A stretch of DNA of 64,000 nt from contig NZ_SESI01000004.1 in NCBI RefSeq assembly GCF_006861655.1, forward strand, positions 1-64,000. The letters run 5' to 3'. A program made the translations under genes and the position numbers. This document shows positions 1 through 64,000 of this stretch, piece by piece. Under the pieces are notes generated by a model. That model saw nothing but the letters and a program-made list of their open reading frames with translations, was not told the DNA's origin and ran no database searches. Position 1 is the first letter of the stretch; each line of letters begins with the position of its first letter. The stretch is from Halonotius roseus. GTDB taxonomy: Archaea; Halobacteriota; Halobacteria; Halobacteriales; Haloferacaceae.

Positions 1-112
1 CCATAGCGACGAGGTTCCACCCGTACCCATGCCGAACACGGTAGTTAAGCTCGTCAGCGTTCCGCGCAGTACTGGAGTGGGCGACCCTCTGGGAGTCGTG
101 GTTCGCCGCCAC
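1..112 (+). rRNA. rrf: 5S ribosomal RNA, 3' part (5' end cut by window)
   Basis: The segment matches the haloarchaeal 5S consensus, including the CCCATGCCGAACACGG block, the AGTACTGGAGTGGGCGACC block and the closing GGTTCGCCGCC strand. About ten bases of the 5' acceptor strand lie outside the window. It marks the end of an rRNA operon entering from the left. No tRNA-Cys, a common distal partner in haloarchaeal operons, is seen downstream. The following 200 bases hold only a small GC hairpin (231-246, GGCAGC/GCTGCC). Confidence 0.93.
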
Positions 113-329
113 CCATTCATACTTCATACCCTTCATTCACTCCAAGAGTCACCACGCCGACTCGCCTGACTCCACGCATCCCATAGCGACAGCCATGGCT
201 ATCGGGTGATCGAGTTACCTTGTCAGTCGCGGCAGCGTTTGCTGCCGCTCCGTTCGGTACGACCGTTCCGGCGGCTATCGAGCTGTTCGATTGAGGTGTG
301 CTGAAAACCGCGGGCGTGTCGCTGTCGAC

Positions 330-512
330 CTATTCGGCGTCAACAACGTTGGCGTCGGGAGCGTTCTGTTTGACGCTCTCAACTCCTTGCTTGCATTTCT
401 GTCGGCTCGCGTAGCCTTCGCCGCCGTCGGCGATGATGTTCCCATTGTTGTGAACGAGTCGCCATCTCCATTGATCCGAGTTGTCGGTGTAGAGTTCGAA
501 TGTTGCTGCCAC
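330..512 (-). CDS. DUF1508 (YegP-like) small protein
   Basis: The product is a 60-residue protein carrying one DUF1508 unit, with the hallmarks FELYTDN, WRWRLVHNNGNIIADGGEGY and SVKQNAPDA. Function is unknown; the fold is a small beta-rich domain found as single or tandem copies in bacteria and haloarchaea. I prefer the GTG at 512, since MAATFEL is the usual N terminus and a TATA-like element lies about 29 nt upstream. A longer form would start at the GTG at 530. It is convergent with the 5S rRNA region and stands alone. Confidence 0.8.
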   Translation of the reverse strand: MAATFELYTDNSDQWRWRLVHNNGNIIADGGEGYASRQKCKQGVESVKQNAPDANVVDAE

Positions 513-552
513 AGATTGTGATCGTTTCACAAGGGTATTATTCTATCGGTGG

Positions 553-888
553 TCAGGACTCCTCATCGGCGGTCGGCGTCGACAACTCGTGATCGACGAT
601 TGTGCCGTCGGGCTGCAGCGTCACGCTCCCGAGAGTCACTGTTTCGCCGGGCTCGCCGTTGGTGGCGATCGTTTGTAGCGTTGTCTCTTGGTCGAGGTGC
701 TGCCAGGTGATTTCCTCAACCAACTGCTGGAACTCGTCGGGATCGCGCCACCCCGAGTCGATCTCGCTTGGCACGTGGACGACGAATCTGAGTTCCGATT
801 CGGTGACGTGAACCCCGACGATGAACCGGTCGCCGTCGCTGTCCGCATCGACTGCCATAGCTTCCTCGTCGTCGCTTCCGTCGCTCAT
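553..888 (-). CDS. Conserved haloarchaeal hypothetical protein
   Basis: The product is 111 residues, very acidic, soluble, with no membrane segment. It starts at MSDGSDDEEAM after an upstream in-frame stretch that looks non-coding. The middle contains VHVPSEIDSGW and the motif TWQHLDQETTLQ, followed by a short beta-rich tail, consistent with a small alpha/beta domain. I do not recognise a named family. It is divergent from the YchF-type GTPase gene, with about 125 bases between start codons that must hold both promoters. Confidence 0.7.
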   Translation of the reverse strand: MSDGSDDEEAMAVDADSDGDRFIVGVHVTESELRFVVHVPSEIDSGWRDPDEFQQLVEEITWQHLDQETTLQTIATNGEPGETVTLGSVTLQPDGTIVDHELSTPTADEES

Positions 889-1014
889 ACGTACTGCTTC
901 GCCGAGCGATCGCAAAACGACTGTGGGTTGGCTCTCGACCGTGACAGACGGTACCAGCCGACGACGCGTCGATGGGTAGAACGGTTTTTGTCCGGCGGTC
1001 GACCACCACGGACA

Positions 1015-2205
1015 ATGAGCTATCGGATCGGCCTGGTGGGGAAACCATCGGTCGGCAAATCCAGTTTTTTCAATGCAGCGACAATGAACGACGTGCCCGA
1101 GGGAGCCTACCCTTTCACCACAATCGACCCCAGCGTCGGCGAGGCCTACGTCCGCGTCGACTGTGCGGCCCCGGAGTTCGACGAGACCTGCACCCCGAAT
1201 GTCGGCATCTGCCGTGACGGCACCCGGTTCGTGCCGACGAAACTCGTCGATGTCGCCGGGCTGATCCCCGGTGCCCACGAGGGCAACGGCCTCGGCAATC
1301 AGTTCCTGACCGACCTCAACGAGACCGACGCGCTGATCCACATCGTCGACTTCTCCGGGACGACCGACAGCGAGGGCGAACCCACCGAGGGCCACGACCC
1401 ACGCGAGGACATCGATTTCCTCGAAACCGAACTCGACATGTGGTATCTCGATATTCTCGAAAAGGGCATCGAGAGCCACGAGACGACGTACGAGGGCGCG
1501 GACGCAAAGATCGAGGTCGACCTCGCCGAACAGATGAGCGCGTTCAAAACAAACAAAGACGAGATCAAACAGCTCATCCTCTCGCTTGGCCTCGAACTCG
1601 ACACCAACACGTGGGACGCCGACGACCGCGAGGCCCTCGCCCGCGAGATCCGCAAGCGCACGAAGCCAATGCTGATCGCGGCCAATAAGATGGACACCCC
1701 TGAGGCCCAGGCCAACTGGGACGAGATCACCGACGACCCCGACTACGACCACCTCACCTTCGTTCCGGCGAGTGCCCACGCCGAAGGAGCCCTCAAAAAG
1801 GCCGACGACAACGACGTGATCGACTACACGCCCGGTGATGACGACTTCGAGATCGTCGGCGACCCCTCACCCGAACAGGCGGCTGGCCTCGAACAGATAC
1901 GAGAGTTTATCGCCGACTACGGCGGCACCGGCGTCCAACAGGCCATCGAGACCGCCCTCTTTGATGTCTTAGGCTGTATCGCCGTCTTCCCCGGTACTGC
2001 CAACGGGAGCGACGACGAGAAGGGTGTCTTCCGGGACTGTTTCGTCCTGCCCGACGACGCAACGACCGAGGACTTCGCGTACTTCCTCCACTCTGATATC
2101 GGCGACGGCCTGCTCCACGGGATCGACTGCCGAACGGAGCGACAGGTCGGCGCGGATCACGACCTCGCCCACCGCGATGTCGTCGAGATCGTCTCGACCA
2201 ACTGA
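1015..2205 (+). CDS. ychF: YchF/OLA1-type GTP-binding protein
   Basis: The product is a 396-residue P-loop NTPase of the Obg-HflX superfamily, YchF branch. Visible motifs are the P-loop GKPSVGKS at residues 9-16, the G3 motif DVAGLIPG followed by a glycine-rich GNGLGNQF segment, a helical coiled-coil insert, and NKMD as the G4 motif. NKMD favours GTP; bacterial YchF carries a changed G4 and prefers ATP. A C-terminal TGS-like domain (FPGTANG to the end) closes the protein. Members bind ribosomes and are linked to stress responses. ATG at 1015 is chosen because the P-loop begins right behind it; upstream in-frame sequence is not protein-like. Confidence 0.92.
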   Translation: MSYRIGLVGKPSVGKSSFFNAATMNDVPEGAYPFTTIDPSVGEAYVRVDCAAPEFDETCTPNVGICRDGTRFVPTKLVDVAGLIPGAHEGNGLGNQFLTDLNETDALIHIVDFSGTTDSEGEPTEGHDPREDIDFLETELDMWYLDILEKGIESHETTYEGADAKIEVDLAEQMSAFKTNKDEIKQLILSLGLELDTNTWDADDREALAREIRKRTKPMLIAANKMDTPEAQANWDEITDDPDYDHLTFVPASAHAEGALKKADDNDVIDYTPGDDDFEIVGDPSPEQAAGLEQIREFIADYGGTGVQQAIETALFDVLGCIAVFPGTANGSDDEKGVFRDCFVLPDDATTEDFAYFLHSDIGDGLLHGIDCRTERQVGADHDLAHRDVVEIVSTN

Positions 2206-2211
2206 GCCGGC

Positions 2212-2757
2212 TCAGGTGCTGGCGTCGTCGATCGCCGCCGATAGTGCCGAAAGCGCGTGGGTCGCGCTTTTCTGTTTCACGGCCGCGCGATCGCCGTCGA
2301 AGACGTGGCGATCGACCCGCACGAAGGAGTCCTCGCTGCCCCACGGAGCGGCGTAGGCGACACCGATGTAGACGAGGCCGACCGGCTTTTCGTCGGTGCC
2401 GCCGGTCGGCCCGGCGATCCCGGTCGTCGAGACCGCCCATGTTGTTCCGGCGGTATCTCGCATCCCCTGGGCCATCTCGGCGGCGACAGCCTCGCTGACC
2501 GCGCCGTTGGCGTCGAGTGCCTCCCGGGAGACGCCAAGAGCCGTCTGTTTTGAGCTGTTGGAGTAGGTGACAACGCCGCGGTCGACATACTCACTCGCGC
2601 CAGAGATGTCAGTTAGCCGTGAACAGACCAGCCCGCCGGTCAGCGATTCGGCCACCGCAACTGTCTCGCCGCGGGTGGTGAGTTTGTCGCCAACGATCGC
2701 TTCAGGGGGGTTGTCGGTCGCCATACCGGCTGTCATCGAGCCGATCGTTTGAATCAT
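2212..2757 (-). CDS. cinA: CinA C-terminal domain amidohydrolase (nicotinamide-nucleotide amidase type)
   Basis: The protein is a stand-alone CinA C-terminal domain of 181 residues or slightly fewer. Family signatures are AESLTGGLVCSRLT, VTYSNSSKQTALGV and STTGIAGPTGGTDEKPVGLVYIG. The family (PncC) deamidates nicotinamide mononucleotide for NAD salvage; that activity is inferred by family, not shown here. Start alternatives are ATG at 2757, 2736 or 2724; the last gives MATDNPPEAIV, a plausible native N terminus. It is convergent with ychF, with only six bases between stops. Confidence 0.88.
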   Translation of the reverse strand: MIQTIGSMTAGMATDNPPEAIVGDKLTTRGETVAVAESLTGGLVCSRLTDISGASEYVDRGVVTYSNSSKQTALGVSREALDANGAVSEAVAAEMAQGMRDTAGTTWAVSTTGIAGPTGGTDEKPVGLVYIGVAYAAPWGSEDSFVRVDRHVFDGDRAAVKQKSATHALSALSAAIDDAST

Positions 2758-2796
2758 CGGATCGATGGGCGATCCCCCGGCAGCCGAATCAACCCG

Positions 2797-3069
2797 CTAC
2801 TCGATAAACAGGGAGTAGGTGATCACGCCGAACCCGATCGCCGTCAACACGGCGTTGATGACGATCCCAACGTCGAGGCCGACCTCAAGCAGTTGGTGGG
2901 CGATGCCGCCGAACAGCGCGCCGAGGGTGACAAACCCAAAGCCGATCATCAGCCCGCGCAGCGAGGGATCACCCGTCCGTCGGTAGGCTTTGAACGCGAA
3001 GTAGGTGATCGCACTCCCCAACACGAAGATCGCGGCCATCACGCCGATGATGACCGTTTCGAGGTGCAT
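2797..3069 (-). CDS. Small three-helix membrane protein (DUF7521-like), paired with HTH regulator
   Basis: The product is 90 residues, mostly hydrophobic. It has three probable membrane helices (about residues 5-25, 38-60 and 68-88), with a positively charged FKAYRRTGD loop after the first. The start at MHLETV overlaps the stop of the upstream HTH gene by one base (TAATG), so the two are translationally coupled. HTH plus small three-TM protein pairs of this kind recur in haloarchaea; the role is unknown. A membrane input that controls the partner regulator is a reasonable inference. Confidence 0.75.
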   Translation of the reverse strand: MHLETVIIGVMAAIFVLGSAITYFAFKAYRRTGDPSLRGLMIGFGFVTLGALFGGIAHQLLEVGLDVGIVINAVLTAIGFGVITYSLFIE

Positions 3070-3452
3070 TAGGTCTCCTCCCGCATCTGTGTCCACAGCT
3101 CTTCGAGCCGGCGGTCGGCGGTCTGTTCGCCCGCCGGTCGCTCGACGGTGACGACCAGCTGTTCGTCGTCGTCGACGGTGACGGTGAGCTGAGTGAAGCC
3201 GCGAGCGTACAGCGTTGCATGCTGGCCGCTCCGGCGGATCTCTGTCGACTCCGTCAGCAGGTTGGCGTCGGTCAGGTGGTCGAGCTTGCGATACATCGTC
3301 GACAGGGGGATATCACACGCATCTGAGAGTTCGTTTGCCGTCATTGGTTCTGAGAGTTCGGTGATAATCGCTCTGGTAGGTTCGTCGCCGAGTGCGTTGA
3401 GAACCTCCTCGCTAGTAGGAGCATCGTCCCGTTGTGACGGGTCACGCACCAT
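3069..3452 (-). CDS. Winged-helix transcriptional regulator (ArsR/TrmB-like)
   Basis: The product is 127 residues. A winged helix spans roughly residues 15-80: EVLNALGDEPTRAIITEL forms helix 1-2, MTANELSDACDIPLSTMYRK is the helix-turn-helix, and LDHLTDANLLTES leads into the wing. The C-terminal half is beta-rich (QLTVTVDDDEQLVVTVERP) and ends in a short helix. It is the first gene of a two-gene unit with the downstream three-TM protein. A TATA box lies about 28 nt upstream, implying a leaderless transcript. The ligand is unknown. Confidence 0.85.
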   Translation of the reverse strand: MVRDPSQRDDAPTSEEVLNALGDEPTRAIITELSEPMTANELSDACDIPLSTMYRKLDHLTDANLLTESTEIRRSGQHATLYARGFTQLTVTVDDDEQLVVTVERPAGEQTADRRLEELWTQMREET

Positions 3453-3476
3453 TGGCTACCCGTTGTTCGGATGCGT

Positions 3477-3484
3477 GCATAAAC
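3477..3484 (-). promoter_or_regulatory. TATA box for HTH/membrane-protein pair
   Basis: On the minus strand this reads GTTTATGC, centred about 28 nt before the ATG at 3452. This spacing fits a leaderless haloarchaeal promoter. Confidence 0.6.
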
Positions 3485-3602
3485 GTACTCGTTCGAAGGC
3501 TCGTTGTCTGATCCTGATCGACGCGGACGGTCGTGAATGGTTTTTGTCACATATCGCTGCTGCCCTACACGCGTTTCTCACTGTGAAATCCACGTGGGCG
3601 AT

Positions 3603-3609
3603 TTATATA
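3603..3609 (+). promoter_or_regulatory. TATA box for uORF-ArsR-PadR unit
   Basis: The sequence TTATATA stands out of a GC-rich context. A start site about 25-27 nt downstream falls a few bases before the ATG of the short ORF at 3641. Confidence 0.6.
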
Positions 3610-3640
3610 CCATCAGTGGAAAGAATCCGATAGCGTCCCC

Positions 3641-3703
3641 ATGCATTACCGACTCCAACAGCCCGCCAGGATCGATCGATCGCTCCGCGGAGGTGCCTGC
3701 TGA
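3641..3703 (+). CDS. Possible 20-residue upstream ORF (leader peptide)
   Basis: An ATG close to the predicted start site opens a 20-codon frame encoding MHYRLQQPARIDRSLRGGAC. Its TGA overlaps the ATG of the ArsR-like gene (TGATG). A Shine-Dalgarno sequence GGAGGTG lies inside this short frame, eight bases before the downstream ATG. The peptide is basic, unlike the acidic proteome, so its product may not matter. Translation of it could couple expression of the regulator. Whether it is translated is inference. Confidence 0.4.
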   Translation: MHYRLQQPARIDRSLRGGAC

Positions 3704-4035
3704 TGCACGCCCTCTCGAAACGACCTGAGCCGACGCCAGCGTCCGATACCGACACGCGTGTTGTGCGCTTCGATGACGCCGACTTCGGCGATGTGTTGGC
3801 GGCGATCCACTCCGACACCGCCCGGGAGATCCTCTTGAGTGTCCGCACGGAACCGCTGACAGCCTCGGAGATCGCCGACCGCGTCGACACCTCGGTGCAG
3901 AACGCCAGCTACCACCTCACGAAGCTCGCCGATGCCGGTCTCGTCCGGGTCTGCGACAACGTCTACTCCGAAAAAGGGTGTGAGATGAAATGCTACCACG
4001 CCGTCGACACGGCGTTGCTGTTGACAACGGAGTGA
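3703..4035 (+). CDS. ArsR-type winged-helix regulator
   Basis: The product is 110 residues. After a 25-residue polar N terminus comes a winged helix: VLAAIHSDTAREILLSV, then MT-less HTH LTASEIADRVDTSVQNASYH, then LTKLADAGLVRV and a wing ending at YSEKG. The C terminus has two cysteines (C-E-M-K-C), a possible metal or redox site. Translation is set by a good Shine-Dalgarno sequence (GGAGGTG, 3689-3696 region). The PadR gene follows after six bases, so the two regulators form one unit next to tbp. Confidence 0.83.
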   Translation: MHALSKRPEPTPASDTDTRVVRFDDADFGDVLAAIHSDTAREILLSVRTEPLTASEIADRVDTSVQNASYHLTKLADAGLVRVCDNVYSEKGCEMKCYHAVDTALLLTTE

Positions 4036-4041
4036 GTGGTG

Positions 4042-4341
4042 ATGAAAGAACTCAGTGCGTTCCAACGCGATCTCCTGTTTGTGATCAACGGGATGGACGA
4101 ACCCTACGGGCTCGGGATCAAGGCCGATCTCGAAGCCTACCGGGAGACGACGATCAATCCCGGCCAGCTGTATCCGAACCTTAACGCCCTCGTTGAGCAG
4201 GGGTATCTGACCAAGCAACAAAAGGACGACCGGACGAACCTCTACGTGCCAACCGACCGCGTCGCCAGGGCGATCGCCGACCGGCGCGCGTGGGAGGACG
4301 AACAGTGCTCAGAGACGGAGATGCCAACCCCCTCGCCGTGA
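4042..4341 (+). CDS. PadR family transcriptional regulator
   Basis: The product is 99 residues, the usual size for a short PadR protein. Motifs are LSAFQRDLLFVINGM, the helix-turn-helix around GLGIKADLEAY, then NPGQLYPNLNALVEQGYL and a wing with DDRTNLYVPT. I take the ATG at 4042, which has GGAG nine bases upstream; in-frame GTGs at 4036 and 4039 would add one or two residues. It is the second gene of the ArsR-PadR unit. Its stop abuts that of tbp (TGATCA), so the two are convergent with no spacer. Confidence 0.87.
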   Translation: MKELSAFQRDLLFVINGMDEPYGLGIKADLEAYRETTINPGQLYPNLNALVEQGYLTKQQKDDRTNLYVPTDRVARAIADRRAWEDEQCSETEMPTPSP

Positions 4342-4902
4342 TCAGCCCGACAGCCCGAGTTCGGCGATCCGCTCGGTCATGTTTTCGACGCCGGCTGTCG
4401 CGTCTTCGGGCTTTTTGCCGCCGGTGATGACGATCTTCCCGCTGCCGAACAGCAGGATGACGACCTCGGGGTCGTCCATCCGGTAGACGAGCCCGGGGAA
4501 CTGCTCGGGCTCGTACTCAACGTCCTCCAGCCCCAGCCCGATAGCGAGGGCGTTGAGGTTGAGACTGTCGCCGAGATCCGCGCTGGAGACGATGTTTTGG
4601 ACGGTGATCTCGGGATCATCACCGACCGGGATGCCGAGGCCGCGGAGCTTCTCGAAAACGATATCGAGCGCGCCGTGCACCTCATCGGTGCTGGCCGCGC
4701 CGGTACAGACGATCTTCCCGGATCGGAAGATCAACGCGGCGGCTTTCGGCTCCTGGGTGCGGTAGACCAACCCGGGGAAGTTGTCGGGGTTGAAGTCCGC
4801 CCCCGGGATGTCGGTCGCAAGTGCTTCGAGATCGAGTTCCTGACCGATCCCTGTCGAGGCAACGACGTTTTGGATTTCGATAGTTTCTGTCGGATCGACC
4901 AT
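4342..4902 (-). CDS. tbp: TATA-box binding protein
   Basis: The product is 186 residues, full length for archaeal TBP. Two direct repeats of about 90 residues form the saddle: FPGLVYRTQEPKAAALIF with SGKIVCTGA in the first half, and FPGLVYRMDDPEVVILLF with SGKIVITGG in the second. The protein recruits TFB and RNA polymerase to TATA promoters. Haloarchaea usually carry several tbp genes; which one this is cannot be told here. Its own TATA box lies about 42 nt upstream, suggesting a short leader rather than a leaderless mRNA. Confidence 0.96.
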   Translation of the reverse strand: MVDPTETIEIQNVVASTGIGQELDLEALATDIPGADFNPDNFPGLVYRTQEPKAAALIFRSGKIVCTGAASTDEVHGALDIVFEKLRGLGIPVGDDPEITVQNIVSSADLGDSLNLNALAIGLGLEDVEYEPEQFPGLVYRMDDPEVVILLFGSGKIVITGGKKPEDATAGVENMTERIAELGLSG

Positions 4903-4940
4903 GTGTCAGTAGTACGTGCGACCGATAGAACACGAACCAA

Positions 4941-4947
4941 TATAAAA
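4941..4947 (-). promoter_or_regulatory. TATA box for tbp
   Basis: The minus strand reads TTTTATA about 42 nt before the tbp ATG, predicting a leader of roughly 15 bases. Confidence 0.5.
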
Positions 4948-4949
4948 GT

Positions 4950-5449
4950 GGTACATAAACGCCTCATAAAGGCGGCCGTCGGCGGAGGTTGTGCGTCAGT
5001 CGGTCAGAACATCTTCCTGATATAGTGGCTCCCCTGACAGCATTCGTCCACTGACCACACCGCACGGCACTCGGCCGTGCTGGGGATGGTGTTGCGGTTG
5101 GTGGCTGCTTGATTCATCATACCGGTATGGCTGTTGCTGGTGCATCTGTCAGCGATACTCTCGACTCTCACGCTATCCAGGCTTGTCGCCCACATCTGGG
5201 GGCGCGCCCTCGGATGGAGCTGTGTTGTACTCGCTAATCGCGGGTGAGTCAACAACTGGCTTCGAGGACGGTCGGCGTCGGCTGCATCGTTTTCCTTGTC
5301 AAGTGGACAGAAGAAACAAATATTGCGTGTACATATGACGCCTCCTACATGGTGTGATCGGGTAAACACAGCGAGAGATAGCGATAGCGGTTCGTACTGG
5401 ATCTGATCGCTGATCAACGATACCCCTGACGCTTACCGCCATCGGCTGG
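4950..5449. other. Gene-free region between tbp and the ABC operon
   Basis: No convincing protein gene is seen. The frames that stay open here encode proteins poor in acidic residues and rich in S, T, H and C, unlike neighbours. It holds a hairpin at 5062-5080 (GCACGGC, loop ACTCG, GCCGTGC), a perfect 12-bp palindrome CATACCGGTATG at 5118-5129, and a small GCCT/AGGC hairpin near 4970. A non-coding RNA or decayed mobile DNA are both possible. Confidence 0.4.
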
Positions 5450-5457
5450 GATATACG
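5450..5457 (+). promoter_or_regulatory. TATA box for ABC importer operon
   Basis: The sequence GATATAC is centred 26 nt before the ATG at 5480, which predicts a leaderless mRNA. The inverted repeat 5462-5476 lies between the two. Confidence 0.55.
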
Positions 5458-5461
5458 CCTG

Positions 5462-5476
5462 CCGCTGTAACAGCGG
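5462..5476. promoter_or_regulatory. Inverted repeat CCGCTG-TAA-CAGCGG, candidate operator
   Basis: This is a perfect 6-bp inverted repeat with a 3-base spacer. It lies between the TATA box and the start codon and ends four bases before the ATG. In a leaderless gene this is the preinitiation complex footprint, so a repressor bound here would block transcription. The cognate regulator is unknown. Confidence 0.5.
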
Positions 5477-5479
5477 GTA

Positions 5480-6490
5480 ATGATACCGCAGACGGACTCT
5501 TCTCGACGAGCGTATCTTGCCGGTGTTGGATCAGCAGTTTCCCTTGGCGTCGCTGGCTGTCTCGGCGGCGGCAGCGATGACACCGTGACTGTCGCGCATA
5601 TGCCGATCTTTCCCGATCTCCAGTACTATGTCATGGAGTCAGAGGGATATCTCGCGGAGATCGACGCCACCATCGAGAACCAAGAGTTCAGCAACGGCCC
5701 TGATATCGTCCAGGCCATGGGCGGCGGCGGGATCGACATTGCGATGTTTGGGGTTGTCCCCGCGATGATTACCATCGATCGCGGCATCAACGCGCAGGTG
5801 ACAGCCGCCAACATCAAAGAGCCGATGGCGATCTTGACACACGATGAGTTCGCGCCCCTCTGGGAGGAGCACGGCAGCGATGCGTTCGATGTCTGGGCCG
5901 ACGAAAACGGCGAGCAGTTCACGTTCGGCACCTTCCCGCAGGGATCGGTGCCGGATGTGTTGCTTCGCTACTGGCTCCAACAGGAGGGTGTTGATCCGGA
6001 AGCCGACGTAACAATCACGGAAATAAACGGTGCCAATGCGGTCTTCCAGGCGATCGCCAACGACGAGATCGACGGCGCGTCGATCATGGAGCCGGTTCCC
6101 TCCCGGGTCGCTGAGGAAGATCTCTCCTATGAGACATTCCGCACCTCAGCGGAGATTATGCCCGGTCAGCCGGCCGCGGTGACGCTGATGACCGATTCGG
6201 TACGGGAGTCGCCGGTCGCCACAGAGTTCCTCAATCAACACGTTCGGGCGACGGCGTTTATTGATGAGAACCCATCGGCGACCGCCGAGATCGTGGAATC
6301 CGGAATTGGGATGCCGGCCGAACAGGCTCAACAGGCACTTGCCGGGCCGCTGGCGAACTTCGTCACCGATCCACGCGAGATCGAGGCTGGCACCGAGATC
6401 TTTGCCGAGTTCGCCGCCGACAACGACCAAACCGATGAACAGCTCACGCTCGATCAGATCTTCGACTACAGCGTCTACGACAATCTGTAA
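5480..6490 (+). CDS. ABC importer substrate-binding lipoprotein (NitT/TauT type)
   Basis: The product is a 336-residue periplasmic-binding-protein-like receptor of the SsuA/TauA/NMT1 family. The N terminus has a twin-arginine signal (SRRAYLAG, R9 R10) and a lipobox ending at C27 (LGVAGC), so the protein is exported folded and lipid-anchored outside the membrane. Features of the family are HMPIFPDLQYYVMESEGY near the start of the mature domain and GANAVFQAIANDEIDGAS in the middle. The substrate cannot be read from sequence; nitrate, sulfonate, taurine or a thiamine precursor are the options. First gene of a three-gene operon, overlapping the permease (TAATG). Confidence 0.9.
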   Translation: MIPQTDSSRRAYLAGVGSAVSLGVAGCLGGGSDDTVTVAHMPIFPDLQYYVMESEGYLAEIDATIENQEFSNGPDIVQAMGGGGIDIAMFGVVPAMITIDRGINAQVTAANIKEPMAILTHDEFAPLWEEHGSDAFDVWADENGEQFTFGTFPQGSVPDVLLRYWLQQEGVDPEADVTITEINGANAVFQAIANDEIDGASIMEPVPSRVAEEDLSYETFRTSAEIMPGQPAAVTLMTDSVRESPVATEFLNQHVRATAFIDENPSATAEIVESGIGMPAEQAQQALAGPLANFVTDPREIEAGTEIFAEFAADNDQTDEQLTLDQIFDYSVYDNL

Positions 6491-7296
6491 TGGCCACTGA
6501 CGTTCAACAGGAGCACGCGCCGACGACGAACGACGGCGAACTGCCGGTACTTGGTATCGATCGCCGCCGGGCAGGGTTGGGAACCGTCGGCCTCGCAGGA
6601 TTCATTGGGGTGTGGTGGCTTGCGGCACTGTTCCAGCCAGCCTACGTGTTGCCATCGCCTGCGGTTGTTGCTGAGGCAGCTGTCGCAGAGTTTGCCAGCG
6701 GTGAGGTTCTCATCGCCCTTGGCCAAAGCATCCAACACTGGATTCCCGGGACGATCATTGGCACCACACTCGGCGTCGCCGCGGGCGTCGCACTCGGCTG
6801 GAGCTCACTGCTTGATGACATCTCTTCGCCGGTCGTCCGAACCCTCCGGCCGGTACCACCGCTGGCGTTGATCGGCTTTGCGATCGCCTGGTTCGGGATC
6901 AACCACGCCGGAGCCGCCTTCATTATCGCTATCGGCGCGTTTTGGATCAATTTCTACGCGAGCTACGGCGGTGTTGAGGGTGTTTCCGATGATCTGCTTG
7001 ATGTGGCCCGCAGCCTCGGTGTCGACAGCGATCTTGCACTCATCAAAACGGTTGTCATCCCGGCGGCATCCCCGGAGATCATGACCGGGATTCGCACCGG
7101 GATCGGCCGGTGTTGGATGCTCGTTGTCGCCGCCGAGATCTTCGGCGTCCCCGGGATCGGGCGGCGGATCCTTCGGGCCTCAAACAATCTCCAGGTTGAT
7201 GTCGTTATCACCTACATCCTCGTGTTGAGCGTGATGTTTCTCCTTGTTGATACGGCCTACCGCGCCGTCCAACGGCGGGTGTTAGTATGGCGATGA
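6490..7296 (+). CDS. ABC importer permease (NitT/TauT type)
   Basis: The product is a 268-residue inner-membrane subunit of the binding-protein-dependent transporter family with about six helices. The EAA loop that contacts the ATPase is visible as GVEGVSDDLLDVARSLGVD followed by VVIPAASPEIMTGIRTGIGRCW. It follows the binding protein with a one-base stop-start overlap and runs into the ATPase gene with a short overlap. The single permease presumably works as a homodimer. Confidence 0.92.
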   Translation: MATDVQQEHAPTTNDGELPVLGIDRRRAGLGTVGLAGFIGVWWLAALFQPAYVLPSPAVVAEAAVAEFASGEVLIALGQSIQHWIPGTIIGTTLGVAAGVALGWSSLLDDISSPVVRTLRPVPPLALIGFAIAWFGINHAGAAFIIAIGAFWINFYASYGGVEGVSDDLLDVARSLGVDSDLALIKTVVIPAASPEIMTGIRTGIGRCWMLVVAAEIFGVPGIGRRILRASNNLQVDVVITYILVLSVMFLLVDTAYRAVQRRVLVWR

Positions 7297-8054
7297 GCGA
7301 TGGCGGTGGCTCGTCGGTACAGGTCAGCGGCGTCAGCAAACAGTATGCCAGCGAACAGGGCACCGTCCAAGCGTTGGCCGATGTCAACTTTCAGGTCGAC
7401 TCGGGTGAACTCGTCTGTATCGTTGGCCCCTCTGGGTGTGGAAAGACAACCCTGTTCCGCATTCTGGCCGGCCTCGAACCGGCTACCCGCGGTGAGGTCA
7501 CGCTCAATGGCTCGGTGGTCACCGAACCAACCCCGAACATGGGCATCGTCTTCCAGGAGTACCACCTCTTCCCGTGGCGAACCGTTCGGGGAAACATCGC
7601 CTTTGGGTTAGAGAAGGCGGTCGGTCTCGACGGCACCGACCGCGACCAACGTGTCCAACAATTGGTTGATCTTGTCGGCCTTGCGGGCTTCGAGGATAGC
7701 TATCCCAAATCGCTCTCTGGTGGGATGAAACAACGCGTCGCTCTGGCGCGGGCGTTGGCGATCGATCCAGCGCTGCTCCTCATGGACGAGCCGTTCGGTG
7801 CGGTCGATGCCCAAACCCGCGAGCGGTTGCAGGCTGAACTCCTGGATATCTGGCAGGAAACTGGGAAAACGATCCTGTTTGTCACGCATGATGTCGAGGA
7901 GGCCGTCACTCTTGCTGATCGCGTTGTCGTGATGGGGAGAGATCCTGGACAGATCCGCGAGATCGTCTCTGTTGACCTTGATCGCCCGCGATCACGCGGG
8001 GATGCGGCCTTTGGCAGCTATTCTGAAAAGATCCGATCGCTCATCGAGAACTGA
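7287..8054 (+). CDS. ABC importer ATPase (NitT/TauT type)
   Basis: The product is 255 residues. Canonical motifs in order: Walker A GPSGCGKTT, Q-loop QEYHLFPWRTV, signature LSGGMKQR, Walker B LLLMDEPFGAVD and H-loop THDVEEAV. The sequence is closest in style to SsuB/TauB/NrtD. Start is the ATG at 7287; a second ATG at 7293 (ATGA overlap with the permease stop) is possible. It closes the operon and is convergent with the DUF63 gene, eight bases away. Confidence 0.93.
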   Translation: MAMSDGGGSSVQVSGVSKQYASEQGTVQALADVNFQVDSGELVCIVGPSGCGKTTLFRILAGLEPATRGEVTLNGSVVTEPTPNMGIVFQEYHLFPWRTVRGNIAFGLEKAVGLDGTDRDQRVQQLVDLVGLAGFEDSYPKSLSGGMKQRVALARALAIDPALLLMDEPFGAVDAQTRERLQAELLDIWQETGKTILFVTHDVEEAVTLADRVVVMGRDPGQIREIVSVDLDRPRSRGDAAFGSYSEKIRSLIEN

Positions 8055-8062
8055 AGATGTGA

Positions 8063-9214
8063 CTACACGCCGAAGGTCGCCCGCAACACGTCCCGTGTTC
8101 CGGGGCCGAGCCCGACCGCCAACACCGCGATCAACAGCAGGATCGAGTACCGCGGTGACTCCTCAAGCAGGTCGGGTTCGAACACCCAAATGACAAAGGT
8201 TGCTGCCGCCAGCTTGAGCAGCAGAAACGGCCACGTGTCGCCGGTGACCGCCAGCACAGACGCCGGCAGCACCGCACCGGTGATGTCGACAACGGCCGCG
8301 TTCACCGGATGTTTCGGGACGAGATTCGGGCCCGCGCCGAGAGCCGGCATCCAGTCGAGGCCAACGACGTTGGCGACGCCGTCGACCGAATGACCCCACA
8401 GCAACACCAGGCCCATGAAGCCGGTGCCGTCGTTGATCGCCGGCGCGACCCGTTCGATGAGTAGCCACGTCGCCGCCGCCGACAGCGTCGCGCCGACCGC
8501 CACCGCCGCGAGCACCTGTATCTGGAGGATAACGTACGATGTCGTCGCCGCGAGATAGGTGAGATAGCCGACGCTTGCGCCGAGAAGCAGCGTTCCGATG
8601 GCGGCAACCGGATACTCGTAGGCGTCGACGACGCCCCGGCGTTCGAGGGCGACGCCGACGCCGACGGCCGCAAGCGTCACCGCAAACACCGTCACGTAGA
8701 TGAACGGGCTGATGATGAGCGCGCTCACCGGGAAGGCGATCAGCGGCTCGCCTCCCGCCCCAAGCGCGGCGATCCCGGCGTCTTCAACGGTGCGGAGCGC
8801 GCCGCCAAACAACATGAACGGGAACAACGCGTAGAACAGCGATCGGCTGTCGCCGATCTCAAGGCGGCGAAGGAGGAGATAGACGCCGATGAGCGCGAGC
8901 AACAGGATGAGGACGTAGCCCACCTCCGAGACGAGTGTGTACCCCGGGTAGGCGACGATCTCGCCCGCGACCTCGGCGGACGTACATTCGCCAGCCGAGA
9001 AGAGATACGACACGTCGCCCGCGCGGATGACCGCACACTGCGCGCCGTTGCCGTCGGCGGCGACCGGCCCCCAGAAATACTGCCAGATGAAGCGGTCGTA
9101 GACCAACTCACGGGCGAGCAGTGAGCCGACAACGAGGAGGGTCGTCAGTGCGGCGGTCACGCCGAGCCACAGCCGCTCGGGGTCGGCATCGACGCGGGCG
9201 GAGAGACCGGCCAT
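8063..9214 (-). CDS. DUF63 family membrane protein
   Basis: The product is a 383-residue polytopic protein with about nine to ten hydrophobic helices. It matches the archaeal DUF63 family in length and in patches such as [17 protein letters not shown] and [15 protein letters not shown]. An external loop between the first helices holds two cysteines (QCAVI and ECTSAE) that could form a disulfide. No function is established for the family. It stands alone between the ABC operon and the phosphatase gene. Confidence 0.85.
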
Positions 9215-9326
9215 ACCGGTGGTTCCGGCCGAGACTGAGTTGAGGGTTCCGGTCTCTGGTGGCTGTCTCTCATAACCGACCAGCCGTGGGGGGCGATGCG
9301 GCTACCGATCGGCTGCGGGCGGTGCC

Positions 9327-10130
9327 CTACCGCTCGGCGTCGATCTCACGGGTCGCCGCCAGCAGCGACTCATGGAGCTCGCCGTTCGAGACAACGAGGC
9401 CCTCGGAATCGTGTCGCCACCGGTCGCTGTGGCGGTCAGTAACCCGGCCGCCGGCCTGCCGGACGAAGTGGACGCCTGCGACGCTATCCCAGGGGTGGGA
9501 AACGAGGTTCGTAAAGCCGCCATCCAGCGAGCCGGCGGCGATCAGCGAGAGCGTCGCCTGCGCGGAGCCGAACCGTCGGAGATCGTCATAGCGGGTGACC
9601 AGCTCCCGTGTCGCCGCCGCGTACTCGTCGCGGCTATCTCGTCCCCACAGCATCAGCGGCGCGATCGTTGCCGTCTCGGGATCACTCGTCTCGCTGACGC
9701 TGATCTCGTTCCCGTTGAGGTAGGCTGCCTCGCGGTCGGCGGTGTAGCTGTCGCCGAGGGCGGGCAACACCACGGCCGCGCCGACAGGTTCGCCGTCCTC
9801 GACGGCGGCGACGGCGGTGCCCCACACGCGGATGTCGTTGACGAAGTTGGTGGTGCCGTCGATCGGATCGACGATCCACGCCGGCCCCTCCTCGGGCACC
9901 GATTTCAACGCGCCGTCCTCCTCGCCGACGATCGGTTCGTCGGGATACGCTGATTCGATCACCTCGATCACGCGGGCCTGGGCGTTGCGGTCGGCCTCCG
10001 TAACAAGGTCAGTGTTGCTCGTCTTGGTTTCGGCGGCGATCCCCGTTCGGAACGAGTCGACGGCGAGGTCGGCTCCTGCGGTCGCGGCGCGCTCGGCGAC
10101 CGCCGGCCGGCTGTCGGAATCTGCGTTCAC
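9327..10130 (-). CDS. Inositol monophosphatase family phosphatase
   Basis: The product is a 267-residue Mg-dependent sugar-phosphate phosphatase of the IMPase/FBPase-IV/CysQ superfamily. Metal-binding motifs are VGEEDG, DPIDGTTNFVNDI and SHPWDSVAGVHFVRQAGG. Substrate is unresolved; inositol-1-phosphate, fructose-1,6-bisphosphate and PAP are all used by relatives. I start at the GTG at 10130 because the conserved first helix begins there and a TATA box (CTATATCC region) lies about 30 nt upstream. A GTG at 10202 would add a 24-residue tail unlike the family. Confidence 0.85.
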   Translation of the reverse strand: MNADSDSRPAVAERAATAGADLAVDSFRTGIAAETKTSNTDLVTEADRNAQARVIEVIESAYPDEPIVGEEDGALKSVPEEGPAWIVDPIDGTTNFVNDIRVWGTAVAAVEDGEPVGAAVVLPALGDSYTADREAAYLNGNEISVSETSDPETATIAPLMLWGRDSRDEYAAATRELVTRYDDLRRFGSAQATLSLIAAGSLDGGFTNLVSHPWDSVAGVHFVRQAGGRVTDRHSDRWRHDSEGLVVSNGELHESLLAATREIDAER

Positions 10131-10155
10131 GCCTTCGGTATCGACCGACCACGTT

Positions 10156-10163
10156 CTATATCC
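10156..10163 (-). promoter_or_regulatory. TATA box for IMPase-family gene
   Basis: The minus strand reads GGATATAG centred about 30 nt upstream of the GTG at 10130, which supports the shorter start. Confidence 0.45.
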
Positions 10164-10222
10164 GTCGCTTTCGGCTGTCACAGTCTTTTTTCGGGTCGCC
10201 ACTCGACAGCGATATACTCCTG

Positions 10223-10408
10223 ATGGGCTTGCTCGACCGACTCCGAGGGTGGATCACCGACAACGACGAGCAAGCGACGAGCCCCGAGCTCACCGAGAAT
10301 CCTGCCGACAGAACCACCATCGACGACGCGGAAGCCACGTCGCTCCGCGCGATCAAACTGCCTGATAAAGAACGCAACGGGATCGACGCCGACGAGCGCG
10401 AGCCCTGA
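10223..10408 (+). CDS. Small acidic hypothetical protein
   Basis: The product is 61 residues. It starts with a short amphipathic helix (GLLDRLRGWITDND), then an acidic, probably disordered segment, and ends in ATSLRAIKLPDKERNGID. Base composition and acidic bias match a real haloarchaeal gene. It is divergent from the phosphatase and convergent with npdG. No family recognised. Confidence 0.6.
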   Translation: MGLLDRLRGWITDNDEQATSPELTENPADRTTIDDAEATSLRAIKLPDKERNGIDADEREP

Positions 10409-10430
10409 TCAGTCGAGTTGAACCCCAGCG

Positions 10431-11099
10431 TCAATCGAAGCGAACGCCCAGATCGTGGAGGCCGTCGTTGTTCATGGCGACGTTGATGAGAAGCGGCGTC
10501 ACCGACTCGATCTCGGCCGCGTTGGCGATCCCGCCGGCGTCGAGCGCGCGGAGGCCGTCGATATCCTCGGCGAGGCTGCTGACGGTGGCTTTGGCACTCT
10601 CATCGTCGGCGACGACGAGCGTGTCGATGCCGAGGCTCGAATCAAGGTCGGCCAGCCGGCCCGCGGCGAGGTTGTGGAACGCGCCGACGACCGGGATCCC
10701 CTCGGGCGCGGCGTCGGCCGCGATGGCGGTGACGCTGCCGGCATCCGGCGGGTGGTAGTGGAACCCGTCCTCGTCGCGCTGCATGCCCGTTGCCGGCGAG
10801 ACGAGGATGTCGCCCTCGGCGAGGTTGTCGGAAACGGCCTCGACTGTGTCGGCGACGTGGTAGGGCGGAACCGCCAGCACGACCACGTCGGCGCGGTCGG
10901 CGGCCATCGTGTTTTCGAACCCGGTGACCTTGGCGTCGACACCGCGGTCGGCGAGCTCGGTCTCGTAGTCGTCGGCCGCCTCGCGGGCCTTTTCGGGGTC
11001 GCGGGAGCCGATCACGATGTCGTGGTCGCTGTCGTGACCCCACCGGAGGGCCAGCCCTTCGCCGATCTCACCGGTGCCGCCGAGGAGTGTGATTCGCAT
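10431..11099 (-). CDS. npdG: NADPH-dependent F420 reductase
   Basis: The product is 222 residues, the usual length of F420:NADP oxidoreductase. The N-terminal Rossmann fold begins at MRITLLGGTGEIGEGLALRW, with IGSRDPEKA after beta-2 for NADP phosphate binding. Family features AVPPYHVADTV, SPATGMQRDE and VVGAFHNLAAGRL follow. It exchanges hydride between reduced F420 and NADP. Start at 11099 removes an unlikely 42-residue extension. A TATA-like element is 28 nt upstream. Confidence 0.9.
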   Translation of the reverse strand: MRITLLGGTGEIGEGLALRWGHDSDHDIVIGSRDPEKAREAADDYETELADRGVDAKVTGFENTMAADRADVVVLAVPPYHVADTVEAVSDNLAEGDILVSPATGMQRDEDGFHYHPPDAGSVTAIAADAAPEGIPVVGAFHNLAAGRLADLDSSLGIDTLVVADDESAKATVSSLAEDIDGLRALDAGGIANAAEIESVTPLLINVAMNNDGLHDLGVRFD

Positions 11100-11120
11100 A
11101 GGCGTCGTCGGGGTTGTTTG

Positions 11121-11128
11121 GGGTAAAG
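11121..11128 (-). promoter_or_regulatory. TATA box for npdG
   Basis: The minus strand reads CTTTACCC about 26-28 nt upstream of the ATG, the leaderless spacing. Confidence 0.4.
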
Positions 11129-11163
11129 CGTTACGTGACCGGCGAGCCGCCCCGGTACCACGA

Positions 11164-12036
11164 TTACTCGAACGTCTCCAGAAACGCCGGCAGCTCGTTG
11201 ACCGACTCGAGGACGGCAGCCGCACCAGCTTCGTCGAAGGCCTCCCGGCCCGTCTCGCCCGTTAAGCCGCCGGTGAGGACGCCGATGCCCTCATACTCGC
11301 GGCTCTCGTCCTCGTCGGCCGCGTTGACCGCGGTTCGCACGTCGTCTAGCGTGTCGCCGACGAACACGACTCGGTCGGCGTCGAACCGCTCAGCCAGCGT
11401 CAGCAACGCGTAGGGGTGGGGTTTACCCTGCTCCCAGTTGTCCATCGTAAACCGGTGGTTGTCGTCGACCGCGAGGCCGACGCGATCGAGGGCGATTGTC
11501 GCCTCCGCGGCGGGTCGGCCGGTAACGACGCCGACCGCGTAGCGGTCGGTCAGCGTCGCCAGCGTGTCGCTATCGACGAGCACTGGTTCGTCGTGGATGT
11601 AGCCCTCGGCCTCGAAGGGTGGTTCGTCGCCTTCGAGTTCGGCAAAGAGGTCGCTACCGAGATAGAGCCCCTGAAAGACGGTTCGCAGGCGGTCGGGATC
11701 AAAGGCGTCGATGACGGTCTCGTAATCGGCGGCCGAGAGTTCGGCTTCGAGGACGGCTTTCGCACCCGCGCGGCCGCCACCCCGTTCGGCGATCCGATCG
11801 GTGAACGTCGCTACATCCTGCTCGAACCCCTGCTCGCGGGCGAGGACGTAGAGCGCGATGGCGTCGGTGACCAGCCAGTCGTTGTTGAAGCCGCCGGCGT
11901 CTTTGAACGGCTGGATCGCCGTGCGGTCGAGCGTCTCGCCGTAGACCCGCCGAACGGATTCGATGACCGCCCGCCGGTAGGAGTCGGCAACGTCGACCAA
12001 CACGCCGTCGATGTCGAGAACGACAGCAAGGCTCAT
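11164..12036 (-). CDS. HAD superfamily IA hydrolase (TIGR01548-like)
   Basis: The product is a 290-residue phosphatase. HAD motif I is [15 protein letters not shown], motif II is VGVVTGRP, motif III lies near GKPHP, and motif IV is [14 protein letters not shown]. The long cap with GGFNNDW and the overall size match the TIGR01548 group found in haloarchaea. Substrate unknown. I start at [11 protein letters not shown] (12036), because the nine residues upstream are not conserved-looking. A T-rich element about 28 nt upstream could be its TATA box. Confidence 0.85.
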
Positions 12037-12168
12037 TGAAACGACCCTGACCGGCCGGTACAAAAAGCGTACCGAGACGGGGCGGCAATCGGCAGCTCGG
12101 CCGACCAGGAGCGTCCCCGGTGACAGCCGTCGTCAGACAACCGTATGATGATTCCACCATCGTCGTGA

Positions 12169-12177
12169 AATTTAAGA
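12169..12177 (+). promoter_or_regulatory. TATA box for archaemetzincin gene
   Basis: The sequence AATTTAAGA is centred 28 nt before the ATG at 12201 and supports that start. Confidence 0.55.
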
Positions 12178-12200
12178 ACCGGCTCGCCGTAGGAAGGTTC

Positions 12201-12722
12201 ATGCATGCCGACATCGTGCCGATCGGGGACGTACCCGCCCACGTCAAGCGCGAGTCGTCGGCTGTGCTGCGATCCGTCTACGACTGTGAGGTGACGGTGC
12301 AGGACAGCCAGTCGATCCCCGACGGCGCGTTCGACCAAACCCGGAACCAGTACCGGGCCGAGGATTTCATCGAGCTCGTCAGCCGCGTCGGTGCCGGCGA
12401 CAAAAACATCGGGATCACCGCCAACGATCTCTACTACCGCCGCCGCAACTACGTCTTCGGGCTCGCCTATCTCAATGGCAACGGGTCAGTGATCTCGACA
12501 CACCGCCTCCGCACCTCCTCGGACGGTGGGATCTCCTCGAAACCCGAAGATGAGGTCTTCTCCGACCGCGTCCGCAAGGAGGTCGTCCACGAGATCGGCC
12601 ACACCCTCGGGCTGGAACACTGTGACAACAGCAAATGCGTGATGAGCTTCTCGCCGACTGTCCGTGAGGTCGACGTAAAAGAAGAGAACCTCTGTGGCTC
12701 CTGTAGCCGAATTCTGCGGTAG
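12201..12722 (+). CDS. amzA: Archaemetzincin zinc metalloprotease
   Basis: The product is 173 residues. The zinc site HEIGHTLGLEHC is the archaemetzincin form of the metzincin motif, followed by NSKCVMSFSPTVREVD (Met-turn region) and a distal CGSC that binds a second zinc in this family. The substrate is unknown. The start at MHADIVPIGDVP gives the family N terminus and suits the TATA box. A longer frame begins at 12120 but has no support. Confidence 0.92.
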   Translation: MHADIVPIGDVPAHVKRESSAVLRSVYDCEVTVQDSQSIPDGAFDQTRNQYRAEDFIELVSRVGAGDKNIGITANDLYYRRRNYVFGLAYLNGNGSVISTHRLRTSSDGGISSKPEDEVFSDRVRKEVVHEIGHTLGLEHCDNSKCVMSFSPTVREVDVKEENLCGSCSRILR

Positions 12723-12804
12723 CGGTCGCTTCGCTCGGTCGTCGCTATCCTGAGCAGCATTCGATCTGTCGTCGTGAGCGACTGCTGGTTCGGCCCGTTA
12801 ATTT

Positions 12805-13143
12805 ATGTTCTATCGGGTGATAGATGATAGTACGACGGATCGCATGGTCGACGGTGCTGTCGTCATCGAACGGAACTTCGAGTTCGACGGCGACGCCGGA
12901 ACACGGGTTGAGCTGTTCGTCGTCGAGGATTCGACGGCACCGGGCGGCTACGCCTACCGGTTTCAGTACTACAACCCGGGCGACAACGAGGCGATCCTGC
13001 GGTACGACAACGCCCACGACAGTGCTGTCGGCCCCCACCACCGCCACCACAACGGCGAGGTCACAGGCATCGAGTTCACCGATCTCGAAACTCACCTCGC
13101 TCGCTTCCGCCGGGAGGTACACCGACTCAATGAGCAACGATAA
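12805..13143 (+). CDS. TumE-like toxin (DUF6516)
   Basis: The product is 112 residues. It matches the toxin half of TumE-type modules: an alternating beta-sheet region (VVIERNFEFDGDAGTRVELF), then YNPGDNEAILRYDNAHD and a histidine-rich HHRHHNGEV, ending in a helix. The histidines may be catalytic, as proposed for this family by fold. The start is uncertain: ATG at 12805, or ATG at 12844 (MVDGAVV). It overlaps the HTH gene by 14 bases, so the two form an operon, toxin first. Confidence 0.78.
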   Translation: MFYRVIDDSTTDRMVDGAVVIERNFEFDGDAGTRVELFVVEDSTAPGGYAYRFQYYNPGDNEAILRYDNAHDSAVGPHHRHHNGEVTGIEFTDLETHLARFRREVHRLNEQR

Positions 13144-13567
13144 CCACACGACACCCCCACCCGAGGCGACACGCTACCCGGAGACGCTTCGCATCACGAT
13201 CCAGTCCGGCTCCGCGGCGTTCGACGCCGCCCTCGATGAAGTTGCTGACGATCCGAGCGCGACAGACGCCGCTGTCGTCTCCTTCGAGACAGCGGCAGGG
13301 CTCCGCAAACTCCTGACCGACCGACGGCTCGAACTCCTGCAATCGCTGCTGGACGAGCCCGCCGACAGTATCACCGCGTTGGCCGAGCGGTTAGACCGGA
13401 GCTATTCGGTCGTTCACGACGATGTCGAGCTATTGGCCGATACCGGGATCGTCAAATTCCGACACGCAGGACAGTCGAAGGCACCGTTCGTTCCCTACGA
13501 GACTATCGAGTTCGACGTGACGATAAGCGCGTCAACGGCCGCTGGCGATGCTGAACTGCCGGTCTGA
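13130..13567 (+). CDS. HTH antitoxin-like DNA-binding protein (partner of TumE-like toxin)
   Basis: The product is 145 residues. The central part carries a winged helix-turn-helix: RRLELLQSLLDEPADSITAL, then AERLDRSYSVVHDDVELLAD and TGIVKFRHAGQSKAPFVPY. This is the haloarchaeal HVO_A0114 type often found next to DUF6516 genes. It probably neutralises the toxin and autoregulates the pair; both are inferred from the family context. GC use matches the surroundings, so recent arrival is not evident. Confidence 0.8.
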   Translation: MSNDNHTTPPPEATRYPETLRITIQSGSAAFDAALDEVADDPSATDAAVVSFETAAGLRKLLTDRRLELLQSLLDEPADSITALAERLDRSYSVVHDDVELLADTGIVKFRHAGQSKAPFVPYETIEFDVTISASTAAGDAELPV

Positions 13568-13578
13568 GCGACCCACGC

Positions 13579-14382
13579 TCACTCGAACGAGCCGAGACTC
13601 GACTGCAGTTCCCGGCTGCTCCTGCCTTCGGTCACGTCGTAGCCGACCAACTCGCGCATGTCGACGGCATACGTCGAGCCGCCGCGGTCGACGATCAACA
13701 GCCGGCCTTTCGTGCCGCGAACGGTGCCTGCCGCGACGGTTTCGGCGACCGGCTGGCTGTCGAGATCGAGGCCGTAATCGAAGTCAAACCGCTCAATGGG
13801 GTCGAAATCGGCCAGCAGGTCGTCCCACGCCGCGGTATCGACCGCGCGGCCGAGTCCGGCGCGCTTGGTCGGCACGCGCACGCGATCCGGGATCTCGCGG
13901 GCGATCTCGGCTTCGCGCTCGCGGGCGATCCGGCCGTTGGAAACGGTGGCGATGTGGGCCGCCCGATCGGCACCCTGCTCGTGGAGGCGGGTTTCCAGCC
14001 GCCACTCGCGAGTGACGCCAACTTTGAACGTCGCCGGTGCGAACGCCGCGAGATAGATCGCGTGATCGTCATAGCAGTCCATCTCATCCTTCAGACAGGT
14101 GCCGGTACAGCGCGCACAGACCCACGTTCCGTCGTGGTCGGGGCAGTACGGTGCGGTCGGGTTTTCGCAGGCGATGTGGCTGTCGTCGTGGATCGTCCCG
14201 GCGCAGTGGCGGTCGTTGAGGCTGTAGTCGAGTTCGGTGCCAGGATCGAGCGATCGGTAGGTAATTTCGTTGTCGGCGTCGCTGGCGGCGGTGTCGGTGT
14301 CGTCGCCCACGGCGTCGGCAGTACCGTCGGCACCGCTCAGCAGGAGGCCGCCCTCGGCCGTATCGTAGCCAACGATCTGCAC
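13579..14382 (-). CDS. DUF2797 family zinc-ribbon protein
   Basis: The product is 267 residues. A cysteine/histidine-rich region (RHCAGTIHDD, CENPTAPYCPDHDG, CARCTGTC) predicts one or two zinc sites in the first half. It is followed by FKVGVTREWRLETRLHEQGA, the conserved DUF2797 core that resembles GIY-YIG-like folds. I choose the GTG at 14382 (V-Q-I-V-G-Y-D), a normal N terminus for the family; the longer frame adds 37 basic residues. It is convergent with the TumE pair. Function unknown. Confidence 0.8.
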   Translation of the reverse strand: MQIVGYDTAEGGLLLSGADGTADAVGDDTDTAASDADNEITYRSLDPGTELDYSLNDRHCAGTIHDDSHIACENPTAPYCPDHDGTWVCARCTGTCLKDEMDCYDDHAIYLAAFAPATFKVGVTREWRLETRLHEQGADRAAHIATVSNGRIAREREAEIAREIPDRVRVPTKRAGLGRAVDTAAWDDLLADFDPIERFDFDYGLDLDSQPVAETVAAGTVRGTKGRLLIVDRGGSTYAVDMRELVGYDVTEGRSSRELQSSLGSFE

Positions 14383-14456
14383 AGCTATCGTTCGACAGCC
14401 GGGGGTAAATCGCTGTCCCTCGGCACCCCGCGGTCGCCGCAGACGACTGGCGAGTC

Positions 14457-15368
14457 TCAGTTGGTAGCGGGGTCGGCCGCAGCGTCCTTCCACTCGCCGA
14501 GGCCGGCCGGATCGAGATGGATGTGTGCATCACCCACCTCGTCGAGAGCGGTGAGCTGATCGACGAGCTCGGATTCGATATCGTGGGCCTCCCGGATCGT
14601 CAGCTCGCCGTCGACCTCGACATGGACTTCGACCTCGATGACAGTGCCATCGTAGAAAACAGCCAGATCGTGGTAGCCAGCAACGTCGTCGTGGGCGGCC
14701 AGCACGTCCTCGACGGCCTCGCGTTGATCGGCTGTCGGGGCCGCGCCGACGAGGTAGCCGAGGTTCTCCCGGCCGATAGCGACACCCTGGTAGACGACCA
14801 GCAGGCTCACAACCGCGCCGGCGAGTGGATCGAGAACCGGGAACCCCAGCCGGACGCCGATGACACCGACGACGGCGGCGACGGTCGTGTAAATGTCGTT
14901 GAGACAGTCCTTTGCCAACGCCGTCAGCGCGGTTGAATCGAGGCCGACGTTCATCCGCATCGTATACCAGTAGGCGACGTACATGTCGACGACCGCAAAC
15001 GCTAACGCGGCGAGCAGGTAGTAGCTAAACTCGATGTCGGAGCCGGCAAACAGGCCGCGAACAGATTCGTAGAGAAGGTAGCCGCCGAGGACGACGATCA
15101 CCGCGCCGACGAACATCGCTGTCAGCGGTTCGATCCGCGCGTGACCGTGTGGGTGGGTGGCGTCGGCGTCCTCGAAGCTGCTCGATCCCCACACGAGGAC
15201 GACGACGCTGGCGACGAGGTCGGCCACTGAGTGGGCCGCGTCGGCGACGAGGGCAACCGAGCCGAAGGCGATCCCCACCGCGCCCTCGGCGATGATCTTG
15301 ACGAGGTTGGCGACGACGTTGACCCACGAGGCACGGCGAAATCGGCGTCTGGCGTCCTCGCGGTTCAT
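14457..15368 (-). CDS. Cation diffusion facilitator transporter
   Basis: The product is 303 residues with six predicted membrane helices and a C-terminal cytoplasmic metal-binding domain. Metal-site signatures are DAAHSVADL in helix 2, HPHGHARIEPL in the loop after it, and KDCLNDIYTT in helix 5. The C-terminal domain has the ferredoxin-like pattern DVAGYHDLAVFYDG and VEVHVEVDGELTIREAHDIE. It probably exports Zn, Mn or Fe in exchange for protons. It lies alone, with its 3' end running under the unlikely N-terminal extension of the DUF2797 frame. Confidence 0.92.
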   Translation of the reverse strand: MNREDARRRFRRASWVNVVANLVKIIAEGAVGIAFGSVALVADAAHSVADLVASVVVLVWGSSSFEDADATHPHGHARIEPLTAMFVGAVIVVLGGYLLYESVRGLFAGSDIEFSYYLLAALAFAVVDMYVAYWYTMRMNVGLDSTALTALAKDCLNDIYTTVAAVVGVIGVRLGFPVLDPLAGAVVSLLVVYQGVAIGRENLGYLVGAAPTADQREAVEDVLAAHDDVAGYHDLAVFYDGTVIEVEVHVEVDGELTIREAHDIESELVDQLTALDEVGDAHIHLDPAGLGEWKDAAADPATN

Positions 15369-15491
15369 ACCGGACGGAGGGGTAGTCGAAACTTGAGGAT
15401 TTGGGTTTACCGCATCTAATATCGTCGTTTGACGCGTCTACTGACTGATTTCAGCGGGTATCGGATTTGAATGTGATCGGCTTACTCCCCG

Positions 15492-15555
15492 CTGTCGTCG
15501 ACTGTCGTCGGCCGTGTCACTCCTCACTGTCGTCGACTGTCGTCGGCTGTGTCAC
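15492..15555. repeat. 35-bp tandem duplication across the mscS stop codon
   Basis: Two copies of a 35-base unit beginning CTGTCGTCGACTGTCGTCGG lie head to tail, the second one incomplete (29 bases, one mismatch). The mscS stop falls in the left copy. The unit is not a multiple of three, so the extra copy lies outside the frame. This looks like a replication-slippage event at the 3' end of the gene. Confidence 0.75.
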
Positions 15556-16713
15556 CGTCTCCGGCTCGGAGACATCACGGCTGCTGACCGTTCGCTGCGG
15601 GAACGGGATCGAGATCGATTCGGTGGCGAACCGCTCTTTGACCGACTCGACGACGCCCGCCGTCGCATGCCAGCGGCGTTGCGGCGTCGGCGGCGCGATC
15701 CAAAACCGGATATCCAGCGTCACCGCTGACCCGCCGAAGGCGACGGGGAAGACCTGTGGCTTGGGGTTGTTTTCGACCATCTTCACGCCTTCGACGGCCT
15801 CCCGGGCGACCTCCTTGGCGTGTTCGGGATCGTCGTCGTAATCGACCCCGACTTCGAGGTGGATGCGAAGCTTGCCGTCGCGGCTCCGGTTGGTGATCGG
15901 CCGGTTGTTGACATTATCATTTGGGATGATGATATGCTCGCCGTCGAAGTTCCGCATGATCGTGTTCATGATCGTGATCTTGGTGACGATCCCCTCCTGA
16001 TCGCCGATTTCGACCCAGTCACCGATCTCGAATGGCCGAGAGAACATGAGGACGAACCCCGCCAAAAGCGAGCCGAGCGTCTGGCGGGCCGCCAGCCCGA
16101 TGACGATCCCGAGGAAGCCCGCGCCGACCAACAGGCTGCCGATATTGATCCCCCAGATGGAAAACACCGCGACAATAGCGACCAGTATCAACGCGACCTG
16201 GAGGACACGGGTCAGGATCTGCTCTTGGTGGGCCGTGACGCGCTTCGTGTTGGCGGTGTACTCCCTGACAACATCCCGAATGAAGTCGTTGACGACAAAC
16301 GCCGCAAGCAAGACGAGGCCCGTCGAGACAACCCGCCCGACCGCCGGCAACGCGAGTTGGCTGATCCCGATCAGCCGAAGCGCGGTCGCTATCTGACCCC
16401 AGATAACGAGCACCACGAACGCCGCCGCCGAAAGCACGAGCAGCTGGACGAGTCGGACGAGGATCGTCACAAGCACGCCGATCGGTGCGACCGCATCCAC
16501 CCGCTCGAAGGTCTCGCTGGCCGACTCGCCGAACCGTCCCTGCGTCCACCCCCTGACAAACAGCCGGGTTCGGGTCGCAACCCGTGGGACGAGCAGGCCG
16601 GCGACCACCAGCGCGCTGACAGCGATCAGCACGCTCGCCGTGATCCGGATCTCGGTCGAGACGCCGTCGACCAACACGGACTCAACCCACGCTGTGGCGG
16701 CGGCAACCGTCAT
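15517..16713 (-). CDS. MscS family mechanosensitive channel
   Basis: The product is 398 residues. Four to five N-terminal helices precede the pore helix region, GAGFLGIVIGLAARQTLG, followed by the MscS beta domain (RPFEIGDWVEIGDQEG, NTIMRNFDGEHIIIPND). The acidic C-terminal tail is short. It would release solutes on hypo-osmotic shock. The ATG at 16713 is taken because a TATA box lies 25 nt upstream; the longer frame adds 35 residues of no family character. The 3' end carries a tandem duplication. Confidence 0.92.
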   Translation of the reverse strand: MTVAAATAWVESVLVDGVSTEIRITASVLIAVSALVVAGLLVPRVATRTRLFVRGWTQGRFGESASETFERVDAVAPIGVLVTILVRLVQLLVLSAAAFVVLVIWGQIATALRLIGISQLALPAVGRVVSTGLVLLAAFVVNDFIRDVVREYTANTKRVTAHQEQILTRVLQVALILVAIVAVFSIWGINIGSLLVGAGFLGIVIGLAARQTLGSLLAGFVLMFSRPFEIGDWVEIGDQEGIVTKITIMNTIMRNFDGEHIIIPNDNVNNRPITNRSRDGKLRIHLEVGVDYDDDPEHAKEVAREAVEGVKMVENNPKPQVFPVAFGGSAVTLDIRFWIAPPTPQRRWHATAGVVESVKERFATESISIPFPQRTVSSRDVSEPETVTQPTTVDDSEE

Positions 16714-16732
16714 ACAAGTTTCTGAGTCTATA

Positions 16733-16740
16733 GCATAAAA
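16733..16740 (-). promoter_or_regulatory. TATA box for mscS
   Basis: The minus strand reads TTTTATGC, about 25 nt upstream of the ATG at 16713, which fits a leaderless transcript and fixes the start. Confidence 0.55.
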
Positions 16741-16789
16741 ACGATGCTGATGTCGAAACGCACCCCACAATCGGGGTGGCGTGCCGAGA

Positions 16790-17665
16790 TCAGTCGTGGG
16801 CCGCCAGCGTCGCTTCAAGCCGGTCGATCATCTCGTCGTTGCCGAGATGCACCGGCACGCGCTGGTGGAACTTCTCGGGGTCGACATCGAGGATCGACTG
16901 CGTTCCGTCGGAGGACGCGCCGCCGGCGGATTCGATGATGTAGGCGATCGGGATCCCCTCGAACTGCAGGCGGAGTTTTCCGTTTTCGGCCGATTTGAGC
17001 GCGGGATACGAGAAGATCCCGCCGTAGGTGATCACCTGGTTCACGTCGGCGACCATCGCGCCGCCGTAGCGCAGCTTGTACTCCTGTTCGATCGCCCGGA
17101 TGAACGCCGAAAAGCCCGGCGTCCAGTCGGGCACCCGGCCGCCCATCCCGTAGACGGTCGGCTCCTCGGGGAGTGTCACGTCGTCGTCGATCACGTCGAT
17201 CTCGCCGTCGCCGACGTTGGCCTCGGTGACCTGTCCGTCGCGGGCGACGGTCATCGTGAGGATCGGGCCGAAGAGGACGAACCCGGAGGCAAGCAGGCGG
17301 TCGCCGCCGGCCGGCAGGTCGCCCTCGTAGACCGCGATGATCGTCCCCATCGGGCTGTTGGGTTTGATGTTCGAGGAGCCATCGAGGGGGTCGCAGGCGA
17401 TCGACACATCGCCGCTTCCCACATCGATCGGCTCGGCCTGCTCCTCGCTGGCGTAGGTGCCGACGCCGTCGATGTCGCCGAGGGCCTCCTCGATGAGTTC
17501 GTCGGCGTAAGCATCGGCCTCCAAGCGCGTTTCGCCGCTGGGGTTGACCTCGTCGCTTTTGACGCGCCGGCCCGGTAGTGAGGCGCGGATCTCGGGAGCA
17601 AGCTCGGCCAGGGTCTCGAAGATCGCGTCGAGTTCGGCCTCGTAGTCGCTGGTGTCAGCCGGCAT
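16790..17665 (-). CDS. fbp: Fructose-1,6-bisphosphatase (class I)
   Basis: The product is 291 residues. The metal and substrate motifs are ASEEQ and CDPLDGSSNIKPNSPMGTI. The class I signature continues with GFVLFGPILTMTV and KLRYGGAMVADVNQVITYGG. It hydrolyses fructose-1,6-bisphosphate in gluconeogenesis. Its ATG overlaps the aldolase stop by one base (TAATG), so the two consecutive gluconeogenic enzymes are translated from one mRNA. Confidence 0.95.
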   Translation of the reverse strand: MPADTSDYEAELDAIFETLAELAPEIRASLPGRRVKSDEVNPSGETRLEADAYADELIEEALGDIDGVGTYASEEQAEPIDVGSGDVSIACDPLDGSSNIKPNSPMGTIIAVYEGDLPAGGDRLLASGFVLFGPILTMTVARDGQVTEANVGDGEIDVIDDDVTLPEEPTVYGMGGRVPDWTPGFSAFIRAIEQEYKLRYGGAMVADVNQVITYGGIFSYPALKSAENGKLRLQFEGIPIAYIIESAGGASSDGTQSILDVDPEKFHQRVPVHLGNDEMIDRLEATLAAHD

Positions 17666-18486
17666 TAGAGTGCCTCGGGGTTGGTCGGTTCAACGTCCAT
17701 CACGTCGAGCGCGTCGGCAACGCTGGCGTCCTCGAAGATGACGGCTTCGAGCCCATCGAGGATCTGTTCGGGGTTATCCCGCTGGAAGACGTTTCGCCCG
17801 ACCGCCAGCCCGTTGGCACCGGCGTCCATTGCGTTGCGAACGGTCGTCAGGAAATCCTGGTCGTCTGTCTTCGAGCCGCCGCTCATCACGACCTTCGAAT
17901 CGGCGGCCTGTGTAACCGCATGCGCCATCGCTTCCGGCGAGCCGGGGTATTTCACCTTCGTGATATCCGCGCCGAGTTCGAGCCCCAGTCGCGTCGAGTA
18001 GGCGATCGTTGAGGGGGTTGTTGCGTTTTTGAGCCCCTGGCCGCGGGGGTACGACCACATGACGACACCGAGGTCGTGGTCGCGGGCGGCCTCCTGGGCG
18101 TCGCGGAACTCCTCGACCATCTCGATCTCGTGGTTGGAGCCGCCGTAGACGGTGAAGCCGATGGCGTCGGCACCGACTTCGGCGGCGTTTTCGACCGTCC
18201 AGTTGACCGCCGAGTTGGGCTCACCCATCCAGAGGTTTGAGGTGCCGTTGAGCTTGGCGAGGAGGGTTACGTCGTCCTCATAGGAGGGGTAGTAGCCCTC
18301 GGCGATCCCCTTCTGGACGGCGACCGCGGTGACCGCATCGTGGGTGCCGATCTCGAACACCCGATCCGGGTCGGCTGTCGTGGGGTTCGGTTCGAAGTCA
18401 ACTGGCCCGTGTTCTAGGCCGTGATCGTAGGCCAAAATTAGGGACTTTTCGTTGCGCGTAATCGCGGAATCAGCACCAGGGATCAT
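17665..18486 (-). CDS. fba: Class I fructose-bisphosphate aldolase (DhnA/LacD type)
   Basis: The product is 273 residues, the archaeal class I aldolase size. Motifs are SLILAYDHGLEHGP near the N terminus, MWSYPRGQGLKN, and the Schiff-base segment DITKVKYPGSPEAM with the catalytic lysine in KVKYPG, then VVMSGGSKT for phosphate binding and GLAVGRNVFQ. A related family makes an aromatic amino acid precursor (ADTH synthase). Coupling to fbp argues for the aldolase role. First gene of the pair; a TATA box lies 27 nt upstream. Confidence 0.9.
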   Translation of the reverse strand: MIPGADSAITRNEKSLILAYDHGLEHGPVDFEPNPTTADPDRVFEIGTHDAVTAVAVQKGIAEGYYPSYEDDVTLLAKLNGTSNLWMGEPNSAVNWTVENAAEVGADAIGFTVYGGSNHEIEMVEEFRDAQEAARDHDLGVVMWSYPRGQGLKNATTPSTIAYSTRLGLELGADITKVKYPGSPEAMAHAVTQAADSKVVMSGGSKTDDQDFLTTVRNAMDAGANGLAVGRNVFQRDNPEQILDGLEAVIFEDASVADALDVMDVEPTNPEAL

Positions 18487-18508
18487 CGTTTCTACAATCA
18501 GTGAACTA

Positions 18509-18516
18509 TCCTAAAA
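18509..18516 (-). promoter_or_regulatory. TATA box for fba-fbp operon
   Basis: The minus strand reads TTTTAGGA about 27 nt before the aldolase ATG. Confidence 0.5.
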
Positions 18517-18662
18517 GTGCTCTGGTGACCTCTCTGTTTTCCGAGTGATCTTGTGTGACACACCACCCGTGTGACGACTGTTACCGACGGTTCAGGCGGA
18601 CTATCACGAACGATCGGTTAGGTCGTCGTCCCGCGATCACAACACGGCCACCAAGCCGGCGA

Positions 18663-19034
18663 TCAGTCCTCGATCGGGAACGTCTCGTGGAGCACGTCGT
18701 GGGCCTCGCCGAGCCCTGCGAGCACACTGTTTCCCTGGGCGGTGATGCGGTGTACCGCGCGCTCGGCGTCGCGGACGGCGACGAGTCGGCCGCGGAGGTA
18801 GTCGTACTCGGGGTCGTCGCTCGGCGTTTCGGCGACCTCCTCTTCGAGATCGACGAGCGCGGCGTCGAGATGGCGTTCGATCGCGGCCAACGACTCGGCC
18901 TCCGCGAGGGCTTCGATCGGGCCCGCAAGCTCACCTTCCAGCTCCTGTTCGGCGTGTTCTCGGGCGGCGGGATCCTCGGTGCCCAGCACGTTCATCAGTC
19001 CGAGTCGAAGTGCTTCGAGTTCGTAACAACTCAT
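18663..19034 (-). CDS. DUF3209 family protein, cobalamin-cluster associated
   Basis: The product is 123 residues, all helical by appearance, strongly acidic. The start MSCYELEALRLGLMNVLG and the hydrophobic pattern match DUF3209, a family found next to corrin biosynthesis genes in haloarchaea. It marks the left border of the B12 region. Role unknown; a metal-insertion or chaperone role is only guessed from context. A TATA box GATTAAATCC on the opposite strand sits 27 nt upstream of this start. Confidence 0.82.
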   Translation of the reverse strand: MSCYELEALRLGLMNVLGTEDPAAREHAEQELEGELAGPIEALAEAESLAAIERHLDAALVDLEEEVAETPSDDPEYDYLRGRLVAVRDAERAVHRITAQGNSVLAGLGEAHDVLHETFPIED

Positions 19035-19058
19035 AGGCGTTAGTGGGGCAAGCGGGTG

Positions 19059-19066
19059 ATTAAATC
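19059..19066 (-). promoter_or_regulatory. TATA box for DUF3209 gene
   Basis: The minus strand reads GATTTAATC, centred 27 nt before the ATG at 19034. Confidence 0.5.
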
Positions 19067-19139
19067 CAGTGTTTGGTCGGCGTTTGGGTCGCAACAAGAC
19101 ATATGCCGGATCGACTGGAAGCCCGATGTGGTTCTCACA

Positions 19140-19988
19140 ATGGCCCCCTCACTCGACAGCGAGACTCTCCTCTACGTGCTTGGCGTCGCCTTCGCGCTCG
19201 GCACGCTGGCGTTTTTCGCCAGCAGCGTCGCCTTCGATCTCTCGATCACCGTCACGGCCGCGTTGCTGCTGGTGACGTTCGTGGTGTTTTTGATCGCCGG
19301 AATCGCCGTCGACCGCCCACCACTCGATACCATCGCCTTCGCGGTCTCGGGGGTGGCGTACGTGGTCTTTCTCGGCTACGTCGTCTCGCGGTACCGACCC
19401 GACCCGGTGACCGTCTTCGTCCTGCTGGCGGCGTCGGCAGGGCTGTTCGTCGGGCTCGGCTACGCCCTTCAGGAAAACCGACTCACGATCGATCGCCGCA
19501 CGGCGCGAATCGCACTCCTCGGGCTCGCCGCCGTCGGCGTTCTGTTGGTCGGTGCCGACAGCATCGGCGAGGTCGAGTACACCACTGACCTCGACGACGA
19601 GCTCGTGCCCGAAGAGACCACCGCGACCGGGGACGGAACCGTCGTCTTCAACGAACAGCGGGTCGGCACACTCAGTATCGAGAACCCGACGCTGTTTACC
19701 CGCGCCGTCGAGCCGCCGTCGCTGGATGGTTGTCTCGCCGGTGTCGAGACCGACCGCGTCGATGGCGTGGGGTTCTACTACGAGCCGCGGAGCTACCAAC
19801 TCCCCGACCGACTGGGTCGAAGCGAGGAGACGACGGCCGAAATCTACGTGTCGGTTGCACTGCCGGAGAACGTGACCGCACCGGGTGAACCGATCCCGAT
19901 TGAGCGCGCCGAGAGCTGTGGGGTGACGCGCTCGGAACCGACGCTCATCGTCGTTAACGACGAACCAGAACGAGTGCTGCCGCGGTAG
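19140..19988 (+). CDS. Membrane-anchored hypothetical protein with extracytoplasmic domain
   Basis: The product is 282 residues. Five hydrophobic segments occupy the first 150 residues or so (LLYVLGVAFALGTLAFFA, ALLLVTFVVFLIAGIAV, AFAVSGVAYVVFLGYVV, VFVLLAASAGLFVGLGY, IALLGLAAVGVLLVGADS). A soluble C-terminal beta-rich domain follows with TLSIENPTLFTRAVEPP, where two cysteines (DGCLAGV and ESCGVT) could pair. No family recognised. The ATG at 19140 is chosen; the upstream frame is short and atypical. Confidence 0.75.
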   Translation: MAPSLDSETLLYVLGVAFALGTLAFFASSVAFDLSITVTAALLLVTFVVFLIAGIAVDRPPLDTIAFAVSGVAYVVFLGYVVSRYRPDPVTVFVLLAASAGLFVGLGYALQENRLTIDRRTARIALLGLAAVGVLLVGADSIGEVEYTTDLDDELVPEETTATGDGTVVFNEQRVGTLSIENPTLFTRAVEPPSLDGCLAGVETDRVDGVGFYYEPRSYQLPDRLGRSEETTAEIYVSVALPENVTAPGEPIPIERAESCGVTRSEPTLIVVNDEPERVLPR

Positions 19989-20021
19989 CCGGCTTCCCGC
20001 CGTAACTGTCGCCGCCAACCG

Positions 20022-21242
20022 CTACAGCGTCTGATCGACCAGATCGCTGACGATGCGTTCGCGGTCGAGATGCGAGGAGACGATGCGTTCGGCGTCGTCG
20101 GCTTCGACGCCGCCGTACCAGACGTTTTCGGGGTAGACGGCGACCATCGGCCCCTCGTCACAGCGGTTGAGACACGAGGTACGGGTGATCCGGGCGTCGC
20201 ACTGCTCGGAGTCGCGGGCTGCTTGCCGCAAGCGTTCGAGGACGGCCGGCGCGCCGTTGGCTGCACAGGATTGGTTGGTACAGACGGCGACGTGTTTGGC
20301 GGGGGCGTCGTGGGTGTGTGGCTCATCGTCGATGTCGCTGCGGTCGGCGTGTGTCTCCTGATGGGTCAGCGCGCGCAGCATCGCTCGCGCGCCGCCGGTG
20401 TCTTCCTCGTAGCCGGTGAGATCGACCTTGTACTTGCAGGTGTCACAGGACATTTCGACACTATCCGTCCGGGCCTCCTGCCAGCGGTCGCCGAGCACGT
20501 CCAGCAGCCGCGAGTCGGTGCCAAGGGGGTCGCCAGCGAGGGCGTCGACGTAGGGGTACTCGTCGTCGAACTCGTCAGTCCACTCCCGAATTCGGCCGGT
20601 CAGCACGCCGTCGCCGAGCATGTACGGGACGACGACGACGGCGTCGGGTCGCTGTTTGGCGAGTGTCGACAGGGAGTCGTCCAGCGTCGGCTCCGTGATG
20701 CCGATGAACGAGGCTTCGACAGTGCTGAACGCCCGGCCCTCGTGGAGCAGCCGCGAGAGCTTGTGCAGGTCGGCGTTGGCGTCGGGATCGCTGGAGCCGC
20801 GGCCGCAGACGACGACCGCGATATCGTCCTCCTCGCGGTCGACGCCGAGTTCCGCCTCGACTGCGGCCGCGCGATCGTCGAGCAGATCGACGATGGCGGG
20901 GTGAATCCCGAGATGCGCGCCGTTGTTGATTTCTACTTCATGCGTCGAGCGGGCGCGCTGGACGGCCAGCGGCACGTCGTTTTTGACGTGACTGGCCGCA
21001 AACAGCGAGAGTTGGACGACCGTGACCGAATCGACCGCGCCCGCCAGGCCCTCGATGCCGTCCTCGATGGCTGGCTCGGCGAGTTCGAGGAACGCCGCAT
21101 CAACTGGGATCTCCAGGCGGTCTTCGAGCATCGCCGCCAACTCCCGAACCTGCTCGTTGGACTTCTCGCGGCGGGAGCCGTGGCCGACCAGCAGGACGGC
21201 CTCGTTGTCGACGCTCTCGATGGTGTCGTGGAGTTGGCTCAT
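20022..21242 (-). CDS. cbiX: Sirohydrochlorin cobaltochelatase CbiX with C-terminal 2Fe-2S domain
   Basis: The product is 406 residues with three parts. An N-terminal chelatase half (VLLVGHGSRREKSNEQVREL) and a second chelatase half (VVVCGRGSSDPDANADLHKL) give a duplicated CbiX. Next comes MSCDTCKYKVDL, an MxCxxC motif as in long CbiX proteins. Last is a thioredoxin-like ferredoxin (CTNQSCAANGAP, TRTSCLNRCDEGP). It inserts cobalt into sirohydrochlorin, the early step of the anaerobic route. Last gene of the cbi operon, overlapping the preceding gene (ATGA). Confidence 0.92.
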   Translation of the reverse strand: MSQLHDTIESVDNEAVLLVGHGSRREKSNEQVRELAAMLEDRLEIPVDAAFLELAEPAIEDGIEGLAGAVDSVTVVQLSLFAASHVKNDVPLAVQRARSTHEVEINNGAHLGIHPAIVDLLDDRAAAVEAELGVDREEDDIAVVVCGRGSSDPDANADLHKLSRLLHEGRAFSTVEASFIGITEPTLDDSLSTLAKQRPDAVVVVPYMLGDGVLTGRIREWTDEFDDEYPYVDALAGDPLGTDSRLLDVLGDRWQEARTDSVEMSCDTCKYKVDLTGYEEDTGGARAMLRALTHQETHADRSDIDDEPHTHDAPAKHVAVCTNQSCAANGAPAVLERLRQAARDSEQCDARITRTSCLNRCDEGPMVAVYPENVWYGGVEADDAERIVSSHLDRERIVSDLVDQTL

Positions 21243-21919
21243 GCTTCGAACTGTGAGCGGTCGAACTCGACATCGGTTGCCTGATCGAGACTCTGTACCA
21301 GCTTGCGGCGGCGACTCGGCGCGAACAGGCCCGTATCCTCCGTCTCGTAGAGCCACATCCCGAAGTCGGCGGCTGCGTCGTCGTCGATGCCGAACCAGTA
21401 GCCGCCCGAGGAAGTGTCCGAAAGGTCGCCGTACGGTGCGTCAACCGGCGCGTCGTCGATGAGATCCTGGACGAGTTCGAGCAGTGCGGCGTCGTCGTGG
21501 ACGAACGAGACGCCGACGGTGCCGCTGGAGGATTTGAAGCAGATCGTTCCGCAGCCCTCCAAGATGCCGCGCAGCAGGTCGCGGCGGTAGTCCGCAAATG
21601 CACCAAAACGGTAGTTCCCGCGGCCATCGACCGGGAGGCCGAGCGCGCCGCTCATCCCGAAGAGGTCGTCGCTCGTGACTTCGACCGTGTACTCGTCTTC
21701 CGTTTTGCTGATGTCGGTGTTGTGAGCGTAGTCGCGGGTCGTCTGGTCGTGGTCGATCTCGCTGCCGACGATCTCGCTGAGCGCTTCGGCGGCCGCCTCG
21801 TCGTTGGTCGTCACGGTGAGGCGGTCGTTCTCGATCTCGCCGTTGCCAGCGACGCGGCCCCAGAAGTAGGCCGTCGCGGGGTGGCCTGCCAGCAGGTCGT
21901 CGGGGACGGCAACGCTCAT
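21239..21919 (-). CDS. Cobalamin-operon protein with LAGLIDADG-like fold, apparently inactive
   Basis: The product is 226 residues and soluble. Two segments resemble the paired LAGLIDADG helices of homing endonucleases: residues 15-29 (ATAYFWGRVAGNGEI) and residues 114-128 (DLLRGILEGCGTICF). Each is followed by a beta-strand stretch and a helix, as in the two-repeat fold. The acidic catalytic positions are changed: GDG is GNG in the first and DG is CG in the second. It overlaps ferredoxin and cbiX genes on both sides (ATGA), so it belongs to the B12 pathway. Haloarchaeal genomes often label it only as a cobalamin biosynthesis protein. Function unknown. Confidence 0.75.
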   Translation of the reverse strand: MSVAVPDDLLAGHPATAYFWGRVAGNGEIENDRLTVTTNDEAAAEALSEIVGSEIDHDQTTRDYAHNTDISKTEDEYTVEVTSDDLFGMSGALGLPVDGRGNYRFGAFADYRRDLLRGILEGCGTICFKSSSGTVGVSFVHDDAALLELVQDLIDDAPVDAPYGDLSDTSSGGYWFGIDDDAAADFGMWLYETEDTGLFAPSRRRKLVQSLDQATDVEFDRSQFEA

Positions 21920-22182
21920 CCGTCGACCTCCTCGACGACGATGGCGTTGGTCGGACAGGCCGCCGCAGCCTGCCGGGCCTCCTCGATGCGGTCGTCGTCG
22001 AAGGTGGCGACCACGTCACCGTTTTCCTCTCGAACCTCGCCGTCGCCGTCGTAGACCGGATCGCCGTCGGGGTCAATCGTAGCCAGGCCGTCGTCGTCCT
22101 CGACGAACCGGGGATCGCGGGTGAGACAGGCGAAGATGCCGTCGCAGAGCTGTTTTTTCAGAGTTACTTCGTAGGTTGTCAT
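21916..22182 (-). CDS. Small ferredoxin-like protein of the cobalamin operon
   Basis: The product is 88 residues. The N-terminal KKQLCDGIFACL gives C13 and C19, and AAAACPTNAI gives a third cysteine. This is the one-cluster ferredoxin pattern in which the middle cysteine of CxxCxxC is replaced by isoleucine, so a 3Fe-4S cluster is more likely than 4Fe-4S. An acidic loop rich in D, G and E separates the two halves. It likely supplies electrons to a reductive step in corrin synthesis. It is placed between cbiH and the LAGLIDADG-like gene. Confidence 0.82.
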   Translation of the reverse strand: MTTYEVTLKKQLCDGIFACLTRDPRFVEDDDGLATIDPDGDPVYDGDGEVREENGDVVATFDDDRIEEARQAAAACPTNAIVVEEVDG

Positions 22183-22183
22183 G

Positions 22184-23116
22184 TTAGTAGTCGTACTTGG
22201 TTTCGTAGCCGCGCGGGGTGACCATCCGGTCGTCCCAGACGTATGTCTCCTCGTTGCCGACGAGGATCGTCGTCGTCATGTTGATGATCTCCTCCTCGCC
22301 GAGTTCTTCGAGTTGGTCGAGCGTCGTGATCATGACCTCTTCGTCCTCGCGGCCCGCGCCGTGGACGATGCCGACCGGCGTATCGGGGGCGCGGTGGGCG
22401 AGCAGGATCTCGCAGGCCTTCTCGAAGTTCTCGCGTCGCTTCCGGCTCCAGGGGTTGTAGATGACGATGGTGAAGCTCTCGCCGGCGGCTGAGTGCAGCC
22501 GGGATTCGATCTCCGGCATCGGGACGAGGTGATCGGACAGGGAGATCGACACCGTGTCGTTGACTAGGGGCGCGCCCAGCAGCGCGGAACAGGACTGCGC
22601 GGCGGGGACGCCTGGGACGACCTCGTAATCGACCATCGAAGCGGTCGCACCCTTCGATTCGAGGATTTCGAGGGCGAGCCCCGAGAGGGCATACACGTTG
22701 GGATCGCCGCTGCCGATGATCGCCACGTCGTTGCCAGCGAGCGCGCGGTCGATGGCCTCCTCCGTGCGGGAGACCTCGCCGCACATCGGTGTATCGTAGA
22801 GTTCCTCTGCTTCCTCGGTGATTTCGTCGGGCAGCAACTCGATGTAGGTTGTGTAGCCGACGATGTGTTCGGCCTCCAGCAGCGCGGCACGAGCGCGCTG
22901 GGTCATGCCCTCGGGATGACCGGGGCCAAGACCAACCGCCGTCAGTTGGCCCGGCTCGGCGTCGAAATCGTCGACGGTCGATCCGACCTTCTCATCGACG
23001 GACTGCTGTTTCGACGAGCTGTCGCTGGATTTCGCCGTACAGCCGCCGGCATCGTCGCTCGATTCGCTTGCCTGTTCCGCTGTCGTCTCCGCTGTCGTGT
23101 TGGTGTCCGTACTCAT
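22184..23116 (-). CDS. cbiH: Precorrin-3B C17-methyltransferase CbiH/CobJ (paralogue 2)
   Basis: The product is 310 residues. A 55-residue acidic and serine-rich tail with one cysteine (DAGGCTAKSS) precedes the tetrapyrrole methylase domain, which starts at LTAVGLGPGHPEGMT. Family motifs are IIGSGDPNVYALSG, YEVVPGVPAAQSC and VIYNPWSRKR. It performs C17 methylation with ring contraction, or a variant of it. Its start is two bases after the stop of the other CbiH gene. Confidence 0.9.
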   Translation of the reverse strand: MSTDTNTTAETTAEQASESSDDAGGCTAKSSDSSSKQQSVDEKVGSTVDDFDAEPGQLTAVGLGPGHPEGMTQRARAALLEAEHIVGYTTYIELLPDEITEEAEELYDTPMCGEVSRTEEAIDRALAGNDVAIIGSGDPNVYALSGLALEILESKGATASMVDYEVVPGVPAAQSCSALLGAPLVNDTVSISLSDHLVPMPEIESRLHSAAGESFTIVIYNPWSRKRRENFEKACEILLAHRAPDTPVGIVHGAGREDEEVMITTLDQLEELGEEEIINMTTTILVGNEETYVWDDRMVTPRGYETKYDY

Positions 23117-23118
23117 GG

Positions 23119-23991
23119 TCAGAAATCCTCCACGTCACGCCCGCCGCGCGGGGTGACAAGGAACGTCCGGTAGTCGTTGTCCCACGTCTCCGTCTCGTGG
23201 TTGCCGATGATCAGCGAGGTGCCCATCCCCGACACCTTGTCGTCGTGGGCGGTCGCTTCGCCGAGCGTCGTGATGACGTGGCTCTCGCCGTTGCGGCCGG
23301 CGTCGGCGCGGCCGGCGTCGTTGACGATCGCCACCAAGGCGTCGTCAGTCCGTTCCTCGCGGACGATGTCGACGGCCTTCTCGTAGTTGCGCCAGCAGTT
23401 GTAGAGGACGATGACGAAATCGCTGATGGCTGCGGCGCGTAGTTTCTCCTCGATTTCCTCCCACCCGCGCCACTTGTCCGACAGCGAGATGGTACAGAAA
23501 TCGTTGCACAGCGGCGCGCCGACCATCGCCCCGCCGCCGAGCGCGGCGGTGACGCCGGGGACGATCTCGATTGGGATGTCGGTCGCGTCTTCCTCCTCGG
23601 CCATTTTGAATATCAGGTCGGATTTGCCGTACACGGAGGGGTCGCCACCCGAGACGTGGGCCACGTCGTCGCCGGCGCGAACGCGCTCGAAGGCGACCTT
23701 GGCAAGTTCGATCTGGCGGCCCATCGTCGAGCGGATGATCTCCTGTTCGTGGCCGTTCTCGCGGGTGACACGCCCCTCGTCGTCGACCTGGTCGGCGGGC
23801 GGCAGCGTGCCGTCCTCCCGCAAAAACGCCTGATAGAGGTCGGAGGCGATCACGCAGTCGGCCGTCTCGATGACCTCCTTGGCGCGCTTGGTCATGTCGG
23901 CCGGTAGTCCGGGGCCGATCCCGACGACAGAGAGGGTTCCGAGGTCGTCCGGGCGTTCGGCCGCTGCCGCACTCGCTGATTCGCTGCTCAT
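23119..23991 (-). CDS. cbiH: Precorrin-3B C17-methyltransferase CbiH/CobJ (paralogue 1)
   Basis: The product is 290 residues. The methylase domain begins at LSVVGIGPGLPADMTKRA and shows VSGGDPSVYGKSDLIFKM, IEIVPGVTAALGGG and VLYNCWRNYEK. Compared with the neighbouring paralogue, it has a longer linker around REDGTLPPADQVDDEGR. Two CbiH-like genes side by side suggest one does the canonical C17 methylation and the other has specialised. It overlaps cbiG (ATGA). ATG at 23991 avoids a long upstream extension that is a read-through of cbiG in another frame. Confidence 0.9.
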   Translation of the reverse strand: MSSESASAAAAERPDDLGTLSVVGIGPGLPADMTKRAKEVIETADCVIASDLYQAFLREDGTLPPADQVDDEGRVTRENGHEQEIIRSTMGRQIELAKVAFERVRAGDDVAHVSGGDPSVYGKSDLIFKMAEEEDATDIPIEIVPGVTAALGGGAMVGAPLCNDFCTISLSDKWRGWEEIEEKLRAAAISDFVIVLYNCWRNYEKAVDIVREERTDDALVAIVNDAGRADAGRNGESHVITTLGEATAHDDKVSGMGTSLIIGNHETETWDNDYRTFLVTPRGGRDVEDF

Positions 23992-24989
23992 CGTCCTATC
24001 GCCACCGTCACCTCGTTCTGATAACTCTGCTTTTCGAGCAGGAGTTCTTGGTCGCTGCCGCCGGCGATGGCTGAGGCCTCCGAGATGCCAGGCCAACCGA
24101 TCAATTCCTTGGATTTCGATGGACTCGGGCCCTCGTGCTCCAACAGCGTCTCTTTGTCGAAGGCGACGACGCCGAGATCGAGTTCCTCGGCGGCCTCCAG
24201 CAGTCCCTCCTCGTTTTCTTTTCGCGTCGCCGTGGCGACGAACTCCACGTCGTCCATCTCGTACTCGGTTTCGTCGAGGGCGGTCTCCCAGGCCGCGATG
24301 AAGGAATCGGCTGCCGCGCCGGAGACGCTGCCGGTTCCGAGGACGACGCCGTCGTCTTTGTTCCGCTTGAGGACGGTCACGTCGTCGCCGACCAGCACGG
24401 CCTGCGGGCCGTCGAGGCGGGCGACTGGGCCGAGTTCGTCGTCCAGCACGGCGAGGTTGGTCTGGATCGTCGAGCGGCCGTTGACGACATGGGTGTCCAT
24501 CGCCTTCGCGCGGGCCTCGACGCCTTGCTTGCCGGCCGCTTCCGAGGCTGTCGTCATCGCCGGAATCGCGCCCATCGTGGCGAGGTCTTGGGCAACCTGG
24601 TTCGCGCCGTGGTGCCCGCCAGTGATCGGGATCGCCCAGGTGAGTTCCTCGTCGACGACACAGATGGCGGGATCGTCCCACTTGTCGTCGAGCAGGTGGG
24701 CGGTTTTCCGCATGGCGATGCCGCTGGCCATCAGGCCGATGAAGCAGTCGTACTCGCCCCAGTGCTCGTCGAAGACCTCGCCGTGGTACTCGATGATATC
24801 TATCTGCTCGTAGCGGTCGGCGAGTTCGCTCTCGATCTCTTCGGCCGTATCCATCTTCCGGCCGAAGGAGATGATAGCGATCTCCTCGGCGACCTCCCCG
24901 TCGCTGTCGGGCGTGCTACAGTGGCCGCCGCTGTCGGAGTCGTCGCTCGTGTCGCTGTTCGCCGTCGTAGATTCGTTGTCCGTGCTCAT
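23988..24989 (-). CDS. cbiG: Cobalt-precorrin-5A hydrolase CbiG
   Basis: The product is 333 residues. An N-terminal acidic tail contains DSGGHCSTPD, similar in style to the CbiH paralogue 2 tail. The CbiG core shows GLMASGIAMRKTAHLLDDKW, DEELTWAIPITGGHHGANQ and the C-terminal domain signature VLGTGSVSGAAADSF. It opens the delta-lactone and releases acetaldehyde in the anaerobic pathway. It lies between cbiF and cbiH with start-stop overlaps. Confidence 0.94.
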   Translation of the reverse strand: MSTDNESTTANSDTSDDSDSGGHCSTPDSDGEVAEEIAIISFGRKMDTAEEIESELADRYEQIDIIEYHGEVFDEHWGEYDCFIGLMASGIAMRKTAHLLDDKWDDPAICVVDEELTWAIPITGGHHGANQVAQDLATMGAIPAMTTASEAAGKQGVEARAKAMDTHVVNGRSTIQTNLAVLDDELGPVARLDGPQAVLVGDDVTVLKRNKDDGVVLGTGSVSGAAADSFIAAWETALDETEYEMDDVEFVATATRKENEEGLLEAAEELDLGVVAFDKETLLEHEGPSPSKSKELIGWPGISEASAIAGGSDQELLLEKQSYQNEVTVAIGR

Positions 24990-25912
24990 TGGGTTGTCTC
25001 CGCTGGATCGGTCTGTTCGCTATCCGCCGTCTCACTGCTATCGTCGTCAGCATCATCATCGGGGCCGCGATCCGCCCACCCATCGTACAGGTAGGAACGC
25101 TCGTAGCCCGCGCCGGTCACGGCGTCGCCGATGATCACCATCGCCGAGGCGCGGTAGCCGGCCTCCTCGATCTTCTCGCCAATCGTGCCGATGGTGCCAA
25201 CGATCACGTCCTCGTCGGGCCAGGAGGCGTGGTAGACGACCGCGACCGGAATCTCGGGGTCGTGGCCGTCGTCGATGAGCCGATCCATCGTGTCGGCGAC
25301 GGCGTGGGTACCGAGGTAGATACAGGTCGTCACGTCGCCCATCTCGACGAATTCGCCGATGTGATCGTCCTCCTCGGTCAGCGTCTTGCCCTGCGGGCGG
25401 GTGAAGGCGACGTGGTTCGAGACCTCGTTGAGCGTGAGTTGGGTTCGGAGGGTCGCGCTCGCTGCGAAGGCTGAGGTGACGCCCGGGACGAAGTAGGTGG
25501 GGACGCCTTCGTGTTCGAGGGCGTCCATCTGTTCGAGCGCCGCGCCGTAGATCGCGGGATCGCCGCTGTGGAGCCGGACGACGTTGTCGCCGTCCTCGTG
25601 GGCGTCCCGCATGAGCGGGATCAGCTCTTCGAGATCCTTGCCGATGGATGAAACCGTCTCGGCGTGGTCGCAGTACTCCTCAAGGAGTTCGCTGTTGACC
25701 AGCGAGCCGGCGTGGACGACGAGGTCGGCCTCTTCCAGCAGTTCCTTGCCGGCGACGGTCAGCAGGCGTGGGTCGCCAGGGCCAGCACCGACGAAGGGGA
25801 TACCCTCCTGCTCGTCGCCAGCGTTGTGCTCGAAGATCCGGTCGTCGAGTTCGGCGCGTCGCTGCTCGCCTTGGGCGTCGATGGCGGATTGGGGGTCGGT
25901 TTCGTCGCTCAT
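24986..25912 (-). CDS. cbiF: Cobalt-precorrin-4 C11-methyltransferase CbiF
   Basis: The product is 308 residues. The methylase domain starts at IPFVGAGPGDPRLLTVAG, followed by VHAGSLVNSELLEEY, RLHSGDPAIYGAALEQMD, VPGVTSAFAASA and FTRPQGKTL, all typical of CbiF/CobM. Both ends are acidic tails, the C-terminal one ending in a stretch of D, S and E. It adds the C11 methyl group. Overlaps cbiL upstream and cbiG downstream (ATGA both). Confidence 0.94.
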   Translation of the reverse strand: MSDETDPQSAIDAQGEQRRAELDDRIFEHNAGDEQEGIPFVGAGPGDPRLLTVAGKELLEEADLVVHAGSLVNSELLEEYCDHAETVSSIGKDLEELIPLMRDAHEDGDNVVRLHSGDPAIYGAALEQMDALEHEGVPTYFVPGVTSAFAASATLRTQLTLNEVSNHVAFTRPQGKTLTEEDDHIGEFVEMGDVTTCIYLGTHAVADTMDRLIDDGHDPEIPVAVVYHASWPDEDVIVGTIGTIGEKIEEAGYRASAMVIIGDAVTGAGYERSYLYDGWADRGPDDDADDDSSETADSEQTDPAETTQ

Positions 25913-26637
25913 GCTTCCCCCTCCTCGCTGGCGTCGGTCGCCGACTCGTCGCTGGCGTCGAACTGCGCGGTCGCCGGTTCGATGTCCAGATCGCGTTTCA
26001 CCGCGTAGGCGAGGGTGTAGTAGTCGCGCTCGTCGATCTCGCTGGGCTCGTCGGTAATGACCGTCTCGCCTTGCTCCATGTAGAGCCGGCGGCCGTAGGT
26101 CACGTCGTAGCCGGCGTCGATGAGACCTTCGTGGGTCGCCGGCGCGTCGGTGACTTTGAAGAGGATCATCCGGTCGGGGCCGGTCGGCGCGTGGCCGTTG
26201 GCGGCCTCCCGCAGCGCGAGGCCCGCGCCGGCCTCGATTTCGACGTCCAGCGCGGTCGCAAACGCCGTCATCGCGCTGACGCCAGGCACGATCTCGACGT
26301 CCACATCGGGGTGGAACGCGTCAAGCGTCCGTCGCAGGTGCCCGAACGTCGAGTAGACGTTCGGGTCGCCGAGCGTGACGAAGGCGGCGTCGCCATCGCG
26401 GGCCTGCGGCGCGATCTCTGCGGCGGCCGTTTTCCACGCCGCCCGTAGCTTCTCCTCGTCGCGGGTCATCGGGAAGTCGAGATCGCCGATCTTCGACTCC
26501 TCGACGTGGTTCAGCGCGACCGTCCGCGAGAGGCGGCCTGGCGAATAGACCACGTCAACCGACTCCAGTACCTCCTTGCCGCGCACTGTCACCAGATCGG
26601 CCTGTCCGGGGCCGAGGCCGATACCGTAGAGCGTCAC
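25909..26637 (-). CDS. cbiL: Precorrin-2 C20-methyltransferase CbiL
   Basis: The product is 242 residues. Typical features are YGIGLGPGQADLVTVRG at the N terminus, VTLGDPNVYSTFGHLRR in the substrate loop and IVPGVSAMTAFATALDV. It methylates C20 of precorrin-2 or its cobalt form. The start is a GTG that overlaps the cbiT stop (GTGA). The C-terminal 20 residues are an acidic tail. Confidence 0.93.
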   Translation of the reverse strand: MTLYGIGLGPGQADLVTVRGKEVLESVDVVYSPGRLSRTVALNHVEESKIGDLDFPMTRDEEKLRAAWKTAAAEIAPQARDGDAAFVTLGDPNVYSTFGHLRRTLDAFHPDVDVEIVPGVSAMTAFATALDVEIEAGAGLALREAANGHAPTGPDRMILFKVTDAPATHEGLIDAGYDVTYGRRLYMEQGETVITDEPSEIDERDYYTLAYAVKRDLDIEPATAQFDASDESATDASEEGEA

Positions 26638-27242
26638 TGTGTCGCCTCCGCTCGTTCGCCGTCGTCAGCGTCGCTGTCGCCGTCGCCCTCGTCGTCGCTT
26701 GCACTGCCGACCAGCATGTAGACCGGGTTGTCGGAATTGAAGCTCGTCGCGCCGGCGAGTTCGTAGCCGTGGCTGACCTGGAACTGGACGACTTCCTCCA
26801 AGATGTCGCGCTCGCGGAACGCTTCGGTCGCGCGGCCGGCGACCTCCAGCCGTGAGACGTTCATCACGATCCGGTCGATTTCGGTGTCGACGGCGTGGTC
26901 GAGCACGGCTTCGAAGTTCCGGCTGCCGCCGAGAAAGAGGGCGTCGGCGTCGTCGGGCAGCCCCTCGGGTGCTTCGGCGTTCCGCAACTCGACGTCGGCG
27001 GTGACCGTCTCCTCGTTGGCCGCGAGGTTTTGCTCGGTCACGTCTAGGCGGTCGGCCTTGCGTTCGAGGGCGGTCACGCGGCCGGCCCGTCGGGCGGCCT
27101 CGATGGTGACCGCGCCGGTACAGGAGCCGACCTCCGCGAAGAGGTCGTCCGGGCCGAGGTCGAGTTTGCCGAGCAGCACCGACCGTACTTCCGACTTGGT
27201 CGGCCCCGCTTTGGCGTCGTGTGGCAGTGCGATGGGCATCAT
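26634..27242 (-). CDS. cbiT: Cobalt-precorrin-6B C15-methyltransferase (decarboxylating) CbiT
   Basis: The product is 202 residues. The SAM-binding motif FAEVGSCTGAVTIEAAR replaces the usual GxGxG with GSCTG, as is common in CbiT, and is followed by LERKADRLDVTEQNL and ALFLGGSRNFEAVLD. The N terminus MPIALPHDAKAGPTKSEVR carries the family GPTK element. It is the first gene of the operon. A TATA box 25 nt upstream of ATG 27242 indicates a leaderless mRNA; a second ATG follows directly at 27239. Confidence 0.93.
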   Translation of the reverse strand: MMPIALPHDAKAGPTKSEVRSVLLGKLDLGPDDLFAEVGSCTGAVTIEAARRAGRVTALERKADRLDVTEQNLAANEETVTADVELRNAEAPEGLPDDADALFLGGSRNFEAVLDHAVDTEIDRIVMNVSRLEVAGRATEAFRERDILEEVVQFQVSHGYELAGATSFNSDNPVYMLVGSASDDEGDGDSDADDGERAEATQ

Positions 27243-27261
27243 CACGTCTCTCAAACCGGAT

Positions 27262-27270
27262 CGATAAAAC
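27262..27270 (-). promoter_or_regulatory. TATA box of the cbiT-cbiX operon
   Basis: The minus strand reads GTTTTATCG, centred about 25 nt before the ATG of cbiT. It is the only promoter seen for the nine-gene operon. Confidence 0.6.
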
Positions 27271-27365
27271 AATTTTGCTTGGGGTAGCGAAAGTTCGCTT
27301 GTATACGATATCGAAGTCAAATTAATCAGCACAAGATTGATTCCAGAGTGTAAGAATGTTCGAGT

Positions 27366-27596
27366 ATGGGAACAGCAGGAGATGTAATAGACGGATTACT
27401 GGCTAAACAATTCACAAGTCTACTTATCGCATTCCTTATTCCTGCTCTATTAGGTCTATTACTGACGACTCTACCGTTAGGCCCCGAATTGATTGTAATG
27501 ATACCAGCGATACTTGGGATAAGTATCGCATGGACTCTTGGAGCATCATACGGAAAACGGAAAGTGTATCGTAATGTTGCGAAAAATAGAGATTAA
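27366..27596 (+). CDS. Small two-helix membrane protein in AT-rich patch
   Basis: The product is 76 residues with two hydrophobic helices (SLLIAFLIPALLGLLLTTL and LIVMIPAILGISIAWTLGA) and a basic tail KRKVYRNVAKNRD. Codon use is AT-rich, unlike the B12 genes around it, suggesting arrival by transfer. Its stop overlaps the stop of the convergent minus-strand frame. Function unknown. Confidence 0.55.
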   Translation: MGTAGDVIDGLLAKQFTSLLIAFLIPALLGLLLTTLPLGPELIVMIPAILGISIAWTLGASYGKRKVYRNVAKNRD

Positions 27597-27892
27597 TTCA
27601 TACGAACAGTGTTTGGCAGTTTTCTATATCTCAAAATCTTATACTTTCTATAGATACTGCACCACCAACGACCACCAAAACGATTCTTTATCATCCAAAT
27701 GCTAATATAGAGAAGTAGGACGGTTTCTTTCAGATATGGGATACTGCGGAACTGGCCTGGGTAAAGAGCAACCACCAAGACGAACAACCCCAGCAGTTCA
27801 GATGTCGATTCTAGAAACAGTTTTCTAGCCCTTTGAATTTCTTCGTGTGGTGGATTTTCGACTGGATCACGAATCATTGTAATTGAAAACAT
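27593..27892 (-). CDS. Small membrane protein in AT-rich patch
   Basis: The product is 99 residues from the ATG at 27892 (a GTG at 27901 is also in frame). A short charged N terminus precedes hydrophobic stretches LLGLFVLVVALY and ETVLLLYISIWMI, followed by a basic, aromatic tail (KNRFGGRWWC, RKYKILRYRK). Base composition is AT-rich and the charge pattern is basic, unlike the host proteome. It is convergent with the other small membrane protein. No family recognised; it may be a phage or plasmid relic. Confidence 0.45.
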   Translation of the reverse strand: MFSITMIRDPVENPPHEEIQRARKLFLESTSELLGLFVLVVALYPGQFRSIPYLKETVLLLYISIWMIKNRFGGRWWCSIYRKYKILRYRKLPNTVRMN

Positions 27893-27989
27893 AGGATTCA
27901 CAGTGAAAAATTGATTGCCAAATCTATCCCAGAGCGTAATTCAATACCACTGTAGCTTATTACGAGACAATCCCTTCTTTGCGATAGCT

Positions 27990-28079
27990 ATGAATGACGA
28001 GGCACAGCGGCAAATAGACAAAGATATCGAGGAAAACGCCGAACTGTACGAAGCCCTCGCTGACGAGAGCGACGAATAG
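27990..28079 (+). CDS. 29-residue acidic ORF, possible antitoxin remnant
   Basis: The frame encodes MNDEAQRQIDKDIEENAELY followed by a short acidic end. It is highly charged and helical, in line with haloarchaeal coding style, but too short to classify. It may be the end of a decayed antitoxin or a stand-alone microprotein. It lies at the right edge of the AT-rich patch. Confidence 0.35.
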   Translation: MNDEAQRQIDKDIEENAELYEALADESDE

Positions 28080-28128
28080 CCGCCTTACTCCGTATACTTT
28101 TGTTCAGTACGTCGTTGAAATACGCTCG

Positions 28129-28215
28129 TCAGAACTCGAATAGTTCGTGGCGCGTCGCCCAGGTCGTGTCCTTGTAGTCGATGAGAATGTTCGAATCGAC
28201 GACGGCGACCGCGAT
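28129..28215 (-). pseudogene. PIN-domain toxin (vapC) remnant
   Basis: The 28 codons read IAVAVVDSNILIDYKDTTWA and then RHELFEF before a stop. VVDSNILIDY is the first acidic motif of a PIN nuclease. Almost the whole domain after it is missing. The expected start codon is absent: the sequence TGAATCGCG stands where TGATG would couple it to the preceding frame. This is a deleted VapC. Confidence 0.6.
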
Positions 28216-28335
28216 TCAGGCGTCTTCCGCGAATGTCGGATCGTCCTCGTTGCCGGCGAGATCGTGCGAATAGAGGCTATCGCCACCCATCGGGGCTTTC
28301 AGATCATCGTCGTCGAAGGCCTCGTCGGCTGCCAT
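28216..28335 (-). CDS. Small acidic ORF, probable antitoxin of the broken TA pair
   Basis: The 39-residue product begins MAADEAFDDDDLKAPMGGDS and ends NEDDPTFAEDA. It lies directly before the PIN remnant and would have been co-transcribed with it. No DNA-binding motif is visible. It could be an antitoxin left without its toxin. Confidence 0.4.
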   Translation of the reverse strand: MAADEAFDDDDLKAPMGGDSLYSHDLAGNEDDPTFAEDA

Positions 28336-28427
28336 ACGCCGAAATAGCGGCTCACGCAAAATACATGTTGCGCCACATGTTCACGTGTGCTCACACTCGA
28401 ATACTGAGCAGCCGACGGATCGGTAAC

Positions 28428-28435
28428 ACATATAT
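28428..28435 (+). promoter_or_regulatory. TATA box for TFS paralogue
   Basis: The sequence ACATATAT is centred about 30 nt before the ATG at 28462. Confidence 0.5.
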
Positions 28436-28461
28436 CCGACACTCGTGTATTTCGACGGTGT

Positions 28462-28779
28462 ATGCAATTCTGTGATGAGTGTGGCTCGCTGATGCACACG
28501 GCGGGCGACACCTGGGTCTGTCGCTCCTGTGAGAACGAGGAGCCACGAGACGCCGACGCCGAAGCGGCGATGACGACCCAGGACGGACAGGTCGACGACG
28601 AGGCACCCGCCGTCGCCGACGCGACCAAAGACGCTAGCGAGACGGTCGAAGAGTCCTGTCCGGCCGAGGATTGCGACAGCGACCGGGCCACTTCCGAGAT
28701 GATGCCAAAGCCGGGCGGCTCCTACGAGGTTCGGCTGTTCACCTGTGTCGAGTGCGGCCACAAGTGGCGCGCATCCTGA
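28462..28779 (+). CDS. TFS-like zinc-ribbon protein (RPB9/TFIIS type) lacking the catalytic loop
   Basis: The product is 105 residues. An N-terminal zinc ribbon uses C4, C7, C20 and C23 (MQFCDECGS, WVCRSC). An acidic linker follows. The C-terminal ribbon uses C66, C71, C95 and C98 (CPAEDC, CVECGHKW). True TFS carries an acidic D-E pair in the hairpin before the last cysteine pair; here that position reads KPGGSYEVRL. It may bind RNA polymerase without stimulating RNA cleavage. It is single and divergent from the TA remnant. Confidence 0.85.
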   Translation: MQFCDECGSLMHTAGDTWVCRSCENEEPRDADAEAAMTTQDGQVDDEAPAVADATKDASETVEESCPAEDCDSDRATSEMMPKPGGSYEVRLFTCVECGHKWRAS

Positions 28780-28824
28780 CGGCGCATCTGTTTGCTGTCA
28801 CCAGCAACGACTCGAACCCTGAAC

Positions 28825-29415
28825 TCACGCACCGACATCCGCCGCTGATTCCTCGACTTCACCATCCGAATCGACTTCCTGCACCCATTTCTTCTCCACA
28901 TCGCGGTTGGCGACGACGATCAGGTCGCCGTCGTCGCCGCGAATGCGGGTTTTCCGCAGGTCGATCCCGGTGACCGTCCCCGTCACCGAGGCCGTCGTCA
29001 CGCGGTCGCCCTCGTTGAAATCGGCGTCCTGGAGCAGATAGACGCCGGCCACCGTGTCGGCGAGCATCTCCTTGAGCGCGAAGGCGACACCCAAGGCGAC
29101 GAACCCAGTCGCTGTCCCGAGGCTCGCAGCCACGTCGCCCATCCCGACGATCTTCAGCAGCGTCAGCCCCGCGCCGAACCACAGCAGGAGACTCGCCATC
29201 GTCACCCCGAGATCGACGATGAGCTGCTCCTCGTCGGCGTACAGTCGCCCCAACGCCGACCGGAGGACTGCCTTGATGAAACGAATGAGGAGGTACACCA
29301 GTACCAGAAAGACCGTTCCCGACAGCAATCGCGGGAAGACGGCGATGATGTCGCGGACGAATTCGGCGGTGACGCTGCTGACGACGTTCGCTTGCGAGGG
29401 AAGTTGGAGGAGCAC
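28825..29415 (-). CDS. Small MscS-domain membrane protein
   Basis: The product is 196 residues with three hydrophobic helices, the last resembling the MscS pore helix (GTATGFVALGVAFALKEMLAD). A compact beta domain follows (DADFNEGDRVTTASVTGTV). It is half the size of the MscS at 15517-16713 and lacks the C-terminal alpha/beta domain. A short osmotic channel is the likely role. It is downstream of cbiA on the same strand, 62 bases away. Confidence 0.82.
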   Translation of the reverse strand: MLLQLPSQANVVSSVTAEFVRDIIAVFPRLLSGTVFLVLVYLLIRFIKAVLRSALGRLYADEEQLIVDLGVTMASLLLWFGAGLTLLKIVGMGDVAASLGTATGFVALGVAFALKEMLADTVAGVYLLQDADFNEGDRVTTASVTGTVTGIDLRKTRIRGDDGDLIVVANRDVEKKWVQEVDSDGEVEESAADVGA

Positions 29416-29477
29416 AGGTAGCCATTCGCCGCCAGCAATAAGAGTATTCGGCAGCCAGCGAACCCGAAAGGAGCAGG

Positions 29478-30788
29478 CTATCGACGCCCAGCCAGCGACT
29501 CGATGAAACGGTCGAATGCACCGCTCTCGGCGTGGACGTGGGCGTACGTCCCGAGTGAGTCGTAGGCCAGCAGGCCGTCGTGCTCGCCGTCGATACCGTC
29601 GCCGCGCCGAACGTCGAAAGCAAAGCGGGCGTCGTTGTCGACGCTGGCCTCCGAGTAGTGAAACTCGTGGCCGCGAAGTGTCGCGCCGCGGTCAGCCGTC
29701 AGCGTCCCCGTCGTCGCGTCGAGTTCGACGTGATCGAGTGCCTGATACCGGTCGCGCATGGTCACGTCGGCCGGGAGAATCCCGGCCATCGCGTGGCTCT
29801 CGCCATCGGTCGTCGTTAGCGACTGGCTCATCGACATCAGGCCGCCGCACTCGCCGAAGATCGGCAGGCCCTCGCTGGCGCGGTCGGCGAGGTCGTCAAG
29901 CGTCGATGACGACGCCAGTTCCGCCGCATGGAGTTCGGGGTAGCCGCCTGGCAGATAGACGCCGTCGCAGTCGGGCACCGGGTCGCCGGCGACCGGCGAG
30001 AACGTCCGGACGGTCGCCCGCTCGCGGAGTCGTTCGATGGTCGCCGGATACTGGAAACAGAAGGCGGCGTCGCTGGCGACCGCGACGGTCGCGTCCGTCG
30101 GCTCGGCTGCGGCCGGTTCGGCGTCGATAGTGGGTTCGCGCGCCACATCGACCAATCGCTCGGTTTCAAGATGGTCGGCCGCCTCGTCGAGTGCATCGTG
30201 CGGCAGCGCGGCTTCATCGCCCATTTCCAGACCGAGGTGGCGATCCGGGATTTCGAGATCGCCGGACGGTGGAATCCGCCCGAAGTAATCGAGTTCGTCG
30301 GGCAGCGCGTCTCGGATGCCCTGTTCATGGCGACCGCCGTGGGCGCGCTGGGCGACCACGCCAGCAACATCGATCTCGCGGTCGATAGTCGCCGCATACT
30401 CCCGGAAGCCGTAGGCCGCGGCGGCGACGCTCTCCATGCCGGCCTTGGCGTCGACGACGAGTACGACCGGCAGATCGAGGGCTTCGGCGACCATCGCAGT
30501 ACTTGAGCCGTCGCCGTCGTAGAGCCCCATCACGCCCTCGACGACACAGATATCGCCCTCGCCGCGCGCGTAGTTGCGAGCGAGGCCAGCCTCGCCTTCG
30601 AGCCACAGGTCGAGTGTGCGAGAGGGGCGGCCCGCAATCGCCTGGTGGTGGCTCGGGTCGATGAAGTCCGGGCCGGCTTTCGCCGGCTGTACGGAGTAGC
30701 CCGCGGCGTCGAGTGCGCGAATGATGGCGAGTGTAGCGACCGTCTTGCCGACACCGGAACTCACGCCGCCAAGGACGAAGCCGTTCAT
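29478..30788 (-). CDS. cbiA: Cobyrinate a,c-diamide synthase CbiA/CobB
   Basis: The product is 436 residues. The N-terminal dethiobiotin-synthetase-like ATPase has GGVSSGVGKTVATLAIIRAL and VEGVMGLYDG. The C-terminal glutaminase-like domain has YLPGGYPELHAAEL and the nucleophile motif FGECGGLM, with GHEFHYSE nearby. It amidates the a and c side chains of the corrin ring using glutamine and ATP. It follows vapC by 22 bases and is the last gene of the cobN operon. Confidence 0.95.
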   Translation of the reverse strand: MNGFVLGGVSSGVGKTVATLAIIRALDAAGYSVQPAKAGPDFIDPSHHQAIAGRPSRTLDLWLEGEAGLARNYARGEGDICVVEGVMGLYDGDGSSTAMVAEALDLPVVLVVDAKAGMESVAAAAYGFREYAATIDREIDVAGVVAQRAHGGRHEQGIRDALPDELDYFGRIPPSGDLEIPDRHLGLEMGDEAALPHDALDEAADHLETERLVDVAREPTIDAEPAAAEPTDATVAVASDAAFCFQYPATIERLRERATVRTFSPVAGDPVPDCDGVYLPGGYPELHAAELASSSTLDDLADRASEGLPIFGECGGLMSMSQSLTTTDGESHAMAGILPADVTMRDRYQALDHVELDATTGTLTADRGATLRGHEFHYSEASVDNDARFAFDVRRGDGIDGEHDGLLAYDSLGTYAHVHAESGAFDRFIESLAGRR

Positions 30789-30810
30789 TGGATGTGAATT
30801 GGTCGCATTG

Positions 30811-31209
30811 TTATGCTCGATAGTCGTCGACAGCGAGGACTTCTCTCGCTGCTGCGTGGGTGAGATCGTTGTCCCGAGAGACGAGGGTTGCGTTCAGTTC
30901 GTCGGCGACGGCCGCAACGAGCCCGTCAATCGCAGTCAACTCTGGGCCTTCGGGGCCGATCTCGTCGCCGAGTTCCGCCGCGCGAACGGCTGTCGACTCG
31001 TCCGTCTCGATGACATCGGCCCACGAGAGTTCGGCGCGTGCAGCATCGATGTCAGTGGACGCGTTACTGTGGACTGTCCCGAGCAGGTACTCGGTGTAGA
31101 CCGGTGCCGGGATGCAGAACTGCTCGTCGGAATGATCAAGGAGGTATTTCGCAGCCGCATCCACTTCATTACCGTAGTCGATCAGAAACGTGGCATCGAG
31201 CACCTTCAT
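30811..31209 (-). CDS. vapC: VapC-type PIN domain toxin
   Basis: The product is 132 residues. Acidic PIN residues are visible in MKVLDATFLIDY (D5), VYTEYLLG (E), ELTAIDGLVAAVA (D) and LVSRDNDL (D). It would cleave RNA when free of its antitoxin. It overlaps vapB (ATGA) and lies inside the cobalamin operon, between cbiE and cbiA. All four acidic positions are intact, so it looks active. Confidence 0.88.
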   Translation of the reverse strand: MKVLDATFLIDYGNEVDAAAKYLLDHSDEQFCIPAPVYTEYLLGTVHSNASTDIDAARAELSWADVIETDESTAVRAAELGDEIGPEGPELTAIDGLVAAVADELNATLVSRDNDLTHAAAREVLAVDDYRA

Positions 31210-31457
31210 TCGTCGCTTCGGCTCTCGGCCATCGCTGCGATGCGATTGTTGGATTTTTCTTGACCCTGTTCGTGAACGGCCCGTATCGCCTCGGCACGAT
31301 CCGTGCCGGCGAATGCTCCGAAGCCAGCGAGCAGGTCACGGTCGTCGTCCAGCAACCGCTCAACCACATCGTTGAACGATTCATCCTCACGCCGTCGAGC
31401 GTTGAGTTCCCGCTTTACCGCCTCGCTCACGCGGATCTGTTTGTTGGCCGTACCCAT
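31206..31457 (-). CDS. vapB: VapB-type antitoxin
   Basis: The product is 83 residues. The N-terminal half is a ribbon-helix-helix DNA-binding element (KQIRVSEAVKRELNARRRED followed by SFNDVVERLL). The C-terminal half is a charged tail that would wrap the toxin. It starts 28 bases after the cbiE stop on the same strand, so read-through from the corrin genes is expected. RHH antitoxins often repress their own promoter. Confidence 0.85.
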   Translation of the reverse strand: MGTANKQIRVSEAVKRELNARRREDESFNDVVERLLDDDRDLLAGFGAFAGTDRAEAIRAVHEQGQEKSNNRIAAMAESRSDE

Positions 31458-31485
31458 CGTATGTCAACGTAGTCGTTGACGCCGC

Positions 31486-32262
31486 TTAGTCGTTTGGTCG
31501 TCCAACCGGTCGCCGAACCGCCAGCACCGACAGATCCGAAAACGGCGTCGAGTCTGCGCCTGACCCGCCGGCGTGATCTGCGAGCTCACTAAGCGAAAAC
31601 CGGCTGATCGACTCATCGTCATGGGTGAGCTTTTCGAGCACCAACGCGTCCAGCGTGGGGTCAGCACCCGCTTCGAGCAGGTGGGCTGCGATGTCACCGG
31701 GCATCCAGTCGAACGGCCGAGGCAGAACGAGCAGGTGTCGGTCGCCGACGGCGTCGGTCAGCCGCTGGAGGTCGTCGCTGATGTCGCCGCTCTTGTGCAG
31801 TGTGACGAACTCGGTGTCCTCCATCGGCGTGCGGGCGCGACTCGCCGCGATCTGCAGCGACGAGATGCCGGGAATCACGCGAACCGGCCGGTCGACCACG
31901 TCCTCTACTTTGCCGACGAACTGGTAGCCGGAGTGGTTGGGATCGCCCATCAGCACGGCCGTCCCGCGCTCGCCGCTGGCAACGCGGTCGGCGAACGTCG
32001 TCAGGGCCTCGCGTTCGTCCTTGTACCCGCAGGTCAGCAGGTCGGCGTCGGTCTCCTCGGCGATGAACTCGACGACCGTTTCGAAGCCGACGACGACATC
32101 CGCGGCTTCGATAGCCTGTCGCCCGCGCGGCGTGAGGTAATCGAGATTTCCAGGGCCGATTCCGACCGCGTGAACGGGCTCGATATCGCCGTCAAGTGTT
32201 TCGGGCGCGGCTGCTGCAACGGTCGCTGGGTCGGGCCCCGAATCGAGGTCGTACTCGCTCAC
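31486..32262 (-). CDS. cbiE: Cobalt-precorrin-7 C5-methyltransferase CbiE
   Basis: The product is 258 residues. The methylase domain starts at HAVGIGPGNLDYLTPRGRQA and shows VLMGDPNHSGYQFVG, RVIPGISSLQIAASRA and LVLPRPFDWMPGDIA. It methylates C5, and C15 is handled by the separate CbiT, the split arrangement of archaea. Start is a GTG overlapping the cbiC stop (GTGA). Confidence 0.92.
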   Translation of the reverse strand: MSEYDLDSGPDPATVAAAAPETLDGDIEPVHAVGIGPGNLDYLTPRGRQAIEAADVVVGFETVVEFIAEETDADLLTCGYKDEREALTTFADRVASGERGTAVLMGDPNHSGYQFVGKVEDVVDRPVRVIPGISSLQIAASRARTPMEDTEFVTLHKSGDISDDLQRLTDAVGDRHLLVLPRPFDWMPGDIAAHLLEAGADPTLDALVLEKLTHDDESISRFSLSELADHAGGSGADSTPFSDLSVLAVRRPVGRPND

Positions 32263-32987
32263 GACTCCGACTCCAGGTCGAGGTCGCCGTCGCGTACGTC
32301 GCTGGCGACGTGTATCAGTTCGTTCGTCAGCGCGGCCGCCAGGCCGCTGCCGCCACGGCGGCCGACGTTCGTGATCGCCGGCACGTCGTACTCGGCGGCG
32401 ACCTCCCGTATTCGTTCGCGGCTCTCGACGGCCTTCACGAAGCCGACCGGCGTGGCGACGACGACGGCGGGCCGGGTGCCGTTTTCGATGCAGTCAGCGA
32501 GCGCGAAGGCGGCGGTCGGCGCGTTGCCGACGACGGCGATGGCGTCCTCGTAGACGCCCTGTTTGTCGAGTTCGAGTACCGAGGCTGCGGTGCGGGTCAT
32601 CCCCGTCTCCTTGGCGAGTTCCGCGCCGTTGCCGATGGCCTTCCGCTTCTCGCAGTTGTGCCCGCGGCCGGTCACGCCGGCTTTCGACATGGTGATGTCG
32701 GTGACGATGGTCGCCTCGCGGTTGACGGCCCGCGCGCCGGCGCGGATCGGCGCGGCGTCGTCCGCGTTGCCGTCGCTGTCAGTGCCGGTGAACCGCAGCA
32801 GGTGCTGGAACTCGATATCACCCATCGAGTGGACGGCCTTCTGGCGGAACCGATCAGCCAGCGTCTCGTCGGGGACGAACTGCCGGACGATATCCATGCT
32901 CGTCTCGGCGATATCCATCGCCTCCTGCGTGGTCGCGCCGAGGTCGGCGTACTCCTCGTCGACATCGGCTGTGTTGGATTCAGTCAT
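32259..32987 (-). CDS. cbiC: Precorrin-8X methylmutase CbiC
   Basis: The product is 242 residues. Family motifs are IVTDITMSKAGVTGRGHNCEKRK, shown here as the part IVTDITMSKAG, the conserved VVGNAPTAAFALAD and VVATPVGFVKAVESRE. It moves the C11 methyl to C12 to give hydrogenobyrinate or cobyrinate. ATG at 32987 is used; the upstream in-frame stretch is basic and belongs to the cobN 3' end. It overlaps cobN by eight bases. Confidence 0.93.
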   Translation of the reverse strand: MTESNTADVDEEYADLGATTQEAMDIAETSMDIVRQFVPDETLADRFRQKAVHSMGDIEFQHLLRFTGTDSDGNADDAAPIRAGARAVNREATIVTDITMSKAGVTGRGHNCEKRKAIGNGAELAKETGMTRTAASVLELDKQGVYEDAIAVVGNAPTAAFALADCIENGTRPAVVVATPVGFVKAVESRERIREVAAEYDVPAITNVGRRGGSGLAAALTNELIHVASDVRDGDLDLESES

Positions 32988-35900
32988 CGGCCGCCTCCGG
33001 GGCTGGCTCGCTCGCTCGTGCTTCGAGGTCGCCCTCCACGCTGAGGTTGATATCACGGAGCTGGTCAGCGGTTTCGTCGTCGGCGTCCCACAGGTCGCGG
33101 TCGATGGCTTCCAGCAGCGTGTCGGTGATCGATTCGAGTGCCCAGGGATTCACGTCGCGCATCCACTCCTGTCGCTCGTCGTCGAAGGCGAACTTCTCGG
33201 CCACATCCTCCCAGAGCGTGTCGCTGATGACACCGGTGGTGGCGTCCCAGCCGAGAACGACATCGACCGTCGTCGAGAGGTCGCCCGCGCCCTTGTAGCC
33301 GTGTTCTTCCATCGAATCGAGCCACTCTGGATTGAGGACGCGAGCACGCATCGCCTTCCGGACTTTTTCCTCGTTGGTATACACGTCCACGTTCTCGGGA
33401 TCGGATGAGTCGCCGACGTAGGAGGCGGGTTCGCTGCCGGCGATTTCGGAGACGGCCGAGATGAAGCCGCCGTGGAACGCGTACCAGTCCGAGGAGTCGA
33501 GTTCGTCCTGTTCCATCGTGTCCTCGATTTTGACCGTCGCATCGACGCTGGACAGCCGGCGTTCGAAGCTATCGTGGGCCTCGCTGACCTTACCGCGTTT
33601 GCCCATCGCGTAGCCGCCCCACTGGACGTACACGTCGGCCAAGTCCGCGCGGTCGTCCCAGTTGCCCTCGTCGACGGCTTTGTTCGTGCCCGCGCCGTAG
33701 CCGCCAGGCCGCGTGGTAAAGACGCGGTTCGTCGCCGCGCTCTTGGCGTCGTCGGGGTCGAGCCCCTCGGCTTCCAGCTCCTCAGCCTCTTCCTCGACGT
33801 GTTTCTTGATGTAGTTCATCTCGTGGGGTTCGTCGAGATCGACGACGGCGGAGACGGCGTCGTGAATGACACCGGCTGCGGCGGGGAACGCATCGCGGAA
33901 CAGCCCCGAGACGCGTGTCGTCACGTCGATCCGTGGGCGACCGAGTTCGTCGAGCGGAATCGGTTCCACATCGTCGATCCGGCCGGCGTCCGTCCAGAGC
34001 GGCCGCACGCCCATCATCGCCAGCACCTGGCCGATGGTTTCGCCTTTCGTTCGCACCGTGGGCGTCCCCCAGGCGACGACGCCGATCTCCTCGGGGTACT
34101 CGCCGGTGTCGTCGTGATGGCGGTCGAGGACGCCCTCGGCGACGTTTTTGCCGACCTGCCACGCGTATTTCGCCGGCACCTTGCGCGGGTCGAGCGTGTA
34201 GAAGTTGCGCGCGGTCGGCAGCAGGTCGACACCGCCACGCGTCGGCGCGCCGGAGCCGCCCGGCGGGACGTACTCGCCGTTGAGCGCGTCGGCCGTGCGT
34301 GGCACCTCGTCTTCGGCACCCCGGACGCGCGGCGCGGCCTCCTCGCAGATGAACGCGAGGGCCTCCCGCAGGTCGTTGTGCGCGCCGGAGTTCGCCCGCC
34401 CGTCGCCGACTGTGTCGATATCGACGACGAGCAGATTGATATTGACTTCGTCGTCCGGGCCGGCTTCCCGCTCGGAATCCGGTACGTCGAAGTCGTGGTT
34501 AGCCAGGGTTTCGACCAACTCGACACAGGTCTCGTGGACGTGGTCGGCGGCCTCGGCGTAGGTCATCCCGAGGGCGTCGTCGTACTCGCCGGGGCGGTTC
34601 CGCATCGCGTCGTAGTCGACGCCGAGCGCGCCGGCAACGCTTTCGCGCAGGCTCGGCGTGTCTCCGTTTTCGAGGCGGGTGAGCGCGACCAGATACTCGA
34701 CGAGGCGGTCGTCGGCCGGCGGCTCGCTCATCGTATGCAGGCCGAGCCGGATCTGGGTCGTTTTCACGTCCGTCAGGTACTCGTGGATTCGTTCGACCAG
34801 TTCGTCGATTGCGAGGTCGTCGCCAGCAACGTCGCCCTCGGCGAGCGTCGAGCCGGCTTCGTCGGGGCCACGTACCTCCATCTGCTCGTCGATTGCGCCG
34901 CTCGTACCGAGTTCGACCGCGAGATCGAGGTCGTCAACGCGTTCGCGGATGAGGTCGGCCAGTTGCTCGCCGCTGTCGCTGCGGGCGTCTTCCATCCCGG
35001 CCTCGCGGTACTCGTTGGCGAGCTCTTCGAGTTCGCTGAGTTCGTCGTACGTCCCGGCGTTGGCCATCACGGGCGTCAGGTAGTCGACGATAGCAGCGTA
35101 GGAGCGACGCTTCGCCTGGGTGCCCTCGCCTGGGTTGTTGACGATGTAGGGGTAGACGTTCGGCAGATCGCCGAGCAGTTGGTCGGGCGCGCTCGCGCCG
35201 TTGAGCCCGACGGTCTTGCCGGGCAGCCACTCCAGGGAGCCGTGGGTACCGAGATGGACGACGGCGTCGGCCTCGAAGCTGTTTCGCAGCCAGGCGTAGA
35301 AGGCGTAGTAGTCGTGCGGCGGCTGGAGATCCGAATCGTGATAGACTTTCGCGGGATCCATCCCGAATCCGCGCGGCGGCTGGACGGTGACGAGCACGTT
35401 CCCGAACTCCGCGCCGGGAATCGCAAACGGGCGGTCGGGTGGGTCGCCCCACTCCTCGGTGATGTTTTCCTGAAATCGCTCGTCGGCGTCGGCGAACCAC
35501 TCGCGGTACTGGTCGGTCGCAACGACATCAACCGAGCGGTCGCGCACGTCCTCGGGTGCGACCCAGCGGTTGTCGAGGGTGAGTTGGCTGGTGAGCGTGT
35601 CGATGAGTTGCTGGCCCGACACTGGCTGATCGTTGCCGAGGTCGTAGCCGCGAGCGTCGAGCTCCTCAAGGAGGTTGATCGTGCTCTCGGGGGAGTCGAG
35701 CCCGAAGGCTGTCCCGATGCCGTCGTCGCTCGGCGGGTAGTTGTGCAGGACGACGGCAACGTTCTTTTCCTGGTTGTCGAGATGGCGGAGTTGCGCCCAG
35801 TTGACTGCCAGCCGGGCGGCGTGGTCGACGCGATCCTCAATTGGGAAGTGATGTTTCGGCGCGCTGCCGATGTCGGCGGCGTCGTCCATGCGCTCCTTGC

Positions 35901-36861
35901 CGGAGATCGGATGCGTGATGACGTTGCCGTCGAACTCGGGGAGGGCGACCGAGAGGGCGAGTTCGAACCCCATCACGCCGGTGTCGCTGGCCTCGTACCG
36001 TGAGCGGGAGCGCATCGTCGTGATCGTCTGGAGGACGGGGACGCCGAGGCGGTCGAGGAACACGTCCTCGGCCGAATCACCCTCGTCGCTGGCCGAGCGA
36101 CCGCGTTCATCCATCGACAGCGAGAACATGAACGAGGAGAGGATGGCATCGACGACCGGTTCGCCGTCCTCAAGCAGCCAGGTGTCGGTGACCCACTCGG
36201 CGTTTTCTTGGCCTTCCTCGTCGGCGGCAGGGTTACAGAAGATCGGGAGGGCGTTCGCGCCCTGCGATTCGAGCGCGCGGACTTGGGCGTCGACGTAGCG
36301 GGTGTTCTCGTGTGTCCAATGAGATTCGTAAAACCAGATGGCAACCGTTGGCTTCTCGGGATCGAAGGTCTCGCGGAGGGCGTCATATTCGATGCCGGGA
36401 TGATCGGGATGATAGACACCTTCGGTCGGGAGTTCCGTGGGGTCGTCGTACTCGGTCTCGACGCCGCCGTACTCGCTTGCGAGGAACCGACAGCAGTTTT
36501 CGACGTTGATCGTCCCGCCGCGTTCGAGATACTCGTAGATCCGGTCGCGGTCGGCGTCGGCGACGGAGGTGTCCTCGAAGGCGAAGGCGTCGCCGGTCGC
36601 TTTGACGATCAGTGGAACACCCATCTCGCGCAGGCGGTCGACGGCGTACTCGTAGCCCGGCATGCTGTCCTCGCCGCCGTGAAGCCAGAGGACGACCGCC
36701 GCCGCGTCTTCGCAGTCATCGACGAACGCCTCCACGTCCGTCTGCTCCTCAAGGTCGCTCTCCGAGCGGACGACGAGATCGATACCATCGAGTCGGCCCG
36801 CCGCCCGCTGGACGGAGCCGAGTTCGTTTTCCGTTGCCGTATAGAGGCCAATCCGTGTCAT
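32980..36861 (-). CDS. cobN: Cobaltochelatase large subunit CobN
   Basis: The product is 1293 residues, normal for CobN. Recognisable blocks are the N-terminal domain (LWLHGGEDSMPGYEYAVDRL), AIWFYESHWTHENTRYVDA, VQPPRGFGMDPAKVYHD, VHLGTHGSLEWLPGKTVGLN and EIGVVAWGTPTVRTKGETIG. With ChlID it inserts cobalt late, into hydrogenobyrinate a,c-diamide. It is the first gene of the minus-strand operon, and its start is about 31 bases from the divergent chlID. Upstream frame extension to 37311 is antisense to chlID and is excluded. Confidence 0.95.
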   Translation of the reverse strand: MTRIGLYTATENELGSVQRAAGRLDGIDLVVRSESDLEEQTDVEAFVDDCEDAAAVVLWLHGGEDSMPGYEYAVDRLREMGVPLIVKATGDAFAFEDTSVADADRDRIYEYLERGGTINVENCCRFLASEYGGVETEYDDPTELPTEGVYHPDHPGIEYDALRETFDPEKPTVAIWFYESHWTHENTRYVDAQVRALESQGANALPIFCNPAADEEGQENAEWVTDTWLLEDGEPVVDAILSSFMFSLSMDERGRSASDEGDSAEDVFLDRLGVPVLQTITTMRSRSRYEASDTGVMGFELALSVALPEFDGNVITHPISGKERMDDAADIGSAPKHHFPIEDRVDHAARLAVNWAQLRHLDNQEKNVAVVLHNYPPSDDGIGTAFGLDSPESTINLLEELDARGYDLGNDQPVSGQQLIDTLTSQLTLDNRWVAPEDVRDRSVDVVATDQYREWFADADERFQENITEEWGDPPDRPFAIPGAEFGNVLVTVQPPRGFGMDPAKVYHDSDLQPPHDYYAFYAWLRNSFEADAVVHLGTHGSLEWLPGKTVGLNGASAPDQLLGDLPNVYPYIVNNPGEGTQAKRRSYAAIVDYLTPVMANAGTYDELSELEELANEYREAGMEDARSDSGEQLADLIRERVDDLDLAVELGTSGAIDEQMEVRGPDEAGSTLAEGDVAGDDLAIDELVERIHEYLTDVKTTQIRLGLHTMSEPPADDRLVEYLVALTRLENGDTPSLRESVAGALGVDYDAMRNRPGEYDDALGMTYAEAADHVHETCVELVETLANHDFDVPDSEREAGPDDEVNINLLVVDIDTVGDGRANSGAHNDLREALAFICEEAAPRVRGAEDEVPRTADALNGEYVPPGGSGAPTRGGVDLLPTARNFYTLDPRKVPAKYAWQVGKNVAEGVLDRHHDDTGEYPEEIGVVAWGTPTVRTKGETIGQVLAMMGVRPLWTDAGRIDDVEPIPLDELGRPRIDVTTRVSGLFRDAFPAAAGVIHDAVSAVVDLDEPHEMNYIKKHVEEEAEELEAEGLDPDDAKSAATNRVFTTRPGGYGAGTNKAVDEGNWDDRADLADVYVQWGGYAMGKRGKVSEAHDSFERRLSSVDATVKIEDTMEQDELDSSDWYAFHGGFISAVSEIAGSEPASYVGDSSDPENVDVYTNEEKVRKAMRARVLNPEWLDSMEEHGYKGAGDLSTTVDVVLGWDATTGVISDTLWEDVAEKFAFDDERQEWMRDVNPWALESITDTLLEAIDRDLWDADDETADQLRDINLSVEGDLEARASEPAPEAADD

Positions 36862-36862
36862 C

Positions 36863-36870
36863 TTTATAAA
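36863..36870 (+). promoter_or_regulatory. TATA box in the cobN-chlID divergent gap
   Basis: The sequence TTTATAAA is centred 26 nt before the chlID ATG and overlaps the region just upstream of the cobN start. No equally good TATA box is seen for cobN. Confidence 0.55.
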
Positions 36871-36892
36871 ACAGCGTTGTAGTAGCGCAAGT

Positions 36893-39073
36893 ATGGTTGC
36901 AGACCCAGCGAGCAAAAAACTGTCGTCAGTGCCCTTCCCCGCTATCGTCGGCCAAGACGACCTCAAACGGGTGCTGTTGCTCGCTGCGGCCCACGACGAC
37001 CTCAGCGGCGCGGTCATCACCGGCGAGAAGGGCACCGCGAAATCGACCGCCGTGCGCGCGCTCGTCGATCTCCTCCCCGAACAGCAGGCTGTCGCCGACT
37101 GTCTGTACGGCTGTGATCCCGACGATCCAGCCAGCCAGTGCGAGGAGTGTCGCGGCCGCGATCCCAACGACCTCCCGGTCGAAACGCGGCAAGTCCCGCT
37201 CGTCACGCTTCCGCTGGGAGCGACCCGCGACCGCGTCGTCGGCACGCTCTCGGTCGAAGACGCGATGGCCGGCGACGCCGAGTTCGACCCCGGCCTGCTC
37301 GCAGCAGCCAACCGCGGGATTCTCTACGTCGACGAAATCAATCTGCTCGACGACCACCTCGTTGATGTGCTGCTCGATGCCGCCGCCAGCGGCCTCAACA
37401 CGGTCGAACGCGACGGCATCAGCGTCTCCCATCCCGCCGAATTCACGCTGATCGGGACGATGAACCCCGAGGAGGGCGACCTCCGGCCACAGCTCCGCGA
37501 CCGCTTCGATCTCCAGGCAACGGTGACGGGCTGTCAGGATCTCGACGACCGCGTTGACATCATCGACCGCGCGCTCGCTGAGGGCGACGACGAAAACGTT
37601 GCCACGGAATACGGCGATGAGGTTGCCGATTTGCGCGAATCGTTGCGGGTCGCCCGCAAGTCAATCGACTCCGTGTCGCTGCCGGCCGAGTTCAAGAAAT
37701 CTATCGCCGAACTCTGTACCGACGCCGAAGTTGACGGCCACCGAGCCGATATCGCCACGGCGCGGGCGGCTATCGCTGTGGCCGCGCTGGACGGCCGGCC
37801 GAAAGTCATCGAATCCGACGTACAGGAGGCCGCCCGCTACACCCTGCCGCATCGCCTCCAAAGCCAGCCCTTCGAGGAGCCACCTGATCCAGAAGACTTG
37901 CTGGAGGATCACTTCGATGACGCCGACGATGAGAACGGCGGTGACAACGACGCTGGCGACGACGCCAGCGACGAGAGTGGCGATGCTGACGAGGGGGAGC
38001 AAGCGGACGACGAAGGCGATGAGGCGGGTGCCGACGAATCGGCCGCCAGCGAGGGCGACGATCCCAGCGAATCGGACGGGTCTGAGAAATCGGATGGCGG
38101 TGACAGCGACAGCGACAATGAGTCCGAAACCGACGGCCCGACACCGACCGGTAGCGACGGCGACCGCGAGGAAAGTCAGCGTGACGCGCCACAGGGGGAA
38201 GACGGCGATGACGCCGACGAACCCGTACCCGAGGCTGAGGACGAAGAAACCGGCACGCCGCTCGTTCCGGGCCAACAGCGAGCCAGCGTTGGCGACGCGG
38301 CCGCACCCGATATCGACGAGGCGGTCGCCGACGCCGACATCGCCAGCGAGAGCGACACACCAGGCCAGCGCGCGGGAAACCAGCAAGCCGGCGGTCGCGG
38401 CACGCGCGTCCGTACTGAGCCCGCCAGCGAGGGAGGTTCAATCGACGCGGCCGCGTCTGTACGAACGGCCGCGAGCCGCGGCCACGAGCGCGTTGAGGCC
38501 GACGACCTCCAGCAATCAGTTCGAGAGCGCGAGACGGCCGCAACCATCGTCTTCGCCGTCGATGCCAGCGCGTCGATGACGCCCGCGATGGAGGCCGCCA
38601 AGGGCGTCGTCCTCGAACTCCTGCGGGACGCCTACGAGCAGCGTGACGAGGTCGCCTTCGTCGCCTTCGGCGGCGATGACGCCGAGGTGTTGTTGCCGCC
38701 GACCCGCAGCGTCTCGCTGGCGGCCCGCCACCTCAAATCGTTGCCGACGGGCGACCGGACGCCGCTGCCGGCCGGACTCGATACCGCCCGGCGCGTCGTC
38801 GCCGACGCCGAGTCCAGACTCGGTGTCGTCGTGCTCGTGACCGACGGCCGGGCGAACGTCGCCGACGGCAGCCCGACCGCGGCGACCCGGACGGCGGCCC
38901 GGCGGCTCGCAGAGAGCGGGGCGCAGGTCGTGATCGTTGATGCCGCCGAGGCGCGCGATGGGCTTGTGCCCGTTATCGCCGAGGCGACCGACGCCGAAAC
39001 CGTTCCACTGTCGGCACTCAGCCCCGAAGTCGTGTCGGCGGCGGTCGCGCGAGCGACCGGCGACGGCGAGTAG
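36893..39073 (+). CDS. chlID: Chelatase ATPase ChlID (fused I and D subunits), CobN partner
   Basis: The product is 726 residues. An AAA+ module fills the first 330 residues or so: Walker A GEKGTAKST, Walker B ILYVDEINLLDD, sensor region GTMNPEEGDLRPQLRDRFDL. A CPxxC-like knot with four cysteines (CLYGCDPDD, CEECRGRD) sits between strands. A very acidic low-complexity linker of about 170 residues follows. The C-terminal VWA domain has the MIDAS motif FAVDASASMTP. It supplies the motor for CobN. Transcribed divergently from cobN. Confidence 0.93.
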   Translation: MVADPASKKLSSVPFPAIVGQDDLKRVLLLAAAHDDLSGAVITGEKGTAKSTAVRALVDLLPEQQAVADCLYGCDPDDPASQCEECRGRDPNDLPVETRQVPLVTLPLGATRDRVVGTLSVEDAMAGDAEFDPGLLAAANRGILYVDEINLLDDHLVDVLLDAAASGLNTVERDGISVSHPAEFTLIGTMNPEEGDLRPQLRDRFDLQATVTGCQDLDDRVDIIDRALAEGDDENVATEYGDEVADLRESLRVARKSIDSVSLPAEFKKSIAELCTDAEVDGHRADIATARAAIAVAALDGRPKVIESDVQEAARYTLPHRLQSQPFEEPPDPEDLLEDHFDDADDENGGDNDAGDDASDESGDADEGEQADDEGDEAGADESAASEGDDPSESDGSEKSDGGDSDSDNESETDGPTPTGSDGDREESQRDAPQGEDGDDADEPVPEAEDEETGTPLVPGQQRASVGDAAAPDIDEAVADADIASESDTPGQRAGNQQAGGRGTRVRTEPASEGGSIDAAASVRTAASRGHERVEADDLQQSVRERETAATIVFAVDASASMTPAMEAAKGVVLELLRDAYEQRDEVAFVAFGGDDAEVLLPPTRSVSLAARHLKSLPTGDRTPLPAGLDTARRVVADAESRLGVVVLVTDGRANVADGSPTAATRTAARRLAESGAQVVIVDAAEARDGLVPVIAEATDAETVPLSALSPEVVSAAVARATGDGE

Positions 39074-39112
39074 CCCCGGCCACAGACAGCCGCAGTATCG
39101 CCCGCGGCCACC

Positions 39113-39120
39113 ACAATTAA
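39113..39120 (+). promoter_or_regulatory. TATA box for glutamate dehydrogenase gene
   Basis: The sequence ACAATTAA lies 28 nt before the ATG at 39145, consistent with a leaderless mRNA. Confidence 0.5.
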
Positions 39121-39144
39121 CGCCGCCGCGTCCGTTGATCATGT

Positions 39145-40395
39145 ATGACTGATCAGGCCAACCCGCTGGAGAGTTTGCAGGCTCAACTCGACGTTGCCAG
39201 CGAGTATCTCGATGTCGACGGCGTGCTCGACCGGCTCAAACACCCCGAGCGCGTGCTTGAGGCCAACCTCGCTATCGAGCGCGACGACGGCTCGCTTGCG
39301 GTGTTTCGCGCCTACCGCTCGCAGTTCAACGGCGCGCGCGGCCCGTACAAAGGCGGGATCCGCTACCACCCCGGCGTCACCCGCGACGAGGTCGTCGCGC
39401 TCTCGGGGTGGATGGTGTTCAAATGCGCGGTCGTCGACATCCCCTACGGCGGCGGGAAAGGCGGGATCGCCGTCGATCCACGCGAGTACAGCGACAGCGA
39501 GCTAGAGCGGCTCACGCGGGCGTTCGCAACCGAACTCCGGCCGCTGATCGGCGCGGATCGTGATATCCCCGCACCGGATGTCAACACCGGCCAGCGGGAG
39601 ATGAACTGGCTCAAGGATACCTACGAAACCTTAGAGCGAACGACGGAACCGGGCGTCGTCACCGGGAAAGCTATCGATTCCGGCGGCTCGGCAGGCCGTG
39701 TCGAGGCGACCGGCCGGTCGGTGATGCTGGCGGCGCGAGAGGCCTTCGAGTGGCTCGGCCGCGATCTCGCCGACGCAACAGTTGCCATACAGGGGTACGG
39801 CAACGTCGGCTCGCAGGCCGCCCGCCTGATCGATGAGCTGGGCGGCGATATCGTCGCCGTCTCTGACTCCAGCGGCGCGGTCTACGACCCCGACAGCCTC
39901 GCTGTCACGGCCGCAGCCGACCACAAACGCGAGACCGGTTCGCTGGAGGGGTTCGCCGACGCCGAATCGCTGACCAACGAGGAGCTACTGACGCTGGATG
40001 TCGATCTGGTGATCCCGGCCGCCCTCGAAAACGCTATCGACGAGTCGCTGGCCGGCGATGTCGCCGCCGACGTGATCGTCGAAGGCGCGAACGGCCCGAT
40101 CACGCCTGCCGCCGACGAGGTGTTGACCGAACAGGAGATTCACGTCGTGCCCGACATCCTCGCCAACGCAGGCGGCGTGACGGTCTCGTATTTCGAGTGG
40201 GTGCAGAACAGACAGCGGTTCTCGTGGACTGAGGAGCGCGTCAACGACGAACTCGAACGGGTGATCACGGAGGCGTTCGACGGCCTGATCGACACCTACG
40301 AGTCGACTAACGTGCCGAACCTTCGCACGGCGGCCTACGTTGTGGCGATCAAACGCGTCGTCTCAGCGTTCGAACAGGGCGGCAGTTGGCCTTGA
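39145..40395 (+). CDS. gdhA: Glutamate dehydrogenase
   Basis: The product is 416 residues, standard hexameric size. The substrate pocket is seen in [18 protein letters not shown] and the catalytic lysine region [17 protein letters not shown]. The Rossmann domain has [19 protein letters not shown], where an aspartate-like acidic residue after beta-2 is not obvious, so cofactor choice is unclear. It interconverts glutamate and 2-oxoglutarate plus ammonia. Single gene. Confidence 0.95.
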
Positions 40396-40402
40396 CTCGG
40401 CG

Positions 40403-40810
40403 TCAGTCGTCGCCGGGAGCCGCTTCATCAGCTGCCTGTTCCGCACTGAGCGCGCGGCCAAGCGTGACTGCAATCGGTTCCTCGGCGGATTCGACGAACC
40501 GAGCGACCTCCTCGCCGTCGCGTTCGACGACAACGGTCGGGATGTACTCGATGCCATACTCCTCGACGCCCGGCCCGGTTTTCGAACCGTCGTCTTCCTT
40601 TTCGGTCGGATAGTGGTGGATGCGGTCGTCATCAACGCCGGCGTGCGCAAGGGCGGCTCCGAACGCCGGGAGTTGCTGCTGGCAGTCGATACACCAGTCG
40701 CCACCCCAGACGTGGAACGCGTAGTCGCCCGCAGCGAGAGCGTCGATTGCGGCTTCGGTTCCGGGCTCCGGTTCCCAGCCGTCGGCCGGCTCCATCGTTT
40801 CCAGTCGCAT
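40403..40810 (-). CDS. Thioredoxin-like protein
   Basis: The product is 135 residues. The active site is WCIDCQ within HVWGGDWCIDCQQQLPAF, so it is a CxxC thiol-disulfide protein with IDxx instead of GPxx between the cysteines. The cis-proline is in YIPTVVV. No signal peptide is visible, so it works in the cytosol. It is convergent with gdhA, seven bases apart. A TATA box TTAAG on the minus strand is 27 nt upstream. Confidence 0.85.
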   Translation of the reverse strand: MRLETMEPADGWEPEPGTEAAIDALAAGDYAFHVWGGDWCIDCQQQLPAFGAALAHAGVDDDRIHHYPTEKEDDGSKTGPGVEEYGIEYIPTVVVERDGEEVARFVESAEEPIAVTLGRALSAEQAADEAAPGDD

Positions 40811-40833
40811 ACCGGCGGTTGGCTGCCGAGCGG

Positions 40834-40841
40834 CTTAACCG
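40834..40841 (-). promoter_or_regulatory. TATA box for thioredoxin-like gene
   Basis: The minus strand reads GGTTAAG, centred 27 nt before the ATG at 40810. Confidence 0.45.
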
Positions 40842-40923
40842 TCCCGGCGGCGATCACAGGGGATGGTGAAATGCTGCCAACCGCACCCGCTTGCTTTTGC
40901 CATTTGACGGGCTACACTAGGAT

Positions 40924-41385
40924 ATGGTCCCCACCGATTTAGCGGCCATCCAGCTGAGCGACTCGGAGTGCGACGAGTTCTTGGATCGCGTCGATACCGG
41001 CGTGCTCTCGTTGTCGACACCACGGGACGAACCTCCCCACAGCGTGCCCGTCTCGTTCGGCTACAACGCCGCAGAGACCGTCTTCTACTTCCGTATCGCT
41101 GATCTCCCGCCCGCTGAAAAAGGCGAACTGGAGGGGAGAGCCGTGTCGTTCGTCACGTACGCGAGAGACGAGGACGCCGACGGCTACGTCAGTGTCGTGG
41201 CCCAGGGCACGCTCGAATCGACGACACGGAGTGATATCGCCACGGAAGCACTCGCAGGCTTCGAAGGCGTCACGATCCCGTTCGTGGATATCTTCGGTCA
41301 GCCGCCTGCGGATGTCAGCTTCTCGTTTTATCGACTCGTCCCGGAGACACTGACCGGCCGCAAAGAGGTGAAAACGGAACTCTGA
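40924..41385 (+). CDS. Pyridoxamine 5'-phosphate oxidase-like flavin-binding protein
   Basis: The product is 153 residues with a split-barrel fold: LDRVDTGVLSLSTPRDEPPH, VPVSFGYNAAETVFYFRI and VSFVTYARDEDADGYVSVV. Such proteins bind FMN or F420 and act in redox or heme-related reactions; the exact role is open. It is a single gene between the thioredoxin-like gene and cysK. Confidence 0.83.
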   Translation: MVPTDLAAIQLSDSECDEFLDRVDTGVLSLSTPRDEPPHSVPVSFGYNAAETVFYFRIADLPPAEKGELEGRAVSFVTYARDEDADGYVSVVAQGTLESTTRSDIATEALAGFEGVTIPFVDIFGQPPADVSFSFYRLVPETLTGRKEVKTEL

Positions 41386-41439
41386 ACCGCCGAACATCGC
41401 CGTCCTGACCACTGCGCCACCGTAGCCAAGAGCGTCATG

Positions 41440-41446
41440 CGTTTAG
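41440..41446 (+). promoter_or_regulatory. TATA box for cysK
   Basis: The sequence CGTTTAG is 27 nt upstream of the ATG at 41470. This favours the shorter start over the ATG at 41437. Confidence 0.55.
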
Positions 41447-41469
41447 GCCTGAAACGCAAATCGCCACCA

Positions 41470-42381
<912 letters not shown>

Positions 42382-42408
42382 GCGAACCCCGGAGACAACA
42401 GACCTCTT

Positions 42409-44124
42409 TCAGTCTGCCACCGTCGTTTCGGGGGCTGTCGCCTCGGGCTGGGTGTCGGTCGGGAGTTCGATGGTGACGACCGTGCCGCTCGGTTTGCGAT
42501 CCTCGAATGTTATCTCGCCGCCGAGTCGGACGGCACCCCATTTGACCGCCCAGAGGCCGAGGCCGCTGCCGTGGTCGAGGGCGTCCTCGTCGCCGGTTTC
42601 GATGACGGCGCGTTCGTTGCTGGGGATGCCAGGTCCGTTATCGGCGACCGAGACCTCGACGCCGTCGTCGGTCTCCCGTGCCCCGACCGTGACCACCGGC
42701 GTCGGCGCGTCGTTGTGAACGACGGCGTTCTCGACGAGGTTATCGAGGACGTGGGCCAACACCTGTTCGTTGACCGGTGCCCCCAGTGAGTCGTCGATGT
42801 CGACCGAAAGCGTGGCGTCGGGGTACTCCGACCGATACTCCTCGACAACCGTTTCCCCGATAGCGGCCAGCGACGCGGACTCCTCGACGGCCGCCGTCGT
42901 CGCCATCATCTGTTCGACCTGTCGGGCGCGTTCGCCCGTCGCCATGAGGGTGTCGGCCGACGAGACGATGGTCTCGGCGTGATCGACGTACTCCTGGCCG
43001 CCGTCGGCGATCAGCTCCGCGCGCCCTCTGATCTTGTTCATCTCGTTGCGAAGGTTGTGACGGAGCACCCGGTTGAGCACCGAGAGCCGCTGTGAGCGAA
43101 CCCGCTGCTGGGTAACATCGGTGAACACGATCGCGTACCCCGGCTGTCGGTCAAACTGGTCGCTGACGGGCGAGACGGTCGCCTCGAACTGCCGGGAGCC
43201 GTCGGGCCCGGAGCGTTCAACGGTGTCGCTGTCCTGCAGGGTGTCGAGGTCGAATCCGACACACGCCGAGAGCGGCTCGGTGGTCGCGGCCGCCGGCTCG
43301 ACGCCGAACGCATCGGCAGCGGCGTCGTTGAGCTTGACGATCCGCTCGTCGCGGTCGACGACGACCACGGCGTCATCAAGGCCGGCCAGCACCGTCTCGG
43401 GGCCGAGGGTGCCCGCCGCCGGAGCCGCATCGAAGATCCCGCCGCGGGTGACCGCGAACCCGACGGCCGCGAGACTCAGCGTGTAGCCGGTCGCGTTGAG
43501 CGCGATGATCGAGCTGATGCCGACGCGGCCGGCGATCGCCGGCGTCACCATGTAGGCCAGCCACGGCCAGACGGCGACAAAGGAGAGGACAACCGCGAGC
43601 CGGCGGTCGAGATACTCGTACTCGGTGACGGTCAGCGCGAGTAGTGCCATCCCGGCGATCATGACACCGCCCGCGTAGTAGAGGCCGATCTGTTCGGCGA
43701 GGGCGGCGAACCCGAGCAACGAGGGCACCGCCGGCGCCGTTGGCCCGCCGCCGGCCATCGACCCGGAGCTTTCCGGCACGAGAATTAGCGCGATCCCGCC
43801 CGCCAGAGCCACCGCGACCGGGGCTAGAAACGCCGCCTTTCGGAGTGGCGACGCGAGGTAGGCCAGCCCGTAGTACTCGATGACGAACCATGTGAACGCA
43901 GCCGGGATCGCAAGCACCGTCAGCAGCCAGACCGTCGACAGCGATGTGAACGCGCCCGCGGCCACCGAATCGGCGACCGCCAGCGTCCCGACGACGCCGA
44001 CGAACAGCGCGAACGGCCGCAGGGCAGCCGTCTCGCGCCGTCGGGCGACCCAAACGGCCGTGGCCAGCAGGCCAACACCGGCCACGCCCATCACGATCCG
44101 CGCCGCCAGCAACGGGGCGATCAT
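42409..44124 (-). CDS. 7TM-PAS sensor histidine kinase
   Basis: The product is 571 residues. Seven hydrophobic helices fill the first 225 residues (histidine-kinase 7TM type), followed by a PAS domain (VLAGLDDAVVVVDRDERIVK to VFTDVTQQR). The dimerisation helix has the H-box VLRHNLRNEMNKIRG. The ATPase shows N-box DNLVENAVVHND, G1 VADNGPGIP and G2 GSGLGLWAVKWG. No response regulator gene is adjacent. An upstream region of 200 bases is unusually long and contains repeats. Confidence 0.9.
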   Translation of the reverse strand: MIAPLLAARIVMGVAGVGLLATAVWVARRRETAALRPFALFVGVVGTLAVADSVAAGAFTSLSTVWLLTVLAIPAAFTWFVIEYYGLAYLASPLRKAAFLAPVAVALAGGIALILVPESSGSMAGGGPTAPAVPSLLGFAALAEQIGLYYAGGVMIAGMALLALTVTEYEYLDRRLAVVLSFVAVWPWLAYMVTPAIAGRVGISSIIALNATGYTLSLAAVGFAVTRGGIFDAAPAAGTLGPETVLAGLDDAVVVVDRDERIVKLNDAAADAFGVEPAAATTEPLSACVGFDLDTLQDSDTVERSGPDGSRQFEATVSPVSDQFDRQPGYAIVFTDVTQQRVRSQRLSVLNRVLRHNLRNEMNKIRGRAELIADGGQEYVDHAETIVSSADTLMATGERARQVEQMMATTAAVEESASLAAIGETVVEEYRSEYPDATLSVDIDDSLGAPVNEQVLAHVLDNLVENAVVHNDAPTPVVTVGARETDDGVEVSVADNGPGIPSNERAVIETGDEDALDHGSGLGLWAVKWGAVRLGGEITFEDRKPSGTVVTIELPTDTQPEATAPETTVAD

Positions 44125-44151
44125 CGAGGTTCACCTCTGTCGGTACTCCTC

Positions 44152-44178
44152 GGTCGTTTCGGTCGTTTCGGTCGCTTC
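44152..44178. repeat. Three 9-bp tandem repeats upstream of a sensor kinase
   Basis: The unit GGTCGTTTC occurs three times in a row, the last with one change (GGTCGCTTC). It lies 28-54 bases upstream of the kinase start, where the promoter is expected. The array could be a binding site or simple slippage. Confidence 0.5.
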
Positions 44179-44331
44179 GGCCGAGAGATGTGCATCCAAG
44201 AATATGTTCCGCCAACATCACGAAAAAGCGTTTTCCAAATTTCGTTCGGGATTCGTCCAAATTAGCGTTTCAAGGCCTGTAACCGTCGAACTCGTCGACC
44301 GGGTGAGTCGTTTTATAAGGCCGGACGCGAA

Positions 44332-44784
44332 CTACCCCGAAAACTCCGCACCGGTCACCCGGACGACGACCGTGTCCTCGACATCCCGCAGATCGTAGTC
44401 GGGGATCTCGCCGTCGATGCGGGTGACGTACATCGGTTCGACGAGTGCGTCGTCGTCGACGCCGAACACGCAAAGTCGCTGGTCGGTTTCCTCGGGTGGG
44501 AGTTCGCGGTCGCGGACTTCGGCTGCGAGATCACGGGAGAGCCACTCGGTGTCGCTGATGCTCGGTTCGTTGATCAGGGCGTAGTCGGCGAACCGAACCA
44601 GATACCAGTTGAGGTCGTTGAGCAGCGCGACGGCCGCGCCGAGACTGACCGTTTCAAGCGCGACCGTGTTTGCGAACGGTTGGCTCAGGTCGTAGGTAGC
44701 GAGGGCGGCGCGTGCCGTCTCTCGGGAGAGCAGCTCGTATCTGAGATCGACATCGTCGCTCCCGACGAGACAGACACGGGTCAC
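44332..44784 (-). CDS. DUF5804 family protein
   Basis: The product is 150 residues. It starts from a GTG: M-T-R-V-C-L-V-G, followed by DVDLRYELLSRETARAALAT and VSLGAAVALLNDLNWYLVRF. These match the haloarchaeal DUF5804 family. Function unknown; soluble, acidic. A TATA-like element lies 27 nt upstream, so the GTG start is supported. Confidence 0.82.
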   Translation of the reverse strand: MTRVCLVGSDDVDLRYELLSRETARAALATYDLSQPFANTVALETVSLGAAVALLNDLNWYLVRFADYALINEPSISDTEWLSRDLAAEVRDRELPPEETDQRLCVFGVDDDALVEPMYVTRIDGEIPDYDLRDVEDTVVVRVTGAEFSG

Positions 44785-44807
44785 GCTCGGGGACAGCAGG
44801 CCACACA

Positions 44808-44815
44808 GTAAAGCG
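44808..44815 (-). promoter_or_regulatory. TATA box for DUF5804 gene
   Basis: The minus strand reads GCTTTACT about 27 nt before the GTG at 44784. Confidence 0.45.
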
Positions 44816-44822
44816 GTTTCGG

Positions 44823-45950
44823 CTACTCGGGGTCGATCCGAAACTCAAACCGCGCGCCGCCGCCGTCGGCGTCGGTCACTGACACCGTCCAGCCGTGGGC
44901 TTGGGCGATCCGGCGGACGATCGCCAACCCGAGGCCGCTGCCGGTACCGGAGCTTGAGACGCCGGCCTCGAAGATATCCTCCCGTTCCTCCTCCGGGATC
45001 CCATCACCGTTGTCGGCGACGTAGAACCCCTCGCCCTCGCTGAGTCGCCCAACGGTAATCGAGAGCCCATCCAGGACGGAGTCGGCTGGCTCGTCGTCAC
45101 CGTAGTCGTCCGGCAGGCCGGCGGCGATCGGATCACCGTCGTCGCCCTCGTCGCCCTCGGCCCCGTGTTCGATCGCGTTCCGAAACAGATTCTCCAGCAG
45201 TCGCAGCAGTCGTTCCGGGTCGGCATCCAGCCGGAGCTCGGTGTCGACAGTGAGCGTCTCGTCGTCGCCGCCAACGGTCTGCCACGCCTGGGTGGCGATC
45301 TCGCTGAGATCGACCGGCTCGGGATCGGTCACCTCGTTGCCACCGCGGGCCAAGGCGAGTGAGTCCTCGATGATCTCCGACATCCGATCGTGGGCGAACT
45401 CGATGTGAGCGATCAGCTCCTCGTCGACCGCGTCGTTGTCACCGATCAGCTCCATGTTGCCTTTGGCGACGGTGAGTGGACTCCGGAGATCGTGGGAGAC
45501 GACCGAGGCGAACTCCTCAAGCCGGTCGACCTGTCGTTCGAGCTCCGCGCCGCGGCGTTTGGTGCGCCGTCGCTCGATATCGAACAGCCCGAACCCGATG
45601 CCGAGGGCGGCCCCCCGGGCGGCGGCGGTGGTGAGTGCTCGGAGCAACTCGATCTCCGCGGCCCCCGCCGCATACAGCGAGAGCGCGGTCAACAGCTCGA
45701 AGCCGCCGATGGCGATGCTGCCGGCGAGACACCAGGCGGCCAGCCGCACGATATCCCAGTCGGGGCGATCCGTCGTCTGGGCCCAGTAGCCCGCCCCGAT
45801 CACCAACGCCGAAAACAGCAGCGTGAGCACGCCGTCTGTGAGCAAGCCAACGAACCCGTCGTAGGCTCCCGAGATGATCCCGTAGACCGTCAGCTGAGCG
45901 GTCGCAACGCCGATCCCGGCGATGACGCCAATGCCCAGTTGCCGGCGCAT
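44823..45950 (-). CDS. Membrane sensor histidine kinase
   Basis: The product is 375 residues. The N-terminal 125 residues hold about four hydrophobic helices and end in a charged coiled-coil segment. The H-box is FASVVSHDLRSPLTVAKGN, the N-box LENLFRNAIEHG, G1 VADNGDGIPEE and G2 GTGSGLGLAIVRR. An acidic insert of about 30 residues (rich in D, G and E) splits the ATPase between N and G1. No PAS domain. No response regulator nearby. Confidence 0.9.
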   Translation of the reverse strand: MRRQLGIGVIAGIGVATAQLTVYGIISGAYDGFVGLLTDGVLTLLFSALVIGAGYWAQTTDRPDWDIVRLAAWCLAGSIAIGGFELLTALSLYAAGAAEIELLRALTTAAARGAALGIGFGLFDIERRRTKRRGAELERQVDRLEEFASVVSHDLRSPLTVAKGNMELIGDNDAVDEELIAHIEFAHDRMSEIIEDSLALARGGNEVTDPEPVDLSEIATQAWQTVGGDDETLTVDTELRLDADPERLLRLLENLFRNAIEHGAEGDEGDDGDPIAAGLPDDYGDDEPADSVLDGLSITVGRLSEGEGFYVADNGDGIPEEEREDIFEAGVSSSGTGSGLGLAIVRRIAQAHGWTVSVTDADGGGARFEFRIDPE

Positions 45951-45973
45951 GCCTGACTCACCGACTGGCAGTA

Positions 45974-45981
45974 GTAAAACG
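45974..45981 (-). promoter_or_regulatory. TATA box for sensor kinase at 44823-45950
   Basis: The minus strand reads CGTTTTAC about 27 nt before the ATG at 45950. Confidence 0.5.
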
Positions 45982-45991
45982 GTACTGCTTT

Positions 45992-47194
45992 TCAGAACGT
46001 CGACAGCTCGCCGTCGATGACCTGCCGGGTGATGTCGGTCACATCGGCAAGCTCTCGGTCGATGATCGCTCGGATCTCCGCCTCTCTGTCGGCGACGGCG
46101 ACGCCGTCGGCGGTGACGACCTGGGCGTCGGCGACGTGTGGCTGATCGATCGGCTGGCCGATCTGGCTCAGCAGGCGTAGCTGAAGATCCCGGATCCCGT
46201 CGACCTCGTCGACAACCGATTCGGCGATCTTCGTCGACAGCAGATTGTAGATCTTGCCGATGTGGTTGACGGGGTTTTTGCCGCTCGTAGCTTCCATGCT
46301 CATCGGTCGGTTCGGTGTGATAAGGCCGTTGGCGCGGTTGCCGCGGCCGACCGAGCCGTCGTCGCCCTGTTCGGCGGAGGTGCCGGTGACGGTGAGATAG
46401 ATCGACCCCTCGTCGTAGTCGTCGGCCGTGTTGACATCGACGCTTACCTCGCGGTCGGTGATCCCCTCGGCGAGCTCGGTGACGTACTCCCGAACACGCT
46501 CGACAGCGTCGATGTAGGCGTCAAGATCGGCGATATACGCGTCGACCATGGCGGCGGCGACGGTGATGGTGATCTGGTCGCCCTCGCGTTTGCCCATGAT
46601 CTTCACGTCAGGGCCGATCTCCGGGTTGTCGGCGACATACTCGGTGTTGAGCTTGCGCTCGGCCGTGTGGACGATCTCCTCGGTTTCGGTCAGCGGCGCG
46701 TGGCCGACGCCGAAGGAGGTGTCGTTGGCCATCGGCACGGTCGCGCCATCCTCGCTGAAGACCTCTTGGAGGTCGCCGGAGCCCTCACCGAGTCGAACGT
46801 CGACGATCACGTCGGCCCCGGGATCGAGTTCCGGGATCGTCTCATCGAGATACTCTCGGGCCGCGGTCAGCGCGGTCGAATCGACCGGGAGCTGTTGGCC
46901 GTCGTACTCCTTTGTGGCGCGGCCGACGATAAGTAGGTAAATCGGTTCGATCACCTCGCCGCCGCCGAAGGCGGGCGCGGCCCGGCCGGCGACCAGCTGG
47001 GTTTCGTCGGTGTTGTAGTGGAGCACCTTGCCGACACGGTCGAGATACAGTGCCGAGAGCGCGCGGGAGACCGCTTCCGCAACCCCATCGCTGATCGAAT
47101 CCGGGTGGCCGACCCCCTTGCGCTCGACGATCTCAACCGACTGATCCTCGACCGCCTGCCGGTCGAGTTCGCTAACCTGAATATTGCGACTCAT
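45992..47194 (-). CDS. mat: Archaeal-type methionine adenosyltransferase
   Basis: The product is 400 residues, matching the archaeal MAT family rather than bacterial MetK. Motifs are [22 protein letters not shown] at the start, shown here as [14 protein letters not shown], then [21 protein letters not shown] and [15 protein letters not shown]. It makes S-adenosylmethionine, which the neighbouring methylase-rich B12 pathway consumes. ATG at 47194 is chosen because of the TATA box at 47220. Confidence 0.95.
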
Positions 47195-47219
47195 TGCCGG
47201 CTCTTCACAATCGGTCGTG

Positions 47220-47227
47220 CTATAACT
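47220..47227 (-). promoter_or_regulatory. TATA box for mat
   Basis: The minus strand reads AGTTATAG, centred 29 nt before the ATG at 47194. Confidence 0.5.
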
Positions 47228-47266
47228 TGCGGAAACTTCTCGCCGCCACAAAATAACTATGAGACA

Positions 47267-47812
47267 TTAGTCGTCGGCTGCCAGCAACAACCCGAGATAC
47301 GAGGTACGGATCTGCTCGTCGGGGTCGAGCCCAAGTTGTTCTAGCAGCGCGATCGCTTCCTCGCGGGCGGCCTCAACATCGGACTCTGGTACCTCGCGTT
47401 CGATCTCGATGAACTCGCCGAGCCCATCGACCGCATCGAGGACGACGGTGTACCCCTCGAAGCTGAAGTACGTCCGATCCTTCTCGACGACGGCAGCTGG
47501 CTCGAACCCAAGTCCCGCGAGGATACCCTGTACTGCCTCGTCGTCGTCAACGGCTGTCTCGTGCTCTTCCCGCGTTTTTGAGGCCGCCTCAACGAGGGGG
47601 CCCTTGTAGGTGAGCTTTGTTACGTCGTCGCCATCAGCGGGTTCCTCCCGACGGATCCGGAGGGCTTCGTCGGTGTCGGCAAACGACCGATGCGGGGCGT
47701 CGTAGTATGTGTCGACCTGCCGACGGTGCTCGATCTGGTCGGCACCCACCTCTCGGAGTTGCTCCCGGAGTGACTCGTGGTCAGCCCGCAGTTTGAGTTC
47801 GACCTCGTACAT
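47267..47812 (-). CDS. cyaB: CYTH domain protein (class IV adenylyl cyclase/triphosphatase type)
   Basis: The product is 181 residues. The CYTH tunnel signature is MYEVELKLRADHESLREQL (ExExK-like), followed by DTYYDAPHRSFADTDEALRIRRE, TKLTYKGP and FIEIEREVPE. The family hydrolyses triphosphates or, in some members, makes cyclic AMP. The archaeal role is unsettled. It is single and divergent from slyD. Confidence 0.85.
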   Translation of the reverse strand: MYEVELKLRADHESLREQLREVGADQIEHRRQVDTYYDAPHRSFADTDEALRIRREEPADGDDVTKLTYKGPLVEAASKTREEHETAVDDDEAVQGILAGLGFEPAAVVEKDRTYFSFEGYTVVLDAVDGLGEFIEIEREVPESDVEAAREEAIALLEQLGLDPDEQIRTSYLGLLLAADD

Positions 47813-47937
47813 GCCCGACTCGACCGCGCGAACGGCAAAGACTCCTGTGGCTTGCGGTGTTGGGAGTCTGTAGCTTGCGATATCAGGACAGCTGTGACAG
47901 CAGCGTGGCGGTGCGAGGCGGTGGCACCGAACCGTGC

Positions 47938-47946
47938 TTCTTAAGG
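47938..47946 (+). promoter_or_regulatory. TATA box for slyD-like gene
   Basis: The sequence TTCTTAAGG is centred 28 nt before the ATG at 47970. Confidence 0.5.
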
Positions 47947-47969
47947 GTACCTCGGCAGTGTATCGGGGT

Positions 47970-48908
47970 ATGAGTGAAAACGAGGCCGAGGCAGCCGACG
48001 CCGACGACGCCGAGTCCGCCGATGGATTGCAAGACGGCGATTTCGTCGAACTCGACTACACGCTCCGGACGACCGACGACGACGAGGTCATCGATACGAC
48101 CCACGAGTCGGTCGCCGAGGAAGCCGGCATCGCCGACGAGGAGAACCGCGATTTCACCCCACGGACGATCATCGTCGGCGACGGCCACGTCTTCGAATCC
48201 GTCGACGAGTCGCTGCGCGGCAGCGAGGTCGGCGACGGCGACACCGTGATCATCACCCCCGAAGAGGGCTTCGGCGAGTACGATCCTGAGGAAGTCCGAA
48301 CGGTCAGCGCCGACAAGATCCCGGAGGACGATCGCTACCCCGGCGCGACCGTCCAGATCGACCGGCAGCAGGGTCACATCGAGACGATTATCGGCGGCCG
48401 CGCCCGCGTCAATTTCAACCACCCACTGGCCGGCGAGGAGCTCGAATACGACTACGAGATCGCCGCCGTCGTCGACGACCGCGAACAGCAGGCCGAAGGG
48501 ATTCTCGGCATGCACCTCCAAGAGGTGCCCGACCTCTGGATCCAGACCGACGAGGTCGAAGAGGAGGTCACTGTTGAGCCCGACGAAGACGACGAGGACG
48601 CCGAGCCGACGACGGAAACCCAGACCGTCGAGAAGGAGACCCTCTACATTGAGGCGACCCAACAGCTGACGATGAATCAGCAGTGGATGATGGGGAAATC
48701 CCAGATCGCCCAGGAGATCACCGACAAGCTCGGTCTCGACCGCGTGATCGTCCAGGAGATCCTCGACGGCGGCGGGATGATGGGTGGCATGGGCGGCATG
48801 ATGGGCGGCGGCATGGGTGGCGGCGATGTCGAGGAGGCCCTCGACGACGTCGACCTCGATGACGTTGACCTCGACGCCGACGAACTCGCTGAAAGTCTCG
48901 ACGAGTAA
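47970..48908 (+). CDS. slyD: FKBP-type peptidyl-prolyl isomerase (SlyD-like) with GGM tail
   Basis: The product is 312 residues. The FKBP part has GDFVELDYTLRTTDDDEVID and EEGFGEYDPEEVRTV, with an IF (insert-in-flap) domain between GRARVNFNHPLAGEELEYDY and the next strand. The C terminus has a glycine-methionine stretch (GGGMMGGMGGMMGGGMGGG) followed by a short acidic repeat DDVDLDDVDLD. Proline isomerase and chaperone activity are expected from the family; the tail resembles the GGM tails of chaperonins. A T-tract terminator follows. Confidence 0.92.
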   Translation: MSENEAEAADADDAESADGLQDGDFVELDYTLRTTDDDEVIDTTHESVAEEAGIADEENRDFTPRTIIVGDGHVFESVDESLRGSEVGDGDTVIITPEEGFGEYDPEEVRTVSADKIPEDDRYPGATVQIDRQQGHIETIIGGRARVNFNHPLAGEELEYDYEIAAVVDDREQQAEGILGMHLQEVPDLWIQTDEVEEEVTVEPDEDDEDAEPTTETQTVEKETLYIEATQQLTMNQQWMMGKSQIAQEITDKLGLDRVIVQEILDGGGMMGGMGGMMGGGMGGGDVEEALDDVDLDDVDLDADELAESLDE

Positions 48909-48919
48909 GCCCGACCGCG

Positions 48920-48926
48920 TTTTTTT
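48920..48926 (+). terminator. Oligo-T transcription terminator after slyD
   Basis: Seven T residues follow the slyD stop by 11 bases in a GC-rich setting. Oligo-T runs are the usual archaeal terminator signal. Confidence 0.55.
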
Positions 48927-48950
48927 CACCCGTTATCTTCGACCGCTACG

Positions 48951-49280
48951 TTAGTCCCAGGCCACAGAGTGTAGCTGCTGTCGGCGTCGCGGCTGAGCGA
49001 TCACCGGACAATCGAACCGCCGGCGGAGCCAGCGTGGCACGCCCTTGGCATCGAGCAGTCGAACCCGGTCGGTGACCGGCAGCGGAATCTCTGCGAGCAC
49101 GCGGTCGGCGGCATGCAGCGAGATACGACAACACCGCACGCAGACGGTCAGCTCGGTTGGGGATCGGGTCGGTGGGAGCCGACCACAGCGTGTCGCTTTC
49201 ACGACGACCGGGTTGGTGGCTGCTGTGGCAGCCCGTACCGCTGCTTTGCTCACGCCGGGGGTGGCGACCGCGAGATGCAT
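48951..49280 (-). CDS. Basic cysteine-containing hypothetical protein
   Basis: The product is 109 residues from the ATG at 49280. It is arginine-rich, has a CVRCC motif in the middle (TELTVCVRCCRISLHAADR) and ends QPRRRQQLHSVAWD. Third codon positions are GC-rich, which supports a real gene, but the basic character is unusual for this proteome. No family recognised. It could also be an artefact of a high-GC region. Confidence 0.4.
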   Translation of the reverse strand: MHLAVATPGVSKAAVRAATAATNPVVVKATRCGRLPPTRSPTELTVCVRCCRISLHAADRVLAEIPLPVTDRVRLLDAKGVPRWLRRRFDCPVIAQPRRRQQLHSVAWD

Positions 49281-49354
49281 ACCCCGGGTGGCCCCGTGTT
49301 CGTATCTAAACCTACGGCTCCTGGGTCTTCGCGTGATTGCCGTCGGCAACCGCA

Positions 49355-49362
49355 TTCATATG
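49355..49362 (+). promoter_or_regulatory. TATA box for DUF21-domain gene
   Basis: The sequence TTCATATG is centred 26 nt before the ATG at 49385. Confidence 0.5.
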
Positions 49363-49384
49363 CCTGCCGCCCAACGAACCCAGC

Positions 49385-49903
49385 ATGCAATCGCTCACGC
49401 TGCTTGTCCCGTCGCTTGTCGCTGTCATCGCATTACTGGGTCTGAGCGCGTTCTTTTCGAGCAGCGAGTCGGCGATCTTCTCGCTGTCCGACGAGTGGAT
49501 CGATTCGGCTGCCAGCGATGGTACCCGTGACAGCCAGACCCTCCAGCGGTTGCGAGACAATCCCCACCGCCTGCTTGTCACGCTGTTGGTCGGCAACAAC
49601 CTCGTCAACATCGCCATCACGAGTATTATCACCCTGTTGGTCGCCCGGTTTGTCCCGCCCGGAGCCACCGTCGTGGTGGCGACGGTCTCGGTAAGCGTGT
49701 TGATCCTCGTCTTCGGCGAGATCGTCCCGAAATCCTACGGGCTCGGCCACGCCGGGCCGTGGAGCCGTCGGGTCGCCCGCCCGATCGCCGCGGTTGAGCG
49801 ACTGTTGGGGCCTGTTGTGGCGGTGTTTGATCTGGTAACCCGGTGGCTCACGGCACGGATCGGTGGCGACCAAGGGATCGAAAAACCGTACGTCGACGAA
49901 TAG
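49385..49903 (+). CDS. DUF21 (CNNM-type) membrane domain protein without CBS domains
   Basis: The product is 172 residues. It is the membrane half of the CorC/CNNM family: FFSSSESAIFSLSDEWIDSA, the conserved SESA helix, RLLVTLLVGNNLVNIAITS and VFGEIVPKSYGLGHAG. Full members carry CBS and CorC domains after it, which are absent here, the protein ending soon after the fourth helix. Mg or Co transport is the family role. It may work with a separate CBS protein elsewhere. Confidence 0.85.
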   Translation: MQSLTLLVPSLVAVIALLGLSAFFSSSESAIFSLSDEWIDSAASDGTRDSQTLQRLRDNPHRLLVTLLVGNNLVNIAITSIITLLVARFVPPGATVVVATVSVSVLILVFGEIVPKSYGLGHAGPWSRRVARPIAAVERLLGPVVAVFDLVTRWLTARIGGDQGIEKPYVDE

Positions 49904-49915
49904 GCAGCCCGCAGT

Positions 49916-50290
49916 TCAGTCTTGACAGCAGCCGCCGGCCTCGCCACCAAAGTCGACCGCCAGCGGCTCGGAGATCGCCTTGTTGACCGCTTCGAGTTTG
50001 TCCTGAAGCTCCTCTTGGGCGTCAAGATAGTCTTCCATCAGCGGCATGCTGTGGAGTTCCTCTTGGGCGTCTTGTACCTCTCGCATCGATTGCCGGTCGG
50101 CTTTGCCGGCTTCCCGATCGAGCATGAACTGGTGGCGAAGCTCCTCGAACTCCTTGATCGCTTCCTGGGTTTCGGCGTCGTTTTCGACCGCCTCGCTGGC
50201 CTCGCGGAACGCCTTGTGTTCCGGACTGTCAGCGATCTTCTCGCCGAGTTCTCGACCCAGATCCTCCAGTGTCGCAGTTTCAACACTCAT
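49916..50290 (-). CDS. YlbF/YmcA family protein
   Basis: The product is 124 residues and all-helical: EDLGRELGEKIADSPEHKAF, then SEAVENDAETQEAIKEFEEL and a second long helix. It ends in GGEAGGCCQD, a cysteine-containing tail typical of halophilic YlbF proteins. The bacterial relatives bind Fe-S clusters through such cysteines and modulate RNA processing; this role is unproven here. It is convergent with the DUF21 gene. Confidence 0.83.
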   Translation of the reverse strand: MSVETATLEDLGRELGEKIADSPEHKAFREASEAVENDAETQEAIKEFEELRHQFMLDREAGKADRQSMREVQDAQEELHSMPLMEDYLDAQEELQDKLEAVNKAISEPLAVDFGGEAGGCCQD

Positions 50291-50341
50291 GGCTCCTTGT
50301 AGGTGATCGACTCGCTTCAATCTGCCGGACAGTGGGTCGGT

Positions 50342-51121
50342 TTAGGCGATCCCCAGTCCGCCGAGAACGAGGCGAATCCCGATCACCGTCAGCAGCCCGA
50401 GGACGGCGATCTCTCGCTGCCGGCTGCTCACCCGTCGCCGAAGTTTGCGACCGGCAGCAACGCCGAGCACCGAGGGGACGACCGCCGCCACCGAGAGCCC
50501 GAAAACCGCCAGGGAGGAATAGAGACCCAACGCGCCGGCCGCGCCGACGCGGATCGCGTTGATGCCGAGAAAGACCATCGCCACGACGCTGACAAACAGG
50601 CCATGCGAGAGATCAACGCTCCGGAGATAGGCGACAAGCTGGACGCCGACGTTCGTCGCCCCAAACAGCAGCCCCGAGACACCGCCGACAACGACCATGA
50701 CGCCGGTACTCTCGCGGTCGATGGTGTTGCCGCCGAACGACGGGATCGGCACCACCGATCCCCGGCTGAGCACGAACGCCAGCGTAATGAGCCCGAGGCC
50801 GACCCGGACGGGCGCGCCCGGCAGCCGATCGATGACGACCATGCCGAGGATCGTCCCGATGAGGGCCGCCACCACCAGCGGCCAGAATCGCCGACCGCAG
50901 CTCCGTAGCTCCCCGACCGATAGCTCGCTGACGAGTGTCGCGTTCGCCGAGAGGATCGGGATGATCATCAACACGACCGCGGTCGAGGGTTCGATCACCG
51001 TCGCCAACGCCATCGTGCCGACCAGCGCAAACCCGAAGCCAGCCAGCCCGTTGACCACCCCAGCGACGAGCAACACGGCCGCGAGAATCACGAGAAATGT
51101 GGGTGAGAAACCGCCGATCAT
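50342..51121 (-). CDS. TSUP (TauE/SafE) family permease
   Basis: The product is 259 residues with about eight helices. TSUP hallmarks are VNGLAGFGFALVGTMALA near the N terminus and GGVSGLLFGATNVGVQLVAYL in the second half, an internal repeat of the same glycine-rich motif. Substrates in the family are sulfite, sulfonates or other small anions. The start codon is an ATG at 51121, with no clear TATA box. Confidence 0.87.
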   Translation of the reverse strand: MIGGFSPTFLVILAAVLLVAGVVNGLAGFGFALVGTMALATVIEPSTAVVLMIIPILSANATLVSELSVGELRSCGRRFWPLVVAALIGTILGMVVIDRLPGAPVRVGLGLITLAFVLSRGSVVPIPSFGGNTIDRESTGVMVVVGGVSGLLFGATNVGVQLVAYLRSVDLSHGLFVSVVAMVFLGINAIRVGAAGALGLYSSLAVFGLSVAAVVPSVLGVAAGRKLRRRVSSRQREIAVLGLLTVIGIRLVLGGLGIA

Positions 51122-51282
51122 CGGTTGGCTCCCGTGGTCGTTACAACCGCGGTGCTACGGCGCGTCGTCGACATCGCCGCCAGCGTGTTCTCCGTCGCCA
51201 CAGCAGGCTGTTGTGTCGTGGAAACATAGCTCTCCCCCGGTTGTGTACCCCGAGTGCGACGCCGATCCGGAAGCGGCCGCGA

Positions 51283-51939
51283 TTACGCCAGCTGTCGTTC
51301 GACGAAATCGATCAGTCCCTCGTGTTCGGCGGGGCCGATCCCATGGCCGCCGTCGTAGACGGTGTACTCGACGGCCGCGCCAAGTGTTTCAAATCGGTTG
51401 GCGGCAGCCTCGGTGCGGGCGGCGGGGATGATCTCGTCGGCCCCGCCCGCGGCGATAAACACCGGTTTGTCGGCGATCCCGTCGGGGTCGACATCGCTGT
51501 GTGAGTCCGGCAGATAGCCGTGTAGGGCGACAACCCACTCGTAGCGGTCGGGGTCGTCGAGCAGCAGCGAGAGGCTCGTGATCGCGCCCTGGCTGAAGCC
51601 AAGCAGGCCGACGTTGTCGGCATCGATCCCGTAGGCCTCGACGGCGGCGTCGATGCTCTCGGTGACGAGCCCGCGGCTGCGCTCGAAGTCGGCCGCGTGG
51701 GGCTGGCTCTGGTGGAGGCCGCCACCGGAGAGATCGAGCTCGTACCAGGTGTAGCCGCCCTGCAGGCGGTCGGGAGCTCGCAGGCTCAGGACGTGGATCG
51801 AATCCGGCAGCGATCGGGCGACCGGGAGGAGGTCTTCCTCGTTGGCACCGCGGCCGTGGAGGACGACGACCGCGGGGGCGGGTTCGTCGCTCGGCTCGTC
51901 AGGGGCGATATGCACATGGTCGAGTGGCAGGTCGCTCAT
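51283..51939 (-). CDS. Alpha/beta hydrolase of the phospholipase/carboxylesterase family
   Basis: The product is 218 residues. The nucleophile motif is LLGFSQGAITSLSLLL, preceded by the oxyanion element VVLHGRGANEEDLLP. The catalytic aspartate and histidine lie in GGADEIIP and YDGGHGIGPAE. Substrate is unknown. ATG at 51939 (MSDLPLDHVHIAPD) is taken; an ATG eight codons upstream is possible. It is divergent from the Lrp regulator at 52084. Confidence 0.88.
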   Translation of the reverse strand: MSDLPLDHVHIAPDEPSDEPAPAVVVLHGRGANEEDLLPVARSLPDSIHVLSLRAPDRLQGGYTWYELDLSGGGLHQSQPHAADFERSRGLVTESIDAAVEAYGIDADNVGLLGFSQGAITSLSLLLDDPDRYEWVVALHGYLPDSHSDVDPDGIADKPVFIAAGGADEIIPAARTEAAANRFETLGAAVEYTVYDGGHGIGPAEHEGLIDFVERQLA

Positions 51940-52083
51940 GGTCTCCATAGCGTGGCAGACCACATTAATCCGGGAGTAACATCGATGCCACCGATGGGTC
52001 TCACACCGGTTTCACCGATACCCACCCTGTCGATCCCACCGCCTCGGGCGAAGTTCTTTGGGGTTAATCGTTCAATACTACCT

Positions 52084-52548
52084 ATGAGCGACACAGAGAT
52101 CGACGCGGTCGACCAAGCGATCCTCCACGCACTCCAGGAGGACGCCCGCAACTTCTCGTCGGCCGATATCGCCGAGCGAACCGGCACCTCCGACAGCACG
52201 GTTCGCAAGCGGATCCAGCGGCTCGAAGCCGACGGCGTGATCAAGGGATACAGCGCGGATGTCGACTACCAGCAGTCGGGGTATCCGCTGCGGATGTTGC
52301 TGTACTGTACGGCGTCGATCGCGGAACGCGGCGATCTGGTCGCCGATATCCTCGCCATCGATGGGGTGATCTCGGTACAGGAGCTGGTCACCGGCGAGGA
52401 GAACCTGCTTGTCACCGCCGTCGGCGAATCCGACAGCGACATCACACCCGTCGCCCAGGAACTGCTCGATATGGGGCTAACCGTGGCCGACGAGGTACTT
52501 GTCCGGAGCCACGAGACGACGCCGTTCGAGGAGTTTTCAGCCGAATAG
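52084..52548 (+). CDS. Lrp/AsnC family transcriptional regulator
   Basis: The product is 154 residues. The N-terminal HTH is IDAVDQAILHALQEDARNFS, then SADIAERTGTSDSTVRKRIQ, and the C-terminal ligand-binding domain is the RAM fold (LRMLLYCTASIAERGDLV, VQELVTGEENLLVTAVGE). It is a small-ligand responsive regulator, often of amino acids. It is convergent with the amidohydrolase gene, whose stop lies eight bases away; a role there is not shown. Confidence 0.9.
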   Translation: MSDTEIDAVDQAILHALQEDARNFSSADIAERTGTSDSTVRKRIQRLEADGVIKGYSADVDYQQSGYPLRMLLYCTASIAERGDLVADILAIDGVISVQELVTGEENLLVTAVGESDSDITPVAQELLDMGLTVADEVLVRSHETTPFEEFSAE

Positions 52549-52556
52549 CTGATTAC

Positions 52557-53573
52557 TCAGAGGACGACCGCTTTTACGTCCAGTCCGGTCGCCCGACGGA
52601 CGACCGCCGACACCGGATCGATCGTCCCCGAGAGATTGTCGGAGTCGCCATCGACAACGAGCAGTGCCGCCCGGCGGCCGGCCTCGATCAGCCCGCAGTC
52701 GAGGTCGGCGATCTCTGCGCCCGCGATTGTCGCCATCCGCAACACCTCGCGGTCGGTCACGTCGAAGGTTTTCGCCGTGAACGCCATCTCGCGGAACATC
52801 GACGGCGGATTCAACATCACGTTGTCCGTTCCGAGAGCAACCGTCGTGTGATCAAGCAGCTCACGGATCGGCGGCCGGCCGACGCCCAGAACGGTGTTTG
52901 CGCGCGGACAGACCGCGATCGGTACCTCCTCGTCGGCGACCCGCTCCAGATGCTCGGCCGCCGCATGTACCATGTGAACAAGCAGCTCCGGCTCGTAGTC
53001 GAGGGCGGGATGGATGTCGGTCGCGTCGGGCTCGCCGGCGTGGATGGCAAACGGTTTGTTCGCCTCGCGGGCTGCGGCGCGCTCGACAGCGAAATCGTCG
53101 TCGTTCGCGCCGCTGGCCCCGTAGCCGTCGGCGATCTCAAGTACGGAGGCCGGGCCACTCCCGAAGATGAACGCGTCGGTCGCCGCGTCGTCCGCTGCCG
53201 CCCGAAGGGCCTCCGTGCCCGCCTCGCCGGACTCCCGGAAATCGAGATGGGCCGCCGTCCCCGTTTGCTCCATAAATCGGAGGGTGCGACCCATTGCGGC
53301 GACGAGTTCCTCGCGGCTCGCGGCGGCGAGTCGCCGGTGTTTCTCGCTGTCGGGCGGGGCGACCGCCGCGTGGAGATCCAACCCGACGCCGGCCTCCTTC
53401 GCTACCGAGTCGCCGATGTGAGTGTGGGCGTTGACGAACGCCGGCAGGACGATGTCGGTCGAATCCGTCACCGTCTCCTCGACGGCCGTGATCCGCTCGT
53501 CGTCGACGACGACCCGGCCCCGGATCGGCTCGAACGACCGCCCGGCGAGTACCGTCCCCTCGAACTGTTGCAT
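52557..53573 (-). CDS. Amidohydrolase family protein (cytosine deaminase/chlorohydrolase-like)
   Basis: The product is 338 residues. Metal-binding motifs are VLPAFVNAHTHIGDS (HxH), FAIHAGEPDATD (His), HMVHAAAEH (His) and GTDNVMLNPP (Asp), which suit a mononuclear Zn or Fe enzyme. Substrates in the family include pyrimidines, guanine, SAH-related compounds and N-ring herbicides; here it is open. ATG at 53573 (MQQFEGTVLAG) is chosen, as the upstream extension is atypical. It is convergent with the Lrp gene. Confidence 0.87.
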   Translation of the reverse strand: MQQFEGTVLAGRSFEPIRGRVVVDDERITAVEETVTDSTDIVLPAFVNAHTHIGDSVAKEAGVGLDLHAAVAPPDSEKHRRLAAASREELVAAMGRTLRFMEQTGTAAHLDFRESGEAGTEALRAAADDAATDAFIFGSGPASVLEIADGYGASGANDDDFAVERAAAREANKPFAIHAGEPDATDIHPALDYEPELLVHMVHAAAEHLERVADEEVPIAVCPRANTVLGVGRPPIRELLDHTTVALGTDNVMLNPPSMFREMAFTAKTFDVTDREVLRMATIAGAEIADLDCGLIEAGRRAALLVVDGDSDNLSGTIDPVSAVVRRATGLDVKAVVL

Positions 53574-53725
53574 ACGCCAGCCCACCAGTTCGACCCCGAT
53601 ATGTGTTTCTACCGCAGTGAACGCGAACGATCCGGTAAATTTTATATGTTCAACGACCGGACTGGTAGTAATGCCGAGTCTGACATGGCTGTCCGATACC
53701 ACGCGGCCACGAGACGGGAGTCAGC

Positions 53726-54409
53726 ATGGCTGAGGACGGACTCGAATCGCTGCTGACGGCGTTAGATATCGATCCCGACCGGACGCCGCCAGCGGCCGCC
53801 GGCGAGCCCGCCGTGGTGTCGATCGGCTGTCCGCTCGCCGACTGTGATCACGACCCCGGCTGGCTGGCTGATATGGGAACCGCCCACCTCGCGGTAACGA
53901 CACTCGGCAACCGAACGTGGGAGCGACGCGACGGCGAGCGGGAGCTACAGGCGTCGATCCGGGGAGCTATCGCCGACCGCCCGGTCGCGGCTGTCGTTGT
54001 TGTCGGTCACACCGACTGTGACGTGGTGGCCGACGCCTACGACCGCTACTGCGGCCCCGAGCGGTCGTCGCCGGCTGGCGTGCGCGCAAGCCTCGCGCCG
54101 CTGGAAGGCGTCGTCGCCGACGCTGTCGACGGCGACGGGATCGACACGACGGGCCCGCGACAACGAGTGCAGCATCGACTCGTCGAGTACAACGTCGTTC
54201 GCAACGTCGCCTTCCTCCGAGACCGGCTGCCGTCGACGACAGTTGCCGGCGTCGTCGTCGATCAGGCGGGCGTCTACGACTCCTTTCCGGGCAAAGAGTA
54301 TCTCGTCGCCCTCGAAGACGCGACCGAGCCGGCAGCCCTCCGCGCCCGACTGCCCGAAGGGTGCCAGCTATCGGTCGGTCGGCTGCTGTCGACGGCGTCG
54401 ATTCGGTAA
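53726..54409 (+). CDS. Divergent beta-carbonic anhydrase-like protein
   Basis: The product is 227 residues. Overall layout fits beta-carbonic anhydrase: AVVSIGCPLADCDHDPG, then LAVTTLGNRTWER and VVVVGHTDCDVVADAYDR. The zinc His and second Cys are in place as H95 and C98 (HTDC). The first metal motif, C-S-D-S-R in classical enzymes, is replaced by C35-P-L-A-D-C40-D. The Asp-Arg dyad needed for opening the site is therefore not obvious. It precedes the dab genes on the same strand, 207 bases away, so it may supply or sense bicarbonate. Catalysis is uncertain. Confidence 0.72.
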   Translation: MAEDGLESLLTALDIDPDRTPPAAAGEPAVVSIGCPLADCDHDPGWLADMGTAHLAVTTLGNRTWERRDGERELQASIRGAIADRPVAAVVVVGHTDCDVVADAYDRYCGPERSSPAGVRASLAPLEGVVADAVDGDGIDTTGPRQRVQHRLVEYNVVRNVAFLRDRLPSTTVAGVVVDQAGVYDSFPGKEYLVALEDATEPAALRARLPEGCQLSVGRLLSTASIR

Positions 54410-54473
54410 AGCCCCGACAGATCGGAGGTGTCGGCGTCTGAGAACGATGATTAGTCGTCCTTGAAGACCATAA

Positions 54474-54539
54474 TGTTCTATAATCTCCTTTGAGAGAACA
54501 ATCTGGTCGAATAAATAGATTTATTGCACAGTTTGTTCT
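54474..54539. promoter_or_regulatory. AT-rich dab upstream region with TGTTCT-type boxes and a palindrome
   Basis: Three copies of a hexamer occur: TGTTCT at 54474-54479, its complement AGAACA at 54495-54500 and TGTTCT at 54534-54539. A perfect 7-bp inverted repeat AATAAAT-AG-ATTTATT lies at 54510-54525. Possible TATA boxes are CTATAATC at 54478-54485 and ATAAATAG at 54511-54518. Such AT-rich symmetry in a GC-rich genome suggests regulated transcription of dabB. Confidence 0.5.
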
Positions 54540-54616
54540 ACAGGAGAGTGAATACGACCAGCACCCGACACTCGCGGGACGACCGCGGGCCACAGGTGGC
54601 TGGCTCGGACAAACAC

Positions 54617-56110
54617 ATGACAGATGGCACCCAGCGCAGATCGGTCGGATCGCTCCCAGCGATGGAGAACCATGCCGCGGGCGTCCCCGCCGCCCTCACC
54701 CGACTCGTGTGGGGGTTGTGGATCGGCACGCTCGTCGTCGCGGCCGTGTTCGTCCGAAACGACCCGGGGTGGGCGGTCGACGGCCTCGTCGCCATCGACG
54801 GACTGACGGTCGTCATGTGGACGGTCGTCACGTTCTTCAGCGGGATCGTCCACAGCTACGCGCGCCGGTATCTCGCCGGCAACCCCGACAAGACCCAGTT
54901 CTTTACGCGGGTCTTCGCGTTCACGCTGGCGGTGATGGTCGTCGTCGCCGCCGACCACGTCGCACTGTTCGCGGCGGCGTGGCTGGCGATGGGTCTGCTC
55001 ATGGCCGAGTTGATCGGCCACGTCGACGGCTGGCCCCAAGCACAGGCGGCCGCCCGCACCTCGCGTCGCTACTTCGTCGGGAGTGCCGCGTTAATCGCCG
55101 TCAGCCTCACGCTACTGTGGTCGACGACGGGCGCAACCACTATTACCGGAATACTCGACGCCGTCGGCGGGCTGTCGACGACGACCGCCGTGCTCGCCGC
55201 GGGCGGCCTCGTCATCGCGGCGATGATCCAGTCGGCGTTGATCCCGTTCCACACCTGGATCCTCTCGTCGATGACCGCGCCGACGCCCGCCTCCGCGCTG
55301 ATGCACGCCGGCTTCGTCAACGCCGGCGGCGTCCTGCTCGCGCGGTTCGCGCCGGTGGTCACGATCGAGCCGACGGTCATGCTCGCTATCGTCGCCGTCG
55401 GCGCGCTCAGCGCGCTCGGCGGAAAGCTCCTGAAATCCGTCCAGACGGATATCAAGGGTCAACTCGGCTGCTCGACGGTCGGCCAGATGGGCTTTATGAT
55501 CATGCAGGCCGGCCTCGGCTTCTTCGGCGCGGCCATTGCTCACCTCATCCTCCACGGCTTCTACAAGGCCTACCAGTTCCTCTCCTCGGGCAGTGAGGTC
55601 ACACACACCAGCCCGTCGGCGGTGAGCGATCACACGGTCGAGTACAACGGCGTCGTCGCCGGCGTCGTGACCGTCGTGACCGGGATTCTCGGTGGCGCGC
55701 TCTTTGCGATCCTGACCGGCAAGGGGACGATCATCAACGGCGGTCTGCTGTTAACCTTCTTCGTCACCTTTGCGACGCTGCATGCGGCCCGCAGTGCAGT
55801 TCAACACACCTCCCTGCCGGCGACGTTCCGCTACGGCGCGGTTCCGCTGGTCTTCTTCCCGGCGATCATCGTCTACGCCGCCGTCTACGAGGCGATCTCG
55901 TTCATGCTGGCTGATCTCCCGGTCGTGACGGCCTCGACGGAGTTGACCCTCCTACACGGTGTCATCGCCGTCGTCTTCGTCGGCGTCTACGTCGCCATCG
56001 AGACCGGGGTTCATGAGGGGAGCGGTCGCCTCTACGTTGCACTGCTGAATCTGAGCCAACCCGTCTCCGACACGCTGCTGACTTCCACGGAGGACTACAA
56101 TGAGTACTGA
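54617..56110 (+). CDS. dabB: DabB, NDH-1 antiporter-like membrane subunit of the DAB inorganic-carbon complex
   Basis: The product is about 497 residues with some 13 membrane helices. It belongs to the proton-translocating NADH-dehydrogenase subunit L/M/N (MrpA/NuoL) family: HSYARRYLAGNPDKTQFFTR, QSALIPFHTWILSSMTAPTP, ASALMHAGFVNAGG and GHLILHG-like HLILHGFYKAYQFLSSG. In DAB complexes this subunit is thought to use an ion gradient to drive DabA. It overlaps dabA by 11 bases. The start is unsure: ATG 54617 is used; ATG 54662 (MENHAAGVP) or a GTG at 54548 are alternatives. Confidence 0.88.
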   Translation: MTDGTQRRSVGSLPAMENHAAGVPAALTRLVWGLWIGTLVVAAVFVRNDPGWAVDGLVAIDGLTVVMWTVVTFFSGIVHSYARRYLAGNPDKTQFFTRVFAFTLAVMVVVAADHVALFAAAWLAMGLLMAELIGHVDGWPQAQAAARTSRRYFVGSAALIAVSLTLLWSTTGATTITGILDAVGGLSTTTAVLAAGGLVIAAMIQSALIPFHTWILSSMTAPTPASALMHAGFVNAGGVLLARFAPVVTIEPTVMLAIVAVGALSALGGKLLKSVQTDIKGQLGCSTVGQMGFMIMQAGLGFFGAAIAHLILHGFYKAYQFLSSGSEVTHTSPSAVSDHTVEYNGVVAGVVTVVTGILGGALFAILTGKGTIINGGLLLTFFVTFATLHAARSAVQHTSLPATFRYGAVPLVFFPAIIVYAAVYEAISFMLADLPVVTASTELTLLHGVIAVVFVGVYVAIETGVHEGSGRLYVALLNLSQPVSDTLLTSTEDYNEY

Positions 56111-58541
56111 ACCCACACTCGACGACAGTATCGACAGCGCGGCAACCACGGTCGGCTCCGTCTGGCCGATCCACTCGTTTGTGACCGCCAACCCGCTTTC
56201 GGGGTTCGAAAACCAACCCTTCGAGCAGGCGGTCACACAGGCCGCCGACCTGCTCGGTGGCCGCGGCTACCCCAGCGCGGCGACGTTCCAGCAGGCACTT
56301 GAAAGCGGGCAGATCGACCCTGAAATCCTCGAATCGGAGCTCGCCGACCGCGGCTACGAGGCCGATCCCGAAACGCTCCTTGAGCGCATGGCCGACGCCG
56401 ACGAGAGCACCGCCGCGGGCGACAGCGACACCGCAGCAGACAGCGACGCCGAGCGTGTCGATGCCATCCTGACGAAGTGGTTGCCGGCGTTCCTCGATGA
56501 GGGCCGTGCCCACTGGTCGATGCCCAACCGCGAAGCGGGGTTCTACAGCGCGTTCCGCGCGCTGGCCGATCACGACAGCGAGATTCCAGACGCGGGCGTC
56601 GTCGCCGACCTGCCGGAATCGCCGACCGCGGCCATCGAGGCCGCCGTCGAATCGTATCCCGAAAGCCAGTGGGAACCCCTCTTCGAGGAACAACTCGCCG
56701 CGCTGCCGGGCTGGACTGGCTTCATCAAGCAACGCGCCGACGACGAGGGTGACTGGCAAGCGGAATACCCGATCACGCTCGACGGCTATCTCGCCGTCAG
56801 GTTGTCGCTGTTGGACGGTTTCGGTGTCGATCTCGAACCCGAGTCAAGCTTCGAGAGCACGGCGCCCGACACGGCCGACGAACTCGCCGCGGCGTTCCTG
56901 AGCGCGTGGGAGGCGACCTACCGCGAGGAACTGGTCGACACCGTCGCCACCGAGAGCGAGCGCGTGGCAGCCGATGAGACGGCGACAGAGGGCGCGGCGG
57001 GTCGCCCGGACGCACAGTTGACCTTCTGTATCGACACGCGCTCGGAGGTCATCCGTCGCCACATCGAGGCGACCGGCGACTACGAAACCCACGGCTACGC
57101 GGGCTTTTTCGGCGTCCCAATCGAGTACAACGGCTACGAAACCGACGTGTCGGTCGACGCCTGCCCGCCGATTCTCGACCCCAAACACCGTATCACCGAA
57201 CTCCCGACCGACGACGAGACACAGACGACCCACGACCGCTGGGCCGGCGTCCGCGAAGCCGCCGCCGAGGCCATCGAGACGCTGCAGGCCAACGCGGCGA
57301 GTGCCTACGGCTACGTCGAGAGTGCCGGCAGTGGCTACGGCCTCGCGCTGGCAGCGCGCACGCTCGTCCCCGGCCGCGTCCACGACCTCTTGGACGCTAT
57401 CGACGACGCCGAACCCGACAGCCACGAGTTCTGTGAGCCAATGGTTCATCACCAACACACCTACGCCGACGACCTCCCGGTCGGGCTGACGACCGATGAA
57501 AAAGTCGAGTACGCTGCGACGGCCTTCGATCTGATGGGCTTCGAGTCGTTCGGCCGCGTGGTCGCCTTCGTCGGCCACGCCAGCGAGACCGCGAACAACC
57601 CCTACGATTCGAGTCTGGATTGTGGGGCCTGTGCCGGCAACCCCGGCGGGCCGAACGCCCGTGTCCTCGCGTCTATCTGCAACGACGAAACGGTACAGGA
57701 AAAACTCCGCGAGCAGGGCCACGAGATCCCAGCGGATACCGTCTTCATCGCCGGCGAACACAACACGACGACCGACGAGATCGAACTCTACGACGGTGAT
57801 GTCCCCGCAAGCCACGACGACGACCTCGATCAGCTTCGCGTGGATCTCGCGACGGCCCGTGAAAACGCGGCCGCCGAACGCGCCGACGCGATGGGAGCCG
57901 ACACCGCGGATAGCCGCAGTGAGACCGAACGCCGCGCGGCCGACTGGGCCGAGACCCGCCCCGAGTTGGGGTTGGCCGGCAACGCCTCGTTCGTCATCGG
58001 GCCACGCGAACTCACAGAAAATGTCAACCTCAACGGCCGTGCATTCCTCCACTCCTACGACCACGCGACCGATCCCGACGGCGACGCGCTGGAAGCGATC
58101 CTCGCCGGCCCGATGGTCGTCACCCAGTGGATCAACAACCAGTACTACTTCTCGACGGTCGATTCCGGCGTCTACGGCAGCGGCTCGAAGATCACTCACA
58201 ACCCCGTCGGCAACGTCGGCGTCTATCAGGGCAACGGCGGCGACCTCCTTACTGGACTGCCGCTGCAGTCGGTGGCTGCCGGCCCCGACGATCCGTACCA
58301 CCAGCCGCTTCGTCTCTCAACGGTCGTTCACGCGCCCGTTGACACCGTCGAGGAAATCCTCGCCGACCACGAGGAGCTGACGACGCTGCTCGACAACAGC
58401 TGGCTCTCGCTGACGGTCGTCGATCCGACCCGCGGGCACGACGCATTCCACTACGACGGCGAGCTGACGTGGACGGGCGAAGGCGACATCGAGCCCGAGC
58501 CCGCGGCCGCCGAACCGGCCACGATCCCCGCTGACGACTAG
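56100..58541 (+). CDS. dabA: DabA (DUF2309/UPF0753), inorganic-carbon accumulation subunit
   Basis: The product is 813 residues, normal for DabA. Zinc ligand positions known from DabA of Halothiobacillus are conserved: C310 and D312 in TFCIDTRSEVIRRH, H493 in FVGHASETANNP and C508 in SLDCGACAGNPGG; the H to C spacing of 15 is the same. R314 is also kept. The beta-CA-like core hydrates CO2 when coupled to DabB. Coupling to an ion gradient makes it a one-way carbon trap. Expression depends on the dabB leader. Confidence 0.92.
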   Translation: MSTEPTLDDSIDSAATTVGSVWPIHSFVTANPLSGFENQPFEQAVTQAADLLGGRGYPSAATFQQALESGQIDPEILESELADRGYEADPETLLERMADADESTAAGDSDTAADSDAERVDAILTKWLPAFLDEGRAHWSMPNREAGFYSAFRALADHDSEIPDAGVVADLPESPTAAIEAAVESYPESQWEPLFEEQLAALPGWTGFIKQRADDEGDWQAEYPITLDGYLAVRLSLLDGFGVDLEPESSFESTAPDTADELAAAFLSAWEATYREELVDTVATESERVAADETATEGAAGRPDAQLTFCIDTRSEVIRRHIEATGDYETHGYAGFFGVPIEYNGYETDVSVDACPPILDPKHRITELPTDDETQTTHDRWAGVREAAAEAIETLQANAASAYGYVESAGSGYGLALAARTLVPGRVHDLLDAIDDAEPDSHEFCEPMVHHQHTYADDLPVGLTTDEKVEYAATAFDLMGFESFGRVVAFVGHASETANNPYDSSLDCGACAGNPGGPNARVLASICNDETVQEKLREQGHEIPADTVFIAGEHNTTTDEIELYDGDVPASHDDDLDQLRVDLATARENAAAERADAMGADTADSRSETERRAADWAETRPELGLAGNASFVIGPRELTENVNLNGRAFLHSYDHATDPDGDALEAILAGPMVVTQWINNQYYFSTVDSGVYGSGSKITHNPVGNVGVYQGNGGDLLTGLPLQSVAAGPDDPYHQPLRLSTVVHAPVDTVEEILADHEELTTLLDNSWLSLTVVDPTRGHDAFHYDGELTWTGEGDIEPEPAAAEPATIPADD

Positions 58542-58618
58542 CTGCGGCGCCGGTGGTGGCGTCGCTGCCGACCATCGCACGACGGCCCTCCGCCCGTTCA
58601 TTTGCCAAAACACCGTGG

Positions 58619-58625
58619 TTATACG
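58619..58625 (+). promoter_or_regulatory. TATA box for dph2
   Basis: The sequence TTATACG is centred 27 nt before the ATG at 58649, giving a leaderless start. Confidence 0.55.
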
Positions 58626-58648
58626 GCTCGGACTGGAACAACACGGTA

Positions 58649-59707
58649 ATGAGCCAAGACGCCAGCGACGAGGGGTATTCAGAGGGCGATCTCCGGAACA
58701 CGGGGATGGATCTCCGCCACGACCGCGAGTGGGATTACGAACTCGAACGCATCGTCGACGAGATCGAGGAGCGCGACGCCGAGAAAGTCGGCCTCCAGTT
58801 CCCCGAAGGCCTCAAGCGTCGCGGCCCCGCGGTCGCCGACGACCTCCGGGAAGTCGTCGACGACGACGTGACGATCATGCTGTCGGGCCAACCATGTTAC
58901 GGTGCCTGCGATCTCGATACCTATCTCATGCGCCGGACGGACGTGTTCGTCCACTTCGGCCACTCCCCGATGAAGGAGTCCGACCAGATCATCTACGTCC
59001 CGCTGTTCTCCAACGTCGATCCCTTCCCGATTCTCGAAGACTCGCTTGATGAGCTTCCTGATCCCGAGGAAGACCCTGCCGTCGGCCTCGTGACGACCGC
59101 CCAGCACATGAACCGCTTCGGCGAGATGGTTGAGTGGCTCGAAGAGCGCGGCTACGAGGTTCATACGCGCAAGGGCGACGACCGCCTGACCTACGAGGGC
59201 CAAGTGCTCGGCTGCAACTACGCCTCCGCCGATATCGACGCTGATCACGTCCTCTACGTCGGCGGCGGGAAGTTCCACCCGATGGGGCTGGCGATGGAAC
59301 ACCAGGAGAAACACGTCGTCATCGCCGACCCTGTCAACAACGTGGTGACGATCGCCGACCCCGAGCAGTTCCTCAAACAGCGGTACGCCACTGTCCACAA
59401 GGCGATGGACGCCGAGAAGTGGGGTGTCATCTTCTGTACCAAGATCGGCCAGGGTCGCTGGGAGGTCGCCGAGGAGATCCTTGAGAACAACGACAACGCC
59501 TACCTGATCACGATGGACGAGGTGACGCCGGATCGCCTCCTGAACTTCAACATGGACGCCTTCGTCAACACGGGCTGTCCGCGGATCACGACCGATGACG
59601 GCCCGCAGTTCCACAAGCCGATGGTCACGCCCGGCGAGTACGAGATCGCCATGGGCAACAAACCGCTGGACGAGCTCGAATTCGACACCTTCCACGGCAC
59701 GTGGTAG
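58649..59707 (+). CDS. dph2: 2-(3-amino-3-carboxypropyl)histidine synthase Dph2
   Basis: The product is 352 residues. The radical SAM-like Dph2 uses three cysteines, one per domain: SGQPCYGACDLDTY, VLGCNYASAD and NTGCPRITTDDG. It forms the first intermediate of diphthamide on elongation factor 2. The start at MSQDASDEGYSEG follows the TATA box; the longer frame runs into the end of dabA. It is not part of the dab operon, as it has its own promoter. Confidence 0.93.
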   Translation: MSQDASDEGYSEGDLRNTGMDLRHDREWDYELERIVDEIEERDAEKVGLQFPEGLKRRGPAVADDLREVVDDDVTIMLSGQPCYGACDLDTYLMRRTDVFVHFGHSPMKESDQIIYVPLFSNVDPFPILEDSLDELPDPEEDPAVGLVTTAQHMNRFGEMVEWLEERGYEVHTRKGDDRLTYEGQVLGCNYASADIDADHVLYVGGGKFHPMGLAMEHQEKHVVIADPVNNVVTIADPEQFLKQRYATVHKAMDAEKWGVIFCTKIGQGRWEVAEEILENNDNAYLITMDEVTPDRLLNFNMDAFVNTGCPRITTDDGPQFHKPMVTPGEYEIAMGNKPLDELEFDTFHGTW

Positions 59708-59710
59708 GCT

Positions 59711-59752
59711 GTCGGCGGTCGGCGGTCGTGGGCAGTCGGCGGTCGGCGGTCG
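59711..59752. repeat. Two copies of an 18-bp GC repeat in an intergenic gap
   Basis: GTCGGCGGTCGGCGGTCG occurs at 59711-59728 and 59735-59752. Both are themselves two-and-a-half copies of a 7-8 bp motif. It lies between dph2 and a convergent kinase, followed by an 18-bp hairpin (ACTCGG/CCGAGT, 59762-59778) that might act in termination. Confidence 0.5.
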
Positions 59753-59790
59753 CATGCGACGACTCGGTTTCGCCGAGTTAGCGCGTCACG

Positions 59791-61545
59791 TCATGTTTCA
59801 TCGTCAGCAACAGGGCGCACACCGGTGATTTCGAACCGGGCCCCGCCGTCGCTGCTGTCACAGACAGCGATCTCCCAGCCATGCGCCGTGACGATATCCT
59901 GCACGATCGCCAGCCCGAATCCGGTGCCACCGCTCGCCGCGGTGTAGCCGCTTTCGAACACCTCCTCGCGGTCGTCAGCAGCGATTCCTGTTCCGTCATC
60001 TGATACGTAAAACCCCGATCGCTGCCCATCATCGGTTGTCAGCCGTTCGTTGCCAAGCACGCCGACACGCACAGTCACCGGGGTCTCATTGTGCTCGGCG
60101 GCGTTTCCATAGAGGTTCTCAAAGACCTGTAGCAACCGATCACGATCAGCGTGAATCTTGATGCTCTCCGGAAATGATACCTGCAGTGTGCAGTCGTCAA
60201 CATCGCTGTATGTCCACGCTGTTCTGGCAGCCGACGCAAGGCCGACCGGTTCAGTCTCGTCGATCGTTTGACTGGTGCGAGCCATCGTCAGCAGGTCATC
60301 GATCATCGATTCCATCCGTGTCAACGCCTTCTCGGCTTCCGTGATCTCCTCGCTGTCACACTCCCAGCCAGCGATCTTGAGTCGCCCCTGTGCGACGTTG
60401 AGTGGGCTCCGGAGATCGTGCGAAACGATGCTGGCGAACTCGTCGAGATGCTCGTTTTGTTCGCGGAGCTGTCGTTCGCGCGCCTTCTGCTCGGTGATCT
60501 CGTGGAGTCGGATCAGCTGTCCCGTCTGCGTGCTGGTTCGGTTTTCGATCGGAACACTATCGATGGTAAAGTTTCGTTCCGTGCCTGCTTCCGAGAGTGT
60601 TGTCTCGCCTGATCCGGCTGTGGTAAACCAGCCAACCGGGTCGGGAAACGGCGCGAAAAACGCTGTCGCAGCCATTCCACGCCAGTTCTCCGGGGCACCA
60701 ACCAGCTCCCGCGCCGCGGGATTACAGTCGACGACGCGGTGGTGGTCGTCAAGCATTACGACCGGATCGGCCAGCTGTTCGACAAGCTGTTGCCGTCCCA
60801 CAGGGGCGACTTCGAGGAGTCGATACCGAAAGATCGCAACCGCGAATGCGACGGCGGTGACGCCAAACGAGACGTGGGTGAGATTCCACTCCGGCGGCAG
60901 AATCCCCACAAACAACAGCGAATTAACGCCCGGAACCGCGCCGATACCGACCGCAAGCGCGACCGCCTGCCCCCGGTATATCTCACCGCGATTTTTCAGC
61001 AGGTAGCGGACGACGATCACACCGCTTCCCAGCATGACCAGATAGATGTACAGCTGGTAGAGCCGGAAGGCGGGTTGCAGCGTGAGATCAAGGGCGACCC
61101 ACTCGGTGAAGGTGACCCCAGCGATCGTCACCGGCCCTTGGGTGGTCAGCCCGTTGGAGACGAGCATGAGAGAGGGGTTGAGCACGACCGCGACCGCAAC
61201 CCCACCGATCGTCGCCAGCGCGACCCCAGCCGTCCAGCGGTTCACCCACGCTGTGTGTCCCGAATACGTCAGCGAAAACCACGCCAGCGAGTAGGCCAAT
61301 CCGGGTACGAGGAGGACGTTGCCGATGTTGTTGCCGACGAAGATCAGCTCCGGAACGGTGATGACACTGATGAAGATAGCGGTGAGTTGCCAGACACAGA
61401 TCACAAACAGCAGGACGATGAATGCCTGCAGTTCGGGTGTCTGGCCGCGTCGGTGGTACCCCCGGAGCGCGTAGAGCAGCAGCGACGCCGTGACCAGCAG
61501 GATAGCCACGAACACGGGCACCTCCGGTTGGAGTTGAAACGTCAT
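59791..61545 (-). CDS. 7TM-PAS sensor histidine kinase
   Basis: The product is 584 residues. Seven hydrophobic helices fill about 240 residues, then a PAS domain (LVEQLADPVVMLDDHHRVVD to LIRLHEITEQKARE). The H-box is FASIVSHDLRSPLNVAQGR, the N-box FENLYGNAAEHNE, G1 VSDDGTGIAADD and G2 GGTGFGLAIVQD. No regulator gene is next to it. A 14-bp palindrome sits between its TATA-like element and its start. Confidence 0.9.
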   Translation of the reverse strand: MTFQLQPEVPVFVAILLVTASLLLYALRGYHRRGQTPELQAFIVLLFVICVWQLTAIFISVITVPELIFVGNNIGNVLLVPGLAYSLAWFSLTYSGHTAWVNRWTAGVALATIGGVAVAVVLNPSLMLVSNGLTTQGPVTIAGVTFTEWVALDLTLQPAFRLYQLYIYLVMLGSGVIVVRYLLKNRGEIYRGQAVALAVGIGAVPGVNSLLFVGILPPEWNLTHVSFGVTAVAFAVAIFRYRLLEVAPVGRQQLVEQLADPVVMLDDHHRVVDCNPAARELVGAPENWRGMAATAFFAPFPDPVGWFTTAGSGETTLSEAGTERNFTIDSVPIENRTSTQTGQLIRLHEITEQKARERQLREQNEHLDEFASIVSHDLRSPLNVAQGRLKIAGWECDSEEITEAEKALTRMESMIDDLLTMARTSQTIDETEPVGLASAARTAWTYSDVDDCTLQVSFPESIKIHADRDRLLQVFENLYGNAAEHNETPVTVRVGVLGNERLTTDDGQRSGFYVSDDGTGIAADDREEVFESGYTAASGGTGFGLAIVQDIVTAHGWEIAVCDSSDGGARFEITGVRPVADDET

Positions 61546-61568
61546 CGCTGATCAGGTGTTACCACATG

Positions 61569-61582
61569 CGTTCGACCGAACG
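61569..61582. promoter_or_regulatory. Palindrome CGTTCG-AC-CGAACG upstream of kinase gene
   Basis: A perfect 6-bp inverted repeat with two-base spacer lies 24-37 bases before the kinase ATG (61545), immediately downstream of an A-rich TATA candidate. This would place a bound factor in the initiation region. The factor is unknown. Confidence 0.45.
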
Positions 61583-61591
61583 GAAAAAATA
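61583..61591 (-). promoter_or_regulatory. TATA-like element for kinase at 59791-61545
   Basis: The minus strand reads CTATTTTTT, about 40 nt upstream of the kinase ATG, so a short leader is expected. Confidence 0.4.
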
Positions 61592-61665
61592 GTAGTGTGT
61601 GACTGGCTGCGTCTCGGTTGACGGTGCGGCCAGCAACCCCACGCAGTGAGAACCGAGGTGGTTGT

Positions 61666-61672
61666 TCATATG
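61666..61672 (+). promoter_or_regulatory. TATA box for CtBP-like dehydrogenase
   Basis: The sequence TCATATG is centred 26 nt before the ATG at 61695. It overlaps the palindrome 61671-61682. Confidence 0.5.
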
Positions 61673-61682
61673 CCTACAGGCA
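61671..61682. promoter_or_regulatory. Palindrome TGCCT-AC-AGGCA, candidate operator
   Basis: A perfect 5-bp inverted repeat with two-base spacer begins at the end of the TATA box and ends 12 bases before the ATG. It would lie under RNA polymerase in a leaderless gene, so it fits a repressor site. Confidence 0.45.
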
Positions 61683-61694
61683 AAACGATCGAGT

Positions 61695-62660
61695 ATGCCA
61701 CCCGTCGTTGTCAACGACGATCCGATGATCCGTGCTGAGACGCTCGAAACTGTGCTTGGTGAGGCTGTTACTGTCGTGACGGCCGACCTCCAGACCACCG
61801 ACGACATCATCGAGGCGGCTGCCGACGCCGCGGGGCTCGTTGTCGACGTTCAGACAGACGTGCCGGCGGCGGTCTTCGAGGCCTGTGAAAACCTCCAGAT
61901 CGTCGCCCGCGCGGGCGTCGGCGTCGACGGCGTCGATATCCCCGCCGCCGCCGACCACGGCGTCACCGTCGTCAACGTCCCTGACTACTGTCGTGAGGAG
62001 GTCTCGACGCACGCCGTCTCGTTGCTGTTGGCGTCGATCCGTCGGCTGAATGTCTACGATCGATCGGTGAAGCGTGGCCGATGGGACTGGGAGGATGGCG
62101 CGCCGATCCACCGGCTGACCGGCGAGACGGTCGGCTTCCTCTCGTTTGGTCAGTTGGCGAAGGCGACCGCCGAGAAGCTGTCGGGATTCAACTGTGAGGT
62201 CGTTGCCGCTGACCCCTACGTTGACAGCGAGGAGATGGCCGACCACGGTGTCGAGAAAGTCCCGCTTGACGAACTGCTCGAAACGGCGGATCACGTCTCG
62301 ATTCACGCGCCGCTGACCGATGATACCCGCCATCTCTTCGACCGCGATGCGTTCCGCAAGATGAGCGACACCGCCGTCCTGGTCAACGTTGGTCGCGGTC
62401 CGATCGTCAAGGAGGAGGCGTTGGTCTGGGCACTTGAGCACGACGAGATCGCTGCCGCCGGTCTTGACGTGCTCGAAGACGAGCCGCTGACGGACTCGCC
62501 GCTGGCCAACCGCGACGATGTGATCCTCACGCCGCATGCCGCCTTCTACTCGGAGGAGTCGCTGACGGATCTCAACGAACACATCGGCAACGATATCCTG
62601 TCGGTCTTCGACGGCGAAACACCCGCCGGCTACATTGATCCTGAGGCCGACTGGCTGTAG
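61695..62660 (+). CDS. CtBP-like D-2-hydroxyacid dehydrogenase family protein
   Basis: The product is 321 residues. It has the D-isomer dehydrogenase layout: ARAGVGVDGVDIPAAADHGV, YCREEVSTHAVSLLLA, VLVNVGRGPIVKEEALVWAL and LDVLEDEPLTDSPL, ending TPHAAFYSEESL, the CtBP form of the catalytic histidine region. The Rossmann glycine motif is VGFLSFGQLAKA, which lacks the usual GxGxxG, so cofactor binding may be altered. Substrate unknown. Confidence 0.87.
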   Translation: MPPVVVNDDPMIRAETLETVLGEAVTVVTADLQTTDDIIEAAADAAGLVVDVQTDVPAAVFEACENLQIVARAGVGVDGVDIPAAADHGVTVVNVPDYCREEVSTHAVSLLLASIRRLNVYDRSVKRGRWDWEDGAPIHRLTGETVGFLSFGQLAKATAEKLSGFNCEVVAADPYVDSEEMADHGVEKVPLDELLETADHVSIHAPLTDDTRHLFDRDAFRKMSDTAVLVNVGRGPIVKEEALVWALEHDEIAAAGLDVLEDEPLTDSPLANRDDVILTPHAAFYSEESLTDLNEHIGNDILSVFDGETPAGYIDPEADWL

Positions 62661-62701
62661 GTCGACGCCGGGGATTCGGCAGCGGCGACCGCGACGGCAA
62701 C

Positions 62702-62708
62702 GTTTAGA
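62702..62708 (+). promoter_or_regulatory. TATA box for MBL-fold gene
   Basis: The sequence GTTTAGA is 27 nt upstream of the ATG at 62733. Confidence 0.5.
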
Positions 62709-62732
62709 ACGGCTCAGCCCAGATAGCCGACC

Positions 62733-63572
62733 ATGACAGTTAGCGACTGGGGCGACTGGCTCCCGAAGGCCGTCGCCGACGCCGACCCCGAGACCGTCGC
62801 CGTCTGGTATCTCGGCTGCAACGGGTTCGTGATCAAGGGTAGTGAGGGGACGACGATCTGGATCGATCCCTACGTCGGCTTGGGCGACCCGCCGCGAACG
62901 ATCCGGATGATCCCGGTGCCGTTCGATCCCGAGGATGTGCCGGAATCGGGAGCCGACGCCGTGTTGGCGACCCACGAACACACCGACCACACTCACGGCC
63001 CGAGTCAGGGGCCGATTCTTGAGCGAACCGGTGCCGACTTCTACGCACCTGACGACAGCCTCAGCGTCGCCTTCGACGACGAGGAGTGGCTCGACAGCTA
63101 CGATATCTCGGACTCGCAGTTCACCGAGGTCACAGAGGGCGACAGCATCGAGATCGGGGAGTTCACGATCGACGTGGTCGAAACCCATGACCCGGATTCG
63201 ACCCATCCGGTCGGCTACGTGATCCAACACGCCTCGGGGACGATCTTCCACGCCGGCGACAGCAAGCCAGCCGACAGCTTTGCCGAGTTGGGCGACCAGT
63301 ACGATATCGATCTCGGAATTCTCGCCTTCGGGGCCATCGGCAACATCCCCGACAAGGAAACCCGCGAGCCGGTGCGGACGAAGTGGTATGCGACCGAAAA
63401 CGAGACGGTGAAATCCGCCTCGGATCTCCAACTCGATCGCCTGTTGCCGACCCACTGGGATATGTGGAAAGGGATGACCGCCGATCCGACTGTGCTCCAC
63501 CACCACGCCGCTTCCTACGAGTATCCGCAGGAACTGGAGATCGTTGAGATCGGCGACCGGGTCGAGCTCTGA
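62733..63572 (+). CDS. Metallo-beta-lactamase fold hydrolase (UlaG-like)
   Basis: The product is 279 residues. The metal motif is VLATHEHTDHTHGPSQ (HxHxDH), followed by HDPDSTHPVGYVIQ (His), TIFHAGDSKPAD (Asp) and PTHWDMWKG (His). The UlaG-like family cleaves cyclic esters such as L-ascorbate-6-phosphate lactone; that substrate is unlikely here, so function is open. A five-T run at 63644-63648 could terminate the transcript. Confidence 0.88.
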   Translation: MTVSDWGDWLPKAVADADPETVAVWYLGCNGFVIKGSEGTTIWIDPYVGLGDPPRTIRMIPVPFDPEDVPESGADAVLATHEHTDHTHGPSQGPILERTGADFYAPDDSLSVAFDDEEWLDSYDISDSQFTEVTEGDSIEIGEFTIDVVETHDPDSTHPVGYVIQHASGTIFHAGDSKPADSFAELGDQYDIDLGILAFGAIGNIPDKETREPVRTKWYATENETVKSASDLQLDRLLPTHWDMWKGMTADPTVLHHHAASYEYPQELEIVEIGDRVEL

Positions 63573-63740
63573 TCGGATGAGTGAGGGCTAGCCATCACAC
63601 TCGGCTGTTGCCCGGAATACAACTATCTTGTTCAATTCTGGTGTTTTTGTCCATATTTAATGACGAGCAAAGCTTGTATATACACATATAAACGTATCCA
63701 TACGTACACACCAACAGTTAAGTCGGTTGCCAACATCGGG

Positions 63741-64000
63741 ATGTATGAAGTCAAAACGAGAAACACACAACAGGCGTTGTGTGATTACAGGGAGAACAAC
63801 ACAATGATGACTGACTACGACTTCCCAGTGTGGTTCTGGGATCCGGAGACGACCGACGAAGACCGCAGCAACTGGATGACCCAAGAGCGGTGTCGCCGCC
63901 AGGCGATGCGCCAGCAGACCGCCTACCGCCGCCGCATGGAACGATCCGCCGAGCGACGGGCACGACGCGAGGCGGCCAGCCCGGCGACAGTCGCCGTTGA
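63741..64000 (+). CDS. Partial small protein rich in W and R, cut by window end
   Basis: A frame from ATG at 63741 runs past the window end without a stop. An internal ATG at 63804 (MMTDYDFPVWFWDPETTDED) has GGGAG ten bases upstream. The product has an aromatic N terminus (PVWFWDP), then an arginine- and glutamine-rich helix (RCRRQAMRQQTAYRRRMERS). No family recognised. The TATA-like AGTTAAG near 63715 would give a leaderless start at 63741. Confidence 0.5.
   Translation, partial: MYEVKTRNTQQALCDYRENNTMMTDYDFPVWFWDPETTDEDRSNWMTQERCRRQAMRQQTAYRRRMERSAERRARREAASPATVAV

What the first reader, a model, noticed from the sequence alone, without database searches (positions are those of the whole stretch)
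21239..21919. Domesticated LAGLIDADG-like protein inside the vitamin B12 operon
The 226-residue protein has two segments resembling the paired LAGLIDADG helices of homing endonucleases (residues 15-29 and 114-128), each followed by a strand-rich stretch. Both catalytic acidic positions are lost (GDG to GNG, DG to CG). It is translationally coupled to a ferredoxin gene and cbiX in a nine-gene corrin operon. No CbiJ/CobK reductase or CbiD is seen in the window, so this protein with the ferredoxin could fill a pathway gap or act as a scaffold. WhiA shows that LAGLIDADG folds can be recruited to non-nuclease roles.
Basis: partly seen in the sequence, partly recalled or inferred. Interest (0 to 1): 0.75.

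Follow-up and report, generated by a model that had tools for sequence, protein, structure and literature searches.

The report
B12-operon protein with homing-endonuclease fold
In most of the examined salt-loving archaea that carry vitamin-B12-synthesis genes, the genome also encodes a protein that is predicted to fold like a DNA-cutting homing endonuclease, lacks in this window both of that enzyme's acidic cutting residues, and likely helps the neighbouring enzyme load cobalt into the vitamin.

Summary

The gap-filling idea is disfavoured. The protein occurs in 199 of 207 genomes with CbiG or CbiX and in 0 of 115 without CbiG. The eight genomes lacking it keep cbiT, L, F, G, H1 and H2; four of them were searched for CbiJ and CbiD and lack both. 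All eight have a CbiX with a histidine-rich tail; protein-positive genomes have a 2Fe-2S-extended CbiX with few tail histidines, one known exception (G495). In one genome a His-tailed CbiX fills the lost gene's slot. I propose a cobalt-handling partner of CbiX (confidence 0.38). Its gap candidacy was published in 2021; the fold was not found in print.

The parts
21239..21919 (-). the LAGLIDADG-fold protein (226 aa), called LAG here
   Evidence: 109 of 110 loci (window's own included) have the order cbiH2-ferredoxin-LAG-cbiX
21842..21880 (-). codons 14-26, first LAGLIDADG helix; N26 at the acid position
   Evidence: secondary structure; column counts; register with the motif assigned by eye
21551..21607 (-). 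codons 105-123, second LAGLIDADG helix; C123 at the acid position
   Evidence: PF14528 best match covers this repeat in 8 of 10 relatives scanned
21539..21541 (-). codon of Cys127, invariant
   Evidence: 201 of 201 and 71 of 71 including divergent members
21916..22182 (-). ferredoxin gene (Fer4_15, 88 aa), overlaps LAG by ATGA
   Evidence: PF13459 E 6.5e-15
20022..21242 (-). cbiX cobaltochelatase, long form (406 aa), overlaps LAG by ATGA
   Evidence: PF01903 E 2.2e-47
20076..20303 (-). C-terminal 2Fe-2S thioredoxin-like extension of CbiX (about residues 314-389)
   Evidence: PF01257 E 4.3e-7; missing from the cluster-type CbiX of seven LAG-negative genomes; G052 has one copy with and one without
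22184..23116 (-). cbiH2
   Evidence: TIGR01466 over its cut-off
23119..23892 (-). cbiH1 (fragment used here; true start lies somewhat upstream)
   Evidence: TIGR01466 E 8.6e-51, below its cut-off
23988..24989 (-). cbiG
   Evidence: NF004465 over its cut-off
24986..25912 (-). cbiF
   Evidence: TIGR01465 E 6.7e-74, just under its cut-off
25909..26637 (-). cbiL
   Evidence: NF004063 over its cut-off
26634..27332 (-). cbiT (annotated ORF; real start probably downstream, at MMPIALPHDAKAG)
   Evidence: TIGR02469 over its cut-off
27267..27280 (-). conserved near-palindromic promoter element AAGCAAAATTGTTT of the cbi operon
18663..19034 (-). DUF3209 gene, companion of the long-form CbiX module
   Evidence: PF11483 E 4.7e-53; 71 of 72 LAG-positive loci of at least 17 kb

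Best explanation
The 226-residue protein, predicted to adopt the two-repeat LAGLIDADG fold and lacking both of the endonuclease's acidic residues, likely acts as a cobalt-handling partner of CbiX, the cobaltochelatase encoded by the next gene. Inferred mechanism: the old metal site at the end of the paired helices was rebuilt around Cys127 (with Cys123, Glu121, perhaps His66) so that it would hold Co(II) or the tetrapyrrole and pass it to CbiX. In relatives that lack the protein, CbiX carries a histidine-rich tail that could do this job in cis. The ferredoxin and the 2Fe-2S extension of CbiX would serve the same step as electron suppliers. Shown by calls: sequence, gene order, absence of the acids in this protein, invariant residues, co-occurrence, CbiX tail pattern. 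Predicted: the fold. Inferred and untested: metal or tetrapyrrole binding, hand-over, contact with CbiX.
For: Fixed slot between ferredoxin and cbiX in 109 of 110 loci (the window's own and some genomes twice are among them). Present in 123 of 127 CbiG-positive genomes and 76 of 80 further CbiX-positive ones, and in 0 of 115 CbiG-negative ones. All 8 LAG-negative genomes have a CbiX with a histidine-rich tail: 12-40 His counted after the MxCxxC motif in seven, the eighth (L136, motif changed to MPCDTC) read by eye. In the named LAG-positive loci 77 of 80 CbiX rows (79 loci) have the motif and all 77 have 5-8 His; 3 rows lack it. In G052, whose contig length equals that of Natronobacterium gregoryi, LAG is lost and a short His-tailed CbiX stands in its slot; the tree nests it among LAG-positive clusters. 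In G021 LAG has moved between Cation_efflux transporter genes and a rhodanese gene. C127 and E121 are invariant, 71 of 71 each. A review says the B. [quoted passage not shown]
Against: G495 has LAG together with a CbiX carrying 26 tail histidines and no 2Fe-2S extension, so the exchange is not strict. Seven of the eight LAG-negative clusters form one clade (FastTree, midpoint root), so the pattern rests on two or three events, not eight. The review states that deleting the B. megaterium tail does not affect cobalt insertion, so a missing tail need not call for a helper. C127 is the only invariant Cys (C123 is T in one of 71), and no coordinates were available to test a metal site. G014 and G437 keep LAG with no ferredoxin match in the fetched 20 kb, so the ferredoxin link is loose. 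The 80 named loci were fetched with patterns that include EGCGT[IV]CF, which biases C123/C127 counts there; the 120 protein hits are free of that bias.
Confidence: 0.38

Rival explanations
1. LAG is a redox or oxygen-protection accessory: with the ferredoxin and the 2Fe-2S CbiX it would let aerobic haloarchaea run an oxygen-sensitive cobalt-early pathway, the Cys127/Cys123 pair being a thiol switch or electron relay.
For: Ferredoxin, LAG, 2Fe-2S extension and DUF3209 usually travel together and were not found in the seven LAG-negative clade loci. That clade includes genomes near Halodesulfurarchaeum, described as obligately anaerobic (PMC5437934, passages), and one whose length equals Halalkaliarchaeum desulfuricum AArc-Sl, a sulfur reducer (PMC6176080, passages).
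Against: AArc-Sl can also grow aerobically. Natrarchaeobaculum sulfurireducens has LAG (P0085); I recall it as the facultative anaerobe AArc1 of that paper. No physiology was found for Salinarchaeum sp. IM2453 and none was read for Halorhabdus. N. gregoryi, recalled as an aerobe, lacks LAG by contig-length identity. C123 is not invariant.
Confidence: 0.22
2. LAG is a DNA-binding regulator of the cob/cbi genes, a WhiA-like use of the fold, perhaps the unknown second activator inferred for this regulon in Halobacterium salinarum.
For: The relatives of the fold that I recall act on nucleic acids; WhiA is a close structural match. A TrmB-dependent second activator of cob/cbi genes was inferred by modelling (PMC3794607, passages). 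A conserved near-palindrome lies in the cbi promoter.
Against: The element scores 10 or more of 12 in 6 of 7 LAG-negative clade loci and in the G052 locus as well as in 65 of 67 LAG-positive ones (the motif was derived from 50 of those 67), so it does not need LAG. No HTH family. Strand residues carry a mean net charge of -3.5 over 71 sequences, and (K+R)/(D+E) is 0.33 in the window protein and 0.5 in G021's LAG against 0.59-0.69 in four intein segments of G021 that I delimited. The gene is eighth of nine in its own operon.
Confidence: 0.17
3. LAG with the ferredoxin replaces CbiJ (reductase) or CbiD (C1 methyltransferase), as the first reader proposed and as the 2021 curation paper allows for the unassigned cluster genes.
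For: CbiD 0 of 242 and CbiJ 0 of 242 over cut-off in haloarchaea; four genes of the cluster without assigned function, among them HVO_B0055 and HVO_B0056, are called obvious candidates (PMC8305020, passages).
Against: Eight cbi-positive genomes lack LAG, and the four of them searched lack CbiJ and CbiD as well; seven of the eight also show no such ferredoxin in the fetched stretch. No reductase or methyltransferase family for this protein: 0 Pfam, 0 NCBIfam. CbiH1 is present in both groups and fits the CbiD role better. CbiJ is also not rung in the Sulfolobus, Methanosarcina and Thermus controls that ring for CbiD and CbiG, so its absence is no haloarchaeal peculiarity.
Confidence: 0.12

Closest known systems
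LAGLIDADG homing endonucleases (I-DmoI, PI-PfuI, I-Tsp061I)
   Different: Second acid is Cys (Ser or Thr in rare members), first acid variable; free-standing operon gene; near-universal in cbi-positive genomes instead of sporadic.
WhiA (DUF199)
   Different: No helix-turn-helix or WhiA Pfam match; archaeal, within a metabolic operon.
CobW cobalt metallochaperone (aerobic B12 pathway)
   Same: Proposed role only: supplying Co(II) to a cobaltochelatase; usually encoded beside it; thiol ligands in CobW (PMC7689651, passages).
   Different: CobW is a P-loop GTPase with a CxCC motif; LAG has neither. Not a member.
HVO_B0055-type unassigned cobalamin-cluster proteins
   Same: Very likely the Haloferax member of this family: HVO_B0054 is cbiX1 and HVO_B0057 is cbiH2 in the paper's table, and in Haloferax loci the order is cbiH2, ferredoxin, LAG, cbiX (L086, L091, L097).
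   Different: The passages read list it as unassigned, with no fold; LAGLIDADG does not occur in the paper's main text (supplement not read). The locus-tag match is by gene order; the sequence of HVO_B0055 itself was not fetched.

Membership tests
LAGLIDADG fold (superfamily) | two alpha-beta-beta-alpha-beta-beta repeats with paired motif helices | tested here: met
LAGLIDADG homing endonuclease | acidic metal-binding residue at the end of each motif helix | tested here: not met
   N26 and C123; position 123 never acidic in 201 sequences or 71 including divergent ones
LAGLIDADG homing endonuclease | resides in an intron, intein or as a mobile gene with sporadic occurrence | tested here: not met
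   109 of 110 loci in the same slot; 199 of 207 cbi-positive genomes; no relative in viral contigs
LAGLIDADG homing endonuclease | DNA cleavage activity | not testable with these tools
   needs purified protein
WhiA | LAGLIDADG domain followed by a helix-turn-helix domain | tested here: not met
   226 aa, 0 Pfam families at E<=1; model ends in short helices
CbiJ/CobK precorrin-6A reductase | match to PF02571 | tested here: not met
   0 Pfam families for the protein; 0 of 242 haloarchaeal genomes over the cut-off, one weak hit in G194
CbiD | match to PF01888 | tested here: not met
   0 of 242
CobW / COG0523 GTPase | P-loop GTPase domain and CxCC motif | tested here: not met
   no Pfam match; motifs absent by reading the sequence
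Pfam PF26411 | match to the family model | tested here: inconclusive
   precomputed PF26411.1 on the 120 listed homologues, but the model is not in the library here, so its name and score are unknown

The most novel reading that the evidence does not exclude
A homing-endonuclease fold that has left nucleic acids altogether: a domesticated LAGLIDADG protein whose catalytic site was rebuilt with cysteine into a cobalt (or cobalt-tetrapyrrole) hand-over site, serving a cobaltochelatase that has given up its own histidine-rich tail.
Probability: 0.33. Interest if true: 0.82.

Novelty: new variant of a known kind. Interest (0 to 1): 0.62.

Why it matters
The haloarchaeal B12 pathway has two published unassigned steps and four unassigned cluster genes (PMC8305020, passages). 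Placing one of these genes in the LAGLIDADG fold, showing that it tracks the B12 genes almost perfectly, and linking its absence to a His-tailed CbiX turns a vague gap candidate into a testable cobalt-insertion factor. It would also be, as far as I recall, the first LAGLIDADG-fold protein with a role away from DNA or RNA.

Tried and rejected
Sequence search of the PDB with the protein (0 matches) and with the 62-row profile (three chance-level matches, none a LAGLIDADG protein, best E 0.25): the fold shows through structure and Pfam LAGLIDADG_3 only. The window protein itself and G021's LAG have no LAGLIDADG Pfam match. NCBIfam gave nothing consistent over 62 members. Viral contigs hold no confirmed relative; the fold search in viral structures returns among its named hits endonucleases and intein-bearing proteins.

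The strict rule 'LAG present = long CbiX, LAG absent = short CbiX' was rejected after G495 (LAG with a His-tailed CbiX). Two other apparent exceptions had other causes: in G501 CbiX is cut by a contig end, in G500 it lies in three pieces that together reach residue 405. 'Anaerobes lack it' was rejected as a sole explanation (rival 1). The idea that the cbi promoter element is LAG's own site was rejected because LAG-negative clusters carry it too. No occurrence outside Halobacteria was seen: 10 of 148 phylum genomes match, all ten of the own order.

Rows dropped: 4 of 84 new CbiX-positive genomes (G433, G477, G486, G512) were left out because of the 80-handle limit, chosen for low completeness. 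One search examined 64 of the 127 CbiG-positive genomes; one search printed alignment ranges for only part of its 211 matching genomes, so for the rest full length is judged from E-values. One search checked CbiG in 7 of the 80 genomes. One search thinned 67 upstream regions to 50. One search counted DUF3209 in the 72 of 80 named loci of at least 17 kb. CbiX tail rows include a few loci of the same genome.

Full report
WHAT IS THERE. The finding lies on the minus strand of the window. The 226-residue ORF overlaps the ferredoxin stop and the cbiX start by ATGA. Family searches support the order cbiT, cbiL, cbiF, cbiG, cbiH1, cbiH2, ferredoxin (Fer4_15), this protein (called LAG below), cbiX. 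LAG itself matches no Pfam or NCBIfam model in the libraries here. Of its homologues 712 pass E 1e-3 and 120 are listed. Where a source names them it is mostly 'cobalamin biosynthesis protein', 'cobalamin operon protein' or 'hypothetical protein', and once 'LAGLIDADG family homing endonuclease' (P0118). The top hit is 94% identical, from Halonotius terrestris. The listed homologues carry PF26411.1 in precomputed data; that model is not available here.

ACTIVE SITE. In the window protein the two acid positions are N26 and C123. In 201 aligned sequences (window 1, named loci 80, protein hits 120, overlapping) position 26 is S 141, D 28, N 21, G 9, H 1, A 1; position 123 is C 199, S 2; C127 and E121 are 201 of 201 each. 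In 71 sequences, the 62 of the alignment plus nine from further genomes including the most divergent, 15 residues are invariant: A17 Y18 W20 G21 R117 G118 E121 G124 C127 G136 S138 W175 F176 Y191 K206; C123 is 70 of 71 (T in one) and H66 70 of 71. The strand after helix 2 would show T125, C127 and K129 on one face (inferred by alternation; no coordinates were available). Nuclease activity is therefore unlikely, and the old catalytic corner is conserved around thiols, not acids.

DISTRIBUTION. In 242 haloarchaeal genomes LAG occurs in 123 and CbiG in 127; all 123 LAG genomes are among the 127, so none of the 115 CbiG-negative genomes has LAG. CbiJ exceeds its cut-off in 0 of 242 (one weak hit, G194) and CbiD in 0 of 242; the same models ring in 3 and 6 of 14 control genomes. 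A second draw of 391 found CbiX in 211, 84 of them new; 80 of the 84 were searched and 76 have LAG. In total 199 of 207, where 127 are defined by CbiG and 80 by CbiX. The eight without LAG are G001, G007, G129, G052, G441, G483, G392 and G442, each listed at 98% completeness or more; CbiG is present in all eight. CbiJ and CbiD were searched in G001, G007, G129 and G052 only, not in the other four.

CONTEXT. In 109 of 110 LAG loci the order is cbiH2-ferredoxin-LAG-cbiX; in the other, L033, cbiH1 and cbiX are truncated and no separate cbiH2 match was kept. In 60 of 60 LAG-positive genomes examined CbiX is the long form reaching residue 403-406. In one search the remaining LAG-positive genomes have E-values of 2.5e-174 or better, as expected for full length, except G495, G501 and G500, which were looked at singly. 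The LAG-negative genomes have CbiX matches ending at residue 311-318 of the query, with tails of 12-40 histidines in the seven whose motif was found; the eighth, G442 (L136), also ends in a His-rich tail by eye. In the named LAG-positive loci 77 of 80 CbiX rows have the motif, each with 5-8 histidines; of the three others two are cut or broken and one is a second reading frame of L098. G495 has 26. G052 keeps ferredoxin, long CbiX and DUF3209, and has a short His-tailed CbiX (L114 12703-13644) exactly where LAG should be. DUF3209 is in 71 of 72 LAG-positive loci of at least 17 kb; it was not found in the seven LAG-negative clade loci nor in the 3.9 kb around CbiX of G441 and G483, where CbiX lies apart from the cluster. 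A tree of CbiF, CbiG, CbiH1 and CbiH2 from 43 loci puts the seven other LAG-negative clusters in one clade (local support 1.0, midpoint root) and G052 inside the LAG-positive part. So the history is best read as one gain or one deep loss, one later loss in G052, and one relocation in G021, where LAG lies between two Cation_efflux genes and beside a rhodanese gene while CbiX and DUF3209 sit elsewhere.

WHAT IT DOES. Three facts point to cobalt insertion: the fixed place before cbiX; the replacement of LAG by a His-tailed CbiX in G052 with His tails in all other LAG-negative genomes; and the metal-transporter surroundings in G021. [quoted passage not shown] LAG could be the trans-acting equivalent. 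This is inference; metal binding was not tested. Against it stand G495, the reported dispensability of the tail, and the small number of independent events.

WHAT IT PROBABLY DOES NOT DO. The CbiJ/CbiD role is disfavoured because LAG-negative clusters keep cbiT, L, F, G, H1 and H2 and, where searched, have no CbiJ or CbiD. This needs those organisms to make B12 de novo, which is likely from their gene sets but not shown. LAG is thus not needed to explain it. TrmB control and an unknown second activator of cob/cbi genes in Halobacterium salinarum are published (PMC3794607, passages), so the rival stays open.

RELATION TO THE LITERATURE. The missing CbiD and CbiJ in Halonotius are published (PMC6719526, passage). 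The four unassigned genes of the Haloferax cluster, listed as HVO_B0052, B0053, B0055 and B0056, their conserved synteny and their candidacy for the two gaps are published (PMC8305020, passages; supplement not read). Searches found one paper with HVO_B0055 and none with both LAGLIDADG and 'cobalamin biosynthesis' in the open-licence library; subscription papers and preprints are not covered. For the CbiX-tail relation only a listing was seen, so its absence from print is not claimed. The points added here are the fold, the rebuilt site, the co-occurrence numbers and the CbiX-tail relation.

Noticed in passing
window 27267-27280, minus strand; 65 of 67 LAG-positive cbi loci: A 14-base near-palindrome AARCAAAATTGTTT sits just upstream of cbiT across cbi-positive haloarchaea, LAG-positive and LAG-negative alike; probably the operator or promoter core of the B12 regulon.
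   Followed up: partly
window 18663-19034, minus strand: A DUF3209 gene follows cbiX in nearly all long-CbiX clusters and was not found in the His-tailed-CbiX clade; it looks like one of the other unassigned cobalamin-cluster proteins.
   Followed up: partly
   Followed up: yes
L137 5394-6812: G495 carries LAG and ferredoxin but a CbiX with a long His-rich tail and no 2Fe-2S extension.
   Followed up: partly
L117 8445-11454: In the divergent genome G021 LAG is unlinked from the cbi cluster and lies between two CDF metal transporter genes, next to a rhodanese gene.
   Followed up: partly
window 23119-23892 and the eight LAG-negative clusters: cbiH1, the second cbiH paralogue, is present in both cluster types, which fits its published candidacy for the CbiD step.
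   Followed up: no
L118 and L140 (genomes G014, G437): Clusters with LAG carrying an insert between its halves, no ferredoxin match, and a strongly diverged CbiG; G014 has a second CbiG elsewhere.
   Followed up: no
L120 (G184) and L143-L150 (G500): LAG in G184 and CbiX in G500 appear split into pieces; assembly error or decay not distinguished.
   Followed up: no
window 26634-27332: The annotated GTG start of cbiT lies upstream of the promoter element; the real start is probably the ATG at MMPIALPHDAKAG.
   Followed up: no
window 19056-19988, plus strand: An opposite-strand 310-residue protein (weak DUF6350 match, E 0.0058) separates cbiX from DUF3209 here; found in only 1 of 72 named loci.
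   Followed up: no
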